Shown here: positions 1 to 64,000 of the stretch, piece by piece
Layout of the letters: every line of letters starts with the position of its first letter
How positions within the stretch are numbered: position 1 is the stretch's first letter
Origin: Fictibacillus solisalsi
Lineage (GTDB): Bacteria; Bacillota; Bacilli; Bacillales; Fictibacillaceae
Length of the DNA stretch: 64,000 nucleotides
Direction: 5' to 3'
Assembly (NCBI RefSeq): GCF_900103485.1
Contig: NZ_FNHW01000002.1
Span: forward strand, 248,001-312,000
Program-made: the position numbers and the translations under genes
The notes under the pieces: model-generated
Database searches by the model: none
Told to the model about the DNA's origin: nothing
Seen by the model: the letters and a program-made list of their open reading frames with translations, nothing else

Positions 1-597
1 GCTGGAAAGAGCACGTTGCTGAAAACCGTTTCCGGTCTGTTAAAGCCAAAACAGGGTAAGATCATATATGAAGGCAAACCCATTAACGGAAAAGCCGTAC
101 AAACCATCGTAAAGCAGGGGATTTCCCATGTGCCCGAGGGAAGAAGAGTATTTGCCAACATGACTGTGGAAGAGAACCTGCAGCTCGGAGCTTTCCTTCG
201 CAAGGATAAAGAAGGGATCAAGCAGGATCTTGAACGGGTATACGAGCTGTTTCCGCGTCTTCTGGAGCGGCTGAAACAACAGGCAGGAACGCTGTCAGGG
301 GGGGAGCAGCAGATGCTCGCCATGGGCCGTGCCTTAATGGCAAAGCCGCGATTGCTGCTGCTTGATGAGCCATCGATGGGGCTTGCACCTCTCCTGGTCA
401 AAACCATCTTCCGAATCATTGAAGAAATCAACAAAGCGGGAACCACGATTCTCCTGGTGGAGCAAAATGCGAATTTGGCACTTTCCATCGCTAACCGGGC
501 ATACGTCGTGGAGACTGGCAGGATTGTCCTTTCTGGTGATGCGGCAGAGCTGACGTCAAGCGAGCAAGTGAAAATGGCATATCTGGGTGGTCATTAG
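1..597 (+). CDS. livF: Branched-chain amino acid ABC transporter ATPase LivF (5' end missing)
   Basis: The frame is open from base 1, so the start lies upstream of the window. The first residues, AGKST, are the end of the Walker A loop. The ABC signature LSGGEQQ is at about residues 98-104 of the visible part and the Walker B LLLLDEP at about 118-124. The switch region reads LVEQNA rather than an ordinary H-loop, which is typical of LivF. LivF is one of the two cytosolic ATPases of the Liv (HAAT) importer for leucine, isoleucine and valine. About 30-40 residues are probably missing. Other liv genes would be expected upstream. A terminator-like hairpin follows, so this is probably the last gene of its operon. 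Confidence 0.92.
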   Translation, partial: AGKSTLLKTVSGLLKPKQGKIIYEGKPINGKAVQTIVKQGISHVPEGRRVFANMTVEENLQLGAFLRKDKEGIKQDLERVYELFPRLLERLKQQAGTLSGGEQQMLAMGRALMAKPRLLLLDEPSMGLAPLLVKTIFRIIEEINKAGTTILLVEQNANLALSIANRAYVVETGRIVLSGDAAELTSSEQVKMAYLGGH

Positions 598-610
598 GCC
601 ATTTATTGGA

Positions 611-640
611 CAAACCGGTTCCTTGTGAACCGGTTTTATC
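611..640 (+). terminator. Terminator after livF
   Basis: A perfect 9-bp stem (AAACCGGTT at 612-620 with AACCGGTTT at 628-636) is followed by a short T-rich tail. The tail is weak, so termination may be partial. Confidence 0.6.
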
Positions 641-749
641 GTACTTCCCGGCAACAGGAGGGGGGAAACCTTACCCCCTTTTCTTGTGCGGCATGCAATT
701 GTAACGTTATAATTCACAAAAAAGCTCTTTTGGCGGAGAGGAGGACAAA

Positions 750-2948
750 ATGAAGTATTGGTTATACCGGCTGGCGGCATCGGACCCGGGCAGGAAACGG
801 CTCCGTACGGCGAGTAAAGTGACACTGAGTGTAATCAGCTCAGTAGGGGTTATGCTGTCGTTCGTTTTAAACGCTGGCGGCCAGGTTACCGCTGCGATTT
901 TTGCAGGAGTAATCGGAATGATGGGGATTCTGGTGGTGAACGATGATACCGAAAAAGAGAAGAAGGCAACGACACTGCTAATTGGAATCTCCAGTGCGTT
1001 CTCTGTTACTTTTGGCTCCTTACTGGCAAAATGGGGCTTTGCAGCTGACTTTTTTCTTCTGTTAGTCGTTTTCCTTGCACTGTATCTTCAGCGGTTTGGC
1101 AGCCGGTACTTTTCCATTTGCATGATCGCTTTTATGTCCTTTTACTTTGTCACCCTATTAAAGGTCGGCTTTCCCCAGGTTCCATCGCTTCTGTTATCGA
1201 TCCTGACGGGAATCACCTTTGCCTATTTATATAATTTCATTCTGATTAGGGACAAGCCGGATGAAGTGCTGAAACGGTCGATGGACTCCTTTCATATTCA
1301 GGCCAATTTAACACTTTACCTTGTCAGTGATATTGTCAGGGATATCAATCTTGAAAAGAAGAGACTCGCCAATTTGGACCGCAATGTACAAAAGCTTGGA
1401 GATTACGCACGGGTAGTATCCAATGAGCTGGGTTCTACCGATCCTGGATGCATTTGGCCGGGACTGAGTACAAATCAAATGCGTTTGTATATATTTGATA
1501 CCGCCATGCTGATGGAAACGCTGTCTCCGACCATCCGCCGGTTAAAAGAACACAATGCGCTCCAAAACAAAGCTATTCGTGCCGCGCTATTGCAGGTCAT
1601 TCAATCCATCCGTGAGGCAGAAGTTCTCAATACCAATCAGATGCATCACCTGGAAAATGCAGCAGCGAGTGTGCAGTCACTGCGCAGTCTGCTCAGAACA
1701 CTTAAGCCGGATGAAACGAACCGGGAATGGCTATATCTGATACGCAGGCTGGAGTCGATTGCCAACCATATTATTGATGGTGCATTCGAGCTTCAGCAGT
1801 CTCTGCAGAAAGAGAATAAACAAAACAATCCGGATGCGGTCAAAGAGGATGATAATGAAGAGGAAAAGAAAAATGAAGAAGAGACAGGAATTCGGCCGAC
1901 AACAAAAAAAGCGATCCAGGCCGTCATCGCTGGAGGGTTAGCCATTTTGGCCGGGCATCTGTATTCACCTGCACATCAATATTGGATACTGCTTTCGTGC
2001 TTTGTTGTCCTTCTTGGGACTGAAACGGTGGGACGTACACTTGTTAAGGCCCTGCAGCGGAGCGTGGGTACCTTTTTGGGAGCGATTGCCGGCTTTTTGA
2101 TTGCCCTTTTCTTAACAGGCATACAAGATGTTATCGTCCTTTTCTTTTGTGTTTTCATGGCCTTTTATTTGCTTCCTGTTTCGTACACGTTGATGATGTT
2201 CTGGATTACGATGCTGTTGGCATTGATGTACGATATCCTTCTTGGAGGCATTACCGAACAGGTGATGGCTGCCCGTGTGAGCGATACCATCGCAGGAGTG
2301 GGACTGGGTTTTATTGTATCAGCCCTTATTTTTCCACAGAAAACGAGAGATAAAGTCACTACCTCAACCACCGATTACCTAGATGCATTAAAAGAGTATG
2401 TGAACCGCTATATCGATCGTTTTAACAAAGAACATACTGACTATAACCTGGCAGATCACGCCCTGGAGCTTGATCAGCTGCTTCAGACCCTGATTACAGA
2501 TGCAAGTCCGTTGTACAGGGGATGGTTCGGCCGTACCGGTCTTCAACAGCAATTAACCGTTTTAACGGCAACGAACTTCTATGCCAAGCAGCTTGTGGCT
2601 TCTTCAACAAGAAAGAGCCAGCTCAATACGAACAGCAAGTTTGGAGAGCTGCTGGATCATGTTCAACGCTCGCTGTCTGGCAATATCGAAGCGCTCAGCT
2701 CAGCCGTCAAAGGGGAAAGCCAGGTTCGTATTGTCGATTTGGAAAAAGAGCGCGAGCAGCTCGAACGAATTCCCGAAGAGTCCAAATCCAGCGAACAGGA
2801 TATGATTAATCATCTTCGTCTTCTTCATAACATCCACTATGTTTGGAGAATTAATGAGTCGATCGTTTATTTAGCCAAACAGCTTGGGGCAGAATCTGAA
2901 AAAAGTGATCAAAACGCAGCGGGGGAGCGCGGGGCTGCACAATTGTAA
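750..2948 (+). CDS. FUSC-family (aromatic acid exporter-like) membrane protein
   Basis: This 732-residue protein has two membrane blocks of closely spaced hydrophobic helices, at about residues 25-165 and 380-530. They are separated by a long polar coiled region that contains an acidic run around 365-380, and a long cytosolic tail follows. The arrangement is that of the FUSC superfamily (fusaric acid resistance, YccS/AaeB-like), whose members are proposed to export aromatic acids or other small compounds. The substrate cannot be read from the sequence. The start is supported by a GGAGAGGAGG site 5-8 nt upstream of the ATG. The gene lies between two terminators and is probably monocistronic. 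Confidence 0.8.
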   Translation: MKYWLYRLAASDPGRKRLRTASKVTLSVISSVGVMLSFVLNAGGQVTAAIFAGVIGMMGILVVNDDTEKEKKATTLLIGISSAFSVTFGSLLAKWGFAADFFLLLVVFLALYLQRFGSRYFSICMIAFMSFYFVTLLKVGFPQVPSLLLSILTGITFAYLYNFILIRDKPDEVLKRSMDSFHIQANLTLYLVSDIVRDINLEKKRLANLDRNVQKLGDYARVVSNELGSTDPGCIWPGLSTNQMRLYIFDTAMLMETLSPTIRRLKEHNALQNKAIRAALLQVIQSIREAEVLNTNQMHHLENAAASVQSLRSLLRTLKPDETNREWLYLIRRLESIANHIIDGAFELQQSLQKENKQNNPDAVKEDDNEEEKKNEEETGIRPTTKKAIQAVIAGGLAILAGHLYSPAHQYWILLSCFVVLLGTETVGRTLVKALQRSVGTFLGAIAGFLIALFLTGIQDVIVLFFCVFMAFYLLPVSYTLMMFWITMLLALMYDILLGGITEQVMAARVSDTIAGVGLGFIVSALIFPQKTRDKVTTSTTDYLDALKEYVNRYIDRFNKEHTDYNLADHALELDQLLQTLITDASPLYRGWFGRTGLQQQLTVLTATNFYAKQLVASSTRKSQLNTNSKFGELLDHVQRSLSGNIEALSSAVKGESQVRIVDLEKEREQLERIPEESKSSEQDMINHLRLLHNIHYVWRINESIVYLAKQLGAESEKSDQNAAGERGAAQL

Positions 2949-2992
2949 CAGGTCTTCGGGCCGGAACCCTGTTCAGGGGGATACTTACCGTT

Positions 2993-3024
2993 GCAGTATT
3001 GGCATGTCCGATACTGCTTTTTTC
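2993..3024 (+). terminator. Terminator after the FUSC gene
   Basis: GCAGTAT (2993-2999) pairs with ATACTGC (3011-3017) and is followed by a run of about seven T. Confidence 0.75.
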
Positions 3025-3082
3025 GCGCACGGATGGTTGCCACCAGCGTGTTTAGAATTCTTTCCTGGCGTTCTTTTGCAGT

Positions 3083-3346
3083 TTAAGATTCCAGGACATG
3101 CCACTCAATCAGATAGCGTTCAACAGGAACAGGTGGTGAATCGGCAGGATTTTCAGAAACGCAATAATAACCGATTCTAAGGCCTTCCTCTTTTCGGCAA
3201 ATAAAAAAAGTCGGGTTTTGTTCACAAAACCCTTCAATGGTAAACAAAAAAACATTCCCTTCCGCCGGCTGCTCCAACGTGTCTATTTGCTCCCGCTGCA
3301 TGAGGCGGGACAGCCAGCGGACAGCCTGCGCCTTGGAAGATTTCAT
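3083..3346 (-). CDS. Small hypothetical cytosolic protein
   Basis: An 87-residue protein of unknown function with no signal peptide or membrane segment. The basic N-terminal part (KSSKAQAVRWLSRLMQRE) looks helical, and the middle has short beta-like stretches (NVFLFTIEGF, PTFFICRKEEG). A GTG at 3352 is also in frame. I prefer the ATG at 3346 because the AGAGAGG site is then about 9 nt upstream; it would be only 3 nt from the GTG. The gene is single and points toward the FUSC gene. I do not recognise a family. Confidence 0.55.
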   Translation of the reverse strand: MKSSKAQAVRWLSRLMQREQIDTLEQPAEGNVFLFTIEGFCEQNPTFFICRKEEGLRIGYYCVSENPADSPPVPVERYLIEWHVLES

Positions 3347-3548
3347 ACGCACGATCCTCTCTTTTATATTTTTTACTAGAATGAAAGAACTAGATAGTTA
3401 TCAAGAAATTTCGACATATTGTGCTAAAGTTCCTTTGTTTTTGAAAAGTTGACCTCACTTTATTTTTAAGGGATTTTTAAAACTGAAGGAAGGGAGTCAA
3501 AAGATTTTAAAGAAAAATAAAGTAATACATAGTAAAAGGAGTCTTGTT

Positions 3549-4496
3549 ATGAATATTATCGATTTTCATTGTGATGCATTGTTAAAATTATATGAATCAA
3601 ATGGCACGTTAAGCTTCGCCTCTGCACCTGAACTGGAAACAAACAAAGAGAGGCTGAAGCAGGGAAAGGTGAAAATCCAATGCTTTGCCATTTTCATTGA
3701 GCCTGAAATTCCTTCTGATCAAAAATACCAGGCGGCACTGGGGCAGGTCGATTTGTTTTACAGTGAGGTATTAAGGAAAAATCCGGAGATGAAACATATT
3801 CGCAGCTGGGAAGAATTTGATCATCTTAAGGATGGAGAAATCGGGGCGATGCTTACGCTTGAAGGCGTTGATGCCATTGGCAATGACCTGTCCAAACTGC
3901 ATATCCTCCATCAGTTGGGCGTAATGTCAGTGGGGTTAACCTGGAATACAGCGAACCTGGCGGCTGACGGGGCTGGTGAGCCGCGGGGAGGCGGCTTAAC
4001 ACTGTTTGGGAGGGATGTCGTCCGGTTCCTCAATCAGCATCAAATGTTAACCGATGTTTCCCACTTAAGTGAGATGGCTTTTTGGGATGTTATGGAGACT
4101 GCAGACTATCCTTTTGCGAGCCACTCCAATTCCAAAGAACTTTGTAATCATCCTCGTAATCTGACGGATGACCAGGCAACATCCATGTTTGAAAGGGGCG
4201 GCACGATCCACATGGTGTATAATCCGCCGTTTATTAACACAGATCAGTATACAGCCACCATATCTGATTTGATCAGGCATATTGACCGTTTCTGTTCACT
4301 TGGCGGCGTTAATCAGATTGGGCTTGGTTCGGATTTCGATGGAATATCCACGTTTATTACCGATTTGGAGAACGCCGCGAAAAGTCAAAATCTGATAAAC
4401 GAACTGTTAAAGCATTACAGTGAGGAGCAGGTGCGAGGGTTTGCGTTCGACAACTTTATGAATCACCGTCCGCCTTTAAGACAAGCACGAAAATAG
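3549..4496 (+). CDS. Membrane-dipeptidase family (M19) metallodipeptidase
   Basis: The 315-residue protein has the M19 (renal dipeptidase) metal ligands: H7-x-D9 in IIDFHCD, E105 in LEGVDAIG, H172 in DVSHLSE, H192 in FASHSN, and the downstream SDFDG loop. The family hydrolyses dipeptides, including some D-residue or Pro-containing ones, with a binuclear zinc centre. No signal peptide is present, so it should be cytosolic, as in other Bacillaceae members. The start has a good site (AAAGGAG) about 7 nt upstream. The C-terminus (FMNHRPPLRQARK) is slightly divergent from the usual NFLRV-type ending, but the domain is complete. Confidence 0.88.
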   Translation: MNIIDFHCDALLKLYESNGTLSFASAPELETNKERLKQGKVKIQCFAIFIEPEIPSDQKYQAALGQVDLFYSEVLRKNPEMKHIRSWEEFDHLKDGEIGAMLTLEGVDAIGNDLSKLHILHQLGVMSVGLTWNTANLAADGAGEPRGGGLTLFGRDVVRFLNQHQMLTDVSHLSEMAFWDVMETADYPFASHSNSKELCNHPRNLTDDQATSMFERGGTIHMVYNPPFINTDQYTATISDLIRHIDRFCSLGGVNQIGLGSDFDGISTFITDLENAAKSQNLINELLKHYSEEQVRGFAFDNFMNHRPPLRQARK

Positions 4497-4568
4497 GTCC
4501 ATGCAGGAAATAGATACTGCGTAAACGAAATGGTAGGAGAACGAATCCTTAAAATGGAAGGTGATTCT

Positions 4569-5324
4569 ATGGAAGAACGTGCAGTGCAGTATCCGGTCCT
4601 GAAAGAAGGGAAGCCGTTTTATTTTGAGGGGAGCCAGGTGGGAATCCTGGTGATTCATGGGTTCACCGGGTCCACTCAGAGCATGCGTCCATTAGGCGAG
4701 GCATATGCAGAAAAAGGGTATACGGTCTGCGGTCCAAGACTGAAGGGACATGGGACACACTATGAAGATATGGAACAGACGACATACCAGGACTGGATTG
4801 CTTCAGTTGAAGAAGGGTATGCCTGGTTACAGGAGCGATGTGACACCGTTTTTGTGACCGGACTGTCGATGGGGGGGACGCTGACCCTTTATCTTGCTGA
4901 AAAATATCCCGACATAAAGGGGATTATTCCCATCAATGCGGCAGTGGATATCCCCAGTATGGAAGAGATGAATACCGCGAAGGAACCACGGTTTCTCGAT
5001 GCCATCGGCTCGGATATTAAAAAACCGGATGTAAAGGAACTTTCATATGAACGAACACCGCTACAGTCGGTTAAGGAAATATTGAAGCTGATGGATGAGG
5101 TCAGAAACAGGCTGGATCGTGTAACATGTCCGGCATTCATTTTTGTTTCGGAAACCGATCACGTGGTTCCGCCGCTGAATTCCCAGCTGATTCTGGAACA
5201 AATTTCTTCGAAAGAAAAGACGTTGCAGTATATGTCCGAAAGCTATCACGTCGCAACCCTTGATTATGATCAAGGAATGATTATTGAAAAAACGCTGAAA
5301 TTTCTGGAAAAACAGTTATCCTAA
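4569..5324 (+). CDS. Alpha/beta hydrolase, Est30-like carboxylesterase
   Basis: About 251 residues. The nucleophile elbow GLSMGG is near residue 94, the acid is in SETDHVVPP, and the catalytic histidine is in SYHVATLD. The oxyanion motif HGFTGS is near residue 30. Length and motifs fit the thermostable-type carboxylesterases of Bacillaceae (Est30/YvaK-like), which act on short- to medium-chain acyl esters. Earlier in-frame ATGs exist at 4530 and 4554. The ATG at 4569 is chosen because AAGGTG lies 5 nt upstream and the resulting length matches the family. The gene follows the dipeptidase by about 70 nt and ends at a strong terminator. Confidence 0.85.
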   Translation: MEERAVQYPVLKEGKPFYFEGSQVGILVIHGFTGSTQSMRPLGEAYAEKGYTVCGPRLKGHGTHYEDMEQTTYQDWIASVEEGYAWLQERCDTVFVTGLSMGGTLTLYLAEKYPDIKGIIPINAAVDIPSMEEMNTAKEPRFLDAIGSDIKKPDVKELSYERTPLQSVKEILKLMDEVRNRLDRVTCPAFIFVSETDHVVPPLNSQLILEQISSKEKTLQYMSESYHVATLDYDQGMIIEKTLKFLEKQLS

Positions 5325-5335
5325 AAGACAGGAAG

Positions 5336-5365
5336 GATCGTGCAGGCATGCACGGTCTTTTTTTT
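5336..5365 (+). terminator. Terminator after the esterase gene
   Basis: A 9-bp stem with one G-T pair (5336-5344 with 5349-5357), a GGCA loop and eight T. Confidence 0.9.
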
Positions 5366-5419
5366 AGAGCTTAAGCATCTGGAGAGAGAAGCTGGGCGGT
5401 TAGGCCTATTAAATCCGCA

Positions 5420-5734
5420 TTGATAATCTTGCTCTATCATTCTATTTTTCTAAGTATTGGAAATGGGGGAAGTAGCAAACTATCACCGAAAGAAATTTAT
5501 GAGTATCTGTTCGTAAACAGCAGGCTGCTCAGTGATGCAGAAGAGGGTTTCGTTTATCCGGGAAGACCAAGGCACCCCATCGGGAATCCCGATGCTATCG
5601 GAAGCGTGGTTTATATGAACTGTTACCTAGCTTATATATTCACACGCAGGGCTGGACAGATATGTCAGGATTCTCTTAGACAGATGCCTGTTTCCAAAGG
5701 ACATTCAAGAGCAAAGAAGAGAAGCGTGAGATAG
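5420..5734 (+). other. Weak open frame in a probably decayed stretch
   Basis: This 104-codon frame lacks a convincing ribosome binding site. Its protein has no recognisable fold (Ser, Arg and Gly patches, one hydrophobic start). Other frames of the same stretch also give short protein-like runs, for example LYELLPSLYIHTQGWTDM around 5610-5665, which then stop. The 5325-5935 interval therefore looks like eroded coding DNA rather than an intact gene. I cannot name the ancestor. Confidence 0.2.
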
Positions 5735-5792
5735 GATATTTAATCATAAAAAACAAAGGAAAAGGCTAAAAAAAAGGCCAAAAGGGGGAACA

Positions 5793-5915
5793 GTAAGTAT
5801 TAGAATCAAAAAGGGATGGCTAAAAGAAGAAGCACGCAAGATGATATCGTTGCGAAGAGCCATGAATGACAAGCTGATTGAACACATATCTTTAGACAGC
5901 GGCAGCAACTGTTAA
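5793..5915 (+). pseudogene. Small basic ORF without a normal start codon
   Basis: From 5793 the frame reads a charged helical peptide (SIRIKKGWLKEEARKMIS, then LRRAMNDKLIEHIS) and stops at 5913-5915, just upstream of iadA. An excellent GGGGG-type ribosome binding site precedes it, but the codon at start distance is GTA (5793) or ATT (5799), not ATG, GTG or TTG. It may be a small gene that lost its start codon. No family is recognised. Confidence 0.25.
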
Positions 5916-5935
5916 ACATTGGAGGGGACGTTAAA

Positions 5936-7108
5936 GTGCTTACTTTAATCAAAAATGGTGAAGTTTACAGCCCGAACCACATCGGGCATAAGGATATTCT
6001 TCTCACGGGCAGCAAGATTGGATATATACGGAAACAGATTGATGTGCCGGAGGGTTTTGTTCCCATTCAGGAAATCGATGCAACGGATAAACTGATCGTT
6101 CCTGGCTTTATTGACTCACATGTTCATCTTACTGGAGGAGGAGGAGAAGGCGGATTCAGGACCCGTACACCTGAGCTGATGCTTACTGATGCAACCATGT
6201 CAGGAATTACGACAATGGTCGGACTTCTTGGCACAGACGGAACGACAAGAACATTGGAGAACCTTTTGGCTAAAGCTCACGCGTTGGAGGAAGAAGGGAT
6301 CACAACATTTATTCATTCAGGTTCGTATCAGCTTCCCGTCCGGACCATTACCGGGAAAATAGAAGAGGATATCATTTTTATTGAAAAAATTATCGGTGTT
6401 GGGGAAATTGCCATTTCAGACCATCGTTCATCCGTGCCAACCTATGAGGAATTGGTCAAAATCGCAACCGCTGCCCGTAATGGTGGCTTGTTAACAGGAA
6501 AGGCGGGTATTTTGGAGGTTCATATCGGAAGTGGAGAATCAAGGCTGCAACCGATTGAGGAAGTGATTGAACGTACGAATATTCCCATTATGCATTTTCA
6601 TCTTACTCATATTAACCGTACAGAAGATTTATTTCATGACGGTGTAAGATATGCTAAACGCGGAGGATTTGTCGATTTCACAACAAGTACCATTCCGAAA
6701 TTTCTTGAAGAAGGGGAAGTGAAATGCAGTAAAGGGTTGAAGGTCATGCTGGATCAAGGAGTTCCGATTGGCAATATTACGTTTTCATCCGATGGCCAGG
6801 CAAGTCTGCCTATATTTAATGATGACGGAGAATTCAAAGGTTTGCAGGTTGGGAAAGTATCCTCGCTGTTTGAGGAAGTTAAAGATGCTGTGTTAAAGGA
6901 AGGAGTTACTCTCGAAGACGCTTTAAAAGTTATCACCTGTAACCCTTCCCAAGTGCTGAAGCTGAACAACAAAGGATATGTTCACGAAAAGAAAGATGCA
7001 GATCTTGTCCTGTTAAAGAAAGATACCTTGGAAATTGATACGGTTATTGCAAAAGGAAGAATTATGGTTAAAGAGGGAGTCCCTGTTATAAAGGGAACGT
7101 TTCAATAA
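5936..7108 (+). CDS. iadA: Isoaspartyl dipeptidase
   Basis: A 390-residue amidohydrolase that cleaves beta-aspartyl dipeptides formed by isoaspartate damage and protein turnover. The metal site is visible as HVH in DSHVHLTGGGGEGG, followed by the lysine position in the TGKAG region, HFHLTHINR (metal histidines), and the catalytic aspartate in SSDGQAS. The length equals that of E. coli and B. subtilis-type IadA. The start is GTG at 5936 with GGAGGGG about 9 nt upstream. It is cytosolic and sits alone between a decayed stretch and a terminator. Together with the M19 dipeptidase nearby it fits a peptide-recycling theme. Confidence 0.92.
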   Translation: MLTLIKNGEVYSPNHIGHKDILLTGSKIGYIRKQIDVPEGFVPIQEIDATDKLIVPGFIDSHVHLTGGGGEGGFRTRTPELMLTDATMSGITTMVGLLGTDGTTRTLENLLAKAHALEEEGITTFIHSGSYQLPVRTITGKIEEDIIFIEKIIGVGEIAISDHRSSVPTYEELVKIATAARNGGLLTGKAGILEVHIGSGESRLQPIEEVIERTNIPIMHFHLTHINRTEDLFHDGVRYAKRGGFVDFTTSTIPKFLEEGEVKCSKGLKVMLDQGVPIGNITFSSDGQASLPIFNDDGEFKGLQVGKVSSLFEEVKDAVLKEGVTLEDALKVITCNPSQVLKLNNKGYVHEKKDADLVLLKKDTLEIDTVIAKGRIMVKEGVPVIKGTFQ

Positions 7109-7127
7109 AGTATTAGCAGAAAGAAGA

Positions 7128-7161
7128 AAGGGTTCTGTCGGGAAAACCTGACAGAACCCTT
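7128..7161 (+). terminator. Hairpin terminator after iadA
   Basis: Perfect 12-bp stem, 7128-7139 (AAGGGTTCTGTC) with 7150-7161. The tail is poor in T. Confidence 0.7.
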
Positions 7162-7179
7162 AATATTTCCCTGAAACCT

Positions 7180-7203
7180 CGATTATTCCCTCGGAAATAA
7201 TCG
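7180..7203. other. Second perfect hairpin downstream of iadA
   Basis: CGATTATT (7180-7187) pairs with AATAATCG (7196-7203), loop of eight. It stands 18 nt after the iadA terminator and has no T tract. It could belong to the 5' region of the aspartokinase transcript or be a second 3' hairpin. Confidence 0.4.
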
Positions 7204-7372
7204 AAATCCAGCAAAATATTTCCTGGTATGACTAAATAATACTTAATCTAGTTTACCTGGTATGGACATTTGTTCTCTCTGAATGGAAAAACTTCTTGCA
7301 TCTTGTTTCAAAACGCGCAATAATAAGAACTAAATTTTAGCGGATAAATTCCAACAGTAGGGGATGTTAACA

Positions 7373-8734
7373 ATGAAAGTAGTAAAGTTCGGCGGTTCAT
7401 CTTTGTCATGTGCGGAACAGGTAGCAAAGGTTTTTCAAATCGTGGTTTCCGATCCGGAACGAAAAGCTGTGGTGGTATCAGCACCAGGAAAGAGGGATGC
7501 AGATGACACCAAGGTGACGGATCTTTTAATAGAATGTGCCGCTTCCTATTTACAGGGAAAAGAAGACAATGAGGCGTTTGAAGCCATAGTTGGCCGATAT
7601 AAAAGCATCGCTGAAGATCTTCAGCTGCCTGGAGAGGTCGTGGAAGGCATTCATGCCAGCCTTCTGAAGCTGTTAAACAGTGACCGCAGCAACCCAGAGA
7701 AGTATATGGATGCTGTGAAGGCTAGCGGAGAAGATAATAATGCCAAGCTCATCGCTGCCTATTTTCAGTTCAAAGGAGTAGAGGCCTCGTATGTGAATCC
7801 GAAAGATGCAGGTTTGCTCGTCACAGACGAGCCGGGAAATGCACAGCCGCTGCCCGAAACCTATGAGTCTCTTTACCGGCTGAGAGAACATGCGGGCATC
7901 GTGATCTTTCCAGGATTTTTCGGATATAATGAGGAAGGGGAAATCGTGACTTTCTCCCGCAGCGGTTCGGACATTACAGGATCGATCCTTGCCAGCGGGA
8001 TGAGAGCTGATGTTTATGAGAACTTTACGGATGTGGATGCCGTCTATTCTGTCAATCCAAACATTATTCGCCAGCCAAAGGAAATCACCGAGATTACGTA
8101 CAGGGAAATGAGGGAGCTCTCGTATGCGGGGTTCTCGGTCTTCCATGATGAAGCGCTTATGCCAGCTTTCAAGGCAGGAATTCCCGTTAATGTAAAAAAT
8201 ACAAATCAGCCTGATAAGTCTGGTACGATGATTGTGAAGGAGAGAAAGCTTTCAAACGGGTCGGTGATTGGGATCGCGAGTGATGATGGATTTTCAAGCA
8301 TCTATGTCAGCAAGTATTTATTAAACAGGGAAATTGGATTTGGCCGCCGGCTTCTCAATATATTGGAAGACTTTCATTTGTCTTTTGAACATATGCCATC
8401 AGGAATTGATGACATCTCCATTATTTTAAGGCAGCATCAGTTAAGCGAATCCGTCGAAAAACAAATTGTTCAGCGTATTAAAGAAGAACTCCATGCTGAT
8501 GATGTAAAAGTGCAAAGAGACCTGGCATTGATCATGATGGTTGGAGAAGGAATGAGGGAATCTGTCGGTACAGCGGCAAGGGCTTCAACCGCACTGGCAA
8601 GAGCCGGTGTTAACATTGAGATGATTAACCAGGGTTCATCGGAGGTCAGCATGATGTTCGGTGTAAAAGCAGGAGATGAAAGAAAAGCGGTTCAGGCGAT
8701 GTACGAGGAATTTTTTGCTGGGGTGACGGTTTAA
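7373..8734 (+). CDS. yclM: Aspartokinase III (monofunctional aspartate kinase)
   Basis: The 453-residue protein starts with the KFGGSS nucleotide-binding motif. An amino acid kinase domain (about 1-290) follows, with SRSGSDITGS and FTDVDAVYSVNP, and then two ACT domains, the second around 385-450. The length matches B. subtilis YclM (ThrD), the threonine/lysine-responsive isozyme, rather than LysC-type alpha/beta enzymes. It phosphorylates aspartate, the first step to lysine, threonine, methionine and diaminopimelate. An ATG at 7364 is in frame, but the AGGGGA site fits the ATG at 7373 with about 9 nt spacing. No lysine riboswitch is visible upstream; feedback through the ACT domains is expected. 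Confidence 0.9.
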   Translation: MKVVKFGGSSLSCAEQVAKVFQIVVSDPERKAVVVSAPGKRDADDTKVTDLLIECAASYLQGKEDNEAFEAIVGRYKSIAEDLQLPGEVVEGIHASLLKLLNSDRSNPEKYMDAVKASGEDNNAKLIAAYFQFKGVEASYVNPKDAGLLVTDEPGNAQPLPETYESLYRLREHAGIVIFPGFFGYNEEGEIVTFSRSGSDITGSILASGMRADVYENFTDVDAVYSVNPNIIRQPKEITEITYREMRELSYAGFSVFHDEALMPAFKAGIPVNVKNTNQPDKSGTMIVKERKLSNGSVIGIASDDGFSSIYVSKYLLNREIGFGRRLLNILEDFHLSFEHMPSGIDDISIILRQHQLSESVEKQIVQRIKEELHADDVKVQRDLALIMMVGEGMRESVGTAARASTALARAGVNIEMINQGSSEVSMMFGVKAGDERKAVQAMYEEFFAGVTV

Positions 8735-8740
8735 TAGATT

Positions 8741-8781
8741 CATAAAAAGAACAAAACAGAAGCTGTTTTGTTCTTTTTATG
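8741..8781. terminator. Bidirectional terminator
   Basis: A perfect 19-bp stem (8741-8759 with 8763-8781) carries A-rich and T-rich ends, so it can serve both the plus-strand aspartokinase and the minus-strand membrane protein gene. The stop codon of the latter (8777-8779) lies inside the stem. Confidence 0.9.
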
Positions 8782-9220
8782 TCCAAAGCTGTGGCTTGGC
8801 TACCATGAACCAAAGCATGGAGAGCATCAGCGCCAGGTAAATCCAAATCGTTCTTTTCAGCTTGGATGTAAGTTCGGCCCGTTGTTCTTCCGGGTCTTGA
8901 AATCTTCGGATCGTAGGGGAAAAGGCCCTTGCCAAAAAATACAGAGAACAAATTAGTATGACAATGGTGGTTAGCAGCCAGGACGTGGTCCATGAACGTT
9001 TTGTGATCCATACGAGGAGAACACCGGTAACCACGACTACGTGGCCCGCATGCTTTGCCAGCCGAACGGCAGCCCTAAACGTATCCAGATATGCCTCCTC
9101 ATGGCCTGGACCTGCCCCCTCTAATTTTTTCAGTAAAGGCAGAAGAATGAAAAAAGGGCCGACCGACAGTATGACACTAAATATATGAAGATATAACAAA
9201 AAGGGATATACCAGATTCAT
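8777..9220 (-). CDS. Small four-helix membrane protein (DUF2269/CopD-like)
   Basis: 147 residues with four predicted membrane helices (about 5-27, 55-75, 80-97 and 125-143), conserved-looking histidines (H12, H57, H60) and a polar loop RFQDPEEQRAE. The pattern resembles the DUF2269/CopD-like four-helix families, in which histidines may bind haem or metal. Function is unknown. It is the last gene of the minus-strand set ywbE, ASCH protein, membrane protein, 9 nt after the ASCH gene, and ends in the shared terminator. The ribosome binding site is modest (GAGGA, about 13 nt from the ATG). Confidence 0.7.
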   Translation of the reverse strand: MNLVYPFLLYLHIFSVILSVGPFFILLPLLKKLEGAGPGHEEAYLDTFRAAVRLAKHAGHVVVVTGVLLVWITKRSWTTSWLLTTIVILICSLYFLARAFSPTIRRFQDPEEQRAELTSKLKRTIWIYLALMLSMLWFMVAKPQLWT

Positions 9221-9229
9221 TTATTGCTG

Positions 9230-9586
9230 TTATTCCTCTTCCACAGCCTTGAATTCATGAACCCATACCTTCATATGAGGAAGCCATGGCATTCCGGGAT
9301 GAATGGATAGGATGGAACTTTTATAGCCTTCTACATCATCAAATCCTTCTTGTCGGGCATGTTCATCTGTTAATTCACCCAATGACTGGGAATAAACCTT
9401 TTCAACAATAAATTTTGCGCCGTTTAGTTCCATGATTTCTCCCACATCGGCATAGCGTCCGTTTCGGCGGGTCGCTGTTTTTTTGCCGGCAAGCACTTTC
9501 TCCACGTCCTGTGGAAGGGTGACCAGCCGCTCGATGCTGCAAGTTTTTGGCGGCAGGCTGTTATTTTCAGTCGTTTGATGAGTCAT
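9230..9586 (-). CDS. ASCH-domain (PUA-like) protein
   Basis: 118 residues. The centre, with KKTATRRNGRYADVGE, ELNGAKFIVEKVYSQSL and the end motif WVHEFK, matches the ASCH fold, a PUA-like beta barrel thought to bind RNA or act on modified nucleosides. Its ATG overlaps the stop of ywbE (ATGA), so the two are translationally coupled. The pairing with a KOW-like YwbE protein suggests an RNA-related role, but this is inference. No catalytic assignment can be made. Confidence 0.75.
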   Translation of the reverse strand: MTHQTTENNSLPPKTCSIERLVTLPQDVEKVLAGKKTATRRNGRYADVGEIMELNGAKFIVEKVYSQSLGELTDEHARQEGFDDVEGYKSSILSIHPGMPWLPHMKVWVHEFKAVEEE

Positions 9587-9795
9587 TTTTGTTCCTCCTG
9601 ATTTTGCACGATTTCTTTTACTCTTCCAACTTGTCCATCCTCCAGCCGTACTTTTATTCCGTGCGGATGATAGGCGGAATTAGTCAGAATATCTTTTACC
9701 TTACCTCTTGTGAGCTTCCCGCTTCTTTGGTCCTTTTTCAACACGATATTCACAACCAGACCGGGAGTGATGTTTTGGCGATTTTGGCCGTTCAT
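9583..9795 (-). CDS. ywbE: YwbE-family protein
   Basis: A 70-residue small protein of the YwbE (DUF2196) family. The sequence INITPGLVVNIV-like start, the basic GKLTRGKVKDIL and the GIKVRLEDGQVGRV segment are typical. These proteins look like small KOW/SH3-like barrels that may bind RNA; their function is not established. A strong AAAGGAGCG site precedes the ATG. It is the first gene of a three-gene minus-strand operon and ends in a 4-nt overlap with the ASCH gene. Confidence 0.85.
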   Translation of the reverse strand: MNGQNRQNITPGLVVNIVLKKDQRSGKLTRGKVKDILTNSAYHPHGIKVRLEDGQVGRVKEIVQNQEEQK

Positions 9796-9880
9796 TGTGG
9801 GGCGCTCCTTTCCTCCAGCCTTATTTCTACAAACTTTTGCTGTCTTAAACAGTATATCATTCTCCCAAAAGAGAAAAAGG

Positions 9881-9908
9881 TTGAAAAAATTCTATTCTAT
9901 ATTAAAAT
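9881..9908 (+). promoter_or_regulatory. Candidate sigma-A promoter for the first MpsC gene
   Basis: TTGAAA (9881-9886), 16-nt spacer, TAAAAT (9903-9908). Transcription would begin near 9915, about 180 nt upstream of the ATG at 10096, leaving a long leader. Confidence 0.5.
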
Positions 9909-9909
9909 A

Positions 9910-9941
9910 AAGCATGGATAAGAGAAAGAACGCTGTTATCT
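9910..9941 (+). promoter_or_regulatory. Leader hairpin element, copy A (upstream of the first MpsC gene)
   Basis: The element begins AAGCATGGATAA and folds as GATAAGAG (9917-9924) against CTGTTATC (9933-9940), with the loop AAAGAACG. It starts at or near the predicted transcription start. A copy with 27 of 32 bases identical lies at 10861-10892 before the second MpsC gene. No known riboswitch class is recognised. Confidence 0.5.
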
Positions 9942-10025
9942 GGAGATTTGCACAAAATGAAGTTTTTTGAGTCACTAAATTAAATAGTTGGCGGTAATGA
10001 ACTAGACATAGATGAGCTGGACTTG

Positions 10026-10069
10026 AGCCAAATAGAAACAGATACCCTCTGTTTCTATTTGGCTTTTTT
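10026..10069 (+). terminator. Strong terminator inside the leader of the first MpsC gene
   Basis: A perfect 17-bp stem (10026-10042 with 10048-10064), a TACCC loop and six T, ending only 26 nt before the ATG at 10096. No coding region that needs ending lies upstream on this strand, so it is either an attenuator in the leader or the end of a small RNA of about 155 nt. Confidence 0.75.
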
Positions 10070-10095
10070 AATTTTGTGAATGAAGGGCGGTTAGA

Positions 10096-10791
10096 ATGGA
10101 AAAAACACAAATCAACAATCTTCAAATCAAGCTTGGGAGTATGATAGGAAAAATGCTCCGGGATCGTTTTGGAAAAGGCCCTGAATCAATTTATGTTACA
10201 ATCACCTCTTCATTTGTTGCTGTTGTAATCAAAAACTTCCTTTCTCCATTGGAACAGATGCTGTTGAACAAGGGAAAGGAATCGTTTGTATATCATGCGC
10301 GTGACATCATCATGGATGAGCTCCTGCCTGAAATCAGAGAACAGTTTTATTTGATGACTGGGCAGCAGCTTGTAGGAGACTTTTACTGTGACTGGAACCT
10401 GCAGAAGAAAACCGGGCTGCTTCTTGCTGAGATCCCAGGAAACGAGCTGCTTTGGAACTCTGACGAAGTATTACAGTCGATAAATAATGTAGTAGATGAA
10501 ATCAGTGAAACCGCTCAAAAAAGGCCGCTTCATATATCTTCCATATTTTTATCGAACCGGTTGCTCTTGGTTAGACGTGAAGGGGTCCTCACACGAATAG
10601 AAAATGAACTGATACAAGATGGGTTTGTTAAAGAACTGTTAATGACAAAAAAGAAGCTGGAAAAGAATCTTTTAGAAGCTGAGATTAGCAGATTGGAAGA
10701 GATTCTTACGAAAAGAATCTCCGATATTTTTGTTGAGTGGAACTTTTTACAGGATAAAAGTTATATTTTGATTGCTCTATCGGCAAAATAG
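10096..10791 (+). CDS. Double-domain MpsC (DUF2294) family protein
   Basis: 231 residues made of two related halves. Residues 5-115 carry the signature LRDRFGKGPESIYVTI, FLSPLEQMLLNKGKES and FYCDWN. Residues 125-231 repeat the pattern in diverged form and end FVEWN. The family (PF10057) takes its name from MpsC of the staphylococcal MpsABC system, whose MpsAB part takes up bicarbonate; MpsC's own role is unclear. Soluble, with no signal peptide. The GAAGGGCGG site is about 5 nt before the ATG. It is followed by a paralogue with the same double architecture. No mpsA or mpsB is present in the window. Confidence 0.75.
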   Translation: MEKTQINNLQIKLGSMIGKMLRDRFGKGPESIYVTITSSFVAVVIKNFLSPLEQMLLNKGKESFVYHARDIIMDELLPEIREQFYLMTGQQLVGDFYCDWNLQKKTGLLLAEIPGNELLWNSDEVLQSINNVVDEISETAQKRPLHISSIFLSNRLLLVRREGVLTRIENELIQDGFVKELLMTKKKLEKNLLEAEISRLEEILTKRISDIFVEWNFLQDKSYILIALSAK

Positions 10792-10860
10792 GAGTAGTTA
10801 CTGGACGACGTTTATGTATTTCTTACTGGGGAATTAGAAATAATAGTTCACATAATTAGG

Positions 10861-10892
10861 AAGCAAGGATAAAAGAAAGGATGCTTTTATCT
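10861..10892 (+). promoter_or_regulatory. Leader hairpin element, copy B (upstream of the second MpsC gene)
   Basis: The element begins AAGCAAGGATAA. GATAAAAG (10868-10875) pairs perfectly with CTTTTATC (10884-10891) around the loop AAAGGATG. It is the counterpart of 9910-9941 and ends right before the ribosome binding site AAAAGGA of the downstream gene, so folding could affect initiation. Confidence 0.5.
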
Positions 10893-10906
10893 TAAAAGGA
10901 ATGTAG

Positions 10907-11593
10907 GTGTTAGACCATATGTCTATAGAAGTGCAAATTTCGAGTTACATTGGTAAACTGTTACGGGATAATTTTGGGAAGGGACCCGAGTCCGCCTACG
11001 TTACAATGCAGCACCCTTTCATATTGATTCACATCCGGAATTTTATTTCGCCAATGGAAAACGCCCTTCTGAAACAGGGAAAAGAATCAACGGTCGAAGA
11101 AACACGAGAGACCATGCTGTCTAGCCTGGTTCCGGAAATACAAGCCTATATCCTGGCTTTAACGGAAACGGAATATGAAAAATTTTATTACGACTGGAAT
11201 ACAGCCAATCAGTCTATGATGATAGCCGGAGTGGCGAAAGACAACAATCTTTTACAAGACAATCAAAATTATGAAAAAAAGAATGAGGTGGAAAATAAAA
11301 TCAACGAGATCAGCCACCTTGTTCAAAAATGGCCGGAACAAACGCAGACATGGATGATTAGTGAAAGAGTTCTGGTTAGTATCAGAAAAGGCATCCTGGT
11401 CAGCATAGAAAAAGAATTGATTCAAAAAGGATATGCAAAGCCTTTAAAGGTAACCAAACGAATTTTGGAGAAAAGGTCTTTTATCAACGATGGAATAGAT
11501 CCGATTCTGGGAAAAAAACTGAGAGATGTCTTTTGCGATTGGGACTTTGAGTCAGATACCGGTCTCCTCGTTTTTTACTTTTCACCAAAATAA
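10907..11593 (+). CDS. Second double-domain MpsC (DUF2294) family protein
   Basis: A 228-residue paralogue of the preceding gene. The first half contains LRDNFGKGPESAYVTM, ISPMENALLKQGKES and FYYDWN; the second half ends FCDWDF. GTG at 10907 has AAAAGGA 6 nt upstream. ATG at 10919 is the alternative, with AGGTG 9 nt upstream; the paralogue does not settle which is used. No terminator separates the two MpsC genes, but this one has its own copy of the leader element, so it may be transcribed both alone and by readthrough. Confidence 0.75.
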   Translation: MLDHMSIEVQISSYIGKLLRDNFGKGPESAYVTMQHPFILIHIRNFISPMENALLKQGKESTVEETRETMLSSLVPEIQAYILALTETEYEKFYYDWNTANQSMMIAGVAKDNNLLQDNQNYEKKNEVENKINEISHLVQKWPEQTQTWMISERVLVSIRKGILVSIEKELIQKGYAKPLKVTKRILEKRSFINDGIDPILGKKLRDVFCDWDFESDTGLLVFYFSPK

Positions 11594-11610
11594 CGGGTAA
11601 AAAGTGGTAT

Positions 11611-11658
11611 GAGCGGAAAGAAGACAGTTGTTAACTGTTTTCTTTCCGCTCTTTTTTT
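11611..11658 (+). terminator. Terminator after the MpsC genes
   Basis: 19-bp stem with one G-T pair (11611-11629 with 11633-11651) followed by seven T. Confidence 0.9.
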
Positions 11659-11765
11659 GGAAAAAGGTTCAAATAATTTAAAAAATTCAAGCCGCGAGGT
11701 ATGATTAAGCTAGTGAAACTTACATATTGTGCTTTTTTATAGAAGATCTGGAGGGGGATGCACTC

Positions 11766-13505
11766 TTGAAAGTGATCCGAATTTTAAAGCCTTACCGAAT
11801 CCAAATCGCGGTAGCTTTGTTATTAATGCTGGTTGAACTGGCTGTTGAGCTTCTGCAGCCGCTTTTGATAGCGAAGGTGATTGATAATGGAATAATGAAA
11901 AGGGATCTTGATGTTGTCATGCTATGGGGGAGTGTAATGGTCGGCATTTCGCTTTGTGCCTTTATGGCTGGCATCATCAACTCCTTTTACGCTTCCCATG
12001 TAAGCCAGAATTATGGATATGATATCCGCAGAATCCTGTTTACAAAGATTCAAGCCTTCTCTTTCGCCAACTTCAGCTCTTTTCCGACTTCCTCTCTTAT
12101 TACGAGAATGACCAATGACGTCACACAGCTGCAGAATACCGTCTTTATGAGCCTCAGGGTGATGCTCCGTGCGCCCCTCTTGGTAGTGGGAGGATTGGTG
12201 ATGTCCTTTGTTGTTAATCCTGAGCTTGCGCTATTTCTGGCAGTGGCCGTTCCCGTTCTGTTTGTTTTCTTGCTGTGGGTTTTAAATAAGGGAGGGAACC
12301 TGTTCAAGTTTGTTCAGGGCCATCTGGATAAAGTGAATGGCGTGATGCGGGAAAATCTCGCGGGCATCCGGATAATCAAAGCTTTTTTAAGAAGCAGGCA
12401 TGAGGTAAAACGTTTTACAGCCGCCAACACCAAACTAAAGAATCACACGGTTTATGCATTGCGGCTGATGGAAGCCACCAATCCGATTTTGCTCCTCGTC
12501 ATGAACATTGCCATTATGTGCGTTCTGTGGTTTGGAAGCGTACAGATCAGCACTGGGAGTGCCCGGGTAGGGGATTTAGTGGCCATCATTAATTACAGTA
12601 CAAGAATTACCTCCACTTTTTCCATCTTTTCATGGATTATCATGGCGTTCTCCCGGGCGAAGGCTTCGGCCAACCGAATCACGGATGTACTGGATACAGA
12701 GATTGATCTTGTGAATCGCTCAGAATCAGAAATCATTGCTCCCGATATAAAAGGGGAAATTGAATTTCAGGACGTGGCTTTCCGTTATCCTGGCACTCAA
12801 AAGAAGGTCCTTGAGCATATTTCCTTTACAGTAGAAGCCGGGCAGACGGTGGCAATAATGGGAGCAACGGGATCAGGGAAATCTTCGCTGTTTCAGCTCA
12901 TTCCGCGGCTGTACGATGTGGAAGAAGGAAAGATTTTGCTTGATGGTGCAAATATCAGTAGTATGAAGCTGGAATCCTTGAGAAATGAGATTGGCCTTGT
13001 CCCACAGGAATCGCTGTTATTCACCGGAACAGTAGCTGAAAATATCGCTTGGGGAAAAGATAGTGCAACAAACGACGAAATCAAGACGGCAGCAGAGGAT
13101 GCGCAGATCGCCGATACCATTGCCAGACTGCCAGAGCAGTACCGCACCAGGCTGGGCCAAAAGGGAGTAAATCTTTCTGGCGGACAAAAGCAGCGTTTAT
13201 CCATCGCCAGAGCATTGGTAAGAAATCCAAAAATCCTTTTGCTGGATGACAGCACAAGTGCATTGGACTTAAAGACAGAGAGGAAGTTGCTGGAGGCGCT
13301 CCATAACTATCCTTCAACCCTTTTAATTATTACCCAAAAGATTGCTACAGCCATGGAGGCTGATAAAATTCTGTTAATAGACAACGGAAGGCTTTTAATG
13401 GAAGGCAAACATGAAGACCTGCTGCTGTGTTCAAGACTCTATCAGCAAATCTTTGAATCGCAGTTTGGAGAGGAGACGTTGAAGCATGCTCAAGGATTTG
13501 ATTGA
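11766..13505 (+). CDS. ABC exporter half-transporter, subunit 1 (YfiB/BmrC-like)
   Basis: 579 residues: six membrane helices (about 1-310), then a nucleotide-binding domain with Walker A GATGSGKSS, signature LSGGQKQRLS and Walker B ILLLDDSTS. The usual catalytic glutamate after Walker B is aspartate here, so this subunit contributes the degenerate ATP site of a heterodimer. The start is TTG at 11766 with GGAGGGGG 8 nt upstream. An earlier TTG at 11727 is in frame but lacks a site. It overlaps the next gene by 20 nt, showing tight coupling. The family exports drugs, lipids or peptides; the substrate is unknown. Confidence 0.85.
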   Translation: MKVIRILKPYRIQIAVALLLMLVELAVELLQPLLIAKVIDNGIMKRDLDVVMLWGSVMVGISLCAFMAGIINSFYASHVSQNYGYDIRRILFTKIQAFSFANFSSFPTSSLITRMTNDVTQLQNTVFMSLRVMLRAPLLVVGGLVMSFVVNPELALFLAVAVPVLFVFLLWVLNKGGNLFKFVQGHLDKVNGVMRENLAGIRIIKAFLRSRHEVKRFTAANTKLKNHTVYALRLMEATNPILLLVMNIAIMCVLWFGSVQISTGSARVGDLVAIINYSTRITSTFSIFSWIIMAFSRAKASANRITDVLDTEIDLVNRSESEIIAPDIKGEIEFQDVAFRYPGTQKKVLEHISFTVEAGQTVAIMGATGSGKSSLFQLIPRLYDVEEGKILLDGANISSMKLESLRNEIGLVPQESLLFTGTVAENIAWGKDSATNDEIKTAAEDAQIADTIARLPEQYRTRLGQKGVNLSGGQKQRLSIARALVRNPKILLLDDSTSALDLKTERKLLEALHNYPSTLLIITQKIATAMEADKILLIDNGRLLMEGKHEDLLLCSRLYQQIFESQFGEETLKHAQGFD

Positions 13506-15324
13506 GCCATTCCGCCATAAAAGGGAAACTGTCCAGGAAGTATTGGAAAAGGAACCCCTGGCCAAAAAGAAAGTAGAAAAAGCAAAGGACTGGCAAGGAA
13601 CACTTCGGCAGATTTGGAGTTACCTTGCCAGAGAGAAGGGGCGGTTATGGCTCGTTTTGCTCATGGTTATTCTCAGTTCAGTATTCGGGCTGCTCGGGCC
13701 TTTCATGATTGGTAAGGCGATTGACAACTACATCCTTACCCGGGATAACAGCGGTCTTTTGCGTCTGCTGGCCGGTTTGCTGGGTGTTTATGTTCTGAAC
13801 TCTGCCGCACTCTGGTTTCAGAACTACTGGATGATTGGAATTGCACAAAACACAGTGTTCTCCATGAGAACACAGTTGTTTCGCCACCTGCACAGTCTTC
13901 CGATTCCTTTTTTTGATAAACGCCAATATGGGGAAATCATGAGCCGGGTCATCAATGATATAGAAAATGTAAGCTCCACTTTGAATTCATCGGTTATTCA
14001 AATTATTTCAAGTGTGCTGACGCTGTTTGGAACGATCGGGTTTATGCTATGGCTGAGCCCGCTTCTGACTGCCGTAACTCTCGTCATTGTTCCGGTCATG
14101 TTTCTCGGTATGCGCTGGATTACGAAACGAACGGGAAAGCTGTTCAAACTGCAGCAAAGAAATTTGGGAGAACTGAATGGCTTTATTGAAGAAACCATTT
14201 CAGGGCAGCGGATCGTTAAAGTTTTTTCTCAGGAAGACCGGGTGATTGCAGAACTGCTGAAAAAGAATGATAAGCTGAAAGAATCGGGTTTCTGGGCCCA
14301 AACCTATTCAGGTTTTATTCCCAAACTGATGAACGTGCTAAATAATATCAGTTTTGCCTTAATCGCTGGAGCAGGCGGGTTTTTGGCGCTTAAAGGGCTG
14401 GTAACCATCGGAACCATTGTGATTTTTGCCGAGTATTCCCGCCAGTTTACACGGCCGTTGAACGATTTATCCAACCAATTTAACACCCTTTTATCCGCAG
14501 TCGCTGGAGCAGAGCGGGTATTTGAAATTCTGGAGGAAGAGGAAGAAGAGAAGGATGAGGAAGGCCAAAAAGAACTTGGAGAAGTAAAGGGAGAAATTGA
14601 ATTTGTAGATGTTTCCTTTTCCTATGAAGAAGGAGGAAATACGGTCAGCCAAATCTCGTTTCATGCAGCACCAGGCGAAACGGTCGCCCTGGTCGGTCCA
14701 ACGGGAGCCGGGAAAACAACGATCATCAACCTGCTGTCCCGCTTTTATGATACGGACAGTGGAAGCATCCTGCTGGATGGCCGGGATATTAAAAGCATTA
14801 AACGGGAAGGACTCCGGGCCCAAATGGGGTTTGTTTTACAGGATCCGTTTTTATTTGAAGGAACAATTATGGAAAACATTCGCTATGGACGGCTGAACGC
14901 ACGTGATGAAGAGGTTGTGAAGGCGGCAAAAGAAGCAAATGCCCACATGTTTATCACAAAACTTCCCAATGGTTACGATACCGTCATCGAACAGGACGGC
15001 AGCGGAATCAGCCAGGGGCAAAAACAGCTGCTCAGTATCGCAAGGGCCATTCTTGCCAATCCAGTAATCCTTGTGCTGGATGAAGCCACCAGCAGTATTG
15101 ACACCATCACAGAGATGAAAATCCAGGAGGCATTACAGCGCCTGATGAAGGGCAAGACCAGTTTTATCATTGCGCACAGGCTTAACACCATACAAAAAGC
15201 TGATCAAATCCTTGTTCTAAAAGATGGAGGGATTTTGGAAAGAGGCTCTCATCAGCAGCTACTGAAGGAAAACGGCTTCTACTCGGAGCTTTATCACAGC
15301 CAGCTTCAGAAAGAAATAGGATAA
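13486..15324 (+). CDS. ABC exporter half-transporter, subunit 2 (YfiC/BmrD-like)
   Basis: 612 residues with an N-terminal cytosolic extension (1-50), six membrane helices (about 55-340) and a nucleotide-binding domain. Walker A is GPTGAGKTT, the signature is the non-canonical [10 protein letters not shown], and Walker [10 protein letters not shown] has an intact glutamate. It is complementary to subunit 1, which has a normal signature and an altered glutamate, so one composite ATP site is competent and one degenerate, as in BmrCD and TM287/288. The length is close to B. subtilis YfiC. A glutamate-rich insert ([14 protein letters not shown]) lies between the membrane and ATPase domains. Confidence 0.87.
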
Positions 15325-15330
15325 CTATTC

Positions 15331-15374
15331 ACCCGGTGGCTTCTGTAGTTACAAAGGAAGTACCGGGTTTTTTT
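15331..15374 (+). terminator. Terminator after the ABC exporter genes
   Basis: ACCCGGT (15331-15337) pairs with ACCGGGT (15362-15368), followed by seven T. The 24-nt loop can form an inner CTTC/GAAG pairing. Confidence 0.75.
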
Positions 15375-15488
15375 ATGAGTGCAAAAATGCGCTGTGTTGA
15401 CTTTTCAGCAGGAAGTTCCTATAGTTTCGTTGTACTTATGTTTACATTTTTAAACTTAATTATTCAAATTCGTTATGAGGTGAGCCTG

Positions 15489-16874
15489 ATGAAAGAGGTG
15501 TCAGCAGCGGGAATCCAGCAAATTCTTCAAAACCAAAGAACCTATTTTGCGACACAGGAGACAAAATCATTGACTTTCCGGATGGAGCAGCTCAAACAAC
15601 TGAAAGCCGGCATAAAGAAGCGTGAGCATGAAGTCATTGATGCTCTTGCGCTTGACTTGGGAAAGTCAGAGCTTGAATCCTATTCCACAGAAATTGGCAT
15701 TCTGTATGAAGAAATTAATTTCACAATCAAGCATCTAAAAAGCTGGGCAAAACCGAAAAAAGTAAAAACTCCGGTAACTCATGTGGGCTCAAAGGGATTT
15801 ATCATCCCTGAACCGTATGGGACTGTCCTTATTATGGCACCATGGAATTATCCATTCCAGCTTGCATTATCACCGCTAATCGGCGCGATTGCAGCGGGAA
15901 ATACGGCTATCATCAAACCCTCCGAACTGACACCGAATGTATCGTCCTTACTTTCAACGCTGCTTCAGAAGCTTTATCTTCCCTCTTATGTCTCTGCTGT
16001 AGAAGGGGGCGTACATACAAGCCAGGCACTTCTTGAGGAGCGTTTTGATTATATTTTTTTTACGGGCAGCCCAGCGGTGGGCAAAGTGGTGATGGAGGCA
16101 GCTTCCAGGCATCTGACACCTGTTACACTGGAACTGGGCGGCAAAAGCCCGGTCATCGTCCATGAGGATGCGAACATCCCGCTTGCAGCAAAAAGAATTG
16201 TATTCGGAAAGTTCATGAATGCAGGTCAAACCTGCATCGCCCCCGATTATTTGCTTGTACACTCGAAAATTAAAGCTTCACTAATCGAAGCGATAAAGGA
16301 AGTTATTCAAGCGTTTTATGGTCCCAATCCAATCGAAAGTCCTGCTTACTCAAAAATTGTGAATGAACGGCACTATAACCGGCTGTCAGGCTACCTCAAG
16401 GAAGGAATGGTTATTTATGGCGGGGAGAGAAATGACAGCAAACAAAAAATCGCACCGACCCTGATTGAAAGGGTAAAACTGGATTCTCCTGTGATGACGG
16501 AAGAAATTTTCGGACCGATTTTTCCTGTTTTGGAATATACCTCACTTGAAGAAGCGATTGAACTGATCCATTCACGTCCAAAGCCTCTCGCACTCTACGT
16601 ATTCACGGAGAATAAAAATACAGCAGACGAGGTGACCGGCAGAATTTCCTTTGGGGGAGGCTGCATCAATGATACCCTCATGCACATTGCAACACCCCAT
16701 CTTCCGTTTGGCGGTGTCGGGGAGAGCGGAATGGGAAACTACCATGGCAAAGCTAGCTTCGATACCTTTTCTCACCGGAAAAGTGTATTGAAACAAACGA
16801 ACCGTTTTGATTTCTCCTTTCGTTATCCTTCTGCAAAAAATGGATTGCAACGGGTCAAGAAATTGCTGAAATAA
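15489..16874 (+). CDS. Aldehyde dehydrogenase (ALDH3-type, YwdH-like)
   Basis: 461 residues. It oxidises aldehydes with NAD(P). The general base is in LELGGKSPV, the catalytic cysteine in GQTCIAPD, and the [11 protein letters not shown] stretch is near the C-terminus. The short form without the N-terminal extension places it in the ALDH3/YwdH group, which acts on fatty or aromatic aldehydes. The frame extends upstream to 15336 through the preceding terminator. The ATG at 15489 is the real start because AGGTGA lies 5 nt before it. The C-terminus is basic (RVKKLLK) and could touch the membrane. Single gene with its own terminator. Confidence 0.88.
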
Positions 16875-16876
16875 AC

Positions 16877-16904
16877 AAAAAGCCGGCATCCGCGGCCGGC
16901 TTTT
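16877..16904. terminator. Terminator after the aldehyde dehydrogenase
   Basis: A 10-11-bp stem AAAAGCCGGC with GCCGGCTTTT. It is flanked by A and T runs, so it also serves the opposing zinc-ribbon gene. Confidence 0.85.
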
Positions 16905-16910
16905 ATGGTT

Positions 16911-17051
16911 TTAGAAGAATGTCTTAATTTCCGTTTCGGTATGATCACAGTTCGTACATGTATATTCCAGTTCAAGTGCATCTTCCCGCACCACATGTGT
17001 GGTTTCCTGATTACAGTTGCTGCAGTGCCTTTTTACTTTGCCTTCTTTCAT
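16911..17051 (-). CDS. 46-residue zinc-ribbon protein
   Basis: A short gene starting MKEGKVKRHCSNCNQETTH. It has two CxxC pairs (C10-C13 and C32-C35, the second in CTNCDHTE), the pattern of a one-knuckle-pair zinc ribbon, plus the acidic C-terminus TETEIKTFF. A good site (GGAAGGAAGTG) lies about 7 nt before the ATG, and the gene ends 6 nt from a bidirectional terminator, which supports it as real. Such mini-ribbons may bind nucleic acid or act as protein-interaction modules; no function can be assigned. Confidence 0.75.
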   Translation of the reverse strand: MKEGKVKRHCSNCNQETTHVVREDALELEYTCTNCDHTETEIKTFF

Positions 17052-17196
17052 ATATGATCACTTCCTTCCATGGACATCTAAAATTAGTATTCCTCCAACC
17101 TTCTGTTATAAAACAAACTTTTGGGTTGACATCTGCGCCTAAAGACCTAGACTAGTAAAAGAACAGGCAAATAAGTGGCCCCAGCAGGAACAGGTG

Positions 17197-19143
17197 ATGA
17201 AAATGAACGAAAGACAAAACCAGCTGCTCGTATTTTTAGTCAGCAGGGGAAAAAGTGTGTCTGTGGATGAGATCGCTTCCGAACTGAACTGTTCTGAAAA
17301 AACAGTTCGCAATGACTGTAAAGTGGTTGCCGATCATGTAAAATCCTTTAATTTACGCTTGATCAGACGGAGGGGTGTTGGTGTTTATCTGGAAGGTCCA
17401 GATTCTGCAATCCAGGCCTTAAAAGATGAAGTAACCCATTATTCCCCTGCTGCAACCGAAACAGCAGATAACATACGCAGATTAAGCATTATTCGCCAGC
17501 TGCTTTTAAGAAATAAAGAAACAACACTACAGGAGCTTGCAGAAAATTTTTATATCAGTAAAACGCTGGTTCGCAATGATATCAATAGTATGGAAGAATG
17601 GCTTCATGCGTTCAACCTGAAACTGGTACGCAAGCCGAAGGTCGGTGTGAAAGCAGAAGGCAGTGAAAAAGATAAGCGGAGTGCCTTATCGCGTTTGACC
17701 GGAATGCTTATTCATGCCGCCGAAGAAGAAAAAAACAGTGTAAACCGCATATTTGCCCAGTACGAGATTGCTTTTGTGAAACATGGATTGAAACAGCTGG
17801 AGCAAAAGCTACATTATGCGTTTACTGATCAGGCGCTTGACAACCTGATTATGCATGTATTGATTTCCGTTAAGCGCGTGAAAGCCGGCAGTAAAATCAC
17901 CGTTTCACATGACGAAGAAACAAGAATAAAGCGAACAAAAGAGTTTCCCGCCGTGGAAGTCTTTCTCCAGGATATTGAAAAGGCATTGTCCGTTAAGCTT
18001 CCGGAAGCGGAGAAAATATATATCACGATCAGGGTGCTTGGTACGAAAATTTTTTATCATACTAATCATCAAGAGGAAGAGGGGAAGGGACTGGCACGAT
18101 TTGATGTGGAGGTCCTCGGATTTTCCTCTCTATTAATCCAGGAGGTCTCTGAAATCACAGAAATGGATTTCTCCTCTGACCGCCATTTGCTACCAGGATT
18201 GGCCGGCCACCTCCAAACCACGTTCCACCGGATGAGCTATTCATTGCCATTATCGAATCCCATGGCAGAAGACATCAAAAAAATGTACCGTACGATGTTC
18301 GAGATGATTTATTATGCGCTCCCTGTGGTGGAACAAAAAATGAAAACATCTCTGCCAGAAGAAGAGATTGCTTATTTGACACTGCATTTTCAGGCGTCAC
18401 TGGAACGGTTGAAGAAAAAAAGCGCAAGGAACCTTAGGGTATTGGTTGTTTGCTCCATGGGCATTGGTATGTCCCAACTGATTGTAACCAAATTGGAACG
18501 CAAATTTCATTCCATAGAAATTGCAGGAACCGCACCGGCGAGTGATGCCCTGCGGGAGATTAAGGAAAAGAAGCCGGATTTGGTGATCAGTACTGTACCT
18601 TTTTCGTGCAAAGAAGCTTCAGTAATTGTTGTGTCTCCTCTAATGACAGAGGAAGAGGAAAATGAAATCGAGCATTTTTTGCAAAATGAAAGGGGACTGC
18701 AGAAAAAGAGTTCTTATCCTATTTTAAAAAAGCTGCTGCAAGAGGAACTGATCTCCATCCATCCAGATTTATCGAAAGAAGCGGATATCATCAAGAATAT
18801 GGTGAAGCTGGCAGAGGCAAAAGGATTTGTAAAACCTGGCTATAAAGACAGTGCACTCATTCGTGAAAACCAATCGTCAACGGCCATTGGCGGAGGAATA
18901 GCCATTCCTCATGGCAGCCCGGACCATGTTTTTGAATCGGTTATCGGGATGACTTTGTTTCAACAGCCCATTTTATGGGGGAAAGAACAAGTTCAGATCG
19001 TTCTGCTCCTGGCTGTAGATCGTGAAAACAGGAATCTCCTGAAAGAGCTTTTTAAAGAAATTTCCGATATGACGGAAAATCCTTCCTTTATCCAGAAGCT
19101 TGCAATGCAGACTTCAGGAAAGCACGTCTATTCGTTGCTATAA
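17197..19143 (+). CDS. PRD-containing PTS transcriptional activator (ManR/MtlR type)
   Basis: About 648 residues: an N-terminal HTH (about 1-60) and a second winged helix (about 90-150), two PTS regulation domains (about 190-400), an EIIB-like domain beginning LRVLVVCSMGIGMSQ (active-site Cys), and a C-terminal EIIA domain of the fructose/mannitol type with AIPHGSPDH (active-site His). Such activators are controlled by phosphorylation from HPr and their cognate EIIB. The fructose-type EIIBC and EIIA genes lie 0.7 kb downstream and are the probable target. Starts at 17194 (GTG), 17197 and 17203 are in frame; spacing does not decide between the two ATGs. It ends in a terminator shared with the opposing Nudix gene. 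Confidence 0.85.
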   Translation: MKMNERQNQLLVFLVSRGKSVSVDEIASELNCSEKTVRNDCKVVADHVKSFNLRLIRRRGVGVYLEGPDSAIQALKDEVTHYSPAATETADNIRRLSIIRQLLLRNKETTLQELAENFYISKTLVRNDINSMEEWLHAFNLKLVRKPKVGVKAEGSEKDKRSALSRLTGMLIHAAEEEKNSVNRIFAQYEIAFVKHGLKQLEQKLHYAFTDQALDNLIMHVLISVKRVKAGSKITVSHDEETRIKRTKEFPAVEVFLQDIEKALSVKLPEAEKIYITIRVLGTKIFYHTNHQEEEGKGLARFDVEVLGFSSLLIQEVSEITEMDFSSDRHLLPGLAGHLQTTFHRMSYSLPLSNPMAEDIKKMYRTMFEMIYYALPVVEQKMKTSLPEEEIAYLTLHFQASLERLKKKSARNLRVLVVCSMGIGMSQLIVTKLERKFHSIEIAGTAPASDALREIKEKKPDLVISTVPFSCKEASVIVVSPLMTEEEENEIEHFLQNERGLQKKSSYPILKKLLQEELISIHPDLSKEADIIKNMVKLAEAKGFVKPGYKDSALIRENQSSTAIGGGIAIPHGSPDHVFESVIGMTLFQQPILWGKEQVQIVLLLAVDRENRNLLKELFKEISDMTENPSFIQKLAMQTSGKHVYSLL

Positions 19144-19198
19144 AACAGAAAGGATCCGTCCTCCGTTACCGAAGGCGCGGATCCTTTCTGTTTTTTTC
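19142..19198. terminator. Convergent terminator
   Basis: A 15-bp stem (19144-19158 with 19178-19192) and seven T. The last codons of the opposing Nudix gene (stop at 19166) lie in the loop. Confidence 0.85.
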
Positions 19199-19663
19199 AA
19201 TAAAATATTCAATGACCGGAATATCAGTCGGATTTAAGTTTTCAGGAAGCTCATCGAATCCAAAAAATGAGAGTTCCTCGACCTCCGTTTTATCAAGACA
19301 GGGAAAACCACCATATTTTGTACAAATGTAAGCAGCGATCACATTATAGACCTCATCACCATGCGGATACTTGTAATAGAAGCGTTCACCGGAGAAGATA
19401 TGCATGATCTCCAGCTCAACAGCCTTGTAGCCTGTTTCTTCATGCAGCTCTCTTGCTGCTGCTTCTTCATGCAGCTCTCTTGCTGCTGCTTCTTCAAGCT
19501 GTTCCCCTGGCTCCAGCGAGCCTCCGGGAAGGCCCCAGCATCCATTGTCCTTTCGTTTTTGCAGCAGCAGATCCCCTTTTTCATCAACTAAAAGAACACA
19601 AGCACCTGTCATAATGAGTGGCCGGCTTCCAACGAGTTTGCGTAACTCCATAATATAACCCAT
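19166..19663 (-). CDS. Nudix hydrolase with duplicated catalytic helix
   Basis: About 165 residues from the ATG at 19663, which has AAAGGA about 8 nt upstream; an ATG at 19690 is also in frame. The Nudix box should read G-x5-E-x7-REUxEExGU. Here GGSLEPGE is followed by one copy of AARELHEE and then a second, so nine residues are inserted in the catalytic helix before TGY. Without the insert this would be an ordinary ADP-ribose/(d)NTP-type Nudix enzyme, with family features such as MTGACVLLVDEKG and WGLPGGSLEPGE. The insert comes from a 27-nt tandem duplication. Activity may be lost or changed. Confidence 0.82.
   Translation of the reverse strand: MGYIMELRKLVGSRPLIMTGACVLLVDEKGDLLLQKRKDNGCWGLPGGSLEPGEQLEEAAARELHEEAAARELHEETGYKAVELEIMHIFSGERFYYKYPHGDEVYNVIAAYICTKYGGFPCLDKTEVEELSFFGFDELPENLNPTDIPVIEYFIEKNRKDPRLR
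19435..19488. repeat. 27-bp tandem duplication within the Nudix box
   Basis: Two copies of a 27-nt unit (19435-19461 and 19462-19488) differ at one base, followed by a partial third (CTTCTTCA). The length keeps the frame. Near-identity suggests a recent duplication by slippage. Confidence 0.9.
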
Positions 19664-19731
19664 TTTCTCAGTCCTTTTTTCCGTAGTCATACCTGTGATT
19701 CGGCCGAAAGCCGTAAAATCCTTTTTCTTTA

Positions 19732-19745
19732 TGCAAACGCTTTTA
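19732..19745 (+). promoter_or_regulatory. cre-like CcpA site upstream of the fructose PTS genes
   Basis: TGCAAACGCTTTTA resembles the cre consensus TGNAANCGNNNNCA except for one base near the end. It lies about 115 nt upstream of the EIIBC start and would couple the PTS genes to catabolite control. Confidence 0.4.
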
Positions 19746-19756
19746 TATCGTTCGGT

Positions 19757-19778
19757 TTTACCGGATACTTGCGGTAAA
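19757..19778 (+). promoter_or_regulatory. Inverted repeat, candidate activator site
   Basis: TTTACCG (19757-19763) and CGGTAAA (19772-19778) are separated by eight bases. The repeat fills the spacer between a poor -35 (TTCGGT) and a TAAATT -10. Its position upstream of the EIIBC gene suggests an operator for the PRD activator encoded nearby; this is inference. Confidence 0.35.
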
Positions 19779-19858
19779 TTAATAAACTATTACCTCTGTT
19801 TTTTTAGCTACAATAAAAAATGAAAGCGGAAACAATGAAGAAAGTGGAGGTTAGAAGG

Positions 19859-21253
19859 ATGAAACTGCTAGCAATTACTTCATGTCCCAACGGAATTGCC
19901 CATACTTACATGGCTGCAGAAAGCCTGAGGAAGGCGGCTGAAGCGTTGGGTGTTGAAATAAAAGTAGAAACACAAGGATCCATCGGGGTGGAAAATGAGT
20001 TTACTCCCGAGGAAATCGAACAGGCTGACGGCATTATTATTGCTGCGGATAAAGCGGTGGACAAGAGCCGTTTCACTGGAAAAAAACTGATCGTAACCGG
20101 TGTGCAGGATGGCATTCATAAAGCGCCGGAGCTGATCAAACGCTTTGAAAGCGGGGACGTAGATGCATATCAAGGTGATGGGAAATCCATCAACGAGGTC
20201 AAACAGGAGCGAAAACAAAAACAGAATCCATTTTACCGTCACTTGATGAATGGCGTTTCATACATGATTCCGTTCGTTGCCGTAGGCGGGCTGCTCATTG
20301 CCCTTTCCCTGGCGATTGGCGGACATCCTACAGACAGCGGGCTGCAAATTCCGAAAGACTCGGTATGGAAGCAGATCATGGATGTTGGTTCAGCGGGCTT
20401 TACCTTTATGGTGCCGATTCTTGCCGGTTTCATCGCCATGAGTATTGCCGACAGGCCGGGGCTTGCACCGGGTATGATTGGCGGGTATATTGCAGCCAAC
20501 GGCAGCTTTTATGGAAGTGAGGCAGGTGCCGGTTTCCTTGGAGGTATTTTGGCCGGTTTTGTTGCGGGTTACATTGCCAAGTGGATTAAAACATGGAAGG
20601 TTCCAAGCGTTATACAGCCTATCATGCCGATTTTGGTCATTCCATTGCTTGCATCCATTCTTGTAGCCAGTCTCTTTATTTTCATCGTTGGAGCTCCGAT
20701 TGCGAGCCTTATGGATTGGCTGACGGCATTCCTCAACGGCATGCAGGGAGCATCAAGCATTATTCTCGCCCTGATTTTGGGTGCGATGATTTCCTTTGAT
20801 ATGGGTGGTCCCGTCAACAAAGTGGCCTTTCTTTTTGGAGCCAGCATGATCGGGCAGGGCAATGTCCATATCATGGGTGCGATTGCGGCAGCGATTGCTG
20901 TTCCACCGCTGGGCATGGGGCTTGCCACACTGCTCAATAAACGAAAATATGAAAAAGCCGAACAGGAAGCAGGCAAAGCGGCTCTTGCCATGGGGCTTGT
21001 CGGCATTACCGAGGGAGCGATTCCGTTTGCTGCGAAAGATCCGCTCAGAGTGATTCCGAGCATTATGGCTGGCTCCATGGTGGCCTCAACCATTGCCATG
21101 CTTGGGAATGTCGGCAATAATGTACCACACGGCGGACCGATTGTTGCGGTACTGGGTGCAATCAGCCATCCGCTGATGTACTTTATCGGCATTATAGCGG
21201 GAGTAATCGTTACGGCTCTTGTTGTAAACCTATTTAAGAAAAATGTAGCCTAA
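19859..21253 (+). CDS. PTS fructose-type EIIBC component
   Basis: 464 residues. The EIIB domain (about 1-100) has the phosphorylated cysteine in ITSCPNGIAHTYMAAE. A charged linker (EVKQERKQKQ) leads to the EIIC membrane domain (about 130-460), with around nine helices and the fructose-family loops FDMGGPVNK and VPHGGP. It transports and phosphorylates a hexose, probably fructose or a mannose-type sugar. The IIA part is encoded by the next gene. ATG at 19859 has GGAGG about 8 nt upstream. Upstream in-frame ATGs from 19820 lack a site. Confidence 0.9.
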   Translation: MKLLAITSCPNGIAHTYMAAESLRKAAEALGVEIKVETQGSIGVENEFTPEEIEQADGIIIAADKAVDKSRFTGKKLIVTGVQDGIHKAPELIKRFESGDVDAYQGDGKSINEVKQERKQKQNPFYRHLMNGVSYMIPFVAVGGLLIALSLAIGGHPTDSGLQIPKDSVWKQIMDVGSAGFTFMVPILAGFIAMSIADRPGLAPGMIGGYIAANGSFYGSEAGAGFLGGILAGFVAGYIAKWIKTWKVPSVIQPIMPILVIPLLASILVASLFIFIVGAPIASLMDWLTAFLNGMQGASSIILALILGAMISFDMGGPVNKVAFLFGASMIGQGNVHIMGAIAAAIAVPPLGMGLATLLNKRKYEKAEQEAGKAALAMGLVGITEGAIPFAAKDPLRVIPSIMAGSMVASTIAMLGNVGNNVPHGGPIVAVLGAISHPLMYFIGIIAGVIVTALVVNLFKKNVA

Positions 21254-21268
21254 CAGGGAGTGATACAA

Positions 21269-21724
21269 ATGAAGTTGACTGAGTTAATGGATAAATCACT
21301 GGTGGATATTGATTTAAACGGTTCGTCCAAAAATGAAGTTCTGGATGAGATGATCGAGAAACTCGACCAATCGGGTGCGCTAAAATCAAAACGGAAGTTT
21401 AGAAAAACGATCGAAAAACGGGAGAAGGAAGGAAGTACCGGAATCGGCTTTAAAGTGGCAATCCCTCACGGAAAATCCAAGGCGGTTACTTCACCTAAAG
21501 TGGCATTCGGCTTGAGCAGAACCGGAGTCGATTGGAACAGTGTGGACGGGGAGCCGGCGAGATTGGTGTTCATGATCGCGGTGCCTGAAGAAAGTGCGGG
21601 TAACGAGCATTTAAAAATTTTACAGATGCTCTCTATCAAGCTGATGGACGAGCAGTTCAGAACAGAGCTTTTGCAAGTGCAAACTGTGGATGAAGCTTAC
21701 GAGCTTCTGGATCAAATTGGATAA
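21269..21724 (+). CDS. PTS fructose-type EIIA component
   Basis: 151 residues of the PTS EIIA type 2 (fructose/mannitol) fold, with the active-site histidine in AIPHGKSKAV. It receives phosphate from HPr and passes it to the EIIB domain of the upstream gene. It begins 15 nt after EIIBC, with GGGAGTG about 7 nt before the ATG; a GTG at 21260 is less likely. The operon has only EIIBC and EIIA, with no phosphofructokinase gene, unlike the classic fruRKA operon. It ends in a strong terminator. Confidence 0.9.
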   Translation: MKLTELMDKSLVDIDLNGSSKNEVLDEMIEKLDQSGALKSKRKFRKTIEKREKEGSTGIGFKVAIPHGKSKAVTSPKVAFGLSRTGVDWNSVDGEPARLVFMIAVPEESAGNEHLKILQMLSIKLMDEQFRTELLQVQTVDEAYELLDQIG

Positions 21725-21735
21725 AATCAGTAGGG

Positions 21736-21768
21736 CAGTACACCGTTTTTGAGGTGTACTGTTTTTTT
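21736..21768 (+). terminator. Terminator after the PTS genes
   Basis: Perfect 9-bp stem CAGTACACC with GGTGTACTG (21736-21744 with 21753-21761) and seven T. Confidence 0.92.
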
Positions 21769-21904
21769 GTTTTCCATTCCTCTTTCCTAGTATGAAAGTC
21801 TTATTTATAACATAGAATTTTGTTTCTGACATTGTCATAGTACAGTCCTTAACTTATAATTCTAAATAAGTAAAAAATTCAGACGATAAAAAGGGGGATG
21901 ACGT

Positions 21905-23365
21905 TTGGAGAAATTTATCGATTTTTTGAACAACAACATTTTGTGGAGCCAGCCGATGATTTACATCTGTTTAGGTGTCGGCCTGCTGTTTTCCATCATT
22001 ACACGTTTTTTGCAGGTCCGGCATTTCAAAGACATGATCAAGCTGATGTTTCAGGGGAAAAGTTCTGATGCTGGTGTTTCTTCCTTTCAGGCCCTTTCCA
22101 TTGCGCTTTCCGGCCGTGTAGGAACGGGAAATATTGCAGGTACAGCAACAGCCATCGGCTTTGGTGGTCCCGGTGCCGTGTTCTGGATGTGGGCGATTGC
22201 CTTTATTGGCGCCTCTACGGCCTTTATCGAATCAACCCTTGCGCAGATCTACAAAGAAAAGCATGAGGGACAATACCGTGGTGGTCCGGCCTTTTATATT
22301 GAAAAAGGAACAGGCTGGAGATGGTATGGCGTCTTATTTGCCCTGGCGGCGGTACTTGCCATGGCGATTCTCATGCCCGGTGTGCAGTCCAATTCTATCG
22401 CATTGGGAATTGAAAATGCCTTTGGAATGAATAAATCGATTACTGGACTTATTATTATTGCTCTTTTGGGTATTATTATTTTTGGCGGAGTGAAACGGAT
22501 TGCGAATGTTGCTCAATATGTGGTGCCATTCATGGCGATTGGCTATGTCGCCGTTTCACTGATTATCGTTGCGATTAATATTACGGAGCTGCCTGCTGTG
22601 TTTGCCCTGATTTTCAAGAGCGCGTTTGCGGCTGACTCCGTATTCGGCGGAATTGTCGGTATGGCTGTACAATGGGGAGTGAAACGCGGAATTTATTCCA
22701 ATGAAGCTGGTCAGGGAACAGGTGCCCATCCGGCTGCGGCCGCTGAAGTTTCCCACCCTGCCAAACAAGGTCTGGTCCAGGCTTTCTCCGTTTATATCGA
22801 TACCTTGCTTGTATGTTCCGCGACGGCATTTATGATTTTGTTTACAGGAATGTACAATACGCAGGCTCCGGACAAAACCTTCCTTTATGATAATTTAAAA
22901 GGGGTGGAACCAGGACCAGGGTTCACGCAGGCTGCCGTCGAGCAGGTGATTCCAGGGTTTGGAGCAGGCTTTGTTGCTGTGTCGTTGTTCTTCTTTGCCT
23001 TTACAACGATCATGGCGTATTACTATATTGCTGAAACAAACATTGCTTATCTGATTCGTGGCCGGGAAAACAAGTGGGCCATTCCGCTGCTAAAAGTGGT
23101 TATTCTCGCGGCAACCTTCTATGGCGCCATTAAGGAAGCAGCTCTTGCCTGGAAGCTTGGAGATACCGGTCTTGGGCTTATGGTATGGCTGAACCTTATT
23201 GCCATATTAATTCTTGCCAAGCCGGCTCTAAAAGCGTTAAAAGATTACGAACAACAGAAAAAACAAGGTCTTGATCCTGTCTTTAATTCCATTAAAGTCG
23301 GCATAAAAAATGCAGACTACTGGGAGAAGGAATACAAGGAACCGGACAAGGAGCAAGTATCTTAA
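21905..23365 (+). CDS. Sodium:alanine/glycine symporter (AGCS family)
   Basis: 486 residues with about ten to eleven membrane helices. AGCS signatures include ALSGRVGTGNIAGTATAI (substrate and sodium site), GGPAFYIEKG, and NEAGQGTGAHPAAAAE. It imports alanine or glycine (some relatives glutamine) with sodium. The start is TTG at 21905 with AAGGGGGATG upstream. It is monocistronic between two terminators. No regulatory site is obvious in the 180-nt leader. Confidence 0.92.
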   Translation: MEKFIDFLNNNILWSQPMIYICLGVGLLFSIITRFLQVRHFKDMIKLMFQGKSSDAGVSSFQALSIALSGRVGTGNIAGTATAIGFGGPGAVFWMWAIAFIGASTAFIESTLAQIYKEKHEGQYRGGPAFYIEKGTGWRWYGVLFALAAVLAMAILMPGVQSNSIALGIENAFGMNKSITGLIIIALLGIIIFGGVKRIANVAQYVVPFMAIGYVAVSLIIVAINITELPAVFALIFKSAFAADSVFGGIVGMAVQWGVKRGIYSNEAGQGTGAHPAAAAEVSHPAKQGLVQAFSVYIDTLLVCSATAFMILFTGMYNTQAPDKTFLYDNLKGVEPGPGFTQAAVEQVIPGFGAGFVAVSLFFFAFTTIMAYYYIAETNIAYLIRGRENKWAIPLLKVVILAATFYGAIKEAALAWKLGDTGLGLMVWLNLIAILILAKPALKALKDYEQQKKQGLDPVFNSIKVGIKNADYWEKEYKEPDKEQVS

Positions 23366-23367
23366 TG

Positions 23368-23391
23368 AAAAACAGGCAGAAGCCTGTTTTT
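23368..23391 (+). terminator. Terminator after the symporter gene
   Basis: AAAAACAGGC, loop AGAA, GCCTGTTTTT; 10-bp perfect stem. Confidence 0.9.
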
Positions 23392-23426
23392 TATTTTGTT
23401 ATTTTGCCAATAGTAAAAAAGATTCA

Positions 23427-23454
23427 TTGCATATTTCTGTCAAGATGCTAAACT
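23427..23454 (+). promoter_or_regulatory. Candidate sigma-A promoter of the amylase gene
   Basis: TTGCAT (23427-23432), 16-nt spacer, TAAACT (23449-23454). Confidence 0.45.
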
Positions 23455-23469
23455 TTTACTAAAGGTTTA

Positions 23470-23483
23470 TGAAAACGTTTGCA
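23470..23483 (+). promoter_or_regulatory. cre site of the amylase gene
   Basis: TGAAAACGTTTGCA fits the CcpA consensus TGNAANCGNNNNCA at every fixed position. It lies just downstream of the promoter, a position at which CcpA blocks transcription when glucose is present. Confidence 0.75.
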
Positions 23484-23508
23484 CAACGAGATAAAAGGAG
23501 GAATTTGG

Positions 23509-25968
23509 TTGAAAAAGAGTTTTGGCATTCTAATGTCATTGGTGCTTCTTTTAGGGATTATACTGGTACAGCTCCCACAAACAGCAGCCGCGGCAAGCTA
23601 CCAAAAAGTCGTGGTAAGAGGAAGCCTGGCGCCGCTTGATTGGGGAACTGACAATAACCCGCTGACCTTTCAACAGGATGGAACATGGAAGAGCAATCCC
23701 ATTCCGTTAACTGGCGGGAACAAGCTGGAGTTTAAGTATATAAGAGACGATCAATGGATGGACGGCAGCAACCTGGAATTCATACCGCCTCAAACAGGGA
23801 GCTATGTGTTTGTCTTTCATCCGGATGATGAAAGAAAAGTAGATATTCGGCTCGTAGAAGGCAAGGGGAAGGTCACGCTTAATGTCACCGTTCCAGCTTC
23901 TACCCCGGACTGGGCGAACGTGACGATCGGGACAAGCCTCAACAAGTACAACTACTCGCTCACCAGTCTGAAAAAGACCGGAGACAAGAACTACACTATC
24001 CAGCTGACAGGGGAACCCGGACAATCATTCAGCTACTTGTACGCACTCGGTGATGCCAAATATAAAGAAGCGAAGAGCGAACCGAGAAAAGCAACCTTTA
24101 CCGAAGCTGGCCAAACGGTCAGTGATACTGTGGAAAACTGGAGCGCTGTACCCGTTGCCAAAAGTGTAACGCACGACTTTAACTATCAACCTTTTATTCC
24201 AAACCACAGCGATAAGGTGATCGTTAAAGCCACTGTGGAACATTACGGCCCCATCAATAAAGGAGGAATTTATTATACAATCGACGGCTCAACACCCGTT
24301 GGCAAGCGCGGATTGGCAAAGAACGGCCGGTTTGCGCCAATGTATGTAACCTCCAAGGTAAGCCTTGGCAATGGATTGTACAAGTCGTTACTCACTGGTG
24401 TCATTCCAAAGCAAAAAAACGATACACGCGTAAAATACAAGGTTGACGTTTGGAATACAGAAGGCACAGGCTCCCAGTTTGCAGACACTAACAGCATTCT
24501 GTCCGCCGATGCCACAGAATTTGCCTATTATGTGGATGACTACAAATCTCCTCAATGGGCGAAAAATGCGTCCATCTACCACGTGTTTGTTGACCGTTTC
24601 AAGGACGGAAATCCATCTAACAACGAGCCGGTCGATCCAGACCTATCCTATGATGAACAGCTAAAAAACTGGATGGGCGGGGACCTTCAGGGAGTAAAAG
24701 ACAAAATCAGCTATATCAAGAGCCTGGGTGTGAATGCCATTTGGATTTCACCAGTATTCAAGGGCCCGTATTTTCATGGCTATCATCCGGCAGACTTTCT
24801 GAAAATCGACCCCCGTTTTGGAGACAACAAGCTGATGAAGGAAATCATTAAAGAAGCGCATAAAAACGGGATGAAGGTGGTATACGACCTCGTTCCGAAC
24901 CATACGTCCAATCAGCACCCGTTTTTCCAGGATGCCATAAAAAATGGAACCAAAAGCCCGTTTTATAACTGGTACACGTTTACCAACTGGCCGAATGAAT
25001 ACAAAACGTTTTACGGTGTAACCGAACTTCCTGAATTGAATAATGACAATCTGGCGACACGAAGCTATATGATGAACAAGGTGGTTCCGTTCTGGCTGAA
25101 CGATCTTGGCTTCGATGGTTTCCGCCTGGACTACGCCAAAGGGCCGAGCTACAGCTTCTGGGTGGATTTCAGACATACTGTAAAAAAGCTGAATCCAAAT
25201 GCGTTTATCTATGGAGAGGTTTGGGACAGCAGGGAAAAAATCAATACGTATGCCGGCAAGCTGGATGGTGCGCTTGACTTCCCGATGCAGACTGCATTGC
25301 TCGATGTTTTTGCCAAAGGACAGTCGATGCAAGAGCTCAGTGATGCCATCCGTTTGAACCAGTCAACCTATGACCCTCAGTATGTGATGGGAACATTCCT
25401 GGATAACCATGACATGCCGCGCTTTTTATTCGAGTCTAAGGGAGATGTAAACAAGCTGAAGCAAGCGGCTGCGGCCCAGTTTACTCTTCCGGGAGCACCT
25501 ATTATTTATTACGGAACTGAAGTGGGGCTTTCTCAAAGCAAAGATCAGACAACGGTGGACGAATATCAGGACCGCTATTACCGTGAACCGATGCTTTGGA
25601 ATAAAGCGAAGCAAAATCTGGAATTGAAGAAGTACTACAAAAAATTGATCAAGCTTCGAAACGATGAGCCTGCACTGCGAACCGGCAAGATCAAAGAATG
25701 GTATTCGGATGACCATGTGCTCGTTTATGAAAGAAGCAACAAACATGACCGTTTCCTGGTTGTTCTGAATAACGGAGGTAACGAAAACATCACGCTGCAA
25801 AAGTCTTTGGGCAAGGGAAATGAACTTGTATTGAAGAATGTATGGGACAAAAAGGATGTAATCCACCCTGGAAAGAGAGACGATTTGAGGATTTCTTCAA
25901 AAGCAGGCGGTATTCAGATCTATGAAATGGTAAAAGGGAAAAAGTACAGTAAGAAAAAGGCATCCTAA
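23509..25968 (+). CDS. Secreted GH13 alpha-amylase/neopullulanase-type glycosidase
   Basis: 819 residues. A signal peptide (1-30) ends near AAAA. Two starch-binding-like beta domains follow (about 30-120 and 120-215), then a linker beta module (about 225-340) and the catalytic GH13 barrel from KSPQWAKNASIYHVFVDRF onward. All four GH13 regions are present: VYDLVPNHTS, GFRLDYAKG (nucleophile Asp), FIYGEVWD (acid Glu) and FLDNHDMPRF. It cleaves starch, pullulan or cyclodextrin-like glucans outside the cell; the exact specificity is not readable. TTG at 23509 is chosen because AAAGGAGG lies 7 nt before it. Regulation by glucose through the cre site is likely. Confidence 0.9.
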   Translation: MKKSFGILMSLVLLLGIILVQLPQTAAAASYQKVVVRGSLAPLDWGTDNNPLTFQQDGTWKSNPIPLTGGNKLEFKYIRDDQWMDGSNLEFIPPQTGSYVFVFHPDDERKVDIRLVEGKGKVTLNVTVPASTPDWANVTIGTSLNKYNYSLTSLKKTGDKNYTIQLTGEPGQSFSYLYALGDAKYKEAKSEPRKATFTEAGQTVSDTVENWSAVPVAKSVTHDFNYQPFIPNHSDKVIVKATVEHYGPINKGGIYYTIDGSTPVGKRGLAKNGRFAPMYVTSKVSLGNGLYKSLLTGVIPKQKNDTRVKYKVDVWNTEGTGSQFADTNSILSADATEFAYYVDDYKSPQWAKNASIYHVFVDRFKDGNPSNNEPVDPDLSYDEQLKNWMGGDLQGVKDKISYIKSLGVNAIWISPVFKGPYFHGYHPADFLKIDPRFGDNKLMKEIIKEAHKNGMKVVYDLVPNHTSNQHPFFQDAIKNGTKSPFYNWYTFTNWPNEYKTFYGVTELPELNNDNLATRSYMMNKVVPFWLNDLGFDGFRLDYAKGPSYSFWVDFRHTVKKLNPNAFIYGEVWDSREKINTYAGKLDGALDFPMQTALLDVFAKGQSMQELSDAIRLNQSTYDPQYVMGTFLDNHDMPRFLFESKGDVNKLKQAAAAQFTLPGAPIIYYGTEVGLSQSKDQTTVDEYQDRYYREPMLWNKAKQNLELKKYYKKLIKLRNDEPALRTGKIKEWYSDDHVLVYERSNKHDRFLVVLNNGGNENITLQKSLGKGNELVLKNVWDKKDVIHPGKRDDLRISSKAGGIQIYEMVKGKKYSKKKAS

Positions 25969-25971
25969 ATG

Positions 25972-26014
25972 AAAAAAAAGGCAGATTCTCTGTTTTAGGG
26001 GGCCTGCTTTTTTT
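25972..26014 (+). terminator. Terminator after the amylase gene
   Basis: A-rich left arm with GGCAG (25980-25984) pairs with CTGC plus a seven-T run (26004-26014), with a long loop. Confidence 0.7.
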
Positions 26015-26123
26015 GTTTTTGGGGTTATTTGCCACAATAGGTCGATTTTCTCAACAGCTGGCAGGGGAACGTCATTTCTTGTCGTAATAAATAAGATAAC
26101 TAAAATCGTCAGGAGACAGGCTG

Positions 26124-27392
26124 ATGCTGACAGAAAAACTCCTTTTACATGTATTGATGGTACTTGCCCCGGTTTTGAGTTACGGCTTCTTTTTCGAAAG
26201 AAAATATTTCTCTTCTTTCCCTTATCTTTGGGGAGCACTACAAAGCATTTGTGCCGCTTTTTGTATTATTTTCGCTTATCATGATGGCGGCCTGTTTTGG
26301 GATTTGCGTTATGCGCCGCTGATTTTGGCCTTTTTGTATGGCGGTAAAATTTCAGGGGGAATGGTTTTGGGGACCATTCTGGTTTGCCGTGCAGCTTATG
26401 GTGGAGAAGCCCTGGTGTTTGCTTTGCTCGGAATTGTATTGGCTGCTCTGATTCCCTTTTTGCTTAGTGGTATTTTTATGGACTACCATCCGTACAAACG
26501 GGTGAAGATGGCCATGATAACAGGTATATGGCCGATAGTGGTGCAAATCTTCATCCTTTTATCTTTTACAGCCTATTCAAGTGAAATCAACAGTTCTCTA
26601 ATGGATACTATCTTCCGTCTACTGACATTTGGAATCATACAGGTGCTGGGAATAGGAACTGCGGCCCGGCTGAATGAGCTGATCATTGAACGTTCTCTAA
26701 TGAAAAAGGAGATACAGAAGGCCGAAAAACTGAACACCATGGGTGAGCTCGCAGCCTCTATCGCCCATGAAGTCAGAAATCCGCTTACCGTTGTGAAAGG
26801 GTTTCTTCAGCTGATGCAAAAGGATGACAAGGATCAGAGACATCCTTATATCCCTCTTGTCTTAAGCGAGCTTGGAAGGGCGGAAGTGATTATTAATGAT
26901 TATTTGAATTTCGCCAAACCTGAATTTAAACAGCTGGAGCATTTCTCTTTAGCTCAAATTCTTTCCGATGTGTGCGTGCTTCTTAATGCCCTGGCGGTTA
27001 AGCAGGGAGTGGAGCTGAAAAGGGAAGGAGCGGCAGAAGCCCTCCTTTTAACAGACCGCAACCAGCTGAGACAGGCACTCGTCAACGTGATCAAAAATGC
27101 GATCGAAGCTACTCCCTCTGGAGGAACCGTTACCGTCTCACTGTCGTTATCTGGCGATCAGGCGGTTGTTTCGATTGCCGATACGGGCAAAGGCATGACG
27201 CCCGAACAGCTGTCACGCATTGGAACTCTTTTTTACACGACAAAAGATAAAGGGACCGGACTCGGAACCACAGTTTCGGTTAAGATTATAGAATCCATGC
27301 AAGGGAAAATCTCGTTCAAAAGTGAACCCGGAAAAGGAACCGAAGTTACGCTCAAGCTGCCGCTCCACAAAAAGATGAATATCAGTTATTAA
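26124..27392 (+). CDS. KinB-like membrane sensor histidine kinase (5TMR-LYT type)
   Basis: 422 residues. Five to six membrane helices (about 5-190) of the 5TMR-LYT kind are followed by a short coiled linker and the kinase core. The H-box is IAHEVRNPLTVVKGF, the N-box VNVIKNAIEATPSG, the G1 box DTGKGM and the G2 box GTGLG. Length and topology resemble B. subtilis KinB, one of the kinases feeding the sporulation phosphorelay. No response regulator lies beside it, as expected for orphan sporulation kinases. Assignment to sporulation is inference. The start has GGAGACAGG about 6 nt before the ATG. Confidence 0.8.
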   Translation: MLTEKLLLHVLMVLAPVLSYGFFFERKYFSSFPYLWGALQSICAAFCIIFAYHDGGLFWDLRYAPLILAFLYGGKISGGMVLGTILVCRAAYGGEALVFALLGIVLAALIPFLLSGIFMDYHPYKRVKMAMITGIWPIVVQIFILLSFTAYSSEINSSLMDTIFRLLTFGIIQVLGIGTAARLNELIIERSLMKKEIQKAEKLNTMGELAASIAHEVRNPLTVVKGFLQLMQKDDKDQRHPYIPLVLSELGRAEVIINDYLNFAKPEFKQLEHFSLAQILSDVCVLLNALAVKQGVELKREGAAEALLLTDRNQLRQALVNVIKNAIEATPSGGTVTVSLSLSGDQAVVSIADTGKGMTPEQLSRIGTLFYTTKDKGTGLGTTVSVKIIESMQGKISFKSEPGKGTEVTLKLPLHKKMNISY

Positions 27393-27444
27393 TAGTCATT
27401 CTCTGTTAAACTGTTCATATGAGAACTTATGGAATGGTGATAAC

Positions 27445-29733
27445 ATGCCGGACATTATAAAAGTCTCCGTACGGGGACTGGTCGAATATGCGTACAGAAG
27501 CGGCAGCATCGACTCCCGTTTCCGCTCGGTGAACACAATGACCGAGGGCACGAAAGCGCATCAAAAAATACAAAAAACCTATGGGGATAAAGATCAAAAA
27601 GAAGTGTTTGTCCAGACTGAGGTAGTGCGGCACCAGCTTGCTTTCCTCATCGAAGGCCGGTGTGACGGACTTCTCTTTTCAGAGGGCAAAGTCACTGTCG
27701 ATGAAATCAAGTCCACGTCCCACGATTTGCAATGGATTGAAGAAGACACCTATCCTGTCCATTGGGCACAGGCGAAGGTGTATGCCTGTATTTATGCATC
27801 TGACCACGACTTGAACTCGATCGATGTACAGCTTACTTATATGCAGGTGGAGACAGAGGAACAGAAACGTTTTAAAAAGACGTTCGCTCGAAACGAGCTG
27901 TCTGCTTTTTTAACCGAAACAGTGGACAAGTATGTCCCATATGCGCAGTTAATGGTCGATCATAAAAAGGAGCGTGACCGGAGCATCAAGGAGCTCCCGT
28001 TTCCGTTTGACACCTACCGGGAGGGGCAGCGGAAACTGGCCGGAGCCGTCTACACCACGATTATGGAGCAGAAAAATTTGTTTGCCCAGGCGCCGACAGG
28101 AATTGGAAAAACGATGTCTGCCATGTTTCCTGCGGTAAAAGCAATCGGTGAAAATCTATTGCAACGCTTTTTTTATCTTACGGCCAAAACGATTACGAGA
28201 GAGGCGGCGGAAGAAGCGCTAATGCTCATGCAAAAAAAGGGGCTGCATCTGCATACGGTGACTCTCACCGCCAAAGAAAAAATGTGCCTGAAGGACAAAA
28301 CCATCTGCCAGAAAGATTACTGTGAATTTGCCGAGGGCTATTATGACCGTGTGAACGGTGCTGTTTTGGATATTCTGGCCAATGAAACGGTCATTCACCG
28401 CAGTGTGATCCAAGAATATGCGCTTAAGCACAGGCTCTGCCCTTTTGAGTTTTCGCTGGATCTTGCCTATGGGGCGGATGCGGTGGTCTGCGACTACAAT
28501 TATGTGTTTGATCCGAGGGTTTCACTCAAACGGTTTTTTGAGGAACAGAAAAAACAGAGTGCCCTGCTCGTGGATGAGGCGCACAATCTTGTTGACCGTG
28601 GACGCGCCATGTTCTCTACAGAGCTGTACAAATCTGCGTTTCTTCAGGTATCCAGAGAATATAAGGGAAGTAACGGTGATCTGCAAAAAGCGGCCAAAGC
28701 CGTTAATGATCTTGCATTGGTGATGAAAAAACAATGTGGTGAGGAAAGAAGCCTGGTGCAGGAGGAGCTTCCCAAAGAGCTTATTGAACTCCTTGAACTC
28801 TTTGTCGCCGCAGCTGAAAGTGAACTGCTTCGCCAGGAGGAGGGAGAAAGCCAGCAGCTTCTCCTTGATACGTATTTTACGGCGCAAAGCTTTATCCGCA
28901 TTTCAAAATTGTATGATGAACGGTATGTCACTTATGTGGAGTATGTGAGAAGCGAGGTAAAGATCAAGATGTTCTGTCTAGATCCGTCAGTTCTGCTTCA
29001 GCAGATGAGCAAGGGCTACCGCTCAAGCATCTATTTTTCCGCCACGTTTACACCGATTGACTATTACAAGGATATGATCGGTTTTCAGGAAGACGATTAT
29101 GCGCTGGCGATCCCATCTCCCTTTGACCCTGATCAATTGGAGGTTTATATTCAGCCGTTATCGACCAGGTACAGGGACAGGGAAAGTACAAAAGAGCCGA
29201 TTGCAGAGATGATCTCGAGCGTAACGGGAAAAAATAGAGGGAATTTTCTTGTGTTTTTCCCATCCTATCAATACATGAATGACGTCTATGAACAGTTTCA
29301 AAGTCTTGATGCCCCTGTGCAGTCCATCGTGCAGTCACCCGGCATGACAGAGGAAGAGCGGGAAGGCTTTTTACATTCCTTTCAAGCGGACACAAATGGT
29401 ACACTGGTTGGCTTTGCAGTGATGGGTGGCATCTTTTCAGAGGGTGTCGATCTTGTTGGTGACCGTTTGAACGGTGTAATTGTTATAGGAGTAGGCCTTC
29501 CCCAACTTGGCCTTGAGCGGAATATTATTAAGGACTACTTTTCGTCACGGGGAAAAAATGGTTATAATTATTCCTATGTCTTTCCCGGCATCAATAAAGT
29601 GCTGCAAGCCGGAGGCAGGCTGATCCGTTCCGAAAGCGACCAGGGCACAATTGTGCTCGTGGACGACCGTTTCTTGACCAGGCAGTATCAGACGCTCCTG
29701 CCGAACGAGTGGAAACACTATACCGTCATATAG
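27445..29733 (+). CDS. DinG/XPD-type DNA helicase fused to a PD-(D/E)xK nuclease
   Basis: 762 residues. Residues 50-120 carry a RecB/Cas4-like nuclease core: D74 (GRCDG), D86-E87-I88-K89 and the helix QAKVYACIY (Q109, Y113). The helicase part starts near 185 with FPFDTYREGQ and Walker A APTGIGKT. Four cysteines follow in an XPD-like iron-sulphur region (MCLKDKTIC, QKDYC, HRLC), then the DEAH box LLVDEAHN. Helicase domain 2 includes GRLIRSESDQG. It is a superfamily-2 5'-3' type DNA repair helicase with a nuclease head. The function in Bacillales is not established; a role in resolving damaged or foreign DNA is inference. Confidence 0.85.
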   Translation: MPDIIKVSVRGLVEYAYRSGSIDSRFRSVNTMTEGTKAHQKIQKTYGDKDQKEVFVQTEVVRHQLAFLIEGRCDGLLFSEGKVTVDEIKSTSHDLQWIEEDTYPVHWAQAKVYACIYASDHDLNSIDVQLTYMQVETEEQKRFKKTFARNELSAFLTETVDKYVPYAQLMVDHKKERDRSIKELPFPFDTYREGQRKLAGAVYTTIMEQKNLFAQAPTGIGKTMSAMFPAVKAIGENLLQRFFYLTAKTITREAAEEALMLMQKKGLHLHTVTLTAKEKMCLKDKTICQKDYCEFAEGYYDRVNGAVLDILANETVIHRSVIQEYALKHRLCPFEFSLDLAYGADAVVCDYNYVFDPRVSLKRFFEEQKKQSALLVDEAHNLVDRGRAMFSTELYKSAFLQVSREYKGSNGDLQKAAKAVNDLALVMKKQCGEERSLVQEELPKELIELLELFVAAAESELLRQEEGESQQLLLDTYFTAQSFIRISKLYDERYVTYVEYVRSEVKIKMFCLDPSVLLQQMSKGYRSSIYFSATFTPIDYYKDMIGFQEDDYALAIPSPFDPDQLEVYIQPLSTRYRDRESTKEPIAEMISSVTGKNRGNFLVFFPSYQYMNDVYEQFQSLDAPVQSIVQSPGMTEEEREGFLHSFQADTNGTLVGFAVMGGIFSEGVDLVGDRLNGVIVIGVGLPQLGLERNIIKDYFSSRGKNGYNYSYVFPGINKVLQAGGRLIRSESDQGTIVLVDDRFLTRQYQTLLPNEWKHYTVI

Positions 29734-29736
29734 AAC

Positions 29737-29790
29737 AAAGCAAAAGCAACAGCGCAGTGGGAACGTCCCGCTGTGCTGTTGCTTTGCTTA
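29737..29790. terminator. Bidirectional terminator
   Basis: A stem of over 20 bp (29738-29761 with 29767-29789, with mismatches) separates the convergent helicase and peptidase genes. Confidence 0.88.
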
Positions 29791-31464
29791 TTTCACATTT
29801 AGTTTTTGGGCGCTCATGTAACGGTAGATCGGAATTTCATCTCCTTTTTCAACCGGCAGAAAGTTAAAGGTAACATAGCTGTCCACCGATTCTGGTTCAA
29901 GAGCCAGCGAGATGAAGTTTGCATTCGGCTGTGCCATGCTGAAGACATAGCTTCCGGCGGGGAACGGATGAACATGCTCTTTTACGTCGGTTGTTACTTT
30001 ATTGGTGTAGTGGCCATTTTCAAGTTCAGTAGAAACGACTTTATCGGTCACTTTGTAGCTTTCCACTGAAAGGGAGGCCGGTTTTTTCAGTTTTTCAACC
30101 TTAACGCCGAGAACGGAGAGCTTTTTGGCAATATCATGGTACCCTGGAGGCATGATATACGCTGTCGGACGTTCTCTTTCAAGCGTTGGATACGCATCAG
30201 TGGAGTCCTCCCAGATGATGGGGATGTCCGCTTTTTTCGCAGTGGCAAGATCCACGACCTTCAGCTTCTGATCCGGTACCCGCTTGTTTTCACTGGTGAC
30301 CACCACGTTATCCTGATCATTTGCTTTCTTACCTTTAGAGATAACGTCCTGGCGGGCCTTTTTGACCAGCTTTTTCACCTTGGCTGCATTGCCTGCCGTC
30401 ACTTTAATAAAGTATTGCTGTGCCATGGTCTGGGCATAGACACGGCGGTCAAAATCAGCACGGCCGATATTGATGCCTCTTGTTTCAATCAAAAAGGTCA
30501 TCGTATTTTTAAGGCCGAGCGCATTCCTTCCGATTCGTGTTTCCGTGCTTCCTTCCGTAGCAACGAGATCACTGCCTTCGGTTGCAAGCGTATAATACGC
30601 ATGATGGGAAAGATTTTTTGCATCGAGTCCTTTATTGACATTCTTCAGGAGAAGGTTGTCAGACGCTTTTCGCAAGCTTTGCGGAACATTCAAGTTCTTT
30701 GCGGATGAAATCAACAGGTCGAATGAAGGAAGAGACCCGTTTTCTCCAAACTTTTTAAGAGGCCCTGAATTAACGGTATATTCGTGAGTATCAAGCACAA
30801 CGTCCGGCTGATATTCATCGATTGCCTTATGTATGGCCTGAACTTCCGGATATTCCACTTTCATGTAGTCACGGTTGGCATCCAGGTTTGTCGCAATATA
30901 CCGTTTGAAGTAGTAGGAACCATCTGGATTGACGCGCGGCATGATCGCAATATTAACTTTATCGAGTACATTGCCCATTTTGCCCTGTGCGAGCTTTTGG
31001 GCGGTAACAAGCACGGACTCACCAGCGGCTGGCTCGTTGCCGTGGATTTGCCCCTGAATCCAGATCAGCGGCTTCTTTTTATTGGTTTTGACTTTGTTAG
31101 GATTGTCGTTGCTGAAGAGCAGCAGCGGAAGCTTTCGTCCTTCAAGGGAACTGCCGATTGTTGTCAGGGAAACATTTTTGGATTTGCGGTCCAATTTTTT
31201 GATGAACGCCATCATTTCTTCCTGAGAAGTGAAGGGAAGCCTTCCTTTTTCAAAGGCAGGAGTTGAAAAGCTCTCGCTGGGTTTAGGGAACAGATAAGAA
31301 ATGTTGTCCGGCTGAACATAGCTTGGACCATTTCCGTAGTAAGGTGTGAAGGGATCTGAAGCTTCTGCAGCAACAGCCTTTTCGGTGTGTGATGCCGGGG
31401 CAGAGATGCCGGCTGCAAGTGCAAGTGCAAGAACGAAAGAAGTGGGACGCAGGACTTTTTTCAT
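29788..31464 (-). CDS. Secreted M14-family zinc carboxypeptidase
   Basis: 558 residues with a signal peptide (about 1-32, ending AVAA). The M14 domain spans about 75-370: zinc ligands in GQIHGNEPAAGES (HxxE) and VLDTHEYT, substrate-binding TNLDANRDYM, and the catalytic glutamate in FLIETRGINIG. A C-terminal region of about 190 residues carries the beta-rich tail ending QKLNVK. Such enzymes trim C-terminal residues from peptides outside the cell; one branch cleaves gamma-D-glutamyl cell-wall bonds. The TAGGAGG site is well placed. Together with the S15 peptidase nearby it suggests external protein feeding. Confidence 0.87.
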   Translation of the reverse strand: MKKVLRPTSFVLALALAAGISAPASHTEKAVAAEASDPFTPYYGNGPSYVQPDNISYLFPKPSESFSTPAFEKGRLPFTSQEEMMAFIKKLDRKSKNVSLTTIGSSLEGRKLPLLLFSNDNPNKVKTNKKKPLIWIQGQIHGNEPAAGESVLVTAQKLAQGKMGNVLDKVNIAIMPRVNPDGSYYFKRYIATNLDANRDYMKVEYPEVQAIHKAIDEYQPDVVLDTHEYTVNSGPLKKFGENGSLPSFDLLISSAKNLNVPQSLRKASDNLLLKNVNKGLDAKNLSHHAYYTLATEGSDLVATEGSTETRIGRNALGLKNTMTFLIETRGINIGRADFDRRVYAQTMAQQYFIKVTAGNAAKVKKLVKKARQDVISKGKKANDQDNVVVTSENKRVPDQKLKVVDLATAKKADIPIIWEDSTDAYPTLERERPTAYIMPPGYHDIAKKLSVLGVKVEKLKKPASLSVESYKVTDKVVSTELENGHYTNKVTTDVKEHVHPFPAGSYVFSMAQPNANFISLALEPESVDSYVTFNFLPVEKGDEIPIYRYMSAQKLNVK

Positions 31465-31683
31465 ACAATACCTCCTATTGAATTATTTGATTATTCAATC
31501 TATATCACAATTTTCCAGGTTGATAAATGATTTGGGCCCAATTATAAGTAAAATGGGATGTATTTACCAAAAAGGAAATGTACAACGGATAAAGCTGAGT
31601 GATAAGGCCTATGCCGGCTTTCAGGTTCTATAGGCCCTGATTAATGCGAATGCCGGCCACCTATGGTTATTCTTTCCCTAACA

Positions 31684-31692
31684 TGGTATAAT
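31684..31692 (+). promoter_or_regulatory. Extended -10 promoter of pheA
   Basis: TGGTATAAT matches TGnTATAAT exactly. The -35 region (TGGTTA) is weak. It lies about 48 nt upstream of the pheA start. Confidence 0.5.
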
Positions 31693-31739
31693 CCTCAGAA
31701 AAGTTTCCGTAATGAAACATCAAAAGAGGAGTTATGGCA

Positions 31740-32564
31740 ATGAAAGTAGCATATTTAGGGCCTCATGGCACATTTTCAGAAGAAGCAGCTCATCGTTATT
31801 TTAAAGACGAGCACATAGACTGGCATATATGTGATTCGGTGCCTGAGGTGCTTGAGGCTGTAGGAGACGGACTGGCGGATTGGGGCATTGCACCCATCGA
31901 AAATGCGATTGAAGGCACCATTAACATGACCGTGGACAGCTTGCTTGTAAATGATTTATACATCGCTGGCGAGGTCATTCTTCCGGTATCTCTTCACTTG
32001 CTTGGCACTGAAGGTACAAAGGAGGAGGATATTCAAGAGGTTTGGTCGATTCCTCCAGCTCTTGCGCAATGCAGGGAATACATACGAAGTCTGAAGGTAA
32101 AAACGCGGCACTTTGACAGCACGGCTTCTGCAGCGGAAGCGATCCGTGAAGCCGGGAGGAATGATGTGGCTGCAGTGGCCTCTGCTTATGCAGGGGATCT
32201 GTTCGGTTTGGTGAAGGTACGACGAAATATTGAAGAAAGCTATGAAAATCAAACCCGTTTTGTGGTCGTGACCAAAGACAAAAAAGCGCCGGCTGATGCA
32301 AAGAAAACGATGCTTCAGGTAATTCCGAGTGATGAATATACCGGGGTGCTTTCTTCAATTCTGAATGTTTTTTCAGCACTGAACGTCAACTTGACCTGGA
32401 TTGAATCGAGGCCCACCAAAAAGAAGCTGGGTGCTTATCAATTTTTCCTGGAGGCGGGTTATGGAGTACAGAATCCATTGATCGATAAAGCGGTTGCTGT
32501 TTTGCAGACTTATGGACACGAAGTCAATATTTTGGGTAGCTTCTCTGCCACAAAGCTGGATTAG
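31740..32564 (+). CDS. pheA: Prephenate dehydratase
   Basis: 274 residues. It converts prephenate to phenylpyruvate in phenylalanine synthesis. Motifs are YLGPHGTFSEEAA at the N-terminus, PIENAIEGT, the catalytic NQTRFVVV (Thr-Arg-Phe), and a C-terminal ACT domain with WIESRPTKKKLGAYQF, the phenylalanine-binding regulatory site. ATG at 31740 has GAGGAG 8 nt upstream; ATG at 31734 would be too close to that site. The DUF1835 gene follows after 9 nt, so the two are probably co-transcribed. Confidence 0.93.
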   Translation: MKVAYLGPHGTFSEEAAHRYFKDEHIDWHICDSVPEVLEAVGDGLADWGIAPIENAIEGTINMTVDSLLVNDLYIAGEVILPVSLHLLGTEGTKEEDIQEVWSIPPALAQCREYIRSLKVKTRHFDSTASAAEAIREAGRNDVAAVASAYAGDLFGLVKVRRNIEESYENQTRFVVVTKDKKAPADAKKTMLQVIPSDEYTGVLSSILNVFSALNVNLTWIESRPTKKKLGAYQFFLEAGYGVQNPLIDKAVAVLQTYGHEVNILGSFSATKLD

Positions 32565-32573
32565 GGGGATTGC

Positions 32574-33527
32574 ATGAACGTTCATATTGTCAATGGTGAC
32601 ATGGTTGGAAATAAGTTGACTGATCTTAAAGGTGACATGATCATCTGGAGGGAAATGTATGACTTGGGTCCTGTTGACCCTGATATGAATGATAAATTGC
32701 TAAAGAAACGGGCTGTATTTTTTGAAAATATGCTTGGCCTGCCCAATGAGCTGTTCCTGAATACATGCCGGCAGCAGGAAGAAGAGCTTCGTTCCATTCC
32801 AGTCGATGCGGACATCACGCTTTGGTTTGAACATGACCGTTATGACCAGACCATGCTGCTCTACTTGCTGAAATCTTTGAAAGAACGTGGATTAACCAAT
32901 CTCTATATGGTTACGGCAGATGCGTATCCGGGCATCGATCCATTTTTCGGATTGGGGCAGCTGACTGCATCCCAGCTTATGGAACTGCATTCAGAACGCA
33001 TCCGGGTCTCCGAAAAACAACTGCAAGAAGCTGAACTGGGCTGGAATGCATATGCGTCGGACGACCCGCGGGATCTGGTGCAATGGCTGCTGCAGGGGGA
33101 ATGCAGTCTTCCTTATATGAAGCGGGCGCTGCGGAGGCATCTCTTCTACTTTCCATCAGTGAAAAATGGTTTGAATGAAGTGGAGGAGCATATTTTTCAG
33201 TTAATTCATGAGGGAGTCAACTCCTTTACCGAACTCTATCAAAAAATAACGGCACAACGATCGGACGACGGGCTCAGCGATTTGCATTTTGCCGCCATCC
33301 TCGATCATCTGAAGCCTCTGCTCAAACTCACGGAGGGCACGCTGCCGCGCTATGACGCTGAACCGGAGGAGGCCGTTTTGGAACTGACTTATGAAGGCAT
33401 TGAAGTTTTGATGGAACGGGAAGACCGCTTTGACTATGCCGCGGGCGAATGGTGGCTCGGCGGTGCAGCCGTGCAGCATGGCGAGTGGCGCCGGGATGGA
33501 GAAAAAATTATTGATAAACGTACGTGA
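32574..33527 (+). CDS. DUF1835/DUF3658 domain protein
   Basis: 317 residues. The N-terminal domain (about 1-115) has HIVNGDMVGNKL and WREMYDLGPVD, and the C-terminal part carries a winged-helix-like segment (about 205-310), matching the DUF1835 plus DUF3658 pair common in Bacillales. The domain DxxxWxExxxxGP resembles a nucleotide or small-ligand fold, but no activity is known. It starts 9 nt after pheA with a GGGGGA site and ends at a terminator. No link to phenylalanine synthesis can be shown beyond the shared transcript. Confidence 0.75.
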   Translation: MNVHIVNGDMVGNKLTDLKGDMIIWREMYDLGPVDPDMNDKLLKKRAVFFENMLGLPNELFLNTCRQQEEELRSIPVDADITLWFEHDRYDQTMLLYLLKSLKERGLTNLYMVTADAYPGIDPFFGLGQLTASQLMELHSERIRVSEKQLQEAELGWNAYASDDPRDLVQWLLQGECSLPYMKRALRRHLFYFPSVKNGLNEVEEHIFQLIHEGVNSFTELYQKITAQRSDDGLSDLHFAAILDHLKPLLKLTEGTLPRYDAEPEEAVLELTYEGIEVLMEREDRFDYAAGEWWLGGAAVQHGEWRRDGEKIIDKRT

Positions 33528-33533
33528 AAGAAG

Positions 33534-33558
33534 CCAGGATGGGAATCCTGGTTTTTTT
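33534..33558 (+). terminator. Terminator after the pheA operon
   Basis: CCAGGAT (33534-33540), GGGA loop, ATCCTGG (33545-33551), seven T. Confidence 0.9.
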
Positions 33559-33804
33559 GTGTTTAAGAGCACTTGCCCGTAAATCGGCAGAATTTGACGA
33601 AACCCCTTTTCAGGCATTTATTTCTCTCCTTGCAGTGCCAAAAGGTATGGTTTTCATGATAAATAATTCCTTCTTTGGTACCTGTGTGAAGGTTTTACAA
33701 CTTTGTAAAATGGAAGTAACAGAAGTATTTTATGATAAAACTATGTTCATCGTACACGATGCTGCTGTTCAATGGATAGAATTAAAATACGGGAGGGTAT
33801 CCAT

Positions 33805-34974
33805 ATGAGGGGTAAACCGGTTAAAAGTGTAAAACTGGTCTTTCTTTTTTCACTTATTTTAACCATAGTCATTGGAAGTTCGGCCTTTGTTCCAACATTG
33901 AAAGCAGCAGGGGATGGCTCGGTGACATCGCCGTATACGGTGTCTCAGGCGATGGCCAATCAAAGCAACACGCTAAAAACCGTACAGGGGTACGTAACAG
34001 GACAGCCAACAGCTTCATCAATAGTTGTAACCAGCAATTATCCAAATGATTATGCCATTGCCCTGGCAGATGCAGCCGGGGAAACAGCCACATCCAAAAT
34101 GATTTATGTTCAAGTGCCATCCTCGTATCGCAGCCAGTTTGGCCTGCAGAGCAACCCCGGCTTGAAGGGCACTAAGGTAAAGGTGACCGGTTATTTAACA
34201 TCATACTTTACCCATCCTGGTGTGAAAAACGTTACCTCGATGGAGACGGGAGGCGGAGGAACACCGTCTGATCCGCCGCCAGTGGATACAGGCTCGTATT
34301 ACGACAGTGCACAAGGAAAAACAGGGGCGACGTTAAAGAGCGCACTTCATAATATTATCGATGATCACACAGAGATTTCCTATGATGCGGTTTGGGATGC
34401 ACTCCGCCATACGGATGAAGATCCGAACAACAAAAACAATGTGATCCTTTTATATACCGGACGATCGCAAAGCAAAACGACGAATGGAGGCGGGGTGGAC
34501 GACTGGAACCGGGAACATGTCTGGGCGAAATCACATGGTGATTTTGGAACCGCAATGGGACCGGGCACCGATCTCCATCACCTTCGCCCGACCGATGTAT
34601 CGGTGAACAGCTCCAGAGGCAATCTGGATTTTGACAATGGCGGAACAGAAAATTCTGAAGCGAAAGGGAATTATTCGGACAGCGACTCGTGGGAACCGAG
34701 AGATGCGGTTAAAGGCGATGTGGCGCGAATGATCTTTTATATGGCGGTCCGCTATGAAGGCGACTCCGGTGAGCCTGACCTTGAAATGAATAACAATGTG
34801 AACAATGGATCAGCCCCTTATATGGGCAAAGTGTCTGTTCTTCTGCAATGGAACGACCAAGATCCGGTGGACAGTATGGAACGCCACCGCAACGATGTGA
34901 TATACAATGTTTATCAGCATAACCGAAATCCTTTCATCGATCATCCGGAATATGCGGCTGCCATCTGGCAATAA
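33805..34974 (+). CDS. Secreted endonuclease I-family nuclease (Bsn-like)
   Basis: 389 residues. Signal peptide about 1-35 (ending LKAA), an OB-like DUF6359/YhcR-type domain (about 36-145), a Gly/Pro linker (GGGGTPSDPPP), and an endonuclease I domain. The catalytic beta-beta-alpha metal motif is DWNREHVWAKSHGDF, followed by DLHHLRPTDVSVNSSRGN. Family members such as EndA and B. subtilis Bsn degrade DNA or RNA outside the cell, often to salvage phosphate or nucleotides. The ATG at 33805 has GGAGGG 7 nt upstream, and the signal peptide supports it. Flanked by terminators. Confidence 0.88.
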   Translation: MRGKPVKSVKLVFLFSLILTIVIGSSAFVPTLKAAGDGSVTSPYTVSQAMANQSNTLKTVQGYVTGQPTASSIVVTSNYPNDYAIALADAAGETATSKMIYVQVPSSYRSQFGLQSNPGLKGTKVKVTGYLTSYFTHPGVKNVTSMETGGGGTPSDPPPVDTGSYYDSAQGKTGATLKSALHNIIDDHTEISYDAVWDALRHTDEDPNNKNNVILLYTGRSQSKTTNGGGVDDWNREHVWAKSHGDFGTAMGPGTDLHHLRPTDVSVNSSRGNLDFDNGGTENSEAKGNYSDSDSWEPRDAVKGDVARMIFYMAVRYEGDSGEPDLEMNNNVNNGSAPYMGKVSVLLQWNDQDPVDSMERHRNDVIYNVYQHNRNPFIDHPEYAAAIWQ

Positions 34975-34980
34975 GGAGCG

Positions 34981-35003
34981 GGCTCACAGTTGTGAGCCTT
35001 TTT
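34981..35003 (+). terminator. Terminator after the nuclease gene
   Basis: GGCTCAC, loop AGTT, GTGAGCC, five T. Confidence 0.88.
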
Positions 35004-35156
35004 GATTTGGGCCAAAGGTTGCATTTCGAAAAAATAGAATAGTAACAAATTCCTGTTTTATCCATTTTTGATTAACAACTGCTAATTACCTTCTTTTTTC
35101 AGTTATGATAAAGAAACAGCAGAGTCAGTCATTTTTTTAAAAAAGGAGGAGATTTA

Positions 35157-36962
35157 TTGGTGAGAAAGCCGCTTACGGTTACATTGTGTTCAGCTTTACT
35201 TCTGCCTTTCATGATGGGGGCCAATGTGCAAAAAACAGTACATAGTACAGATGCGGACGTTCAGCATCCGGTGGTGAAAAACGGAATGACACAGCCGGTT
35301 TATTCACTGGATGACGCAATCACAGAGAAGGTTTTCATAGAAACAAAGATTGATAGCGACAAGGACGGAAAGCTGGACCGAGTCCATGCGGATATCATCC
35401 GGCCAAGGGAAACGGAAGAAGGGCTTAAAGTACCGGTGATCTATGAAATGAGCCCCTATCGTGCCGGCTTGAAGGACGTACCGGTCTATGATGTGAACAC
35501 AGAATTGTACGCTGTACCGAAAAAGGGCGGAAGCGGCCACCGGGAGGGTAAACCTGCCCCTGAAGCGAGCGCTGCCAACCTGCCGGGCTATTACGATGAT
35601 TATTTTGTTCCCAGAGGTTATGGAGTGGTGCTGGCAGAGAGCATCGGAACAGGATTATCAGAAGGCTGCCCGACAACTGGCGATGAGCGGGAAATTGAAG
35701 GAACGAAGGCTGTGATTGACTGGTTGAACGGAAGAAATAAGGCCTATACGGAAGATGGAAAAGAAGTGAAGGCAAACTGGACAACAGGCAACGTTGGGAT
35801 GACCGGTGTTTCATACAACGGTACGCTTCCCAACGCAGTAGCGGGAACTGGGGTAGAGGGACTGAAAACAATTGTTCCGATCGCGGCCATCAGCTCCTGG
35901 TATGACTATTACAGAGGAAACGGTGCGGTTATTGCTCCTGGCGGCTATCCGGGGGAAGATACAGATAACATGGCAGAAGCGATTTTAACCCGGGACAATC
36001 CGGAAGTTTGCCGGGATGTTATTAAAGAACTTACAGAGGGACAGGACCGTAAAACAGGAGACTATAATGATTACTGGTCTCACCGTGACTATGTGAAAAA
36101 TGCGGACAAGGTAAAAGCGAGCGTTTTTGTTGTGCATGGGTTGAATGATTGGAATGTAAAAACCAAACAGTTCGCCCAGTGGTGGGAAGCACTTGGGGAA
36201 AATAATGTCCCACGCAAGCTTTGGCTGCATCAGGGAGCACATGCCAATCCATACAGCTTCAGACGGGATGTATGGCTGCCCACGCTAAATAAATGGTTCG
36301 ATTACTGGCTGTACGATGTGAAAAATGACATTATGGACGAACCAGCTGTCGATATTCAACGTGAAGACAAGCAGTGGCAAACTGAAAACAGCTGGCCGGC
36401 AGAAAAAACAAAACCGGTTTCACTGCATCTCCGCCCTGGAGTCTTGTCCAAGCTGCCGATTAACCAGGATAAAAAGCTGAGCCAGAAGATCGTGGATGAT
36501 GCCACACAAAAGGCAGAGGATCTTGTCCTGAACCCGAAAATAAATTCGTTAAACCGGTTGGCGTATCTTACCGCTGAGCTTCGAAACGATGTCCGAATCA
36601 GCGGTACTACAAAAGTGAAAGTGACAGCGAGCATTGACCGTCCGGTGGTCAATCTGACGGCCTTGCTGGTTGACTACGGACCAGAGAAAACAGAAATTGT
36701 GACACGTGGATGGATGGATCCGCAAAATCTTAAATCTGATTCCCGTTCCAAAGCGTTAAAGCCTGGTAAACAATATATGTTTGCATGGGAAATGCAGCCG
36801 GATGATTATGTGATCCAAAAAGGGCATCGCTTAGGATTGGTATTAGTGTCCAGCGATTACAACTACACCTTAAGGCCTTCGGCGGGCGCAGTCATTACAG
36901 TGGATCCGCTGAAAAGTAAAATGATCCTTCCCGTAACAGGGGGAAGCAGGGCTATTAAATAA
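35157..36962 (+). CDS. Secreted Xaa-Pro dipeptidyl-peptidase (S15 family)
   Basis: 601 residues. A signal peptide covers about 1-22 and the alpha/beta hydrolase catalytic domain about 45-400. The nucleophile is in GMTGVSYNGTLP, the aspartate in HGLNDWNVK and the histidine in HQGAHANPY. A C-terminal jelly-roll domain (about 420-600) is typical of CocE/PepX. It removes Xaa-Pro dipeptides from the N-terminus of peptides. A Ca-like loop (DSDKDGKLD) sits near residue 64. Start TTG at 35157 or GTG at 35160; AAAGGAGGAG favours either. Being secreted sets it apart from the cytosolic lactococcal PepX. Confidence 0.86.
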   Translation: MVRKPLTVTLCSALLLPFMMGANVQKTVHSTDADVQHPVVKNGMTQPVYSLDDAITEKVFIETKIDSDKDGKLDRVHADIIRPRETEEGLKVPVIYEMSPYRAGLKDVPVYDVNTELYAVPKKGGSGHREGKPAPEASAANLPGYYDDYFVPRGYGVVLAESIGTGLSEGCPTTGDEREIEGTKAVIDWLNGRNKAYTEDGKEVKANWTTGNVGMTGVSYNGTLPNAVAGTGVEGLKTIVPIAAISSWYDYYRGNGAVIAPGGYPGEDTDNMAEAILTRDNPEVCRDVIKELTEGQDRKTGDYNDYWSHRDYVKNADKVKASVFVVHGLNDWNVKTKQFAQWWEALGENNVPRKLWLHQGAHANPYSFRRDVWLPTLNKWFDYWLYDVKNDIMDEPAVDIQREDKQWQTENSWPAEKTKPVSLHLRPGVLSKLPINQDKKLSQKIVDDATQKAEDLVLNPKINSLNRLAYLTAELRNDVRISGTTKVKVTASIDRPVVNLTALLVDYGPEKTEIVTRGWMDPQNLKSDSRSKALKPGKQYMFAWEMQPDDYVIQKGHRLGLVLVSSDYNYTLRPSAGAVITVDPLKSKMILPVTGGSRAIK

Positions 36963-36967
36963 AAAGT

Positions 36968-37004
36968 GAAAAAAGTATGGCGACATTGCGCCATGCTTTT
37001 TTCT
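36968..37004. terminator. Bidirectional terminator
   Basis: A 13-14-bp stem with one mismatch, A-run and T-run on either side, between the S15 peptidase and yfmM. Confidence 0.8.
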
Positions 37005-37010
37005 CTATGC

Positions 37011-38567
37011 TTAAAATACTTTGGTTGTCCAGTCTTCGCAGTTCCAGACTTCGGTTACGACGTCCCGGTAAAATTCCGGTTCGTGGGAAATGAGAAGAAT
37101 GCTTCCTTTATACGCCTTTAAAGCACGTTTAAGTTCATCCTTCGCATCCACATCCAGGTGGTTGGTCGGCTCATCGAGAACCAGAAGGTTGGTCTCGTTA
37201 TTGATTAGTTTGCAGAGGCGCACCTTTGCTTTTTCGCCGCCGCTTAGCACCTGCACCTTGCTTTCAATGTGTTTAGTGGTTAAGCCGCACTTTGCCAGTG
37301 CTGAACGCACTTCATGCATATTGAACGAAGGAAACTCGTTCCAAACCTCATCAATACATGTATTATTGTTGGTGCTTTTAATTTCCTGTTCGAAATACCC
37401 GATATGCAGGTACTCACCTTGTTCAACCGTTCCGGAGATCGGCTTGATTTCGCCGAGGATGCTTCTGAGCAAGGTTGTTTTACCGATTCCGTTTGCCCCA
37501 ACGAGAGCGATTTTCTGGCCGCGCTCCATGCGGAGATCCAGCGGACGGGAAAGCGGTTCGTCATAGCCGATGACAAGATTTTTGGTTTCAAAGATCAGCT
37601 TTCCTGAAGTTCGTGCTTCTTTAAAGTTGAACTCCGGTTTGGGTTTTTCCTTGGCCAATTCGATGACTTCCATCTTATCCAGTTTCTTTTGGCGGGACAT
37701 GGCCATGTTTCGGGTGGAAACACGGGCTTTGTTTCGGGCAACAAAATCCTTCAGTTCGGATATTTCCTGCTGCTGGCGCTTGTAAGCCGCTTCAAGCTGC
37801 TGCTTCTTCGCTGCATGGATGTTCTGGAAGTTATCATAATCTCCGACATAGCGGTTAAGCTCCTGATTTTCCATATGGTAGATTAAATTAATGACACTGT
37901 TTAAAAATGGAATGTCATGCGAGATCAGGATAAACGCGTTGTCATATTCCTGAAGATATCGCTTCAGCCACTCAATATGCTGTTCATCAAGGTAGTTGGT
38001 CGGCTCATCCAGCAGGAGTATTTCAGGTTTTTCAAGCAACAGCTTGGCAAGAAGGACTTTCGTACGCTGCCCGCCGGAAAGATCATGCACATCACGATCG
38101 AGTCCAATGTCATCCAAACCAAGCCCTCGTGCGATTTCTTCCACCTTTGCATCAATAACGTAAAAGTCGTTGTTGGTCAGTGTGTCTTGCAGGACACCGA
38201 CATCCTCAAGAAGTTTTTCGAGCTCTTCGGGAGTTGCTTCTCCCATTTTTTCGTACATGCCGTTCATTTCCGCTTCAACATCAAACAGATACTGGAACGC
38301 GCTCTTAAGAACATCGCGAATGCTCATTCCCTGCTCGAGGACAGTATGCTGGTCAAGGTATCCTACCCGAACCTTTCTGGCCCATTCCACCTTGCCTTCA
38401 TCTGGCTGAAGTTTGCCGGTAATAATGTTCATGAAGGTAGATTTACCTTCACCGTTCGCTCCGATCAAGCCAACATGTTCTCCTTTTAAAAGACGAAAGG
38501 AAACGTCATTAAAAATGGCACGGTCACCAAAGCCGTGGCTCAAATTTTTTACTGCTAATACACTCAT
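37011..38567 (-). CDS. yfmM: ABC-F family ATPase YfmM
   Basis: 518 residues, the same length as B. subtilis YfmM. Two ATPase domains: Walker A GANGEGKST and GANGIGKTT, signatures LSGGQRTKV and LSGGEKAKV, Walker B LLLDEPTN twice. Between them lies the basic interdomain linker (about 240-310, rich in K, Q and R), which reaches the ribosomal P-site in ABC-F proteins. No membrane segment. ABC-F proteins act on stalled ribosomes or protect them from antibiotics; YfmM is a housekeeping type, so resistance should not be assumed. The gene is monocistronic. Confidence 0.88.
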   Translation of the reverse strand: MSVLAVKNLSHGFGDRAIFNDVSFRLLKGEHVGLIGANGEGKSTFMNIITGKLQPDEGKVEWARKVRVGYLDQHTVLEQGMSIRDVLKSAFQYLFDVEAEMNGMYEKMGEATPEELEKLLEDVGVLQDTLTNNDFYVIDAKVEEIARGLGLDDIGLDRDVHDLSGGQRTKVLLAKLLLEKPEILLLDEPTNYLDEQHIEWLKRYLQEYDNAFILISHDIPFLNSVINLIYHMENQELNRYVGDYDNFQNIHAAKKQQLEAAYKRQQQEISELKDFVARNKARVSTRNMAMSRQKKLDKMEVIELAKEKPKPEFNFKEARTSGKLIFETKNLVIGYDEPLSRPLDLRMERGQKIALVGANGIGKTTLLRSILGEIKPISGTVEQGEYLHIGYFEQEIKSTNNNTCIDEVWNEFPSFNMHEVRSALAKCGLTTKHIESKVQVLSGGEKAKVRLCKLINNETNLLVLDEPTNHLDVDAKDELKRALKAYKGSILLISHEPEFYRDVVTEVWNCEDWTTKVF

Positions 38568-38724
38568 CTATATGCACCTTTTCTTGTTTGTTAAGATTCA
38601 CCATTTGATTATAGTACGTATAGCAGGGGAAACTCAATGTTTCGGAAGGATTTTTCAAATAATGTTTGATTGCCAGTAAGGATGGGAAACTTTTACTGTA
38701 CCAAGCCAAAGGAGGAGTGCCAAT

Positions 38725-38922
38725 ATGAATGACTACAGTGTAGTACCTGACAAAGGGGTCAATGGCTGGATTGTAAAAATTCAGGATGTGGCGCCTACAG
38801 AATCATACCCAAGCAGGGCAGAAGCGATTGCTGAAGCGGAACGGATGGCGAAGGAAGATTCACCGAGCAGGGTGCTTGTGTATGATACAAAGCTGGAAAT
38901 TGAGGAAGAAAAATCATTTTAA
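38725..38922 (+). CDS. DUF2188-domain protein
   Basis: 65 residues. The pattern VVPDKGVNGWIVKI, a helix with SRAEAIAEAERMAKED, then SRVLVYDTKLEIEEE is the DUF2188 fold (beta-beta-alpha-beta), common as single small proteins in Bacillales. Function unknown. A strong AAAGGAGG site precedes the ATG. It ends directly at a terminator. Confidence 0.82.
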   Translation: MNDYSVVPDKGVNGWIVKIQDVAPTESYPSRAEAIAEAERMAKEDSPSRVLVYDTKLEIEEEKSF

Positions 38923-38925
38923 GAG

Positions 38926-38956
38926 AAAAACCCCTTTCAACAGGAAAGGGGTTTTT
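38926..38956 (+). terminator. Terminator after the DUF2188 gene
   Basis: A 13-bp perfect stem AAAAACCCCTTTC with GAAAGGGGTTTTT. Confidence 0.92.
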
Positions 38957-39113
38957 GGCATAAAAAAAGGAGCCTTGGGACCAAGACTCCTTCAATCTCA
39001 TGCTTCTTCAACTTACGTGGTTTCTTGCTATTCTTTCGTCCTACAAACTTACTTTCATTCACACTTCCACCATTAGGTCCATCTCTCGGTTCTTCGCAGG
39101 GCTCGGAACCCAT
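38937..39113 (-). CDS. PRDGP micro-ORF 1
   Basis: Starts MGSEPCEEPRDGPNGGS and continues with a lysine-rich segment (SKFVGRKNSKKPRKLKKHE) to a stop at 38937, 58 residues. GGAG lies about 8 nt before the ATG. The SEPxEEPRDGP stretch matches the two neighbouring micro-ORFs. The predicted minus-strand terminator (38962-38992) lies before the stop codon, so a normal transcript would lack a stop; the 3' part may be eroded. Confidence 0.35.
   Translation of the reverse strand: MGSEPCEEPRDGPNGGSVNESKFVGRKNSKKPRKLKKHEIEGVLVPRLLFLCQKPLSC
38962..38992 (-). terminator. Minus-strand terminator of the micro-ORF cluster
   Basis: On the minus strand AAGGAG...TTGG pairs with CCAA...CTCCTT and is followed by seven T. 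It would end transcripts from the PRDGP cluster. Confidence 0.65.
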
Positions 39114-39465
39114 CCGTTCCGCTCCATGACAAATCACTCCAATTTGGGTCTGAATAGTGTTTATTCCTTTTTCATTAAAAGTTGCACAGGTGTTTCATCC
39201 GTACACTGCTTTTACTGCCTTTTACTTCATTCCCTAAATCGCTCTTGCATACTTACATGTACTTCCAGGTCCATCTCTTGGATCATTGTATGTCTCGGAA
39301 CTATAAACGTTCTTACCCATTGCAAACCCTCCAGTATATGACTCAGTAATACATCCTTCATAGAGCTGACTTTTTAAAACATAACGCGGTGTGGCTAATT
39401 TTCGTCTTGCTATTTGTTACTTAATTTCTGTAATGCATTCACTATTTCGGTCCATCTCTTGGCTC
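39076..39465 (-). repeat. Three spaced copies of the PRDGP-coding motif
   Basis: The 17-nt core GGTCCATCTCTYGGNTC (plus strand) occurs at 39076-39092, 39268-39284 and 39449-39465, about 180-190 nt apart, and always in the frame that encodes (D/E)PRDGP. The spacer DNA is not visibly repeated. The 38957-39593 interval contains nothing else that I can identify. Confidence 0.75.
39234..39320 (-). CDS. PRDGP micro-ORF 2
   Basis: 28 residues: MGKNVYSSETYNDPRDGP followed by GSTCKYARAI. A textbook GGAGGG site is 6 nt before the ATG. It shares the SETxN(D/E)PRDGP core with micro-ORF 3 at the protein level, while the codons differ at synonymous positions. No signal peptide. No known family. Confidence 0.5.
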   Translation of the reverse strand: MGKNVYSSETYNDPRDGPGSTCKYARAI

Positions 39466-39498
39466 ATTGGATGTTTCGGAACGGTAGTTCTTACTCAT
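39442..39498 (-). CDS. PRDGP micro-ORF 3
   Basis: 18 residues in full: MSKNYRSETSNEPRDGPK. GGAGGG lies 7 nt before the ATG. It is the first of the three on the minus strand, 95 nt downstream of the methyltransferase gene with no clear terminator between, so co-transcription is possible. Confidence 0.5.
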   Translation of the reverse strand: MSKNYRSETSNEPRDGPK

Positions 39499-39593
39499 CA
39501 CAATTCCCTCCATATGGTTGATATAGTGTTGCATAATTTGTTTTCCCGCTCATCCAAATTTAAAACTTGATTTACAATAAAATTTAAAAATTT

Positions 39594-40202
39594 TTAGAGC
39601 GGGTTGACGGCAGTTACAATCACCGCATTCACTGGCTTTAAGTCCAAAATGGTTTCAGTGATCTGTTCAAATTCTGCTTCTTTTAAATACAATGAAATGA
39701 TTTTGCTTATTTCTTCTGTTGTTTCATCATCTGCGCCCTTTTCATGAGGCTGAAGGGTAATAGCAATGCGTGCTCCGGGCTTCATTAACTGCTTGATGGT
39801 TGTAAGGTCAGCAATGGGATCTTTCCAAATAAGGATCGAGTTGACGGAATAAACACCGTCAAACTGCATGGATTTCTCAGCCGAGGTAATGGGACCGTGA
39901 AACAGTTCCACACGTTCTTCATTGATATATTCTTCATTTCGTGCGGCGGCCAGTTTTTTCATTTCTTCTGAGACGTCAAAACCAACAACATGGCAGGAAG
40001 GGTAGGTGCTGCACACATATTCAATGCCCACGCCGGGGCCGAAGCCCACTTCAAGAAGACCGTCATTGTTTTTGGGCTTTAGCATGGAAATGGTTTTTTC
40101 GTTTAATTCTTTGTTTTCATTGGACATGATTTTTCCCGCTAGCTTGCCAAGCAATCCCTCCGGTTTTTCAAATTGCTCTGATATCTTTTTTCGAATGCTC
40201 AT
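39594..40202 (-). CDS. Class I SAM-dependent methyltransferase
   Basis: 202 residues from the ATG at 40202, preceded by GGGGGCG; the frame extends upstream to 40388 without a site. The Rossmann motif I is LLEVGFGPGVGIEYV, motif II acidic end VVGFDVSEEM, and post-motif region FDGVYSVNSILIWKDP, as in UbiE/MenG-like small-molecule methyltransferases. Substrate unknown. It sits directly upstream of the PRDGP micro-ORFs on the same strand and downstream of a broken SDR gene. Confidence 0.82.
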   Translation of the reverse strand: MSIRKKISEQFEKPEGLLGKLAGKIMSNENKELNEKTISMLKPKNNDGLLEVGFGPGVGIEYVCSTYPSCHVVGFDVSEEMKKLAAARNEEYINEERVELFHGPITSAEKSMQFDGVYSVNSILIWKDPIADLTTIKQLMKPGARIAITLQPHEKGADDETTEEISKIISLYLKEAEFEQITETILDLKPVNAVIVTAVNPL

Positions 40203-40324
40203 ACAGCACGCCCCCATTTTTAAGAATTCACTATTCAATGTACCCAAAAGGGAGAGATTCAAAAAGTTGGGGAAGATATGGCACATGAAATAAGACCGGA
40301 TGGATTCACCCGGCCAAGGTATAC

Positions 40325-40607
40325 TTACTGAGCCGTATAGCCGCCATCCACAAGCAAATTGGTTTTCCAGTGATAAAACTGGCATCATCAGAAGCTAAGA
40401 AAGCAACGGCTTTGGCTACTTCTTCCGTTTTTTTTCAGTCTGTCCACGGGATGCAGGGAAATCAGGATGCCAACTGTTGACCGCGTTCATCATGGATGTC
40501 GCGATCAGCACGTGTGCACCACTATTAACCATTTCCCGTACAGTGGCTTCACCAATCCCGCTGGATCCCCCGGTTACAATGGCTGCTTTTCCTTTTAAAC
40601 CCATCAT
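40325..40607 (-). pseudogene. Short-chain dehydrogenase remnant with internal deletion
   Basis: The start is a clean SDR N-terminus, GKAAIVTGGSSGIGEATVRE (NAD-binding TGxxxGIG). It then jumps after about 40 residues into unrelated frame, followed by an SDR C-terminus in a different frame: EEVAKAVAFLASDDASFITG, and after a further shift LLVDGGYTAQ with a stop at 40325. The central part, including the catalytic YxxxK, is missing. A normal SDR has about 250 residues. The gene is therefore a deletion derivative with frameshifts and cannot be functional. Confidence 0.85.
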
Positions 40608-40674
40608 TTTGACCTCCCTGCTCTATTCTCTCTATCACTATACTCGTATTTAGGAGGATTGAATGTGAGCAATG

Positions 40675-41325
40675 TTACAGGCTATTTGTGTAGTTCTGGT
40701 TTTTTTTGAAAAAGTAGTAGGATGAAGCAATAGACAAAAGGGTCGAAATCACGATTACAGGAAAGATCAAATAGCTTCTCCATTCGGATGGAGCAAGCAG
40801 CGAAAGGATAATAATGATTCCCGCTGCGAAAAAGAGCTTGGCACTGAACCTGTGGGTCTTCTTCCAAACTTCTTCATCCGAAAGGGTCCAGGGGGTTTTG
40901 ATGCCAAAGAACCAGTTCTGCTTGACCTGTTGCATATAGTTTCCAAGAATAATAAACAGAAGGCCGAGTATGATGGGCATAATAAGTTTCATGGAAGGGG
41001 AGTACCCAAGTCCTGAACCAATAATCATGAGATTAATGACAAAAAACAGGGCCATCAGGCAATAATTAATGGCAAAATAGCTGCGGGAAAATTTTTTGTA
41101 GTTTTCTCGCTTTGGATCAATTCTCGGTAAAAAGTAAAGCGTCAGATAAACAAAAATCAAGAGTCCGAGGCTCATAGCCATGGCTGAAAACTTGGCGGCG
41201 TATCCATCGATGTCGCCGTTCGGACCCCAATGGATGGGCAATTGGGAAGGAAGCTGCGAATAGAATCCGAGCCAAATAGCTGCTGAAGCAAGAATGATTA
41301 AAATGGGAAAGACATGTTTTTTCAT
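40675..41325 (-). CDS. sdpI: SdpI-family immunity/membrane protein
   Basis: 216 residues with six membrane helices. The first segment has the DUF1648 pattern LPIHWGPNGDIDGY, and the second half carries the SdpI signature QNWFFGIKTPWTLSDEEVWKKTHR. In B. subtilis SdpI protects against the SDP cannibalism toxin and sequesters SdpR at the membrane. It overlaps sdpR by 4 nt (ATGA). No sdpABC toxin genes are present in the window, so the operon may protect against toxin from neighbours. Confidence 0.88.
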   Translation of the reverse strand: MKKHVFPILIILASAAIWLGFYSQLPSQLPIHWGPNGDIDGYAAKFSAMAMSLGLLIFVYLTLYFLPRIDPKRENYKKFSRSYFAINYCLMALFFVINLMIIGSGLGYSPSMKLIMPIILGLLFIILGNYMQQVKQNWFFGIKTPWTLSDEEVWKKTHRFSAKLFFAAGIIIILSLLAPSEWRSYLIFPVIVISTLLSIASSYYFFKKNQNYTNSL

Positions 41326-41609
41326 TTTTCATTCTCTCCTTTATGGATAGGATTGCTTTGCATAACACCAAAGAACCAATTCATCACGTCTTGGAACACG
41401 GTGGTATTAATTGAATAGATAATATACTGTCCTCGCTTTTCATCCTGTATAAGCTCTGTTTTCTTGAGGGTATTCAGATGATGGGAGATCGTTGGTTTTG
41501 TCATGTGGAAGTGATCAGCGATTTCCCCTGCCGTCATATCCCTGTTTTTTAGTAGATCCAGGATTTGGCGTCGGGTAGGATCGGCTAATGCCTTAAACAC
41601 CTCGTTCAC
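41322..41609 (-). CDS. sdpR: ArsR-family autorepressor SdpR
   Basis: 95 residues, an ArsR-type winged helix: FKALADPTRRQILDLL, recognition helix TKPTISHHLNTL, wing LIQDEKRGQYIIYSI. No metal-binding cysteine pair, as in SdpR. The start is GTG with AAAGGAGA 6 nt upstream. It is the first gene of a two-gene operon with sdpI. A perfect palindrome 26 nt upstream of the start is the probable operator for autorepression. Confidence 0.88.
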   Translation of the reverse strand: MNEVFKALADPTRRQILDLLKNRDMTAGEIADHFHMTKPTISHHLNTLKKTELIQDEKRGQYIIYSINTTVFQDVMNWFFGVMQSNPIHKGENEK

Positions 41610-41634
41610 ATCGGTTCTCCTTTCTGGAAGAAAA

Positions 41635-41660
41635 AGTATTTAGATGTTTATCTAAATACT
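41635..41660. promoter_or_regulatory. Palindromic operator of sdpRI
   Basis: Perfect inverted repeat with 11-nt arms, AGTATTTAGAT (41635-41645) and ATCTAAATACT (41650-41660), spacer GTTT. The ATTTAGATNNNNATCTAAAT core is typical of ArsR/SdpR-type operators. Confidence 0.8.
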
Positions 41661-41704
41661 ATACAAAAAAAAATGGATTGTAAATAGGCCGAAATACAAG
41701 TGCA

Positions 41705-41735
41705 AAAGAAAAGACAGCGATAAGCTGCCTTTTTT
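41705..41735. terminator. Terminator after the glutamate synthase-like gene
   Basis: AAGACAGC (41711-41718) pairs with GCTGCCTT (41724-41731) with one G-T pair. T-rich on both strands. Confidence 0.65.
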
Positions 41736-41739
41736 ACTG

Positions 41740-43344
41740 TTAATGTTCTTGATGCTGCGTCCTTTTTGCGGCGTGTAAAATCTCATCCAGCGGGAATACA
41801 CGGCCGAGCTTATCTTTATGAACGATATGCTTTCGTTCAAACTTGGTCGGCGAGTCAATCCCTGCTGCTGCTGCAAGGTTAAATAAACCCTCCCTCAGCG
41901 AAACCAGATAGTTGCAGACCCTGTATTGTTTTTCATCAATGATGAGCCCGTCCTGCAGCTTTTTGTTGGTGGTTGCCACCCCGACAGGGCAGTTATTCGT
42001 ATGGCAAACCTGGGCCATGATGCAGCCGACGCTGATCATGAATCCGCGGGCAATGTTGACCAGGTCCGCTCCCATGGCAAGCGCAATGGCGATTTTGTCA
42101 GGGGTAATCAACCTGCCGGAAGCAATCAGCTTGACCTTGTCCCGTATGCCGTATTCTTTGAGCATTTCATCGACAATGGGAAGGGCAGACTGGATTGGCA
42201 GTCCGACCGTATCGGCCAGTTCCTGAAAGGTGGCCCCGGTTCCGCCTTCACCGCCATCGACGGTAATAAAATCAGGGCCTTTTCCGCTTTCTTTCATATA
42301 GGCCACTAATTCTTCCAATGCGTCCAGGTCGCCCACAACAATTTTAATGCCAATGGGTTTCCCGGATACATTTCTTAATTCTTCTACAAAGTGAATAAGA
42401 GATGCCGGAGAGTCGAACTCTTTAAAGCGGTTGGGGCTGTTAATCGTTTTACCTGGTTCCACCAGCCGTATTTTTGCGATTTCTTCGGTGACTTTTTCAC
42501 CCTCTACATGGCCGCCGCGCGTTTTTGCCCCCTGTGCAAGCTTGAGCTCAAACGCTTTAATCTGTTCCATTTCACTTTTTTTCTTAAATGCTTCCCATGA
42601 AAATTCTCCATTTAGGTTTCTTACTCCAAATAGACCCGGACCGATTTGAAAGATAATGTCCGTTTTGCCTGCAAGATGATAGTTGGACAGCCCGCCTTCA
42701 CCTGTATTCATCCATGTTCCCCCGGCCATGGCCAGTCCTTTGGATAAAGCGGTAATCGCATGTTCACCGAGAGCGCCATAGCTCATGCCGGATTGGCCGA
42801 TCAGTCCTTTCAGTTTAAACGGCTGCCGGCATGTATGTTCCCCAAGAATCACGGCATTGTCATCCGTAAGAAAAACCGGGTTTATCAGACGTTCTTCACT
42901 GTGCTCCTTTCGGGAGAATAAGTTATCACCTTCCTCGACATAAATTCTGGTTTTGATTTTGGGCTCATTGTCCACTTTTAGTTCGGTTCTCAATTTAGGA
43001 AATAGGGTATTACGGATGTAAAACCCCTCATCACCAAAATCCCTTAGAGAGCCAAAGCCGACCAGCCTGTCTTTATATTTTCCCGACTTCACTACATCCT
43101 GAAATTGCTTGCGTGAAAAAGGCTTTCCTTCATTGTCGTTGTTATACAGATACTGCCTGAGCTCCGGCCCTATCTTTTCTGTGAAGTATCTGACTTTCCC
43201 GAGAACCGGGAAGTTCCTAAGGATGGAATGCTGCTTTTGGCGGTCGTCTTTTATGTATAAATAGATGAAGAAGACAAGGGGAACCAAAAGCATGATACCA
43301 ATAATGATAAGTAAAGCAATAACCAGATCAAATAGAACGTTCAT
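41740..43344 (-). CDS. FMN-binding glutamate synthase-family protein (YerD-like)
   Basis: 534 residues. One or two N-terminal membrane helices (about 5-32) are followed by a GltB-type FMN barrel: GQSGMSYGALGEHA, GGTWMNTGEGGLSNYHL, TVDGGEGGTGATF, and the iron-sulphur cysteines in CHTNNCPVGVATT. It resembles the central domain of glutamate synthase without the glutaminase part, as in B. subtilis YerD and membrane-anchored archaeal relatives. The substrate is unknown; it probably does not make glutamate alone. ATG at 43344 has AAGGAGG 6 nt upstream. Confidence 0.85.
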   Translation of the reverse strand: MNVLFDLVIALLIIIGIMLLVPLVFFIYLYIKDDRQKQHSILRNFPVLGKVRYFTEKIGPELRQYLYNNDNEGKPFSRKQFQDVVKSGKYKDRLVGFGSLRDFGDEGFYIRNTLFPKLRTELKVDNEPKIKTRIYVEEGDNLFSRKEHSEERLINPVFLTDDNAVILGEHTCRQPFKLKGLIGQSGMSYGALGEHAITALSKGLAMAGGTWMNTGEGGLSNYHLAGKTDIIFQIGPGLFGVRNLNGEFSWEAFKKKSEMEQIKAFELKLAQGAKTRGGHVEGEKVTEEIAKIRLVEPGKTINSPNRFKEFDSPASLIHFVEELRNVSGKPIGIKIVVGDLDALEELVAYMKESGKGPDFITVDGGEGGTGATFQELADTVGLPIQSALPIVDEMLKEYGIRDKVKLIASGRLITPDKIAIALAMGADLVNIARGFMISVGCIMAQVCHTNNCPVGVATTNKKLQDGLIIDEKQYRVCNYLVSLREGLFNLAAAAGIDSPTKFERKHIVHKDKLGRVFPLDEILHAAKRTQHQEH

Positions 43345-43476
43345 CACAATCCTCCTTGAAAATTTTGTGAACTGAATCCAGAATCCCTATCCTTCCTTTT
43401 CCACGAATGGTAAAAATAAAACCAGAGAAAGAACGGGTATACTGGTAAAGAATTGATGTTATAAAAGGAGAGGCAA

Positions 43477-44211
43477 ATGAAGTTATTTGATCATTACCAA
43501 ACGGCACTGCGATCCTTGCCGGTAAAAGAACGGTACCGCAGGGAAGACTTGCTGACTTCCGCGTTTCTGATGGAAAAAAACGGTCACCTTGAAATGTATT
43601 ACTCTCCGCATAATGAAGCGGTGAATGAAAACGGAAAAATCATGATTATTGGAATTACTCCCGGGTGGGTGCAGATGGAACTCGCCTTCCGGACAGCAAG
43701 GAGGCTTCTTGAAGAACAGAAGGACACGACAGAAATTTTAACAGCGGCAAAAAAGGCTGCCCAGTTTTCAGGAAGCATGAGAACCCATCTGGTTCAGATG
43801 CTGGATGAACTGGGGCTGCCCTCGTTACTTGACCTTCCGGGTGCTGATGCTCTTTTTGGAGAAGAACGGCAGTTGCTTCACACCGTTTCGATCATTAAAT
43901 ATCCTCTGTTTGTAAACGGCAAGAACTATACTGGGCACCAGCCGCCCATCCGGAAAAGCTCGTTTTTAATGAACTATGCAAGAGATACCTTAGAAACAGA
44001 TATCCTTGCGCTTGAACGCCCATTGATTATTCCACTCGGAAAAGCCGTGGAAGACGTTCTTCGGGTTTTCATCGGCGAAGGAAAGATTGAAGAGTCACAG
44101 TGCTTGCTTGGTTTTCCCCATCCTTCAGGTGCCAATGGCCACCGGCACCGGCAGTTGAGAGAAAGAAAGCGAGCGATGCAGGAAAAACTGCGAACCTTTT
44201 TTGCAACATAA
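43477..44211 (+). CDS. Uracil-DNA-glycosylase-like fold protein, uncharacterised
   Basis: 244 residues. The stretch IMIIGITPGWVQMELAF near residue 52 and the C-terminal LLGFPHPSGANGHRHRQ resemble the two active-site motifs of UDG-superfamily proteins (GxxPG and HPS), with a lengthy helical middle. The protein-level match is my reading of motifs only. A normal AAAGGAG site precedes the ATG. It is monocistronic and ends in a terminator. It could instead be a nucleotide- or base-binding relative without glycosylase activity. Confidence 0.6.
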   Translation: MKLFDHYQTALRSLPVKERYRREDLLTSAFLMEKNGHLEMYYSPHNEAVNENGKIMIIGITPGWVQMELAFRTARRLLEEQKDTTEILTAAKKAAQFSGSMRTHLVQMLDELGLPSLLDLPGADALFGEERQLLHTVSIIKYPLFVNGKNYTGHQPPIRKSSFLMNYARDTLETDILALERPLIIPLGKAVEDVLRVFIGEGKIEESQCLLGFPHPSGANGHRHRQLRERKRAMQEKLRTFFAT

Positions 44212-44212
44212 A

Positions 44213-44240
44213 AAACCGCCGGCAGTTGTCCGGCGGTTGA
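44213..44240. terminator. Convergent terminator
   Basis: AACCGCCGG with CCGGCGGTT, loop CAGTTGT; A-run upstream on the plus strand serves the opposite gene better. Confidence 0.7.
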
Positions 44241-44243
44241 TCG

Positions 44244-44399
44244 TTATTCTTCTTCTTTTCGATTTTTGAAGGCTTCGTTTGTTACGATATACGGATCCAC
44301 TTCCGCTTTTTCCTTCCCTTGGTCAGGGGTAATGCTTCCTTCAGGAAAATTACCTGGGTGCCCTTTTTTCTTATGTTCAAATTCTTTTCCGCGAGACAT
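44244..44399 (-). CDS. Small hydrophilic hypothetical protein
   Basis: 51 residues starting MSRGKEFEHKKKGHPGN, Lys/Glu-rich, with PEGSITPDQGKEKAE and ending KNRKEEE. No hydrophobic core, so probably disordered. The ATG at 44399 has AAAGGA about 10 nt upstream; the frame extends to 44453 without a site. Small proteins of this composition are common in spore-formers, but I do not recognise a named family. Confidence 0.55.
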   Translation of the reverse strand: MSRGKEFEHKKKGHPGNFPEGSITPDQGKEKAEVDPYIVTNEAFKNRKEEE

Positions 44400-44464
44400 A
44401 ATGGAGTATCCTTTCTTTGGTTGAAATATCGTTTCATAAAGATTATGTGCCAATGGACGATATT

Positions 44465-44749
44465 TTAAACCATTCCCACCAGCTCTACGGAAACATCGTT
44501 GAACATCCCATTTCCGATATAGTTGCCGTCGAGGTCGAATTGCCAGTCATGGGGGCCGGCTTCAATATGTATAATGCCAGGCATAATATCCATCACGATG
44601 GCGGTGATCAAGGAAACCGAAATTTGCTCTTTCGTAAAATCATCTGCCAATTTATAGGCAACTTTCATCAAATGTTCATCTATGATATTCAAGTCTTTCT
44701 CTTCAAAAGCCATCACAACATTCATCACAGTGTATTCATATACGTTCAT
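44465..44749 (-). CDS. Hypothetical protein
   Basis: 94 residues beginning MNVYEYTVMNVVMAFEEKD, with helices around 1-50 and a beta-like end (IIHIEAGPHDWQFDLDGN). AAGGGG is 9 nt before the ATG at 44749. No signal peptide or known motif. It precedes the small hydrophilic gene on the same strand with a 65-nt gap, so the two may share a transcript. Confidence 0.5.
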   Translation of the reverse strand: MNVYEYTVMNVVMAFEEKDLNIIDEHLMKVAYKLADDFTKEQISVSLITAIVMDIMPGIIHIEAGPHDWQFDLDGNYIGNGMFNDVSVELVGMV

Positions 44750-44878
44750 TCCGCTCATCCCCTTAAGCTTATTTACAACCAGTATTGCCCTAATCTATGA
44801 ATCTATTCATCTCTTTTAAAAAAGTTAAAGACAAACTTCAGATACACAGTATGGAAGTTTGAAAGAAAGGGGAGATGT

Positions 44879-45046
44879 GTGAATTGGCGATTGCAGCAGA
44901 TTACGCTGATTGCGATGAAGGATGAAGTGGTAATACGGAAGTGGAACAGATTTGGGAAACGGAACACACACTGGCTTATTATCTTATCCGACCGTTTTAT
45001 GGTGCATATCGTTGTTATTCCCAAAAGCATATCCCGACCTTTCTGA
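44879..45046 (+). CDS. Small basic ORF of uncertain status
   Basis: GTG start with AAAGGGGAG 4 nt upstream and 55 codons (NWRLQQITLIAMKDEVVIRK, then a second beta-like half). Another frame across 44941-45189 stays open for 82 codons without a good site. Neither has a recognisable family. The 44760-45180 interval may hold a degraded gene. Confidence 0.25.
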   Translation: MNWRLQQITLIAMKDEVVIRKWNRFGKRNTHWLIILSDRFMVHIVVIPKSISRPF

Positions 45047-45183
45047 AGATTGATGCGGAAACGAAACCTGTGATGGAAGATGTGTTTACTGCGATTCAGA
45101 CGGCACCAGTATCATCCAATCCAGGAAGAACCAAACCAATAAGTAAATGTATTGGCATGTCCGTTTTGGGGCCCGTACCTTGG

Positions 45184-45214
45184 AAATAAGAGCCCGTAAC
45201 CCGGGCTCTTATTT
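45184..45214. terminator. Bidirectional terminator
   Basis: Perfect 13-bp stem AAATAAGAGCCCG (45184-45196) with CGGGCTCTTATTT (45202-45214). Confidence 0.88.
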
Positions 45215-45613
45215 GACGATGGGCGTTTCTTTTACGACAATGACTGGTGTAATTTTGCGCTGTACACACTCATCTAATTCTCCATAGGGGATCAGGCCGA
45301 GAGTCAGAGCGGCTTCAATTTTTTGCTTATCAGGCTGTTTCGTTGTTACGATACAATCCTGAAGGTTCAGTTCTTCCAGTTTTTGAACGGTTTTTTCGTT
45401 ATGAAAGCTTTCGGACTTACGAATTTGCCGTTGCAGCTTATAATTTCCGTACCGAATTTCGCCCTTTTCGCTTTGTCCAAGAACAGAATCAAAATGAGTA
45501 TTGAATTTTGTTTTTAACTCGGACAGCTCTGCGTCAATGGCTTTCGAGAGCTGATTCAGCTCATGAAAGCGTGATACCATCTCTTCGGTAACTTGTCCCA
45601 CTTTTATATCCAT
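45209..45613 (-). CDS. Hypothetical coiled-coil protein
   Basis: 134 residues. The N-terminal helix (about 10-45, VSRFHELNQLSKAIDAELSE) looks like a coiled coil, and the middle has KLQRQIRKSESFHNEKTVQK. The shape recalls small phage-type coiled-coil proteins, but I cannot assign a family. GAGGGGG lies 7 nt before the ATG, and the stop falls within the shared terminator, so the gene is well delimited. Confidence 0.6.
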   Translation of the reverse strand: MDIKVGQVTEEMVSRFHELNQLSKAIDAELSELKTKFNTHFDSVLGQSEKGEIRYGNYKLQRQIRKSESFHNEKTVQKLEELNLQDCIVTTKQPDKQKIEAALTLGLIPYGELDECVQRKITPVIVVKETPIVK

Positions 45614-45721
45614 CTATTAACCCCCTCGGTTTTTACTTCATCTTTATGCGGCTGAGCAAAAAATAGTACGATGTAGTATAATAAAGTGTGATAAATACTC
45701 TTTGGAAAGGGGAGTTGGCGT

Positions 45722-46090
45722 GTGGATTTTGCCTTTATGATGGCTGAGCAGCGCATTAAGGATGCAATTCAAAAGGGAGACTTGGACCATTTGCCGGGAA
45801 AAGGAAAACCGCTTAAACTCGAAGAACTCTCCACCGTTCCCCAAGAATTAAGAATGGGCTACAAAATCCTGAAAAATGCAGGGTATGTTCCTGAAGAAGT
45901 TCAGTTGAAAAAAGAAATGATGTCGATTCAGGATCTGATTGACCTTTGCCAGAACCCTGAGGAAAAAGAAACGCTCAAAAAGAAATGGACCGAGAAGTCA
46001 CTGCGGTTTAATTCGTTGATGGAAAAGCGAAGGATGTCCAGTTCCTCTGCATTCGGAATGTACCGTGATAAAATTTATAAAAAATTTTAA
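45722..46090 (+). CDS. DUF1992 (DnaJ-C28-like) domain protein
   Basis: 122 residues. The conserved pattern AEQRIKDAIQKGDLDHLPGK, GKPLKLEE and ELRMGYKILKNAGYVPEEV identifies DUF1992, the domain also found in eukaryotic DNAJC28 but here without a J domain. Function unknown. The start is GTG at 45722 with AAAGGGGA about 9 nt upstream. It is divergent from the coiled-coil gene and ends at a weak terminator. Confidence 0.85.
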   Translation: MDFAFMMAEQRIKDAIQKGDLDHLPGKGKPLKLEELSTVPQELRMGYKILKNAGYVPEEVQLKKEMMSIQDLIDLCQNPEEKETLKKKWTEKSLRFNSLMEKRRMSSSSAFGMYRDKIYKKF

Positions 46091-46091
46091 C

Positions 46092-46120
46092 AGCTCCCGC
46101 GTATACGGGGGCTTTTGTTT
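46092..46120 (+). terminator. Terminator after the DUF1992 gene
   Basis: GCTCCCG with CGGGGGC (one G-T pair), followed by TTTTG. Confidence 0.55.
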
Positions 46121-46144
46121 TTATTTTCAGCCCGATTGGCCGTA

Positions 46145-46176
46145 TAAAAAAGCTGGCCTCCACAGAAGCCAGCTTA
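46145..46176 (-). terminator. Terminator after bshB2
   Basis: On the minus strand AAGCTGGC with GCCAGCTT, followed by six T. Confidence 0.85.
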
Positions 46177-46183
46177 TTGCGAG

Positions 46184-46846
46184 TTAAAATTTATATGTCC
46201 AGAATTGCTCTTTGTTGATCCGCTTCAGCACTTCCGGTACTTTTTCCGGATTTTCTTCAGCCATCGCCGCGATGATCCATTCGGTCTGCGAACGGTGTGC
46301 TTTAATCGCTTCAAGCTTTTGGTGTGATACTGAGCTCACATCATTGACCACATCAGGCTCACCAAGCATCTCGTAGCAATCATTGGAGAATGCCACGCAA
46401 TGAACGGCAGGACGCTCGTCTTCCGGAAGCTGTTCCACTGCCCGGATAACGGCCCGCCCTGTTGCTTCATGATCCGGATGCACGCTGTAGCCGGGATAGA
46501 AGGTAATGATCAACGTAGGCTTCAGCTCATCGATCACATTGCCGATCCGCGCTGTTAATGTTTTGGGATCCTCAAATTCTACGGTTTTATCGCGTAAGCC
46601 CCACATTCTAAGGTCATTGATGTTCAGTGTGTCGGCAGCTGCCTGCAGTTCCTTTTTTCTGATTTTCGGCAGGGATTCACGAGTGGCAAAGGGGGGATTT
46701 CCCATGTTACGGCCCATTTCGCCTAATGTGAGGCACACATAAGTGACAGGTACTCCTTTTTCAGTATTCATGGCGATGGTGCCGGAAACTCCGAATGCTT
46801 CATCATCAGGGTGTGGAAATACGACTAAAACATGTTCTTGTGACAT
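46184..46846 (-). CDS. bshB2: Bacillithiol biosynthesis deacetylase BshB2
   Basis: 220 residues of the PIG-L deacetylase family. Zinc motif FPHPDDEAFG at the N-terminus and HPDHEATG near 120 are intact. It removes the acetyl group from GlcNAc-malate in bacillithiol synthesis, or acts on bacillithiol conjugates. Together with yojF immediately upstream, 11 nt away on the same strand, it matches the B. subtilis yojF-bshB2 (yojG) pair. Cytosolic. Confidence 0.92.
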   Translation of the reverse strand: MSQEHVLVVFPHPDDEAFGVSGTIAMNTEKGVPVTYVCLTLGEMGRNMGNPPFATRESLPKIRKKELQAAADTLNINDLRMWGLRDKTVEFEDPKTLTARIGNVIDELKPTLIITFYPGYSVHPDHEATGRAVIRAVEQLPEDERPAVHCVAFSNDCYEMLGEPDVVNDVSSVSHQKLEAIKAHRSQTEWIIAAMAEENPEKVPEVLKRINKEQFWTYKF

Positions 46847-46857
46847 ATAGTAACCTC

Positions 46858-47208
46858 CTATTCAAACGGATGGGGGCTAAGCTGAAGTGCAACAGCCAAT
46901 TTTCCTTCTGCATCATGTCCGGCAAGCAATAGCTGTCCGTCCTCGTTTACTTCCCAATGCGTCAGGCCTTCAGCGTAAACCCATCCCAGTTCAATTTTTA
47001 GTCCAGCACGGTAAGGAGCTTTGTCTCCCGTGATGATTCCCCGCTCAAAATTCACTTTTGCATTTCGTATATAAGCGCCCACTGAAAAGAACGACTGATT
47101 AAAGTGAGAAGCGTATGCTCCGTTTGTTGTTTCCAAATGTAAGTAGACATCCTGGTTCAAAAACTTGTTGATCTCGTTTTGAACCGTATCTAGTGTGATC
47201 GGCTGCAA
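46858..47208 (-). CDS. yojF: YojF-family protein (DUF1806)
   Basis: 116 residues. The family pattern includes VYLHLETTNGAYA, NQSFFSVGAYIRNAKVNF and the C-terminal LLAGHDAEGKLAVALQLSP. Function unknown; its constant pairing with bshB2 suggests a part in bacillithiol metabolism. First gene of the two-gene operon. Confidence 0.88.
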   Translation of the reverse strand: MQPITLDTVQNEINKFLNQDVYLHLETTNGAYASHFNQSFFSVGAYIRNAKVNFERGIITGDKAPYRAGLKIELGWVYAEGLTHWEVNEDGQLLLAGHDAEGKLAVALQLSPHPFE

Positions 47209-47307
47209 GGTTTTCCCTCCTCAATAAGCTTCATTGCAATCATTATACTTGAACGATTGCCAAAGCGTTAAATAAACTGCCTGACGGCTACAGGGCTTTT
47301 TGACCAT

Positions 47308-47344
47308 AAAAAAGAGGAATTCGCTAAGCTTAATTCCTCTTTTC
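47308..47344 (-). terminator. Minus-strand terminator
   Basis: AAAAGAGGAATT with AATTCCTCTTTT, then T-run, after the YfhD-like gene. Confidence 0.85.
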
Positions 47345-47350
47345 ACCTTT

Positions 47351-47548
47351 TTATTTATTCTGTTCATCCCTACGAATTACCTCTGTCGGCTCGAAGCCCG
47401 GAGGCGATGTTAGCTCATATTGAGAAGTCAGTTCCTCTGCCAGCTCGGCTTCCTGGTTGTCATGAACGATTTCATATTTTGGTGTTTGAGGAAGCTTTGC
47501 TTTATTTTTGTCACGTGCCGGCTGTTTATGGCTGTTGCCTCTGCCCAT
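47351..47548 (-). CDS. YfhD-like small hydrophilic protein
   Basis: 65 residues: a basic N-terminus (MGRGNSHKQPARDKNKAKLP), the conserved LPQTPK stretch and an acidic rest, like B. subtilis YfhD-family small proteins of spore-formers. No membrane segment, probably disordered. Good upstream site (GGTGGGG). Monocistronic with its own terminator. Confidence 0.6.
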   Translation of the reverse strand: MGRGNSHKQPARDKNKAKLPQTPKYEIVHDNQEAELAEELTSQYELTSPPGFEPTEVIRRDEQNK

Positions 47549-47632
47549 GGTTACCCCACCTTTTCATAAAAGTATAGTGGTTAGCGTCCCAATGCACGGC
47601 ATTTTTTATTCGTGGAAAAGCTCTTGTAGATA

Positions 47633-48445
47633 TTATACATTTTTGGAGTTACGGTAAGCGCTATGGTCTGTTGGGCCAACATACTCGTTCAGAGGGAATG
47701 AATGCCGGATTGCTTCCGTAATAAAGTCCTTGGCCACAGAGATGGCTTCTTTCACCGATTTTCCTTTGGCCAGCTCTGCCGCTACAGCGGAAGAGTACGT
47801 ACAGCCAGCGCCATGTGTGTAAGTGGTGTCAATTCGGTCGGATTCAAGAACTTCAAAGGTTTCTCCGTCAAATACCACATCCACCGCTTTTTCATGTACA
47901 AGTTTGCCGCCGCCTTTGACGATCACATACTTGGCACCTGCAGACTGAATCTTTTGCGCCGCTTCCTTCATTTCGTCAACCGTTGTGATCGGGGCCATGC
48001 CTGCCAGGTGGGCTGCCTCAAACAAGTTTGGTGTCACGACCGTAGCACGCGGCACAAGAACGTTTTGAAGCGTATCGGCGAGCTCGGGTTGAAGCGGTTC
48101 AGCTCCTTTGCAGACCATAACAGGGTCAACCACTACATTTTTCAATTCGTACTTGTCAATCACTTCGGCTGTTGCTTTAATGACGTCAACAGAAGCGAGC
48201 ATTCCCGTTTTCACTGCGTCCACACCAATCCCTCCAAGAACAGTTTCAAGCTGGGCCTTGAACAAATCAAGAGGAAGCAAAAAGACTTCGTGGAACCAGT
48301 CACGCTTCGGATCCTGGGCCACCACTACGTTAATGGCTGTCATTCCATATACACCCAGCTCCTGAAAGGTTTTTAAATCTGCCTGAATGCCTGCTCCGCC
48401 GCTAGTATCGGAACCGGCAATGGTTAATGCTTTATACATACTCAT
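47633..48445 (-). CDS. pdxK: Pyridoxine/pyridoxal kinase (ThiD-like)
   Basis: 270 residues of the ThiD/PdxK ribokinase-like fold. AGSDTSGGAGIQADLKTF at the N-terminus, VDPVMVCKG in the middle and the ATP/anion-hole motif HGAGCTYSSA near residue 215. The Cys in GAGCT and the length fit the B. subtilis-type PdxK (formerly ThiD), which phosphorylates pyridoxal and hydroxymethylpyrimidine. AAAAGGAGA lies 7 nt before the ATG. No other vitamin genes are nearby, so salvage of B6 is the likely role. Confidence 0.88.
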   Translation of the reverse strand: MSMYKALTIAGSDTSGGAGIQADLKTFQELGVYGMTAINVVVAQDPKRDWFHEVFLLPLDLFKAQLETVLGGIGVDAVKTGMLASVDVIKATAEVIDKYELKNVVVDPVMVCKGAEPLQPELADTLQNVLVPRATVVTPNLFEAAHLAGMAPITTVDEMKEAAQKIQSAGAKYVIVKGGGKLVHEKAVDVVFDGETFEVLESDRIDTTYTHGAGCTYSSAVAAELAKGKSVKEAISVAKDFITEAIRHSFPLNEYVGPTDHSAYRNSKNV

Positions 48446-48492
48446 TGTCCAATCTCCTTTTATGCCTTTTTTTATGATTATCGATAAATGTT

Positions 48493-48520
48493 ATTATAGC
48501 AATGATCTGATCCGAGACAA
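48493..48520 (-). promoter_or_regulatory. Sigma-A promoter of pdxK
   Basis: On the minus strand TTGTCT (48520-48515), 16-nt spacer, TATAAT (48498-48493). Confidence 0.6.
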
Positions 48521-48675
48521 AGCCGGTGGCTTTCTTTGATCCTTTTTGACCGATCATTGTTTAGTTTGCCGGGAAAACGTGTAAAGTAGTAGCAGACATT
48601 ATTTCTTTGCTTCCAGCCTCACAGGTATGGTTTACTTAATAAATAAAAATAAAAATAAAACGAGGAAGTGTTCTT

Positions 48676-49182
48676 ATGCTGCGAAAGTTATTTGGAAAAA
48701 AAGATCAAGACACACCCACTGAAGAAATTGTGGTTTCACCCTTAAATGGCAGAATTATTCCTCTTGAAGAAGTGCCTGACCCCGTTTTTTCAGAAAAAAT
48801 GATGGGTGACGGCATTGCGGTAGTCCCGGAAGATGGTGAGTTGATGTCGCCGGTCGATGGCGAGGTGCTCCAGGTATTCCCGACCAAGCATGCGGTCGGA
48901 ATCAAAACCAAATCGGGTCTTGAAATCCTCATTCATATTGGTCTTGAAACGGTAATGATGAAAGGGGAGGGCTTTACTTCTCTTGTGAAAGAAGGAGACC
49001 GTGTACGCACAGGCCAACCGTTGATTTCATTTAACGTGGACCTCGTCAAAGAAAAAGCAAAAAGCACCGTTACACCCATTATCATTACAAACGGTGAGAA
49101 AGCGGGTAGTGTTGAAAAGCTCAGTCCGGATCAGGCTCAGGCGGGGACAACCCAGATCATGCGCATCACGGACATTAAATAA
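48676..49182 (+). CDS. crr: Glucose-type PTS EIIA protein (Crr/YpqE-like)
   Basis: 168 residues. EIIA-Glc fold with PLNGRIIPLEEVPDPVF, SPVDGEVLQVFPTKHAVGI (support His) and ILIHIGLET (phosphorylated His). It carries phosphate from HPr to EIIBC components that lack an EIIA. It is a free-standing IIA with no sugar-specific partner in the window, like B. subtilis YpqE and E. coli Crr. An AT-rich repeat (AATAAAAATA) precedes the GAGGAAG site. Confidence 0.9.
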   Translation: MLRKLFGKKDQDTPTEEIVVSPLNGRIIPLEEVPDPVFSEKMMGDGIAVVPEDGELMSPVDGEVLQVFPTKHAVGIKTKSGLEILIHIGLETVMMKGEGFTSLVKEGDRVRTGQPLISFNVDLVKEKAKSTVTPIIITNGEKAGSVEKLSPDQAQAGTTQIMRITDIK

Positions 49183-49218
49183 CCAGGAAAGAAGAGAAAT
49201 CTTCTTCCTGGTTTTTTT
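49181..49218 (+). terminator. Terminator after crr
   Basis: A 14-bp stem with one bulge, AACCAGGAAAGAAGA with TCTTCTTCCTGGTT, and eight T. It abuts the stop of metH on the other strand. Confidence 0.9.
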
Positions 49219-52200
49219 TATACCAATACGTTGAAGTACCGGGCCTGTGGGTGGGAAAACACAAGTGCGGTAACCGATGCTTCCGGTTCCATCATAAAGC
49301 CCTCGGTCAGCTGGATGCCGATTTCCTCAGGCTCAAGGAGTTTAAAGAGCTTTGCCTGGTCCTCAAGGTCGGGGCAGGCAGGATAGCCGAATGAAAACCG
49401 TTGTCCCTGATATCTGGCGGAGAAACGGTCTTGCATGGACATGCTGACAGGATCCGGGAATCCCCATTTATCTCGCATTTGCCTGTGCACCAGCTCGGCC
49501 AGACCTTCCGCTGTTTCAAGGGCCAGGGACTGAAGGGCGAAGCTTTCGAGGAAACGGCCCTCTGCTTTGAGCTGCTGCGCACGTTCACGAATGCCGCTTC
49601 CCGCTGTAACAGCGAAGAATCCGACATAATCCATCTCGCCGCTCTCTGCCGGTTTTGCATAATCTGCCAAACAGAGATGCGGGCTTCGGCTTTGGCGCGG
49701 GAATTCAAAGGTCTCGATGATCCGTGATGTATCATTCGGATCGTAAATATATAATTTCTCGTCCTCGGACTGTGCAGGGAAAAACCGATACAGTGCGGCC
49801 GGCGCAATCAAGTGGTTTTCCTGGCTTTCCTTCAAAAGCTGATCCACCATTTCTTTTACTTCAAGAGCACGCTCATCTTTTTCGGCGAGCAGCCGCGATA
49901 CCTTTCCTTTTACCCCTAAGTGATGACCAAGCAGCATCTGTAAATTAATGTACGGAATCACAGAGGAAAGTGGGTAGGATTTGAATACATGCCTCTCCGT
50001 ATCTTTGGGTACAAAAACCTTAAGCGACTGATCCACAGAGGGTCGGACTTTTACCGCAGTGGCAGTCGAAGCCGCTGATCCTGCGGCAGGGAAATCCTCA
50101 GGTTCCTCAGCAGGTGCCTTGACCTCAGGTTTTTCAAAGGTTTCCCCTTTTTGAAGCTTGTTCGCAAGACTTAATCCATCCATCGCATCCTTCGCATAAA
50201 GAACAGTACCCTCATACTCGTTGGCGATCCGGTTTTCCGTGAATTTGCGCGTTAAAGCGGCACCGCCTACAAGAATAGGAACAGATATGCCGGAATTCTT
50301 TAAGTCCGAAGCCGTAAGCACCATTTGTTGAGCAGATTTAACAAGCAGGCCCGAAAGGCCAATGATGTCCGGTTTTTCTTTTTGAATGCTCTGGATCAGT
50401 TCTTGTGGTGTCACCTTAATACCAAGGTCTACTACCTCATAACCATTGTTTCCGAGAATAATGTCCACCAGGTTTTTTCCGATGTCATGCACGTCGCCTT
50501 TCACCGTGGCAAGCACCACTTTTCCTTTGGTGCTCACCGCTCCGCCCGATTCCATGTGGGGTTCAAGATGGGCGACAGCAGCTTTCATGACTTCGGCACT
50601 CTGCAGGACCTCTGCCACAATCAACTGATTATCGTTAAACAACCGGCCAACTTCTTCCATTCCCGCCATTAAAGGACCGTTAATAATATCCAGCGGTGCG
50701 TCGTACTCTTTTAGCGCAAGGTCAAGGTCCGGAATAAGCCCTTCTTTGGTTCCTTCTACCACATAAAATGCGAGACGTTCCGCAAGGGGAAGCTCCACAA
50801 CAGGAGTTTTTGCCTCTTTTTTCTTGCCACGGTAGAATTCCGTAAATTTTGCAAGATTGTCGTCATTGGTCTCGAAAAGCAGTGCTTTTGCAAGCTCCAC
50901 TTCCTCTTGCGGTATGGAGGCGAAGCGTTCGAGTTTTTCGGTATTCACAATCGCGTAATCCAATCCAGCCTGTGTGCAGTAATACAGATAAACCGCATTT
51001 AAAATTTCACGGCCGACAGGAGGCAGACCGAAGGATACGTTTGATATGCCGAGAATGGTCTGGCATTCCGGAAGCTGCTCTTTCAGCTTCCGGAGCCCTT
51101 CCACTGTCGCATTTGCAGAGCCGATATACTGCTCATCACCGGTTCCGACAGGAAAGACAAGAGGGTCAAAAATGATGTCGGTTGGAGCAATGCCGTACTT
51201 ATGGACCAGAAGATCGTAGGAACGCCTGGCGATTTCCAGCTTGCGCTCTGTCGTTACCCCCATTCCTTTTTCATCAATCGTTCCGACAACCACGGCCGCA
51301 CCGTAACGGGAAATAATCGGTGCCACTTTTTCAAACCGTTCTTCGCCGTCTTCGAGGTTGATAGAGTTGATGATCGCTTTTCCCTGGGAGTATTTTAGAG
51401 CCTTTTCAATGACCTGGTCGTCGGTTGAATCGATCACAAGCGGAACCTTTACTTTCTTGACCGCTTCCTTAATGAAATTCTCCATGTCCTCCAGTTCATC
51501 CCGGTCGGGGTCAGCCAGGCAGATATCGATGACGTGGGCGCCTTTTTTAACTTGGGCACGTGCAATTTCAGAAGCTTCTTCAAACTTTCCTTCCGCGATT
51601 AAACGCTTGAATTTTCTGGACCCGATGACGTTCGTCCGTTCACCTACCATGAGCGGCCGCATGGATGGATCATCGTAAATCAGCGGTTCGATACCGGAAA
51701 CCACGTGTGAGTGGCTTTCGGGAAGCTGGCGGGGAGGCAGGGATTCCATCGCCTCTGCAATTGCGCGGATATGATCCGGAGTGGTTCCGCAGCAGCCGCC
51801 GGCAATGTTCAGCCATCCCTCTTCGGCAAACGCGCTCATTTTCTTTGCCAGCGTTTCAGGTGTTTCATGGTAATTTCCGTCTTCGTCTGGCAGTCCGGCG
51901 TTTGGATAACAGCTGACAGCAGAGAGCGCGAGTGAAGAAAGGGAACGAACATGGTCGGTCATAAATTCAGGTCCGGTGGCGCAGTTTAAACCGACCGCTA
52001 TCGGCTTCATATGCTCAAGCGAAATGTAAAATGCTTCAATGGACTGGCCGGCAAGCGTGGTACCCATGGGCTCAATGGTTCCGGACACCATGAATGGCAG
52101 CTCTTTTCCCGTCGATCTAAATGCTTGTTTAATGCCGATGAAAGCGGCTTTTACGTTGAGCATATCCTGACTCGTTTCCAAAAGAAGCAAGTCTGCCCCT

Positions 52201-52661
52201 CCGTCGATCAGACCGCGTGCCTGCTCCTCATATGAGGCTGTGAGCCCCTCAAAGGTGGCTCCGCCAGTTACACTTAACGTTTTTGTTGTCGGACCCATGG
52301 AACCCGCCACAAAGCGCGGCCATTCGGGGGTCGAGATTTGTTCAACGGCCTGGCGTGCAATGTTTGCTGCTACTTTATTTGTTTCGTAGGCTTTATATCC
52401 GAGACCATATTCATCGAGGACAATGTCTGTGGCTCCGAACGTATTGGTTTCAATGATGTCGGCTCCCGCTTTCAAATATTGAAGGTGCACATCAAGAATC
52501 ACATCCGGACGGGTGAAATTCAGATTTTCATTACAGCCTTCAAGCTCTTCGCCGCCAAAGTCGTCTGCTGTCAGGTTGGCTTGCTGGAGAATGGTACCCA
52601 TCGCCCCGTCCATAATCAGTATTTTCTTCTTTAGCTGTTGTTCAAGGGTGATGTTAGACAT
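49218..52661 (-). CDS. metH: Cobalamin-dependent methionine synthase
   Basis: 1147 residues, full modular length. Homocysteine-binding barrel (about 1-310, zinc cysteines with GGCCGTTP), pterin-binding barrel (about 340-600, [14 protein letters not shown]), cap (about 640-730), B12 domain (about 735-870) with the cobalt ligand in GDVHDIGKN, and the SAM-binding reactivation domain (about 920-1147, with FAVTAGSG). It transfers methyl from methyltetrahydrofolate to homocysteine and therefore needs B12. The ATG overlaps the 3' end of yitJ by 8 nt. It is controlled by the S-box upstream of yitJ. Confidence 0.95.
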
Positions 52662-54501
52662 TTTGTATCCTCCTTACGTTTTTGGGGGCAATATTATATG
52701 CATATTTCGTCAATTCAACGGTTAATTCATAGCGCATAAACGGCGTGATCAGGTAGATGCCATTGAAGAGTTCTGTGGCTGCATCAATCAATGACTTTGA
52801 AATGGCCAGTCCTTCACGCGCTGCGGCCAAAGGATCATCCTTGAATTCCGCCATCCGGCTTCTTACTTCATCGCTCAGCTTAATGCCAGGCACTTCATAG
52901 TGAAGGAAGTCGGCATTGCGGCTTGAAGTCAGGGGCATAATGCCCACATAGACCGGAACAGGAAGGTCTTTTACGGCTTCATGGAACTGCACCAGTTTTT
53001 CCTCGGAATAAACGGGCTGGCTAATAAAGTAATCCGCGCCGGCTTCTATTTTCTTCTCTGCGCGCTGTACAGCGCGATCGAGAGCTTTCACATTCGGATT
53101 AAAGGCCGCTCCTACCGTAAAATGGGTTTTCTCTCCGAGGTCTTTACCGGAGAGGGAGATCCCTTCGTTAAACTGCTTGATCATTTTGATCAACTCGATT
53201 GAAGTTACATCATAGACGCTGGAAGCGCCCGGAAAATCACCCACTTTTGCAGGATCACCAGTTATGGCCAGAATGTCGTGAAGACCTAGCGTGTGAAGGC
53301 CCATCAAATGGGACTGCAAACCGATGATGTTACGGTCACGGCATGCCAGGTGGACGATGGCCTGGGTACCGGTCTGCGCTTTTGCAAGAGATGACAGCGA
53401 GGTGTTGCAAATTCTTGGCGAGGCCAAAGAGTTGTCTGCCAGCGTAATCGCATCTGCGCCCGCTTCCTTGAGAGCTTTGGCCCCTTCGAAAAATCGCGTC
53501 GTGTCCAGTTTTCGGGGAGGATCGAGCTCCACAATGACCGAGCGCCGCTCCTGCAGAATTTTCGGCAGAGAGATTTGAGGCTTTTGCCCGGATGGTGCAA
53601 CAGCAATGGGCTCAGGCCGCCGGCGTACATCCTTTTTTGTAACAGGTGAGAGACCGTCCAGTTCTGTTGCGAAGGCCTCGATGTGAGCAGGAGTGGTTCC
53701 ACAGCAGCCGCCAAGCAGACGGACACCCTGATTTCTGAATAGGGAAGCACTATTTTTAAAATACTCCGCATCGCCTTCATATTGGAACTTGCCATCCACA
53801 TAGGAAGGAAGGCTCGCATTGGGATAGGCGGAAAGAAAAGCATGCTTTGGAATCTCTACTTCCTCCAGGGTTTTGATCATGTGGAAAGGGCCGAGCCGGC
53901 AATTGAGCCCGACGATATCCGATCCCAGCTCCTCCAGCCGCTTAATCGCTGTATTGACCGGAGTTCTGTCATTTAAGATGCCCACCTCCTGCAAAGAAAT
54001 CTGTGAAATGATCGGCAGATCGGTCTGGCTTCGGGCGATTTTTAATACGGCCTCCAGCTCCTCCAAATCATAAAAGGTTTCCAGAAGAAGCCCGTCTACA
54101 CCCTCGAGGAGAAGGCAGTACAGCTGCTCCCTGAAGCTTCTTTTAATTTCTTCAAGAGACAAAGAACTGGGGCCGGTTCCCCGTATACCTCCAATGGTTC
54201 CGAGCACGTACGCATGGCCGCCGGCTGCTTTTTTTGCTAGAGAAACGGCTGCGCTGTTTAATTCTTTTACCTGCTCCTCCAGTCCATACCGCTGCAGCTT
54301 AATATAGTTGGCGCTGTACGTATTGGTCTGTATGACGTTTGCCCCGGCCTGGATATAAGCCTGGTGAATCGACTGGATCTGTTCAGGGTGGGACAGATTC
54401 AGCTGCTCGAAACAGCAGTCCGTTCCATAGGAATATAGCAGCGTTCCCATGGCTCCGTCAGCGATCAGTATCTTGCTTTCTAGGTCTTTCAATAATCCCA
54501 T
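52654..54501 (-). CDS. yitJ: Bifunctional homocysteine S-methyltransferase / methylenetetrahydrofolate reductase
   Basis: 615 residues. N-terminal homocysteine methyltransferase (about 1-300; zinc ligands in [12 protein letters not shown]) joined to a MetF-type flavin reductase (about 320-610; start [11 protein letters not shown], later [20 protein letters not shown]). It supplies methyltetrahydrofolate for MetH downstream. The frame extends back to 54618 through the riboswitch, but AGGAGG precedes the ATG at 54501 by 7 nt and the length matches B. subtilis YitJ. First gene of the yitJ-metH operon. Confidence 0.93.
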
Positions 54502-54540
54502 TATGAGTCCTCCTGTTGGTTCGGTATCTTCCAGTGGCCC

Positions 54541-54576
54541 AAAAAATAAAAAAAGCCTTCTTAAAGAAGAAGACTT
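54541..54576 (-). terminator. Riboswitch-controlled terminator before yitJ
   Basis: On the minus strand AAGTCTTCTT with AAGAAGGCTT (one mismatch), followed by TTTTTTT. It forms the off state of the S-box when SAM is bound. Confidence 0.85.
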
Positions 54577-54579
54577 TGA

Positions 54580-54715
54580 ACATTCGATGTCATTCTTCTT
54601 ATCTTTCAAGTTCTGCAATCGAACTTGTTGGACTTAGCACCTTTTCAGCACGCAATAGCTGAAGGTTGCTGAGGTGTCAACGGGCCATTCCCTTAACCTC
54701 TCTGGATAAGAAACC
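54580..54715 (-). ncRNA. S-box (SAM-I) riboswitch
   Basis: Read on the minus strand from about 54710: CTTATCCAGAGAGG, GGGAATGGCCCGTTGA, ACCTCAGCAACC, AAGGTGCTAAGTCC, then the closing P1 strand GATAAG near 54595. These are the conserved S-box blocks in the right order. High SAM favours the terminator at 54541-54576 and shuts off yitJ-metH. Confidence 0.95.
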
Positions 54716-54721
54716 AAATTG

Positions 54722-54750
54722 CTATAAAATTAGTTCTTTATACCTTACAA
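54722..54750 (-). promoter_or_regulatory. Promoter of the S-box/yitJ-metH transcript
   Basis: On the minus strand TTGTAA (54750-54745), 17-nt spacer, TTATAG (54727-54722), placing the start at the first bases of the riboswitch. Confidence 0.6.
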
Positions 54751-54821
54751 TAATTATTAGAACATTTCAATAGCTTTTTACAATCTTGCCAGGATCGTAT
54801 CAAACAGGAGGAATCCGTACG

Positions 54822-55751
54822 ATGAAGAAGTTCGCCAACCTTGACGGCATTGAAAATACACATACATTTAAAGATTTACTCCGCTGGCAGCGGGAAAGAC
54901 GAAGCAATAAAAAGGATTTGACCCGACAGATTCAGCAGAGCACGGAAAAAGAGCCTGAGAGATTAAAAGAAAACCGCAGCAAACACTCGATTACCTGGAT
55001 CGGCCATTCAACATTTCTCTTGCAGATGGGCGGACTGAATATCCTGACAGATCCGGTATGGGCAACAAAAATGGGATTGCAAAAACGGCTCACATCTCCT
55101 GGGTTGTCTGCCGGGCAGCTGCCGGAAATCGATCTTGTTCTTATCTCCCACGGGCATTATGATCATCTTGATTTCAACAGTATCAAACAGCTAAAAGGAA
55201 AAATATCCTTTTATGTGCCTGCCGGACTTAAAGGTCTGTTTCGCAAAAAAGGGTATCAAACAGTAACAGAGGCCAACTGGTGGGAGGAGTTCGTGGACAG
55301 GGGCGTGAAGATAACGTTTGTTCCTGCTCAGCACTGGACGCGGAGGAGCGCTTTTGACATGAACACATCCCATTGGGGAGGCTGGGTAATCCAAGACCTG
55401 AAAACGGGCGAAAGCCTTTATTTTGCTGGAGACACCGGTTATTTTCGCGGGTTTTTGGAAATTGGAGAACGTTTAAAACCGGATACGGTGCTTATGCCGA
55501 TTGGCGCTTATGAACCGGAATGGTTTATGAAGGTCTCGCATATCAATCCGGAAGATGCGGTTAAAGCATTTCTGGAAACAGGCGCTTCTCTTTTTATCCC
55601 CATGCATTACGGCGCCTACCGTTTGGCGGACGATACCGGCCCGGAAGCTCTGGAGCGCCTAGAAAAAGAGTGGGAGAAACTGAGCCTTGATGAGGCCAGG
55701 CTGAAGGTTTTGCCGCTTGGAGAGACGCTTTGGAAGGAACCGGTTTCGTAA
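54822..55751 (+). CDS. MBL-fold metallohydrolase (NAPE-PLD-like)
   Basis: 309 residues. The metallo-beta-lactamase motif LISHGHYDHLD, the AQHWTRRSAFD strand, a metal-bridging aspartate in YFAGDTGYFRGF, and IPMHYGAYRLADD near the end identify the COG2220/NAPE-PLD-like group. The N-terminal 50 residues are charged and helical. The group hydrolyses phosphodiester or phosphonate-type bonds; the substrate here is unknown. The ATG at 54822 has AGGAGG 10 nt upstream. Divergent from the S-box operon. Confidence 0.85.
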   Translation: MKKFANLDGIENTHTFKDLLRWQRERRSNKKDLTRQIQQSTEKEPERLKENRSKHSITWIGHSTFLLQMGGLNILTDPVWATKMGLQKRLTSPGLSAGQLPEIDLVLISHGHYDHLDFNSIKQLKGKISFYVPAGLKGLFRKKGYQTVTEANWWEEFVDRGVKITFVPAQHWTRRSAFDMNTSHWGGWVIQDLKTGESLYFAGDTGYFRGFLEIGERLKPDTVLMPIGAYEPEWFMKVSHINPEDAVKAFLETGASLFIPMHYGAYRLADDTGPEALERLEKEWEKLSLDEARLKVLPLGETLWKEPVS

Positions 55752-55830
55752 TCCGTGAGATTCTGGGGTTTTCACCTTTAAAGGACATTTATCATACACT
55801 ACACTAACACTTTTAAAGGTGGAGATAGCA

Positions 55831-56079
55831 ATGGGGTGCATGGTAAATATCTATTATTTAAAAATAAACAGCCTGGCGAGCAACAGTTCATTGAATTTGG
55901 GATCTACATTCCATAACAGCCATACAGCCAATACAAAATCGACAGGGGACAATAGTTCTGTAGGTGACCATTCCCCGGCTGAAGCGATGATGAAGAATAT
56001 GGTATTCGATCCGGATGTTCATGATCAGAACGAATTTGGAAACACAGATGCAGCATTTACAAGCCAGAATCATTCGTAA
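55831..56079 (+). CDS. GerPA/GerPF-family spore protein, copy 1
   Basis: 82 residues. Starts MGCMVNIYYLKINSLASNSS and carries the family core GSTFHNSHTANTKSTG. GerPA/GerPF proteins help nutrients pass the spore coat to germinant receptors. AAAGGTGGAG is 6 nt before the ATG at 55831. First of three tandem paralogues spaced 38 and 99 nt apart, away from any gerPABC genes. Confidence 0.82.
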   Translation: MGCMVNIYYLKINSLASNSSLNLGSTFHNSHTANTKSTGDNSSVGDHSPAEAMMKNMVFDPDVHDQNEFGNTDAAFTSQNHS

Positions 56080-56117
56080 CTGATAAGCCATCATTACTTT
56101 TGAAGGGAGGCCACTTT

Positions 56118-56360
56118 ATGCCCTACCTCTTTAACATTTTTAACATTAAAACGAACGGTGTGACCATGAACGGTAACATTGACATTGGTCCCACGGTGCA
56201 TAACAGCCATACAGCCAACACAAAATCCGTCGGTTCCACGGTTTCTTTGGGTGACTTTTCACCTTCGACTGGTTTCATGGTAAACAGTAATATCGATCCG
56301 GACATCAGCGACCAGGATCAAATCGCGAACCCATCCGCTCCAATCGTAGCCCAGCCGTAA
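56118..56360 (+). CDS. GerPA/GerPF-family spore protein, copy 2
   Basis: 80 residues starting MPYLFNIFNIKTNGVTMNGN with the core VHNSHTANTKSVG. GGGAGG lies 7 nt before the ATG at 56118; the frame extends back to 56100 without a site. Its TNGVTMNGN segment is shared with copy 3, which is therefore the closer paralogue. Confidence 0.85.
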   Translation: MPYLFNIFNIKTNGVTMNGNIDIGPTVHNSHTANTKSVGSTVSLGDFSPSTGFMVNSNIDPDISDQDQIANPSAPIVAQP

Positions 56361-56459
56361 TCTTTGTCCGCCTGTTTTTCTAGAATGGGGCAGTCTGTCC
56401 AAGCAGCTTTTTGTTCAAGCCATACACTGAAGGTAAAGACAAAAAGGGATGGAACAGAT

Positions 56460-56693
56460 TTGCGTTATTCTTTTAAAATAGGCAGAATCAGTGTGAACGG
56501 TGTGACGATGAACGGAAACCTTGATATTGGGACCACCATTCAAAACAGCCATACAGCCAATACCAAATCAGTGGGAGCCGTTATCACGTTTGGCGATTGT
56601 TCGGATGCCTGTGCCTACATGCTGAATTTTAACGAAGACAACGATGTAAACGATATGATTCAGAGTGAAGGACAGGGCGGACAGCAAAAATGA
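56460..56693 (+). CDS. GerPA/GerPF-family spore protein, copy 3
   Basis: 77 residues. Core IQNSHTANTKSVG with GRISVNGVTMNGNLDIG before it, and an acidic tail (FNEDNDVNDMIQSEGQGGQQ). The frame opens at 56364. TTG at 56460 is chosen because AAAAGGGA lies about 10 nt upstream and the length then matches the other two copies. A terminator follows. Confidence 0.78.
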   Translation: MRYSFKIGRISVNGVTMNGNLDIGTTIQNSHTANTKSVGAVITFGDCSDACAYMLNFNEDNDVNDMIQSEGQGGQQK

Positions 56694-56705
56694 ATAGCAA
56701 AACGG

Positions 56706-56738
56706 GAAAGCGCCCTGAGTGTGGGGCGTTTTTTTGTG
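56706..56738 (+). terminator. Terminator after the GerPA-family genes
   Basis: GCGCCC/GGGGCGT stem with seven T. Confidence 0.8.
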
Positions 56739-56782
56739 TGCGGGTTGGGTAAATCTTTATCAAAAACCATCCCCAAAAAGGA

Positions 56783-56823
56783 GTCTGCTGTCCAAATAAA
56801 GAACTTTATTTAGGGAAGCAGAC
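56783..56823. other. Large hairpin in the leader of the beta-lactamase-like gene
   Basis: GTCTGCT (56783-56789) pairs with AGCAGAC (56817-56823), and the inner CAAATAAAG with CTTTATTTAGG around AA. No T tract, so not a terminator. It lies 10 nt before the ribosome binding site at 56832 and could mask it or stabilise the mRNA. Confidence 0.5.
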
Positions 56824-56841
56824 ACGAGAAAGGAGCAGGAA

Positions 56842-57636
56842 ATGACGTTAAACGAGCTTAAAAACAGGTTAAACGGCATTATTGACCCTCTCACTGGGGA
56901 ATTTGCGTATTATATTGAAACTGAGGAAGGATACATAGGTGAAAATGAAGAGAAGGTGTTCCCGGCGGCAAGCCTGATCAAGCTGCCGATCTTGATCGAA
57001 GCCTTCCGGCAGAAGGAAGCGGGTCTTCTTGACCTGTCTTTGCCGGTACCTATCAAGCCAAAAGACAAAGTAGGCGGGGCGGGAATAATTAACCATTTAT
57101 CGCCGGATGCGTCACTTACCGTTTTGGACGTCTTAACCTTAATGATTACAGTATCGGATAATACTGGAGCAAACGTGATGATTGAACAAGCGGGAAGGGA
57201 GCGGATTAACGCATTGCTTACGGCACTTCGATGCCATCGAACCGTGCTTAAAAGAAAGCTTATGGACTTTAAAGCAATCCAAGAGGGGAAGAACAATTAC
57301 ACGTCTGCGAAAGATGTTGTTCTTCTTTTAAAAGAAATTCACCACGGGAAGCTGATGAAAAACGAAAGCAGGGTCATGATGCTGGATATTTTACGGAATC
57401 AGCAGTTTCGCCATAAACTTCCAGGGAGTATGGACGAAGAAGTAGTTATGATTGCCAATAAGACAGGTGAGCTTCAGGGCACAGAGCATGATGCCGGTAT
57501 ATTTGAGTACAAAGACACAACCGTTATCGCAGCGGTGTTGACGAAAAATCTCAGCAATGAAGCCGAGGCTCGGCATAAGCTTGCAGCGATCGGCACGGCG
57601 ATTCAGGAGTATTTAATGAGTGTTCAAAAAAATTAA
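56842..57636 (+). CDS. Cytosolic class A beta-lactamase-like serine hydrolase
   Basis: 264 residues. It has all the class A marks: S44-x-x-K47 in AASLIKLP, S105-D106-N107 in VSDNTG, K207-T208-G209 in NKTGE, and a candidate E148/N152 pair matching E166 and N170. It lacks a signal peptide and begins directly with the catalytic fold, so it is not a conventional secreted lactamase. Possible roles are hydrolysis of peptidoglycan-derived or other amides; resistance should not be assumed. AGGAGCAGGA lies before the ATG. Confidence 0.8.
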   Translation: MTLNELKNRLNGIIDPLTGEFAYYIETEEGYIGENEEKVFPAASLIKLPILIEAFRQKEAGLLDLSLPVPIKPKDKVGGAGIINHLSPDASLTVLDVLTLMITVSDNTGANVMIEQAGRERINALLTALRCHRTVLKRKLMDFKAIQEGKNNYTSAKDVVLLLKEIHHGKLMKNESRVMMLDILRNQQFRHKLPGSMDEEVVMIANKTGELQGTEHDAGIFEYKDTTVIAAVLTKNLSNEAEARHKLAAIGTAIQEYLMSVQKN

Positions 57637-57646
57637 AAAAATGTTT

Positions 57647-57690
57647 TTGGTTTTTCGACAGAAAATGATAAAATAATGAAAGCGCATACA
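57647..57690 (+). promoter_or_regulatory. Promoter and cre site of the permease gene
   Basis: TTGGTT (57647-57652), 16-nt spacer, TAAAAT (57669-57674). A cre-type box TGAAAGCGCATACA (57677-57690) overlaps the start region, so CcpA repression is likely. Confidence 0.55.
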
Positions 57691-57712
57691 CAAAACAACA
57701 AGAGGTGAACAG

Positions 57713-59119
57713 ATGAACAGTAATCAGAACAATCACGAGCTGAAGCGCAGCATGAAGGCCCGGCATTTATTCATGATTTCATTGGGTGGAGTAATCGGAA
57801 CAGGATTCTTTCTGGGTTCCGGGATGACCATTCACGATGCGGGTCCTGCAGGTGCTGTGCTTTCATATTTGGTGGGCGGTTTTATCATGTACTTAACGAT
57901 GCTTTGTCTTGGGGAGCTGTCGGTCGCCCTGCCGGTATCCGGCTCTTTTCAGACGTACACGTCCAAATTTATCGGGCCGGGCACAGGGTTTGCGGTGGGC
58001 TGGCTGTACTGGCTGGGATGGGCAGTTACCGTGGCGCTGGAGTTTTTATCTGCATCTGCTCTTATGCAGCGCTGGTTTCCTCATTCGGAGCTCTGGATGT
58101 GGAGCCTGATTTTTGCGGTGGTGCTTTTTGCGTTAAATGCCCTGTCGGCAAAAGCATTTGGAGAGGCTGAATTTTGGTTTGCAAGCATCAAAGTGATTGC
58201 TATTATCCTGTTTATCGTTCTTGGCGGAGCGGCTATGTTCGGATGGATTGATATGAAAGGGGCCAGTTCTGCACCCGCATTCACCAACTTTTTATCTGCA
58301 GGCTGGTTTCCGAACGGGTTTACCGCCTTGTTTGTTACCATGATCGCTGTGAACTTTTCCTTTCAGGGGACCGAATTAATCGGGATTGCTTCTGGTGAAA
58401 GTGAAGATCCTGAAAAAACCATTCCGCGCTCCATTAAGCAAACGGTATGGCGGACACTCTTTTTCTTTGTGCTGGCCATTGGAGTGCTGGCAGCTCTGAT
58501 GCCGATGGAGAAGGCCGGCAAAGTGGAAAGCCCGTTTGTTGTTGTATTTGACAGCATTGGAATTCCATATGCAGCTGATTTAATGAATTTTGTTATTCTG
58601 ACGGCTTTGCTTTCTGTCGCCAATTCCGGGCTTTATGCCGCGACAAGAATGCTCTATTCGTTGTCAAAGGAAGGCATGGCAAGTCCAAAGCTCGCCAAAG
58701 TCAACAAGCGCGGCATTCCGATGAACGCTTTGTACATTACAATCGGCATTGCGCTTTTGTCCCTGTTAACAGGCTTTAAAGCGGAAAAAACCGTTTTTGA
58801 ATGGTTGCTCTCGCTCGCAGGACTTGGAGCGCAAGTGGGCTGGATTGCTATTACCGCCTCACAGCTGGCGTTCAGAAGAAGGTATATCCGCGATGGCGGT
58901 AAGGTAGAGGACTTGAAATTTAAGGTACCACTTTATCCCATCTTGCCGATTCTGGCTACCACCCTCAACACAGGAGTTCTTGTGAGTATGGCGTTTGATC
59001 CAGATCAGCGTCTTGCTCTTTACCTTGGAGTTCCATTTTTTATCGGTTGTTACCTCTATTACTATCTGGTTATTAAGAAAAAAGAAAAAGTCGGAACGCT
59101 TCGGCGGGAAGTGATTTAA
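57713..59119 (+). CDS. Amino acid permease (APC superfamily, AAT type)
   Basis: 468 residues with 12 membrane helices. N-terminal KARHLFMISLGGVIGTGFFL is the first-helix substrate motif of AAT permeases; the ANSGLYAATRMLYSLSKEGMA stretch is helix 8 and following. It imports an amino acid by proton symport. Relatives carry arginine, lysine, GABA or S-methylmethionine; the specificity cannot be read here. A good AGAGGTG site precedes the ATG. The upstream cre box ties expression to carbon status. Confidence 0.88.
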   Translation: MNSNQNNHELKRSMKARHLFMISLGGVIGTGFFLGSGMTIHDAGPAGAVLSYLVGGFIMYLTMLCLGELSVALPVSGSFQTYTSKFIGPGTGFAVGWLYWLGWAVTVALEFLSASALMQRWFPHSELWMWSLIFAVVLFALNALSAKAFGEAEFWFASIKVIAIILFIVLGGAAMFGWIDMKGASSAPAFTNFLSAGWFPNGFTALFVTMIAVNFSFQGTELIGIASGESEDPEKTIPRSIKQTVWRTLFFFVLAIGVLAALMPMEKAGKVESPFVVVFDSIGIPYAADLMNFVILTALLSVANSGLYAATRMLYSLSKEGMASPKLAKVNKRGIPMNALYITIGIALLSLLTGFKAEKTVFEWLLSLAGLGAQVGWIAITASQLAFRRRYIRDGGKVEDLKFKVPLYPILPILATTLNTGVLVSMAFDPDQRLALYLGVPFFIGCYLYYYLVIKKKEKVGTLRREVI

Positions 59120-59121
59120 TG

Positions 59122-59160
59122 AAAGGCAGCAGGGCTGATCCATCAGTCTGCTGCTTTTTT
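59122..59160 (+). terminator. Terminator after the permease gene
   Basis: GGCAGCAG with CTGCTGC, inner CTGATCCATCAG, then TTTTTTT. Confidence 0.85.
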
Positions 59161-59189
59161 TGTATCATTTTCCAGTTGGAAGGTTCAGA

Positions 59190-59218
59190 TTGACAAGTAT
59201 GAGCGAATTCGGTATTAT
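59190..59218 (+). promoter_or_regulatory. Sigma-A promoter of the antiporter gene
   Basis: Canonical TTGACA (59190-59195), 17-nt spacer, TATTAT (59213-59218). About 80 nt of leader follow, containing AAGCGTTTAAGCGTTTAAG, a short direct repeat. Confidence 0.75.
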
Positions 59219-59307
59219 AACATATTGTGACAATACTTCAACGCATAAAAGCGTTTAAGCGTTTAAGTAAAGATAAAAGTTTAATGTGCATCAGGGAGAG
59301 GTCATTC

Positions 59308-60705
59308 ATGAACAGTAAAATGAAATTGCCAGGTGTTATCCTGTTATTTATATTCATCGTAGGCACCATGTTTACAAGCTTGGTTATCGTAAAAGTAGAG
59401 CCGCACATTCCATTGTTTTTCTGTGTAGTACTAACAGGAATCTTTGCTCTTTTGGGTGGGAGCGACTGGAAACGGATTGAACGTGGTCTGATATCAGGAG
59501 TGGTCAGCGGCATACAGCCACTTTTGTTGTTGATCATGATCGGTTTTGTTATTGCCAGCTGGATGGTAAGCGGAGCGGTGCCCACGCTCCTTTTTTACGG
59601 AATGGATTTTATTCAACCAGAATGGTTTGCGCTCAGCGCTTTGTTTATTACCATTCTTGTTTCGACCTTTACAGGAAGCAGTTTCACCACAGCAAGCACG
59701 GTTGGGGTTGCCTTGATGGGGATTGCCCACGTACTGGACGTTAACCCGGGACTCGCAGCAGGTGCGATCATATGCGGTGCCTGTTTCGGCGACAAGATGT
59801 CGCCATTATCGGATTCCACCAACCTGGCCTCCGGCACAGTAGGTGTGAACCTGTTTGAGCATATTCGTCATATGATGTGGACAACGGTTCCTGCGGTTGT
59901 GATTACAGCGGTTATTTTCTTTTTTGCCGGACACCAGGGCTCAGGTGCCTCTTTGAACCAATTAGCCGATATGAAAAAAACACTCGGAGAGCACTTCGAA
60001 ATTACTCCTGTCACGCTCATATCTCCTCTTATCGTCATGCTGATGGCCTTTAGAAGACTGCCGATCCTGCCTACGCTTCTTACTGGTGTCATTACGGCGG
60101 TCGTTACAGCTTTCATGCTGAATCCGGACATGACCATCGCACAGGTGATGAATACACTGGAGAACGGAATGGACCTGAAAACGGGCAATCAAGCGGTCGA
60201 TGCGATCGTCAATAAAGGCGGTCTTATCCCAATGATGTGGTCGGTATCGCTTATTATCATCGCCCTTTCCCTTGGCGGACTGCTTCAGGAACTTGGGGTT
60301 ATTGATGTGCTGCTGGGTTCAGTGAAAAAAATGCTTCAGAATACGGGGCATTTAATCGCCTTCACGGCGGCAGCCGGTTTGGGCGTCAATTTGCTAACAG
60401 GGGAAATGTATCTTTCCATCCTGCTTCCCGGACAGGCGTTTAAGAAGCATTTTGAAAAGAACGGGGTACCGTTGAAGAACCTTTCAAGAACGATGGAAGA
60501 TGCCGGAACACTGATTAACCCGCTCGTTCCATGGAGTGTTAGTGGCGCCTTTTTTGCAGCTACGCTTGGAGTTTCAGCACTCGATTATATTCCGTATGCC
60601 TTCCTGCTCTACCTTTCTCCGCTGTTTACCTTGATTTACGCATACAGCGGAATTGGACTCAGCATGAAAAAAACAAAATTATCAGCGGTAACAAAGGCAT
60701 CCTAG
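59308..60705 (+). CDS. nhaC: NhaC-family Na+/H+ antiporter
   Basis: 465 residues with about 11 membrane helices. NhaC family motifs include SSFTTASTVGVALMGIA, GAIICGACFGDKMSPLSDSTNLA (ion site) and the C-terminal LINPLVPWSVSGAFFAATLG. The family contains Na+/H+ antiporters and the MleN malate/lactate exchanger, which cannot be told apart reliably by eye. The frame extends back to 59227, but GAGAGG lies 6 nt before the ATG at 59308. Confidence 0.85.
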   Translation: MNSKMKLPGVILLFIFIVGTMFTSLVIVKVEPHIPLFFCVVLTGIFALLGGSDWKRIERGLISGVVSGIQPLLLLIMIGFVIASWMVSGAVPTLLFYGMDFIQPEWFALSALFITILVSTFTGSSFTTASTVGVALMGIAHVLDVNPGLAAGAIICGACFGDKMSPLSDSTNLASGTVGVNLFEHIRHMMWTTVPAVVITAVIFFFAGHQGSGASLNQLADMKKTLGEHFEITPVTLISPLIVMLMAFRRLPILPTLLTGVITAVVTAFMLNPDMTIAQVMNTLENGMDLKTGNQAVDAIVNKGGLIPMMWSVSLIIIALSLGGLLQELGVIDVLLGSVKKMLQNTGHLIAFTAAAGLGVNLLTGEMYLSILLPGQAFKKHFEKNGVPLKNLSRTMEDAGTLINPLVPWSVSGAFFAATLGVSALDYIPYAFLLYLSPLFTLIYAYSGIGLSMKKTKLSAVTKAS

Positions 60706-60737
60706 AAAGCATCCGGAATTTCTCCGGATGCTTTTTT
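60705..60737 (+). terminator. Terminator after the antiporter gene
   Basis: AAGCATCCGGA with TCCGGATGCTT, loop ATTTC, six T. Confidence 0.92.
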
Positions 60738-60823
60738 AGTTATGGAGTCCACGTTTATTTCATAAGATAAAATGATAGATTTTAGGCAACAGCAGATTAT
60801 GCGCGAGAAAGAAGGCGGAACGT

Positions 60824-61870
60824 ATGAAACAGGTCCGGGGCCAAAAGGTTTTTTTATCAGATGCTGTCCTGTCCTCTTTAATCAATACAAATTATGGACT
60901 AAACGTGCACTCCATTGATCGTATCCTTTCGATCCCGAAAGTGTCCACAAACCGGGGGATATTCGGGTTTAAAAATGCAAATGAGCTCATTGACTTGCCA
61001 TTTGTTTATCAATGCATCAAATGGATCAGGCTAAACGGCTTTCCGTTTATACCAAGTGTTCTGCCTTGCAAAAACGGACAAGTATATTTTGAACATGATA
61101 ACGAGCTTTATTATATGGAAGAATGGGTAAAAGGAGAGGACATTCTTTTTGCGGACCTGCCATTAATCGAACAAATCGGATCAACCCTGGCCCGTTTTCA
61201 TCAGGCATCAGAAGGGATAGTGCCGCCGAAAAACAGCCCTCGGATGGAATATGGTCAGCGCCTTGAAAAATTGCACAGGATACATCAGGATGTTCAAAGG
61301 TGGAAATCCCGTTATGAACCCGTGCCGGAGTGGATCATGGAACCCTGGATGCTGGATGTTCTGGAAATGAGATGCCGGCTGTCGTCTTCGTATATACGCG
61401 ATGTCCAAAATGATGTTGGAGGGGTGAAAGGAGTTCTCTCGCATGGCAGTCTGCATCAGAGGAATATACTGCTGAATGCGGAGGGGGAAATCCACTTGAT
61501 TGACGTGGAGTCTCTGTTATTTGCAGAACGCACATATGATCTTGCCTCATTTATTCATTATTTTGCACCATCGCATAACTGGAATCCTTCTGTTATCCAC
61601 CGGTTTATTAAGGGCTATCATGAGGCTTCAAGGGAGCCTTTGTCTTATTCTGAGTGGAGGTGTTTGTTTTCTTTCCTCGCTTTTCCCAGAAGGATGGAGA
61701 GCTGGTGCTACCGCCACTTCGACCATCCAACCGAGTTTTCTTATTTTAAACTGCTTGGAATTCTCGTTCATGATCAGCAAAAAGAAGATCTGTTCAAACA
61801 ATATTACCCTTCTCTACTGGAACCCTCCTTGCAGTTGTTTGAGGAAATGACAAAAGGGGGAGGCAGGTGA
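60824..61870 (+). CDS. CotS/YutH-like kinase-fold protein with altered catalytic loop
   Basis: 348 residues. The overall layout (EEWVKGED hinge near 100, catalytic loop near 207-214, metal loop LIDVES near 226) is that of CotS/YutH-family spore coat proteins and aminoglycoside-kinase-like folds. The catalytic loop reads H207-G208-S209-L210-H211-Q-R-N214; the usual catalytic aspartate (HGD) is serine, so phosphotransfer is doubtful. D227 remains. CotS-type proteins are structural in the spore coat. It overlaps the PAP2 gene by 4 nt (GTGA), which couples their translation. Confidence 0.75.
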   Translation: MKQVRGQKVFLSDAVLSSLINTNYGLNVHSIDRILSIPKVSTNRGIFGFKNANELIDLPFVYQCIKWIRLNGFPFIPSVLPCKNGQVYFEHDNELYYMEEWVKGEDILFADLPLIEQIGSTLARFHQASEGIVPPKNSPRMEYGQRLEKLHRIHQDVQRWKSRYEPVPEWIMEPWMLDVLEMRCRLSSSYIRDVQNDVGGVKGVLSHGSLHQRNILLNAEGEIHLIDVESLLFAERTYDLASFIHYFAPSHNWNPSVIHRFIKGYHEASREPLSYSEWRCLFSFLAFPRRMESWCYRHFDHPTEFSYFKLLGILVHDQQKEDLFKQYYPSLLEPSLQLFEEMTKGGGR

Positions 61871-62517
61871 AAAAAGGGTATACATCTTTCCTTTGGTTCC
61901 TTTGCATTGGACTGTTGGCTGGTACGGCTTTTCTTGTTTTTTCCCTCTTTATTTACTGGAGCCTGCTAAAAGAGGCGGACCATCATCTGCTGCTGGCAGT
62001 TTACAGCTTGCGAACACCTCAATGGACCGCTATTTTTATGTTCATCCAGCAACTGGGATCCAAATATACCTTACTCCCCATGATGGCTGCAGCAGCGATC
62101 TATCTTCTTCTTTTTAGAAGGGTATATGAGAGTATCTTCCTGATGTCAACGGTGTGGGGAGCCTATATCATAAACGGCTTGCTGAAGAATCTTTTTCATC
62201 AGCTGAGACCATCATTCGGGATGCTTCTTATGGAAAACAGCTTTGGCTATCCGAGCCGGCATACGATGCTCGTTATCGCCTTCTTTGGCGGTATCAGCGT
62301 GCTGATTTGGACGAACATAAAGATGTCCCGGTCATTGTTGAAAGGGCTGACGGTATTAACCTCAGCTATTATCCTGTTAGTGGGTTTCAGCATGGTCTAT
62401 CTGGGAGCACACTTTCCGAGTGATATTGTGGGAGGATTACTGGCAGGGACATCCTGGCTTTTTCTTTGTGGGGCATGGTATCAGAAATGCAGGGAAATCA
62501 GGGCTTATAGGCAATAA
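61867..62517 (+). CDS. PAP2-family membrane phosphatase with altered catalytic motif
   Basis: 216 residues, six membrane helices. PAP2 motif 1 K107-x6-R114-P115 and motif 2 YPSRH (130-132) are intact. Motif 3 should be SRx5Hx3D but reads S175-M176-x5-H182-x3-D186, so the arginine that binds phosphate is methionine. Family members dephosphorylate lipid phosphates such as undecaprenyl pyrophosphate or phosphatidate. The GTG start overlaps the stop of the CotS-like gene. Function with the altered motif is uncertain. Confidence 0.82.
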   Translation: MKKGYTSFLWFLCIGLLAGTAFLVFSLFIYWSLLKEADHHLLLAVYSLRTPQWTAIFMFIQQLGSKYTLLPMMAAAAIYLLLFRRVYESIFLMSTVWGAYIINGLLKNLFHQLRPSFGMLLMENSFGYPSRHTMLVIAFFGGISVLIWTNIKMSRSLLKGLTVLTSAIILLVGFSMVYLGAHFPSDIVGGLLAGTSWLFLCGAWYQKCREIRAYRQ

Positions 62518-62594
62518 CATAAGCAAAACGACTAGGTCTGGACATACAATGTACTGGAAACCACAGCTGCAGGGAAAGGAGCCTTTGGCCGCAG

Positions 62595-62816
62595 ATGACA
62601 AACCCTCAGAATGAAATGGATTATTATTATCAGCAATATCAGTACCATGCAGAGATGTGCAAATATTATTATCAATTAATGTTTGGTGAACAGGAGGCAA
62701 CCTCAGAGCATATCCTTCCTCCCGATATCCAGGTCAAGGAAAAATGGAAGACAAAAACCTCCTATGAAAAGACGTATTCTCCCATTCAAAGCCACCCAGA
62801 ACAGATGAATGAATGA
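62595..62816 (+). CDS. Tyrosine-rich small hypothetical protein
   Basis: 73 residues. The N-terminal half is rich in Tyr and Gln (MDYYYQQYQYHAEMCKYYY), a composition typical of spore coat proteins that are cross-linked through tyrosine. AAAGGA lies 14 nt before the ATG, farther than usual. It follows the CotS-like/PAP2 pair by 78 nt, which supports a spore-coat setting. Family not recognised. Confidence 0.5.
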   Translation: MTNPQNEMDYYYQQYQYHAEMCKYYYQLMFGEQEATSEHILPPDIQVKEKWKTKTSYEKTYSPIQSHPEQMNE

Positions 62817-63072
62817 TTACTTATGATGATTATGTCTCCTCGTTACTGGTCTGGTGCTTGCAAGTAAGAAAGAATGTCCTGCATGTGTCTGCTCAGTGCC
62901 GGGATTTACCTCAAAGGAATAGGCTGTCTGTTTTTATGGACCGGATTCAAACTTTATTGCTTATCTTTATGGGCTGCAGGGACTTAAAACTCCTCAACTC
63001 ATAGAAGGCATAGAATCTTATGCTGTCTTTTTATACAACGAGTGGAGGGGCATGGAACGGAACAACCTGTAA
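62813..63072 (+). pseudogene. Decayed gene fragment
   Basis: From 62923 to the stop at 63070 the frame reads a convincing protein C-terminus (FIAYLYGLQGLKTPQLIEG, IESYAVFLYNEWRGMERNNL) that runs directly into a terminator, but it has no start codon. Upstream, other frames give fragments such as KKECPACVCSVPGFTSKE before stops. It looks like a gene broken by frameshifts; the ancestor is not recognised. Confidence 0.35.
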
Positions 63073-63087
63073 AAGGGTTGTTTTTTT
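63059..63087 (+). terminator. Terminator of the decayed gene
   Basis: AACAACC pairs with GGTTGTT, followed by T-run. Confidence 0.75.
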
Positions 63088-63091
63088 GGTG

Positions 63092-63120
63092 TTGAAAATG
63101 CTTACATATGGTGGTATATT
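63092..63120 (+). promoter_or_regulatory. Sigma-A promoter of the LacI-family gene
   Basis: TTGAAA (63092-63097), 17-nt spacer, TATATT (63115-63120). Confidence 0.7.
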
Positions 63121-63134
63121 AATTTTACAAAGTT

Positions 63135-63150
63135 ACGAAAACGTTTACGT
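63135..63150 (+). promoter_or_regulatory. LacI-type operator
   Basis: ACGAAAACGTTTACGT, a near-palindrome with central CG typical of LacI/CcpA-family sites, lies just downstream of the promoter and 21 nt before the ATG. Autoregulation is likely. Confidence 0.6.
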
Positions 63151-63170
63151 AAAAGAAAGAAGGGCTTGGT

Positions 63171-64000
63171 ATGTCCTACACGATTAAAGATGTGGCCCAA
63201 AAGGCCAATGTCTCAGTGGCTACTGTTTCAAGAATTCTGAACAATCTGCCGGGCTATTCAGAGAAAACAAAAGAGAAGGTTCTGCAGGTTATTGCGGAAA
63301 TGGGGTATCAGCCAAATGCGATAGCCCGGGGCTTGATCAACAAAAAGACAAAAACACTCGGTGTGCTGCTCCCAGCCGTTTCAGATACCTTTGCATCGGT
63401 TGTTCTCAGCGGGATTGAAGATATGGCACATGAGCTCGATTACAGTGTAATGGTCTGCAATACGGATAAAGATGGAAAGCGAACAATGAAATACTTGCAG
63501 GCTCTCCGCGAAAAACAAGTGGATGGCATCGTTTTTGTCAGTGAATTTTTTAAGGAAGAATACTATAACGCCATCATTGCCATGAATCTTCCAGTCGTCC
63601 TTGTGTCAACCAAATCACAGTATGACATTCCTTTTATAAAAGTGGATGACAGGGAAGCAGTGTTCGATGGGGTCAATTATCTTCTTGAGAGAGGGCACCG
63701 TTCCATTGGGATGATTGCCGGGACAAAAGGGGACCCGATTGCCACATTACCCAGAATTGAAGGGTATAAACGGGCTCTTAAGGAAAAAGAGATCCCGGTG
63801 GACAAGAGAAAGATTGCTTTTGGTGATTTCGGATTTGAAAGCGGGATAACCGCCGCAAAGGAACTGCTGGACCAAAATGAGGACCTTACCGCCATTTTTT
63901 GTTCAAGTGATGAAATGGCTGCAGGTGCTCTGTCCTATCTGTACAGAATGTCAATCCGGGTGCCTGACCAAATCTCTATTATCGGATACGACAATACAAA
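63171..64000 (+). CDS. LacI-family transcriptional repressor (3' end missing)
   Basis: The frame is open from the ATG at 63171 to the window end, 276 residues visible. HTH TIKDVAQKANVSVATVSRIL at the N-terminus with hinge YQPNAIARGLINKKTKTLGV, then the periplasmic-binding-type sensor domain (VLLPAVSDTFASVVLSGIED; IFCSSDEMAAGAL). About 55-60 residues are missing. Such repressors usually control the sugar genes next to them, so those would be beyond 64000. The upstream operator suggests autoregulation. The AAAGAAGGG site is about 6 nt from the ATG. Confidence 0.9.
   Translation, partial: MSYTIKDVAQKANVSVATVSRILNNLPGYSEKTKEKVLQVIAEMGYQPNAIARGLINKKTKTLGVLLPAVSDTFASVVLSGIEDMAHELDYSVMVCNTDKDGKRTMKYLQALREKQVDGIVFVSEFFKEEYYNAIIAMNLPVVLVSTKSQYDIPFIKVDDREAVFDGVNYLLERGHRSIGMIAGTKGDPIATLPRIEGYKRALKEKEIPVDKRKIAFGDFGFESGITAAKELLDQNEDLTAIFCSSDEMAAGALSYLYRMSIRVPDQISIIGYDNT

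Follow-up and report, generated by a model that had tools for sequence, protein, structure and literature searches.

Coding and regulatory roles can be combined on one small RNA, as in the dual-function RNAs SR1/SR1P and SgrS/SgrT. Stem-loops at the 5' end of mRNAs, for example in the aprE leader, are known as stabilizers of messages in Bacillus, and in type III toxin-antitoxin systems the ToxI RNA consists of tandem structured repeats beside one protein gene. VcdRP is described as a further dual-function small RNA, which encodes a peptide of 29 amino acids (PMC8672173). For promoters of SigB in Bacillales, the reported consensus is KTTTW-N12-17-GGGWAW (PMC9847131).

Here we describe a locus with partial likeness to each of these systems, located in a window of 64,000 nucleotides (the whole stretch of DNA that was analysed) from Fictibacillus solisalsi. 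Like VcdRP, SR1/SR1P and SgrS/SgrT, it appears to unite an RNA-level function, here putative, with a short peptide on one transcript; unlike them, it has the coding segment inside a hairpin, and this unit is tandemly repeated. The likeness to SigB regulon transcripts of Bacillales lies in a promoter-like site that matches the above consensus. The first hairpin begins 8 nt downstream of the -10 box and is therefore expected at the 5' end of the transcript, as in the aprE-type stabilizers, but the element also contains an ORF and downstream repeats, which sets it apart from them. As with ToxI, tandem structured RNA repeats adjoin a single protein gene; however, they are hairpins of 100 nt rather than short pseudoknots, and the neighbour is a methyltransferase rather than a nuclease and lies upstream. 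We give a probability of about one half to the reading that the locus yields a transcript from a stress promoter, composed of tandem hairpins with nested short peptides, in which both the RNA and the peptide are constrained. The features are listed in Table 1.

Table 1. Features of the element and of the adjoining methyltransferase gene, numbered from the first nucleotide of the window
Feature	Position	Strand	Remarks
Methyltransferase gene	39594..40202	-	class I SAM-dependent, 202 aa, co-inherited partner
SigB-type promoter-like site GTTTTA-N13-GGGAAA	39542..39566	-	pattern match and conservation
Hairpin copy 1	39434..39533	-	outer helix TGCA.CACTAT / ATAGTG..TGCA; covariance model match 39432-39538
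Small ORF 1	39442..39498	-	18 aa MSKNYRSETSNEPRDGPK, inside hairpin 1, GGAGGG site
Hairpin copy 2	39252..39358	-	covariance model match
Small ORF 2	39234..39320	-	28 aa MGKNVYSSETYNDPRDGPGSTCKYARAI
Hairpin copy 3, frame broken	39064..39165	-	covariance model match and fold
58-codon ORF, ATG 39113	38937..39113	-	decayed copy, chance start, reads through terminator
Intrinsic terminator	38966..38993	-	12-pair stem, then T run

A sequence-only reading of the window had described three minus-strand micro-ORFs of 18, 28 and 58 codons as a cluster sharing a peptide motif. All three ORFs are present where it placed them, and the 18- and 28-codon ORFs do carry GGAGGG at a proper distance, with gaps to the ATG of 7 and 6 nt, respectively. 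Across the 4.8-Mb genome, the peptide motif pattern has three matches, all of them at this locus, and a check for conserved homologs in relatives showed that the cluster recurs in six of the seven genomes of the genus; it is thus not due to chance. ORF 2 is open in all six genus loci that carry the element. The ORFs indeed lie directly downstream of the methyltransferase gene, and nothing terminator-like was found between the two on that strand, just as had been stated; what has to be corrected is that a promoter-like site separates them. The 58-codon ORF, in turn, is not a third gene of this kind but a frame-broken copy. The apical loop of copy 3 in the window genome (G000), G003 and G004 lacks 1 nt relative to the other clade, which puts the original ATG (39127 in the window) out of frame. 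The present start codon was produced by the decay of this copy and is absent in G003 and G004.

The repeated unit is an imperfect RNA hairpin of ~100 nt that encloses a ribosome-binding site, a start codon and the PRDGP-coding segment. The earlier view that the repeat consists of the peptide motif holds insofar as the spacers are mostly unalignable between clades, and fails in that the copies also have ~40 nt before each ATG and ~25 nt past the motif in common. These stretches are the hairpin arms, and they mark the two ends of each island of conservation. In an alignment of the six genus loci, 30-column windows that start at columns 90-165 and so run through copy 1 show identities between clades of 0.91-0.99; the value reaches up to 0.89 in copies 2 and 3 and is mostly 0.45 or less in the spacers. 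Copy 1 folds as one long imperfect hairpin in all seven loci, that is, also in the locus of another genus (G040), with an outer helix (UGCA/UGCA and CACUAU/AUAGUG) followed by CCAU/AUGG, GG/CC, U-rich and apical helices. The outer helix in G040 is identical; the interior differs on both strands yet is still paired. The hairpins of copies 2 and 3 are similar but shifted in detail; in G005, copy 3 retains mainly the outer helix. A covariance model trained on the seven copy-1 sequences recovers 20 copies, all at full length, among which the 13 copies outside the training set score 27-59 bits. In the window, copy 1, itself a member of the training set, scores 128.7 bits; the untrained copy 2 reaches 44.1 bits (E = 8e-9) and copy 3 29.8 bits (E = 4e-5) with the same model (R1), copy 3 having a predicted fold of -31.8 kcal/mol. 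Moreover, copy 1 is nearly invariant at synonymous sites: its pS is 0-0.097, compared with 0.74-0.81 between clades for the methyltransferase gene, in the five genomes that remain when G005 and G040 are left out.

Ribosome site, ATG and frame are intact in 16 of the 20 copies. The original frame is lost in the other four, namely copy 3 of the window genome, G003 and G004 and copy 4 of G004, so the frame-disrupting changes between strains that the earlier reading had asked about are present there. All four frame-broken copies still fold into a hairpin (-27.3 to -32.2 kcal/mol). Because copies without the frame keep the fold, the RNA fold is probably the primary trait. One alternative is that the locus holds nothing but peptide genes, a tandem set of three microprotein genes of which two remain; the hairpin would then be a side effect of their similar sequences and of constraint on the region where translation starts. 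The intact ribosome site, ATG and frame in 16 copies fit this explanation, but the survival of the hairpin in the other four speaks against it, and so do the frozen synonymous sites of copy 1. It is also difficult to reconcile with the 3' arm, ATAGTGAATGC: in the clade of the window, a 1-nt difference shortens the C-terminal tail of ORF 1 so that the peptide ends after PRDGPK, and the arm, which spans the stop codon and continues behind it, is unchanged in sequence. The persistence of the hairpin beyond the ORF and the conservation at the nucleotide level are equally what is expected if the element is a noncoding structured RNA only, with ORFs incidental to a conserved sequence that has a purine-rich GGAGGG internal loop; the evidence bearing against this second alternative comes from the codons themselves (below).

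The decay of the copies has proceeded to different degrees. Copy 4 of G004 (L043 2766-2867, plus strand) is strongly decayed and apparently a tandem duplication of copy 3 with its spacer; its ATG and frame are gone, its ribosome site and motif are altered, and a C-to-U change adds an A-U pair to its fold. An apparent G-C to A-U compensation in this copy was dismissed, as it hinges on the alignment register. The pair at the base of the outer helix of copy 3 is U-A in G004 and C-G in the window. Since U-A is also found in copy 2 of the window's clade, and the 3' part of G004 copy 3 resembles copy 2, conversion between copies may have been involved.

We evaluated the pairing on all 20 copies, bearing in mind that the sequences behind this and every other test are few and come from close relatives. 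In an alignment fitted to the model, and therefore biased toward it, 88.5% of the cells are paired, compared with 30-37% in slid controls. Both sides have changed in 20 cells (8.4 expected; 0 of 500 shuffles), the covariation score is 0.174 versus 0.133 (0 of 500 shuffles), and seven pairs show both-side changes where 4.2 are expected (10 of 500 shuffles). The number of further pair types over the 20 copies is at the chance level (286 of 500 shuffles), and there is no covariation within copy 1. From the model-fitted alignment, RNAalifold predicts 14 pairs that include the outer helix, with a small local hairpin replacing the middle helices; from a plain MAFFT alignment of the 20 copies it predicts nine pairs and misses the long hairpin, which we attribute to misaligned 5' arms.

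In a half-swap test, folding is better when the 5' and 3' halves come from the same copy class than when they are exchanged between classes (the matched arrangement has rank 2 of 720; the outer arms alone also reach rank 2 of 720), a result that argues against peptide genes only. When the 5' half was shuffled by common permutations, an effect of this size was reached in 1 of 120 cases; the calibration of these permutations is good, with 7 of 120 falling in the best 5%. Single representatives gave ranks 4 and 16 of 720. The control with the 3' half complemented ranked 459 of 720, and that with the 5' half reversed ranked 3 of 720. Several of the pairing tests are not strand-specific: the antisense strand also passes the half-swap test, and it has the lower folding energy in 8 of the 19 copies scored. 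The excess of G-U cells over A-C cells (31 versus 7) favours the strand of the methyltransferase gene. Folding energies compared with those of synonymous recodings gave z values from -2.05 to +1.42 (16 copies), and the evidence from folding energy taken alone is weak; that the minimum free energy is not clearly below that of the recodings is a further point for peptide genes only. As in a dual-function RNA, conservation of the RNA goes beyond what coding would need, with the weak comparison to synonymous recoding as the exception.

There is also a signal at the peptide level. Among six orthologs of ORF 2, pN/pS is 0.31 in frame versus 1.32 and 0.80 in the other forward frames, and for the 11-codon core of copies 1 and 2 (12 sequences) it is 0.21 versus 20.96 and 1.36. 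In the reverse frame that shares third positions, pN/pS is low as well (0.59 for ORF 2 and 0.37 for the core). Column shuffles gave P = 0.021 for ORF 2, P = 0.013 for the core of copies 1 and 2, and 0 of 500 for 18 motif copies, which are related and partly decayed. The ORF 1 orthologs alone have a pN/pS of 1.00 (six sequences with few changes), and the three intact copy-3 ORFs have 0.72. Within the core of the 16 intact copies, third codon positions vary at 5 of 7 unpaired sites and first or second positions at 1 of 10 (P = 0.0175); among paired sites the figures are 2 of 4 and 6 of 12, and the greater variability of first and second positions at paired than at unpaired sites counts against our main reading. 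Copies with a broken frame show substitutions at first and second motif positions as well. These results support a peptide signal, besides the RNA signal, in ORF 2 and in the core of copies 1 and 2. The protein-level selection on a short ORF that characterizes dual-function RNAs is accordingly seen in these two sets, and is absent for copy 3 of the window.

The proposal of the sequence-only reading that selection acts on the peptide rather than the DNA can therefore be kept in its first half for ORF 2 and the core of copies 1 and 2, though not for ORF 1 alone or for intact copy 3. Its second half is contradicted by the frozen synonymous sites of copy 1, by the paired arms and by the decayed copies that keep the hairpin. 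The frame-specific pN/pS values also fit peptide genes only, and in view of the hairpin evidence above we consider that explanation rather unlikely. The pN/pS values of ORF 1 and intact copy 3 agree with a purely noncoding RNA. Against it stand the greater variation of unpaired third positions relative to unpaired first and second positions, the conservation of ORF 2 as an open frame in 6 of 6 loci, and the changes at first and second motif positions once the frame is broken; a noncoding RNA only is thus doubtful to us as well.

The pattern GTTTTR-N13-GGGWAM has a single match in the window, where 0.13 are expected (at least one match in 11 of 100 shuffles). GTTTTR-N13-GGGWA occurs at the same place in all seven loci, 8 nt before the outer helix, so that a candidate SigB promoter is found at a fitting place in every locus. 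Six of the seven sites fit KTTTW-N14-GGGWAW, and that of G040 departs in the last base. This looser pattern has four matches in the window versus 1.4 expected, a number reached in 7 of 100 shuffles, so that the weight rests on the conservation of the site. The other matches of this pattern in the window are at 10810-10834 (+), 56728-56752 (+) and 63747-63771 (-). A sigB gene is present in all 34 family genomes. A GGGTAC box is also found upstream of the methyltransferase gene in the six genus loci, with a -35-like match in four of them, and G040 has a second SigB-type promoter-like site (L046 2643-2667, plus strand) downstream of the element and before a small charged ORF. A terminator follows the last copy and is conserved across the six aligned genus loci. 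Positions 38931-38951 hold a small inverted repeat that scores as terminator-like on either strand, and a convergent DUF2188 gene (38725-38922, plus strand) lies just past the terminator.

The stress-type promoter-like site would also suit a ribosome-site switch or RNA thermometer, in which each hairpin masks the translation start of the ORF that it contains and exposes it when stress unfolds the RNA. As this explanation requires, folding predictions pair the copy-1 start codon in the three genus copies scored, but they leave the start codon open in G040 and, for copy 2, in both G002 and G005. Moreover, the predicted unpaired fraction of the ribosome site (26-68%; 10 copies) stays almost constant between 25 and 48 C, and in G040 the site becomes less open with warming. 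With accessibility inconsistent among copies and nearly flat over this range, the thermometer is not supported, and we hold such a switch to be very unlikely.

The reading that we prefer, a stress-promoter transcript of coding hairpins, can be outlined as follows. A SigB-type promoter, conserved as a site and presumably active, lies between the methyltransferase gene and copy 1. From it, a transcript of ~575 nt would start at the foot of hairpin 1, continue through two further hairpins with poorly conserved spacers, and end at the intrinsic terminator. Within each hairpin would lie a separate ribosome-binding site and start region together with a PRDGP-coding segment, and the same nucleotides would be doubly constrained, by RNA pairing (20 copies) and by a short hydrophilic, often Cys-containing peptide (copies 1 and 2). 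Under general stress, the tandem hairpins may act as a stable structured RNA that protects the 5' end, serves as a protein-binding platform, or both. The short peptides, those of ORFs 1 and 2, would also be translated from the hairpin RNA. A functional partnership with the methyltransferase may be added, with RNA, peptide or a small molecule as candidate substrates. If this reading is true, the locus represents an RNA element with nested peptides that matches nothing in the libraries searched, and its series of copies, from intact through frame-broken to heavily decayed, would allow RNA constraint and peptide constraint to be separated. A further lesson would be that the conservation of micro-ORFs recognized from sequence alone can simply mirror an RNA fold.

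To explore the distribution of the element, we searched 34 genomes of the family. The covariance model finds its 20 copies, one to four per genome, in seven of them, and an ortholog of the methyltransferase (at least 55% identity) is present in seven (G000, G002-G006 and G040). The two sets are identical, and the other 27 genomes, including G001 of the window's own genus, have neither. This shared occurrence suggests that element and methyltransferase are functional partners. Clear matches to the peptide profile lie directly downstream of the methyltransferase gene in all seven loci. In G040, the flanking genes on both sides are unlike those in the window's genus, which indicates that methyltransferase, promoter-like site, element and a terminator are grouped at a different location there. 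The methyltransferase matches Methyltransf_25 in Pfam (1.6e-10, searched with the longer ORF), and its AlphaFold model has a mean pLDDT of 82.5. More distant homologs occur in 10 further family genomes; for the three nearest (G014, G017 and G021), no such ORF was found in the 231-700 nt downstream, and the covariance model has no match in these genomes.

Searches with other models gave a similar picture. The peptide profile has three to four matches at E<=1 in six of the seven genus genomes, three per genome at the element locus; the fourth match in G000 and G005 (E = 0.44 and 0.67) is located elsewhere and was set aside as chance-level. Among the 34 family genomes, the profile matches clearly in G040 (E = 9.3e-6) and weakly in G019 (E = 0.069), and in 397 genomes of the order, a sample with only part of the family, it matches the own genome and one other weakly (E = 0.009). 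The weak matches in G386 and G019 were discarded, as the strings DGP, MQHY and SET are all missing from the three forward frames at these loci. A model built from all 20 copies found no further copies in the 34 family genomes and, under stricter filters, none beyond the own genome in the 397 order genomes. A dispersed palindromic repeat of the REP or MITE type was rejected, the matches being confined to one locus per genome. Overall, the tandem hairpins resemble an RNA element of narrow distribution, with short peptides possibly encoded in it, more than they resemble a plain cluster of peptide genes.

A bolder proposal is a new class of stress RNA made of tandem coding hairpins, whose nucleotides are selected both as fold and as peptide. 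These hairpins would be one half of an obligate module; the other half, a dedicated methyltransferase, would either modify the RNA or the peptide or be under the control of one of them. We regard this as speculative and improbable in its full form. A ribosomally synthesized precursor that the adjacent methyltransferase modifies (RiPP) would explain why methyltransferase gene and ORFs are found together as neighbours in 7 of 7 loci and why a conserved peptide core is present in multiple copies. However, the peptides have no leader-like part, a promoter-like site separates the methyltransferase gene from the ORFs, and no maturation enzyme, protease or exporter was recognized among the six neighbouring ORFs besides the generic methyltransferase, in agreement with the earlier statement that no other maturation enzyme or exporter is adjacent. 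The leader and core, dedicated enzymes and export of such systems do not appear at this locus, and a RiPP is extremely unlikely. As for the functions first suggested, a signalling peptide, a modified precursor or a spore protein, nothing was found in support.

In Rfam, no family comes near its gathering score: the five matches at E<=5 are all at or below half of it. The peptides have no match at E<=10 in Pfam, NCBIfam, PHROGs or PDB, and no match was found in phages, plasmids and viral contigs with the exact pattern or with blastn using the copy-1 region only. In the literature searched, PRDGP occurs in a single paper, on the zinc transporter ZIP7. A gapped pattern hits at least 118 stretches across genome contigs, mostly from GC-rich organisms among the matches listed, and was judged to match by chance.

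Farther upstream of the methyltransferase gene, the window contains at ~40340-40607 (minus strand) what is left of a gene for a short-chain dehydrogenase; a piece of 63 codons matches adh_short at 6.1e-8. G003 has a 250-codon dehydrogenase copy at the same place (L042), and the window gene thus looks broken. At 40675-41609 (minus strand), a membrane protein of the SdpI family (PF13630) adjoins an ArsR-type regulator, a pair that we take to resemble the SdpR/SdpI immunity pair. SdpI-like proteins are also encoded upstream of the methyltransferase gene in G002, G003, G004 and G006, and other genes occupy this place in G005.
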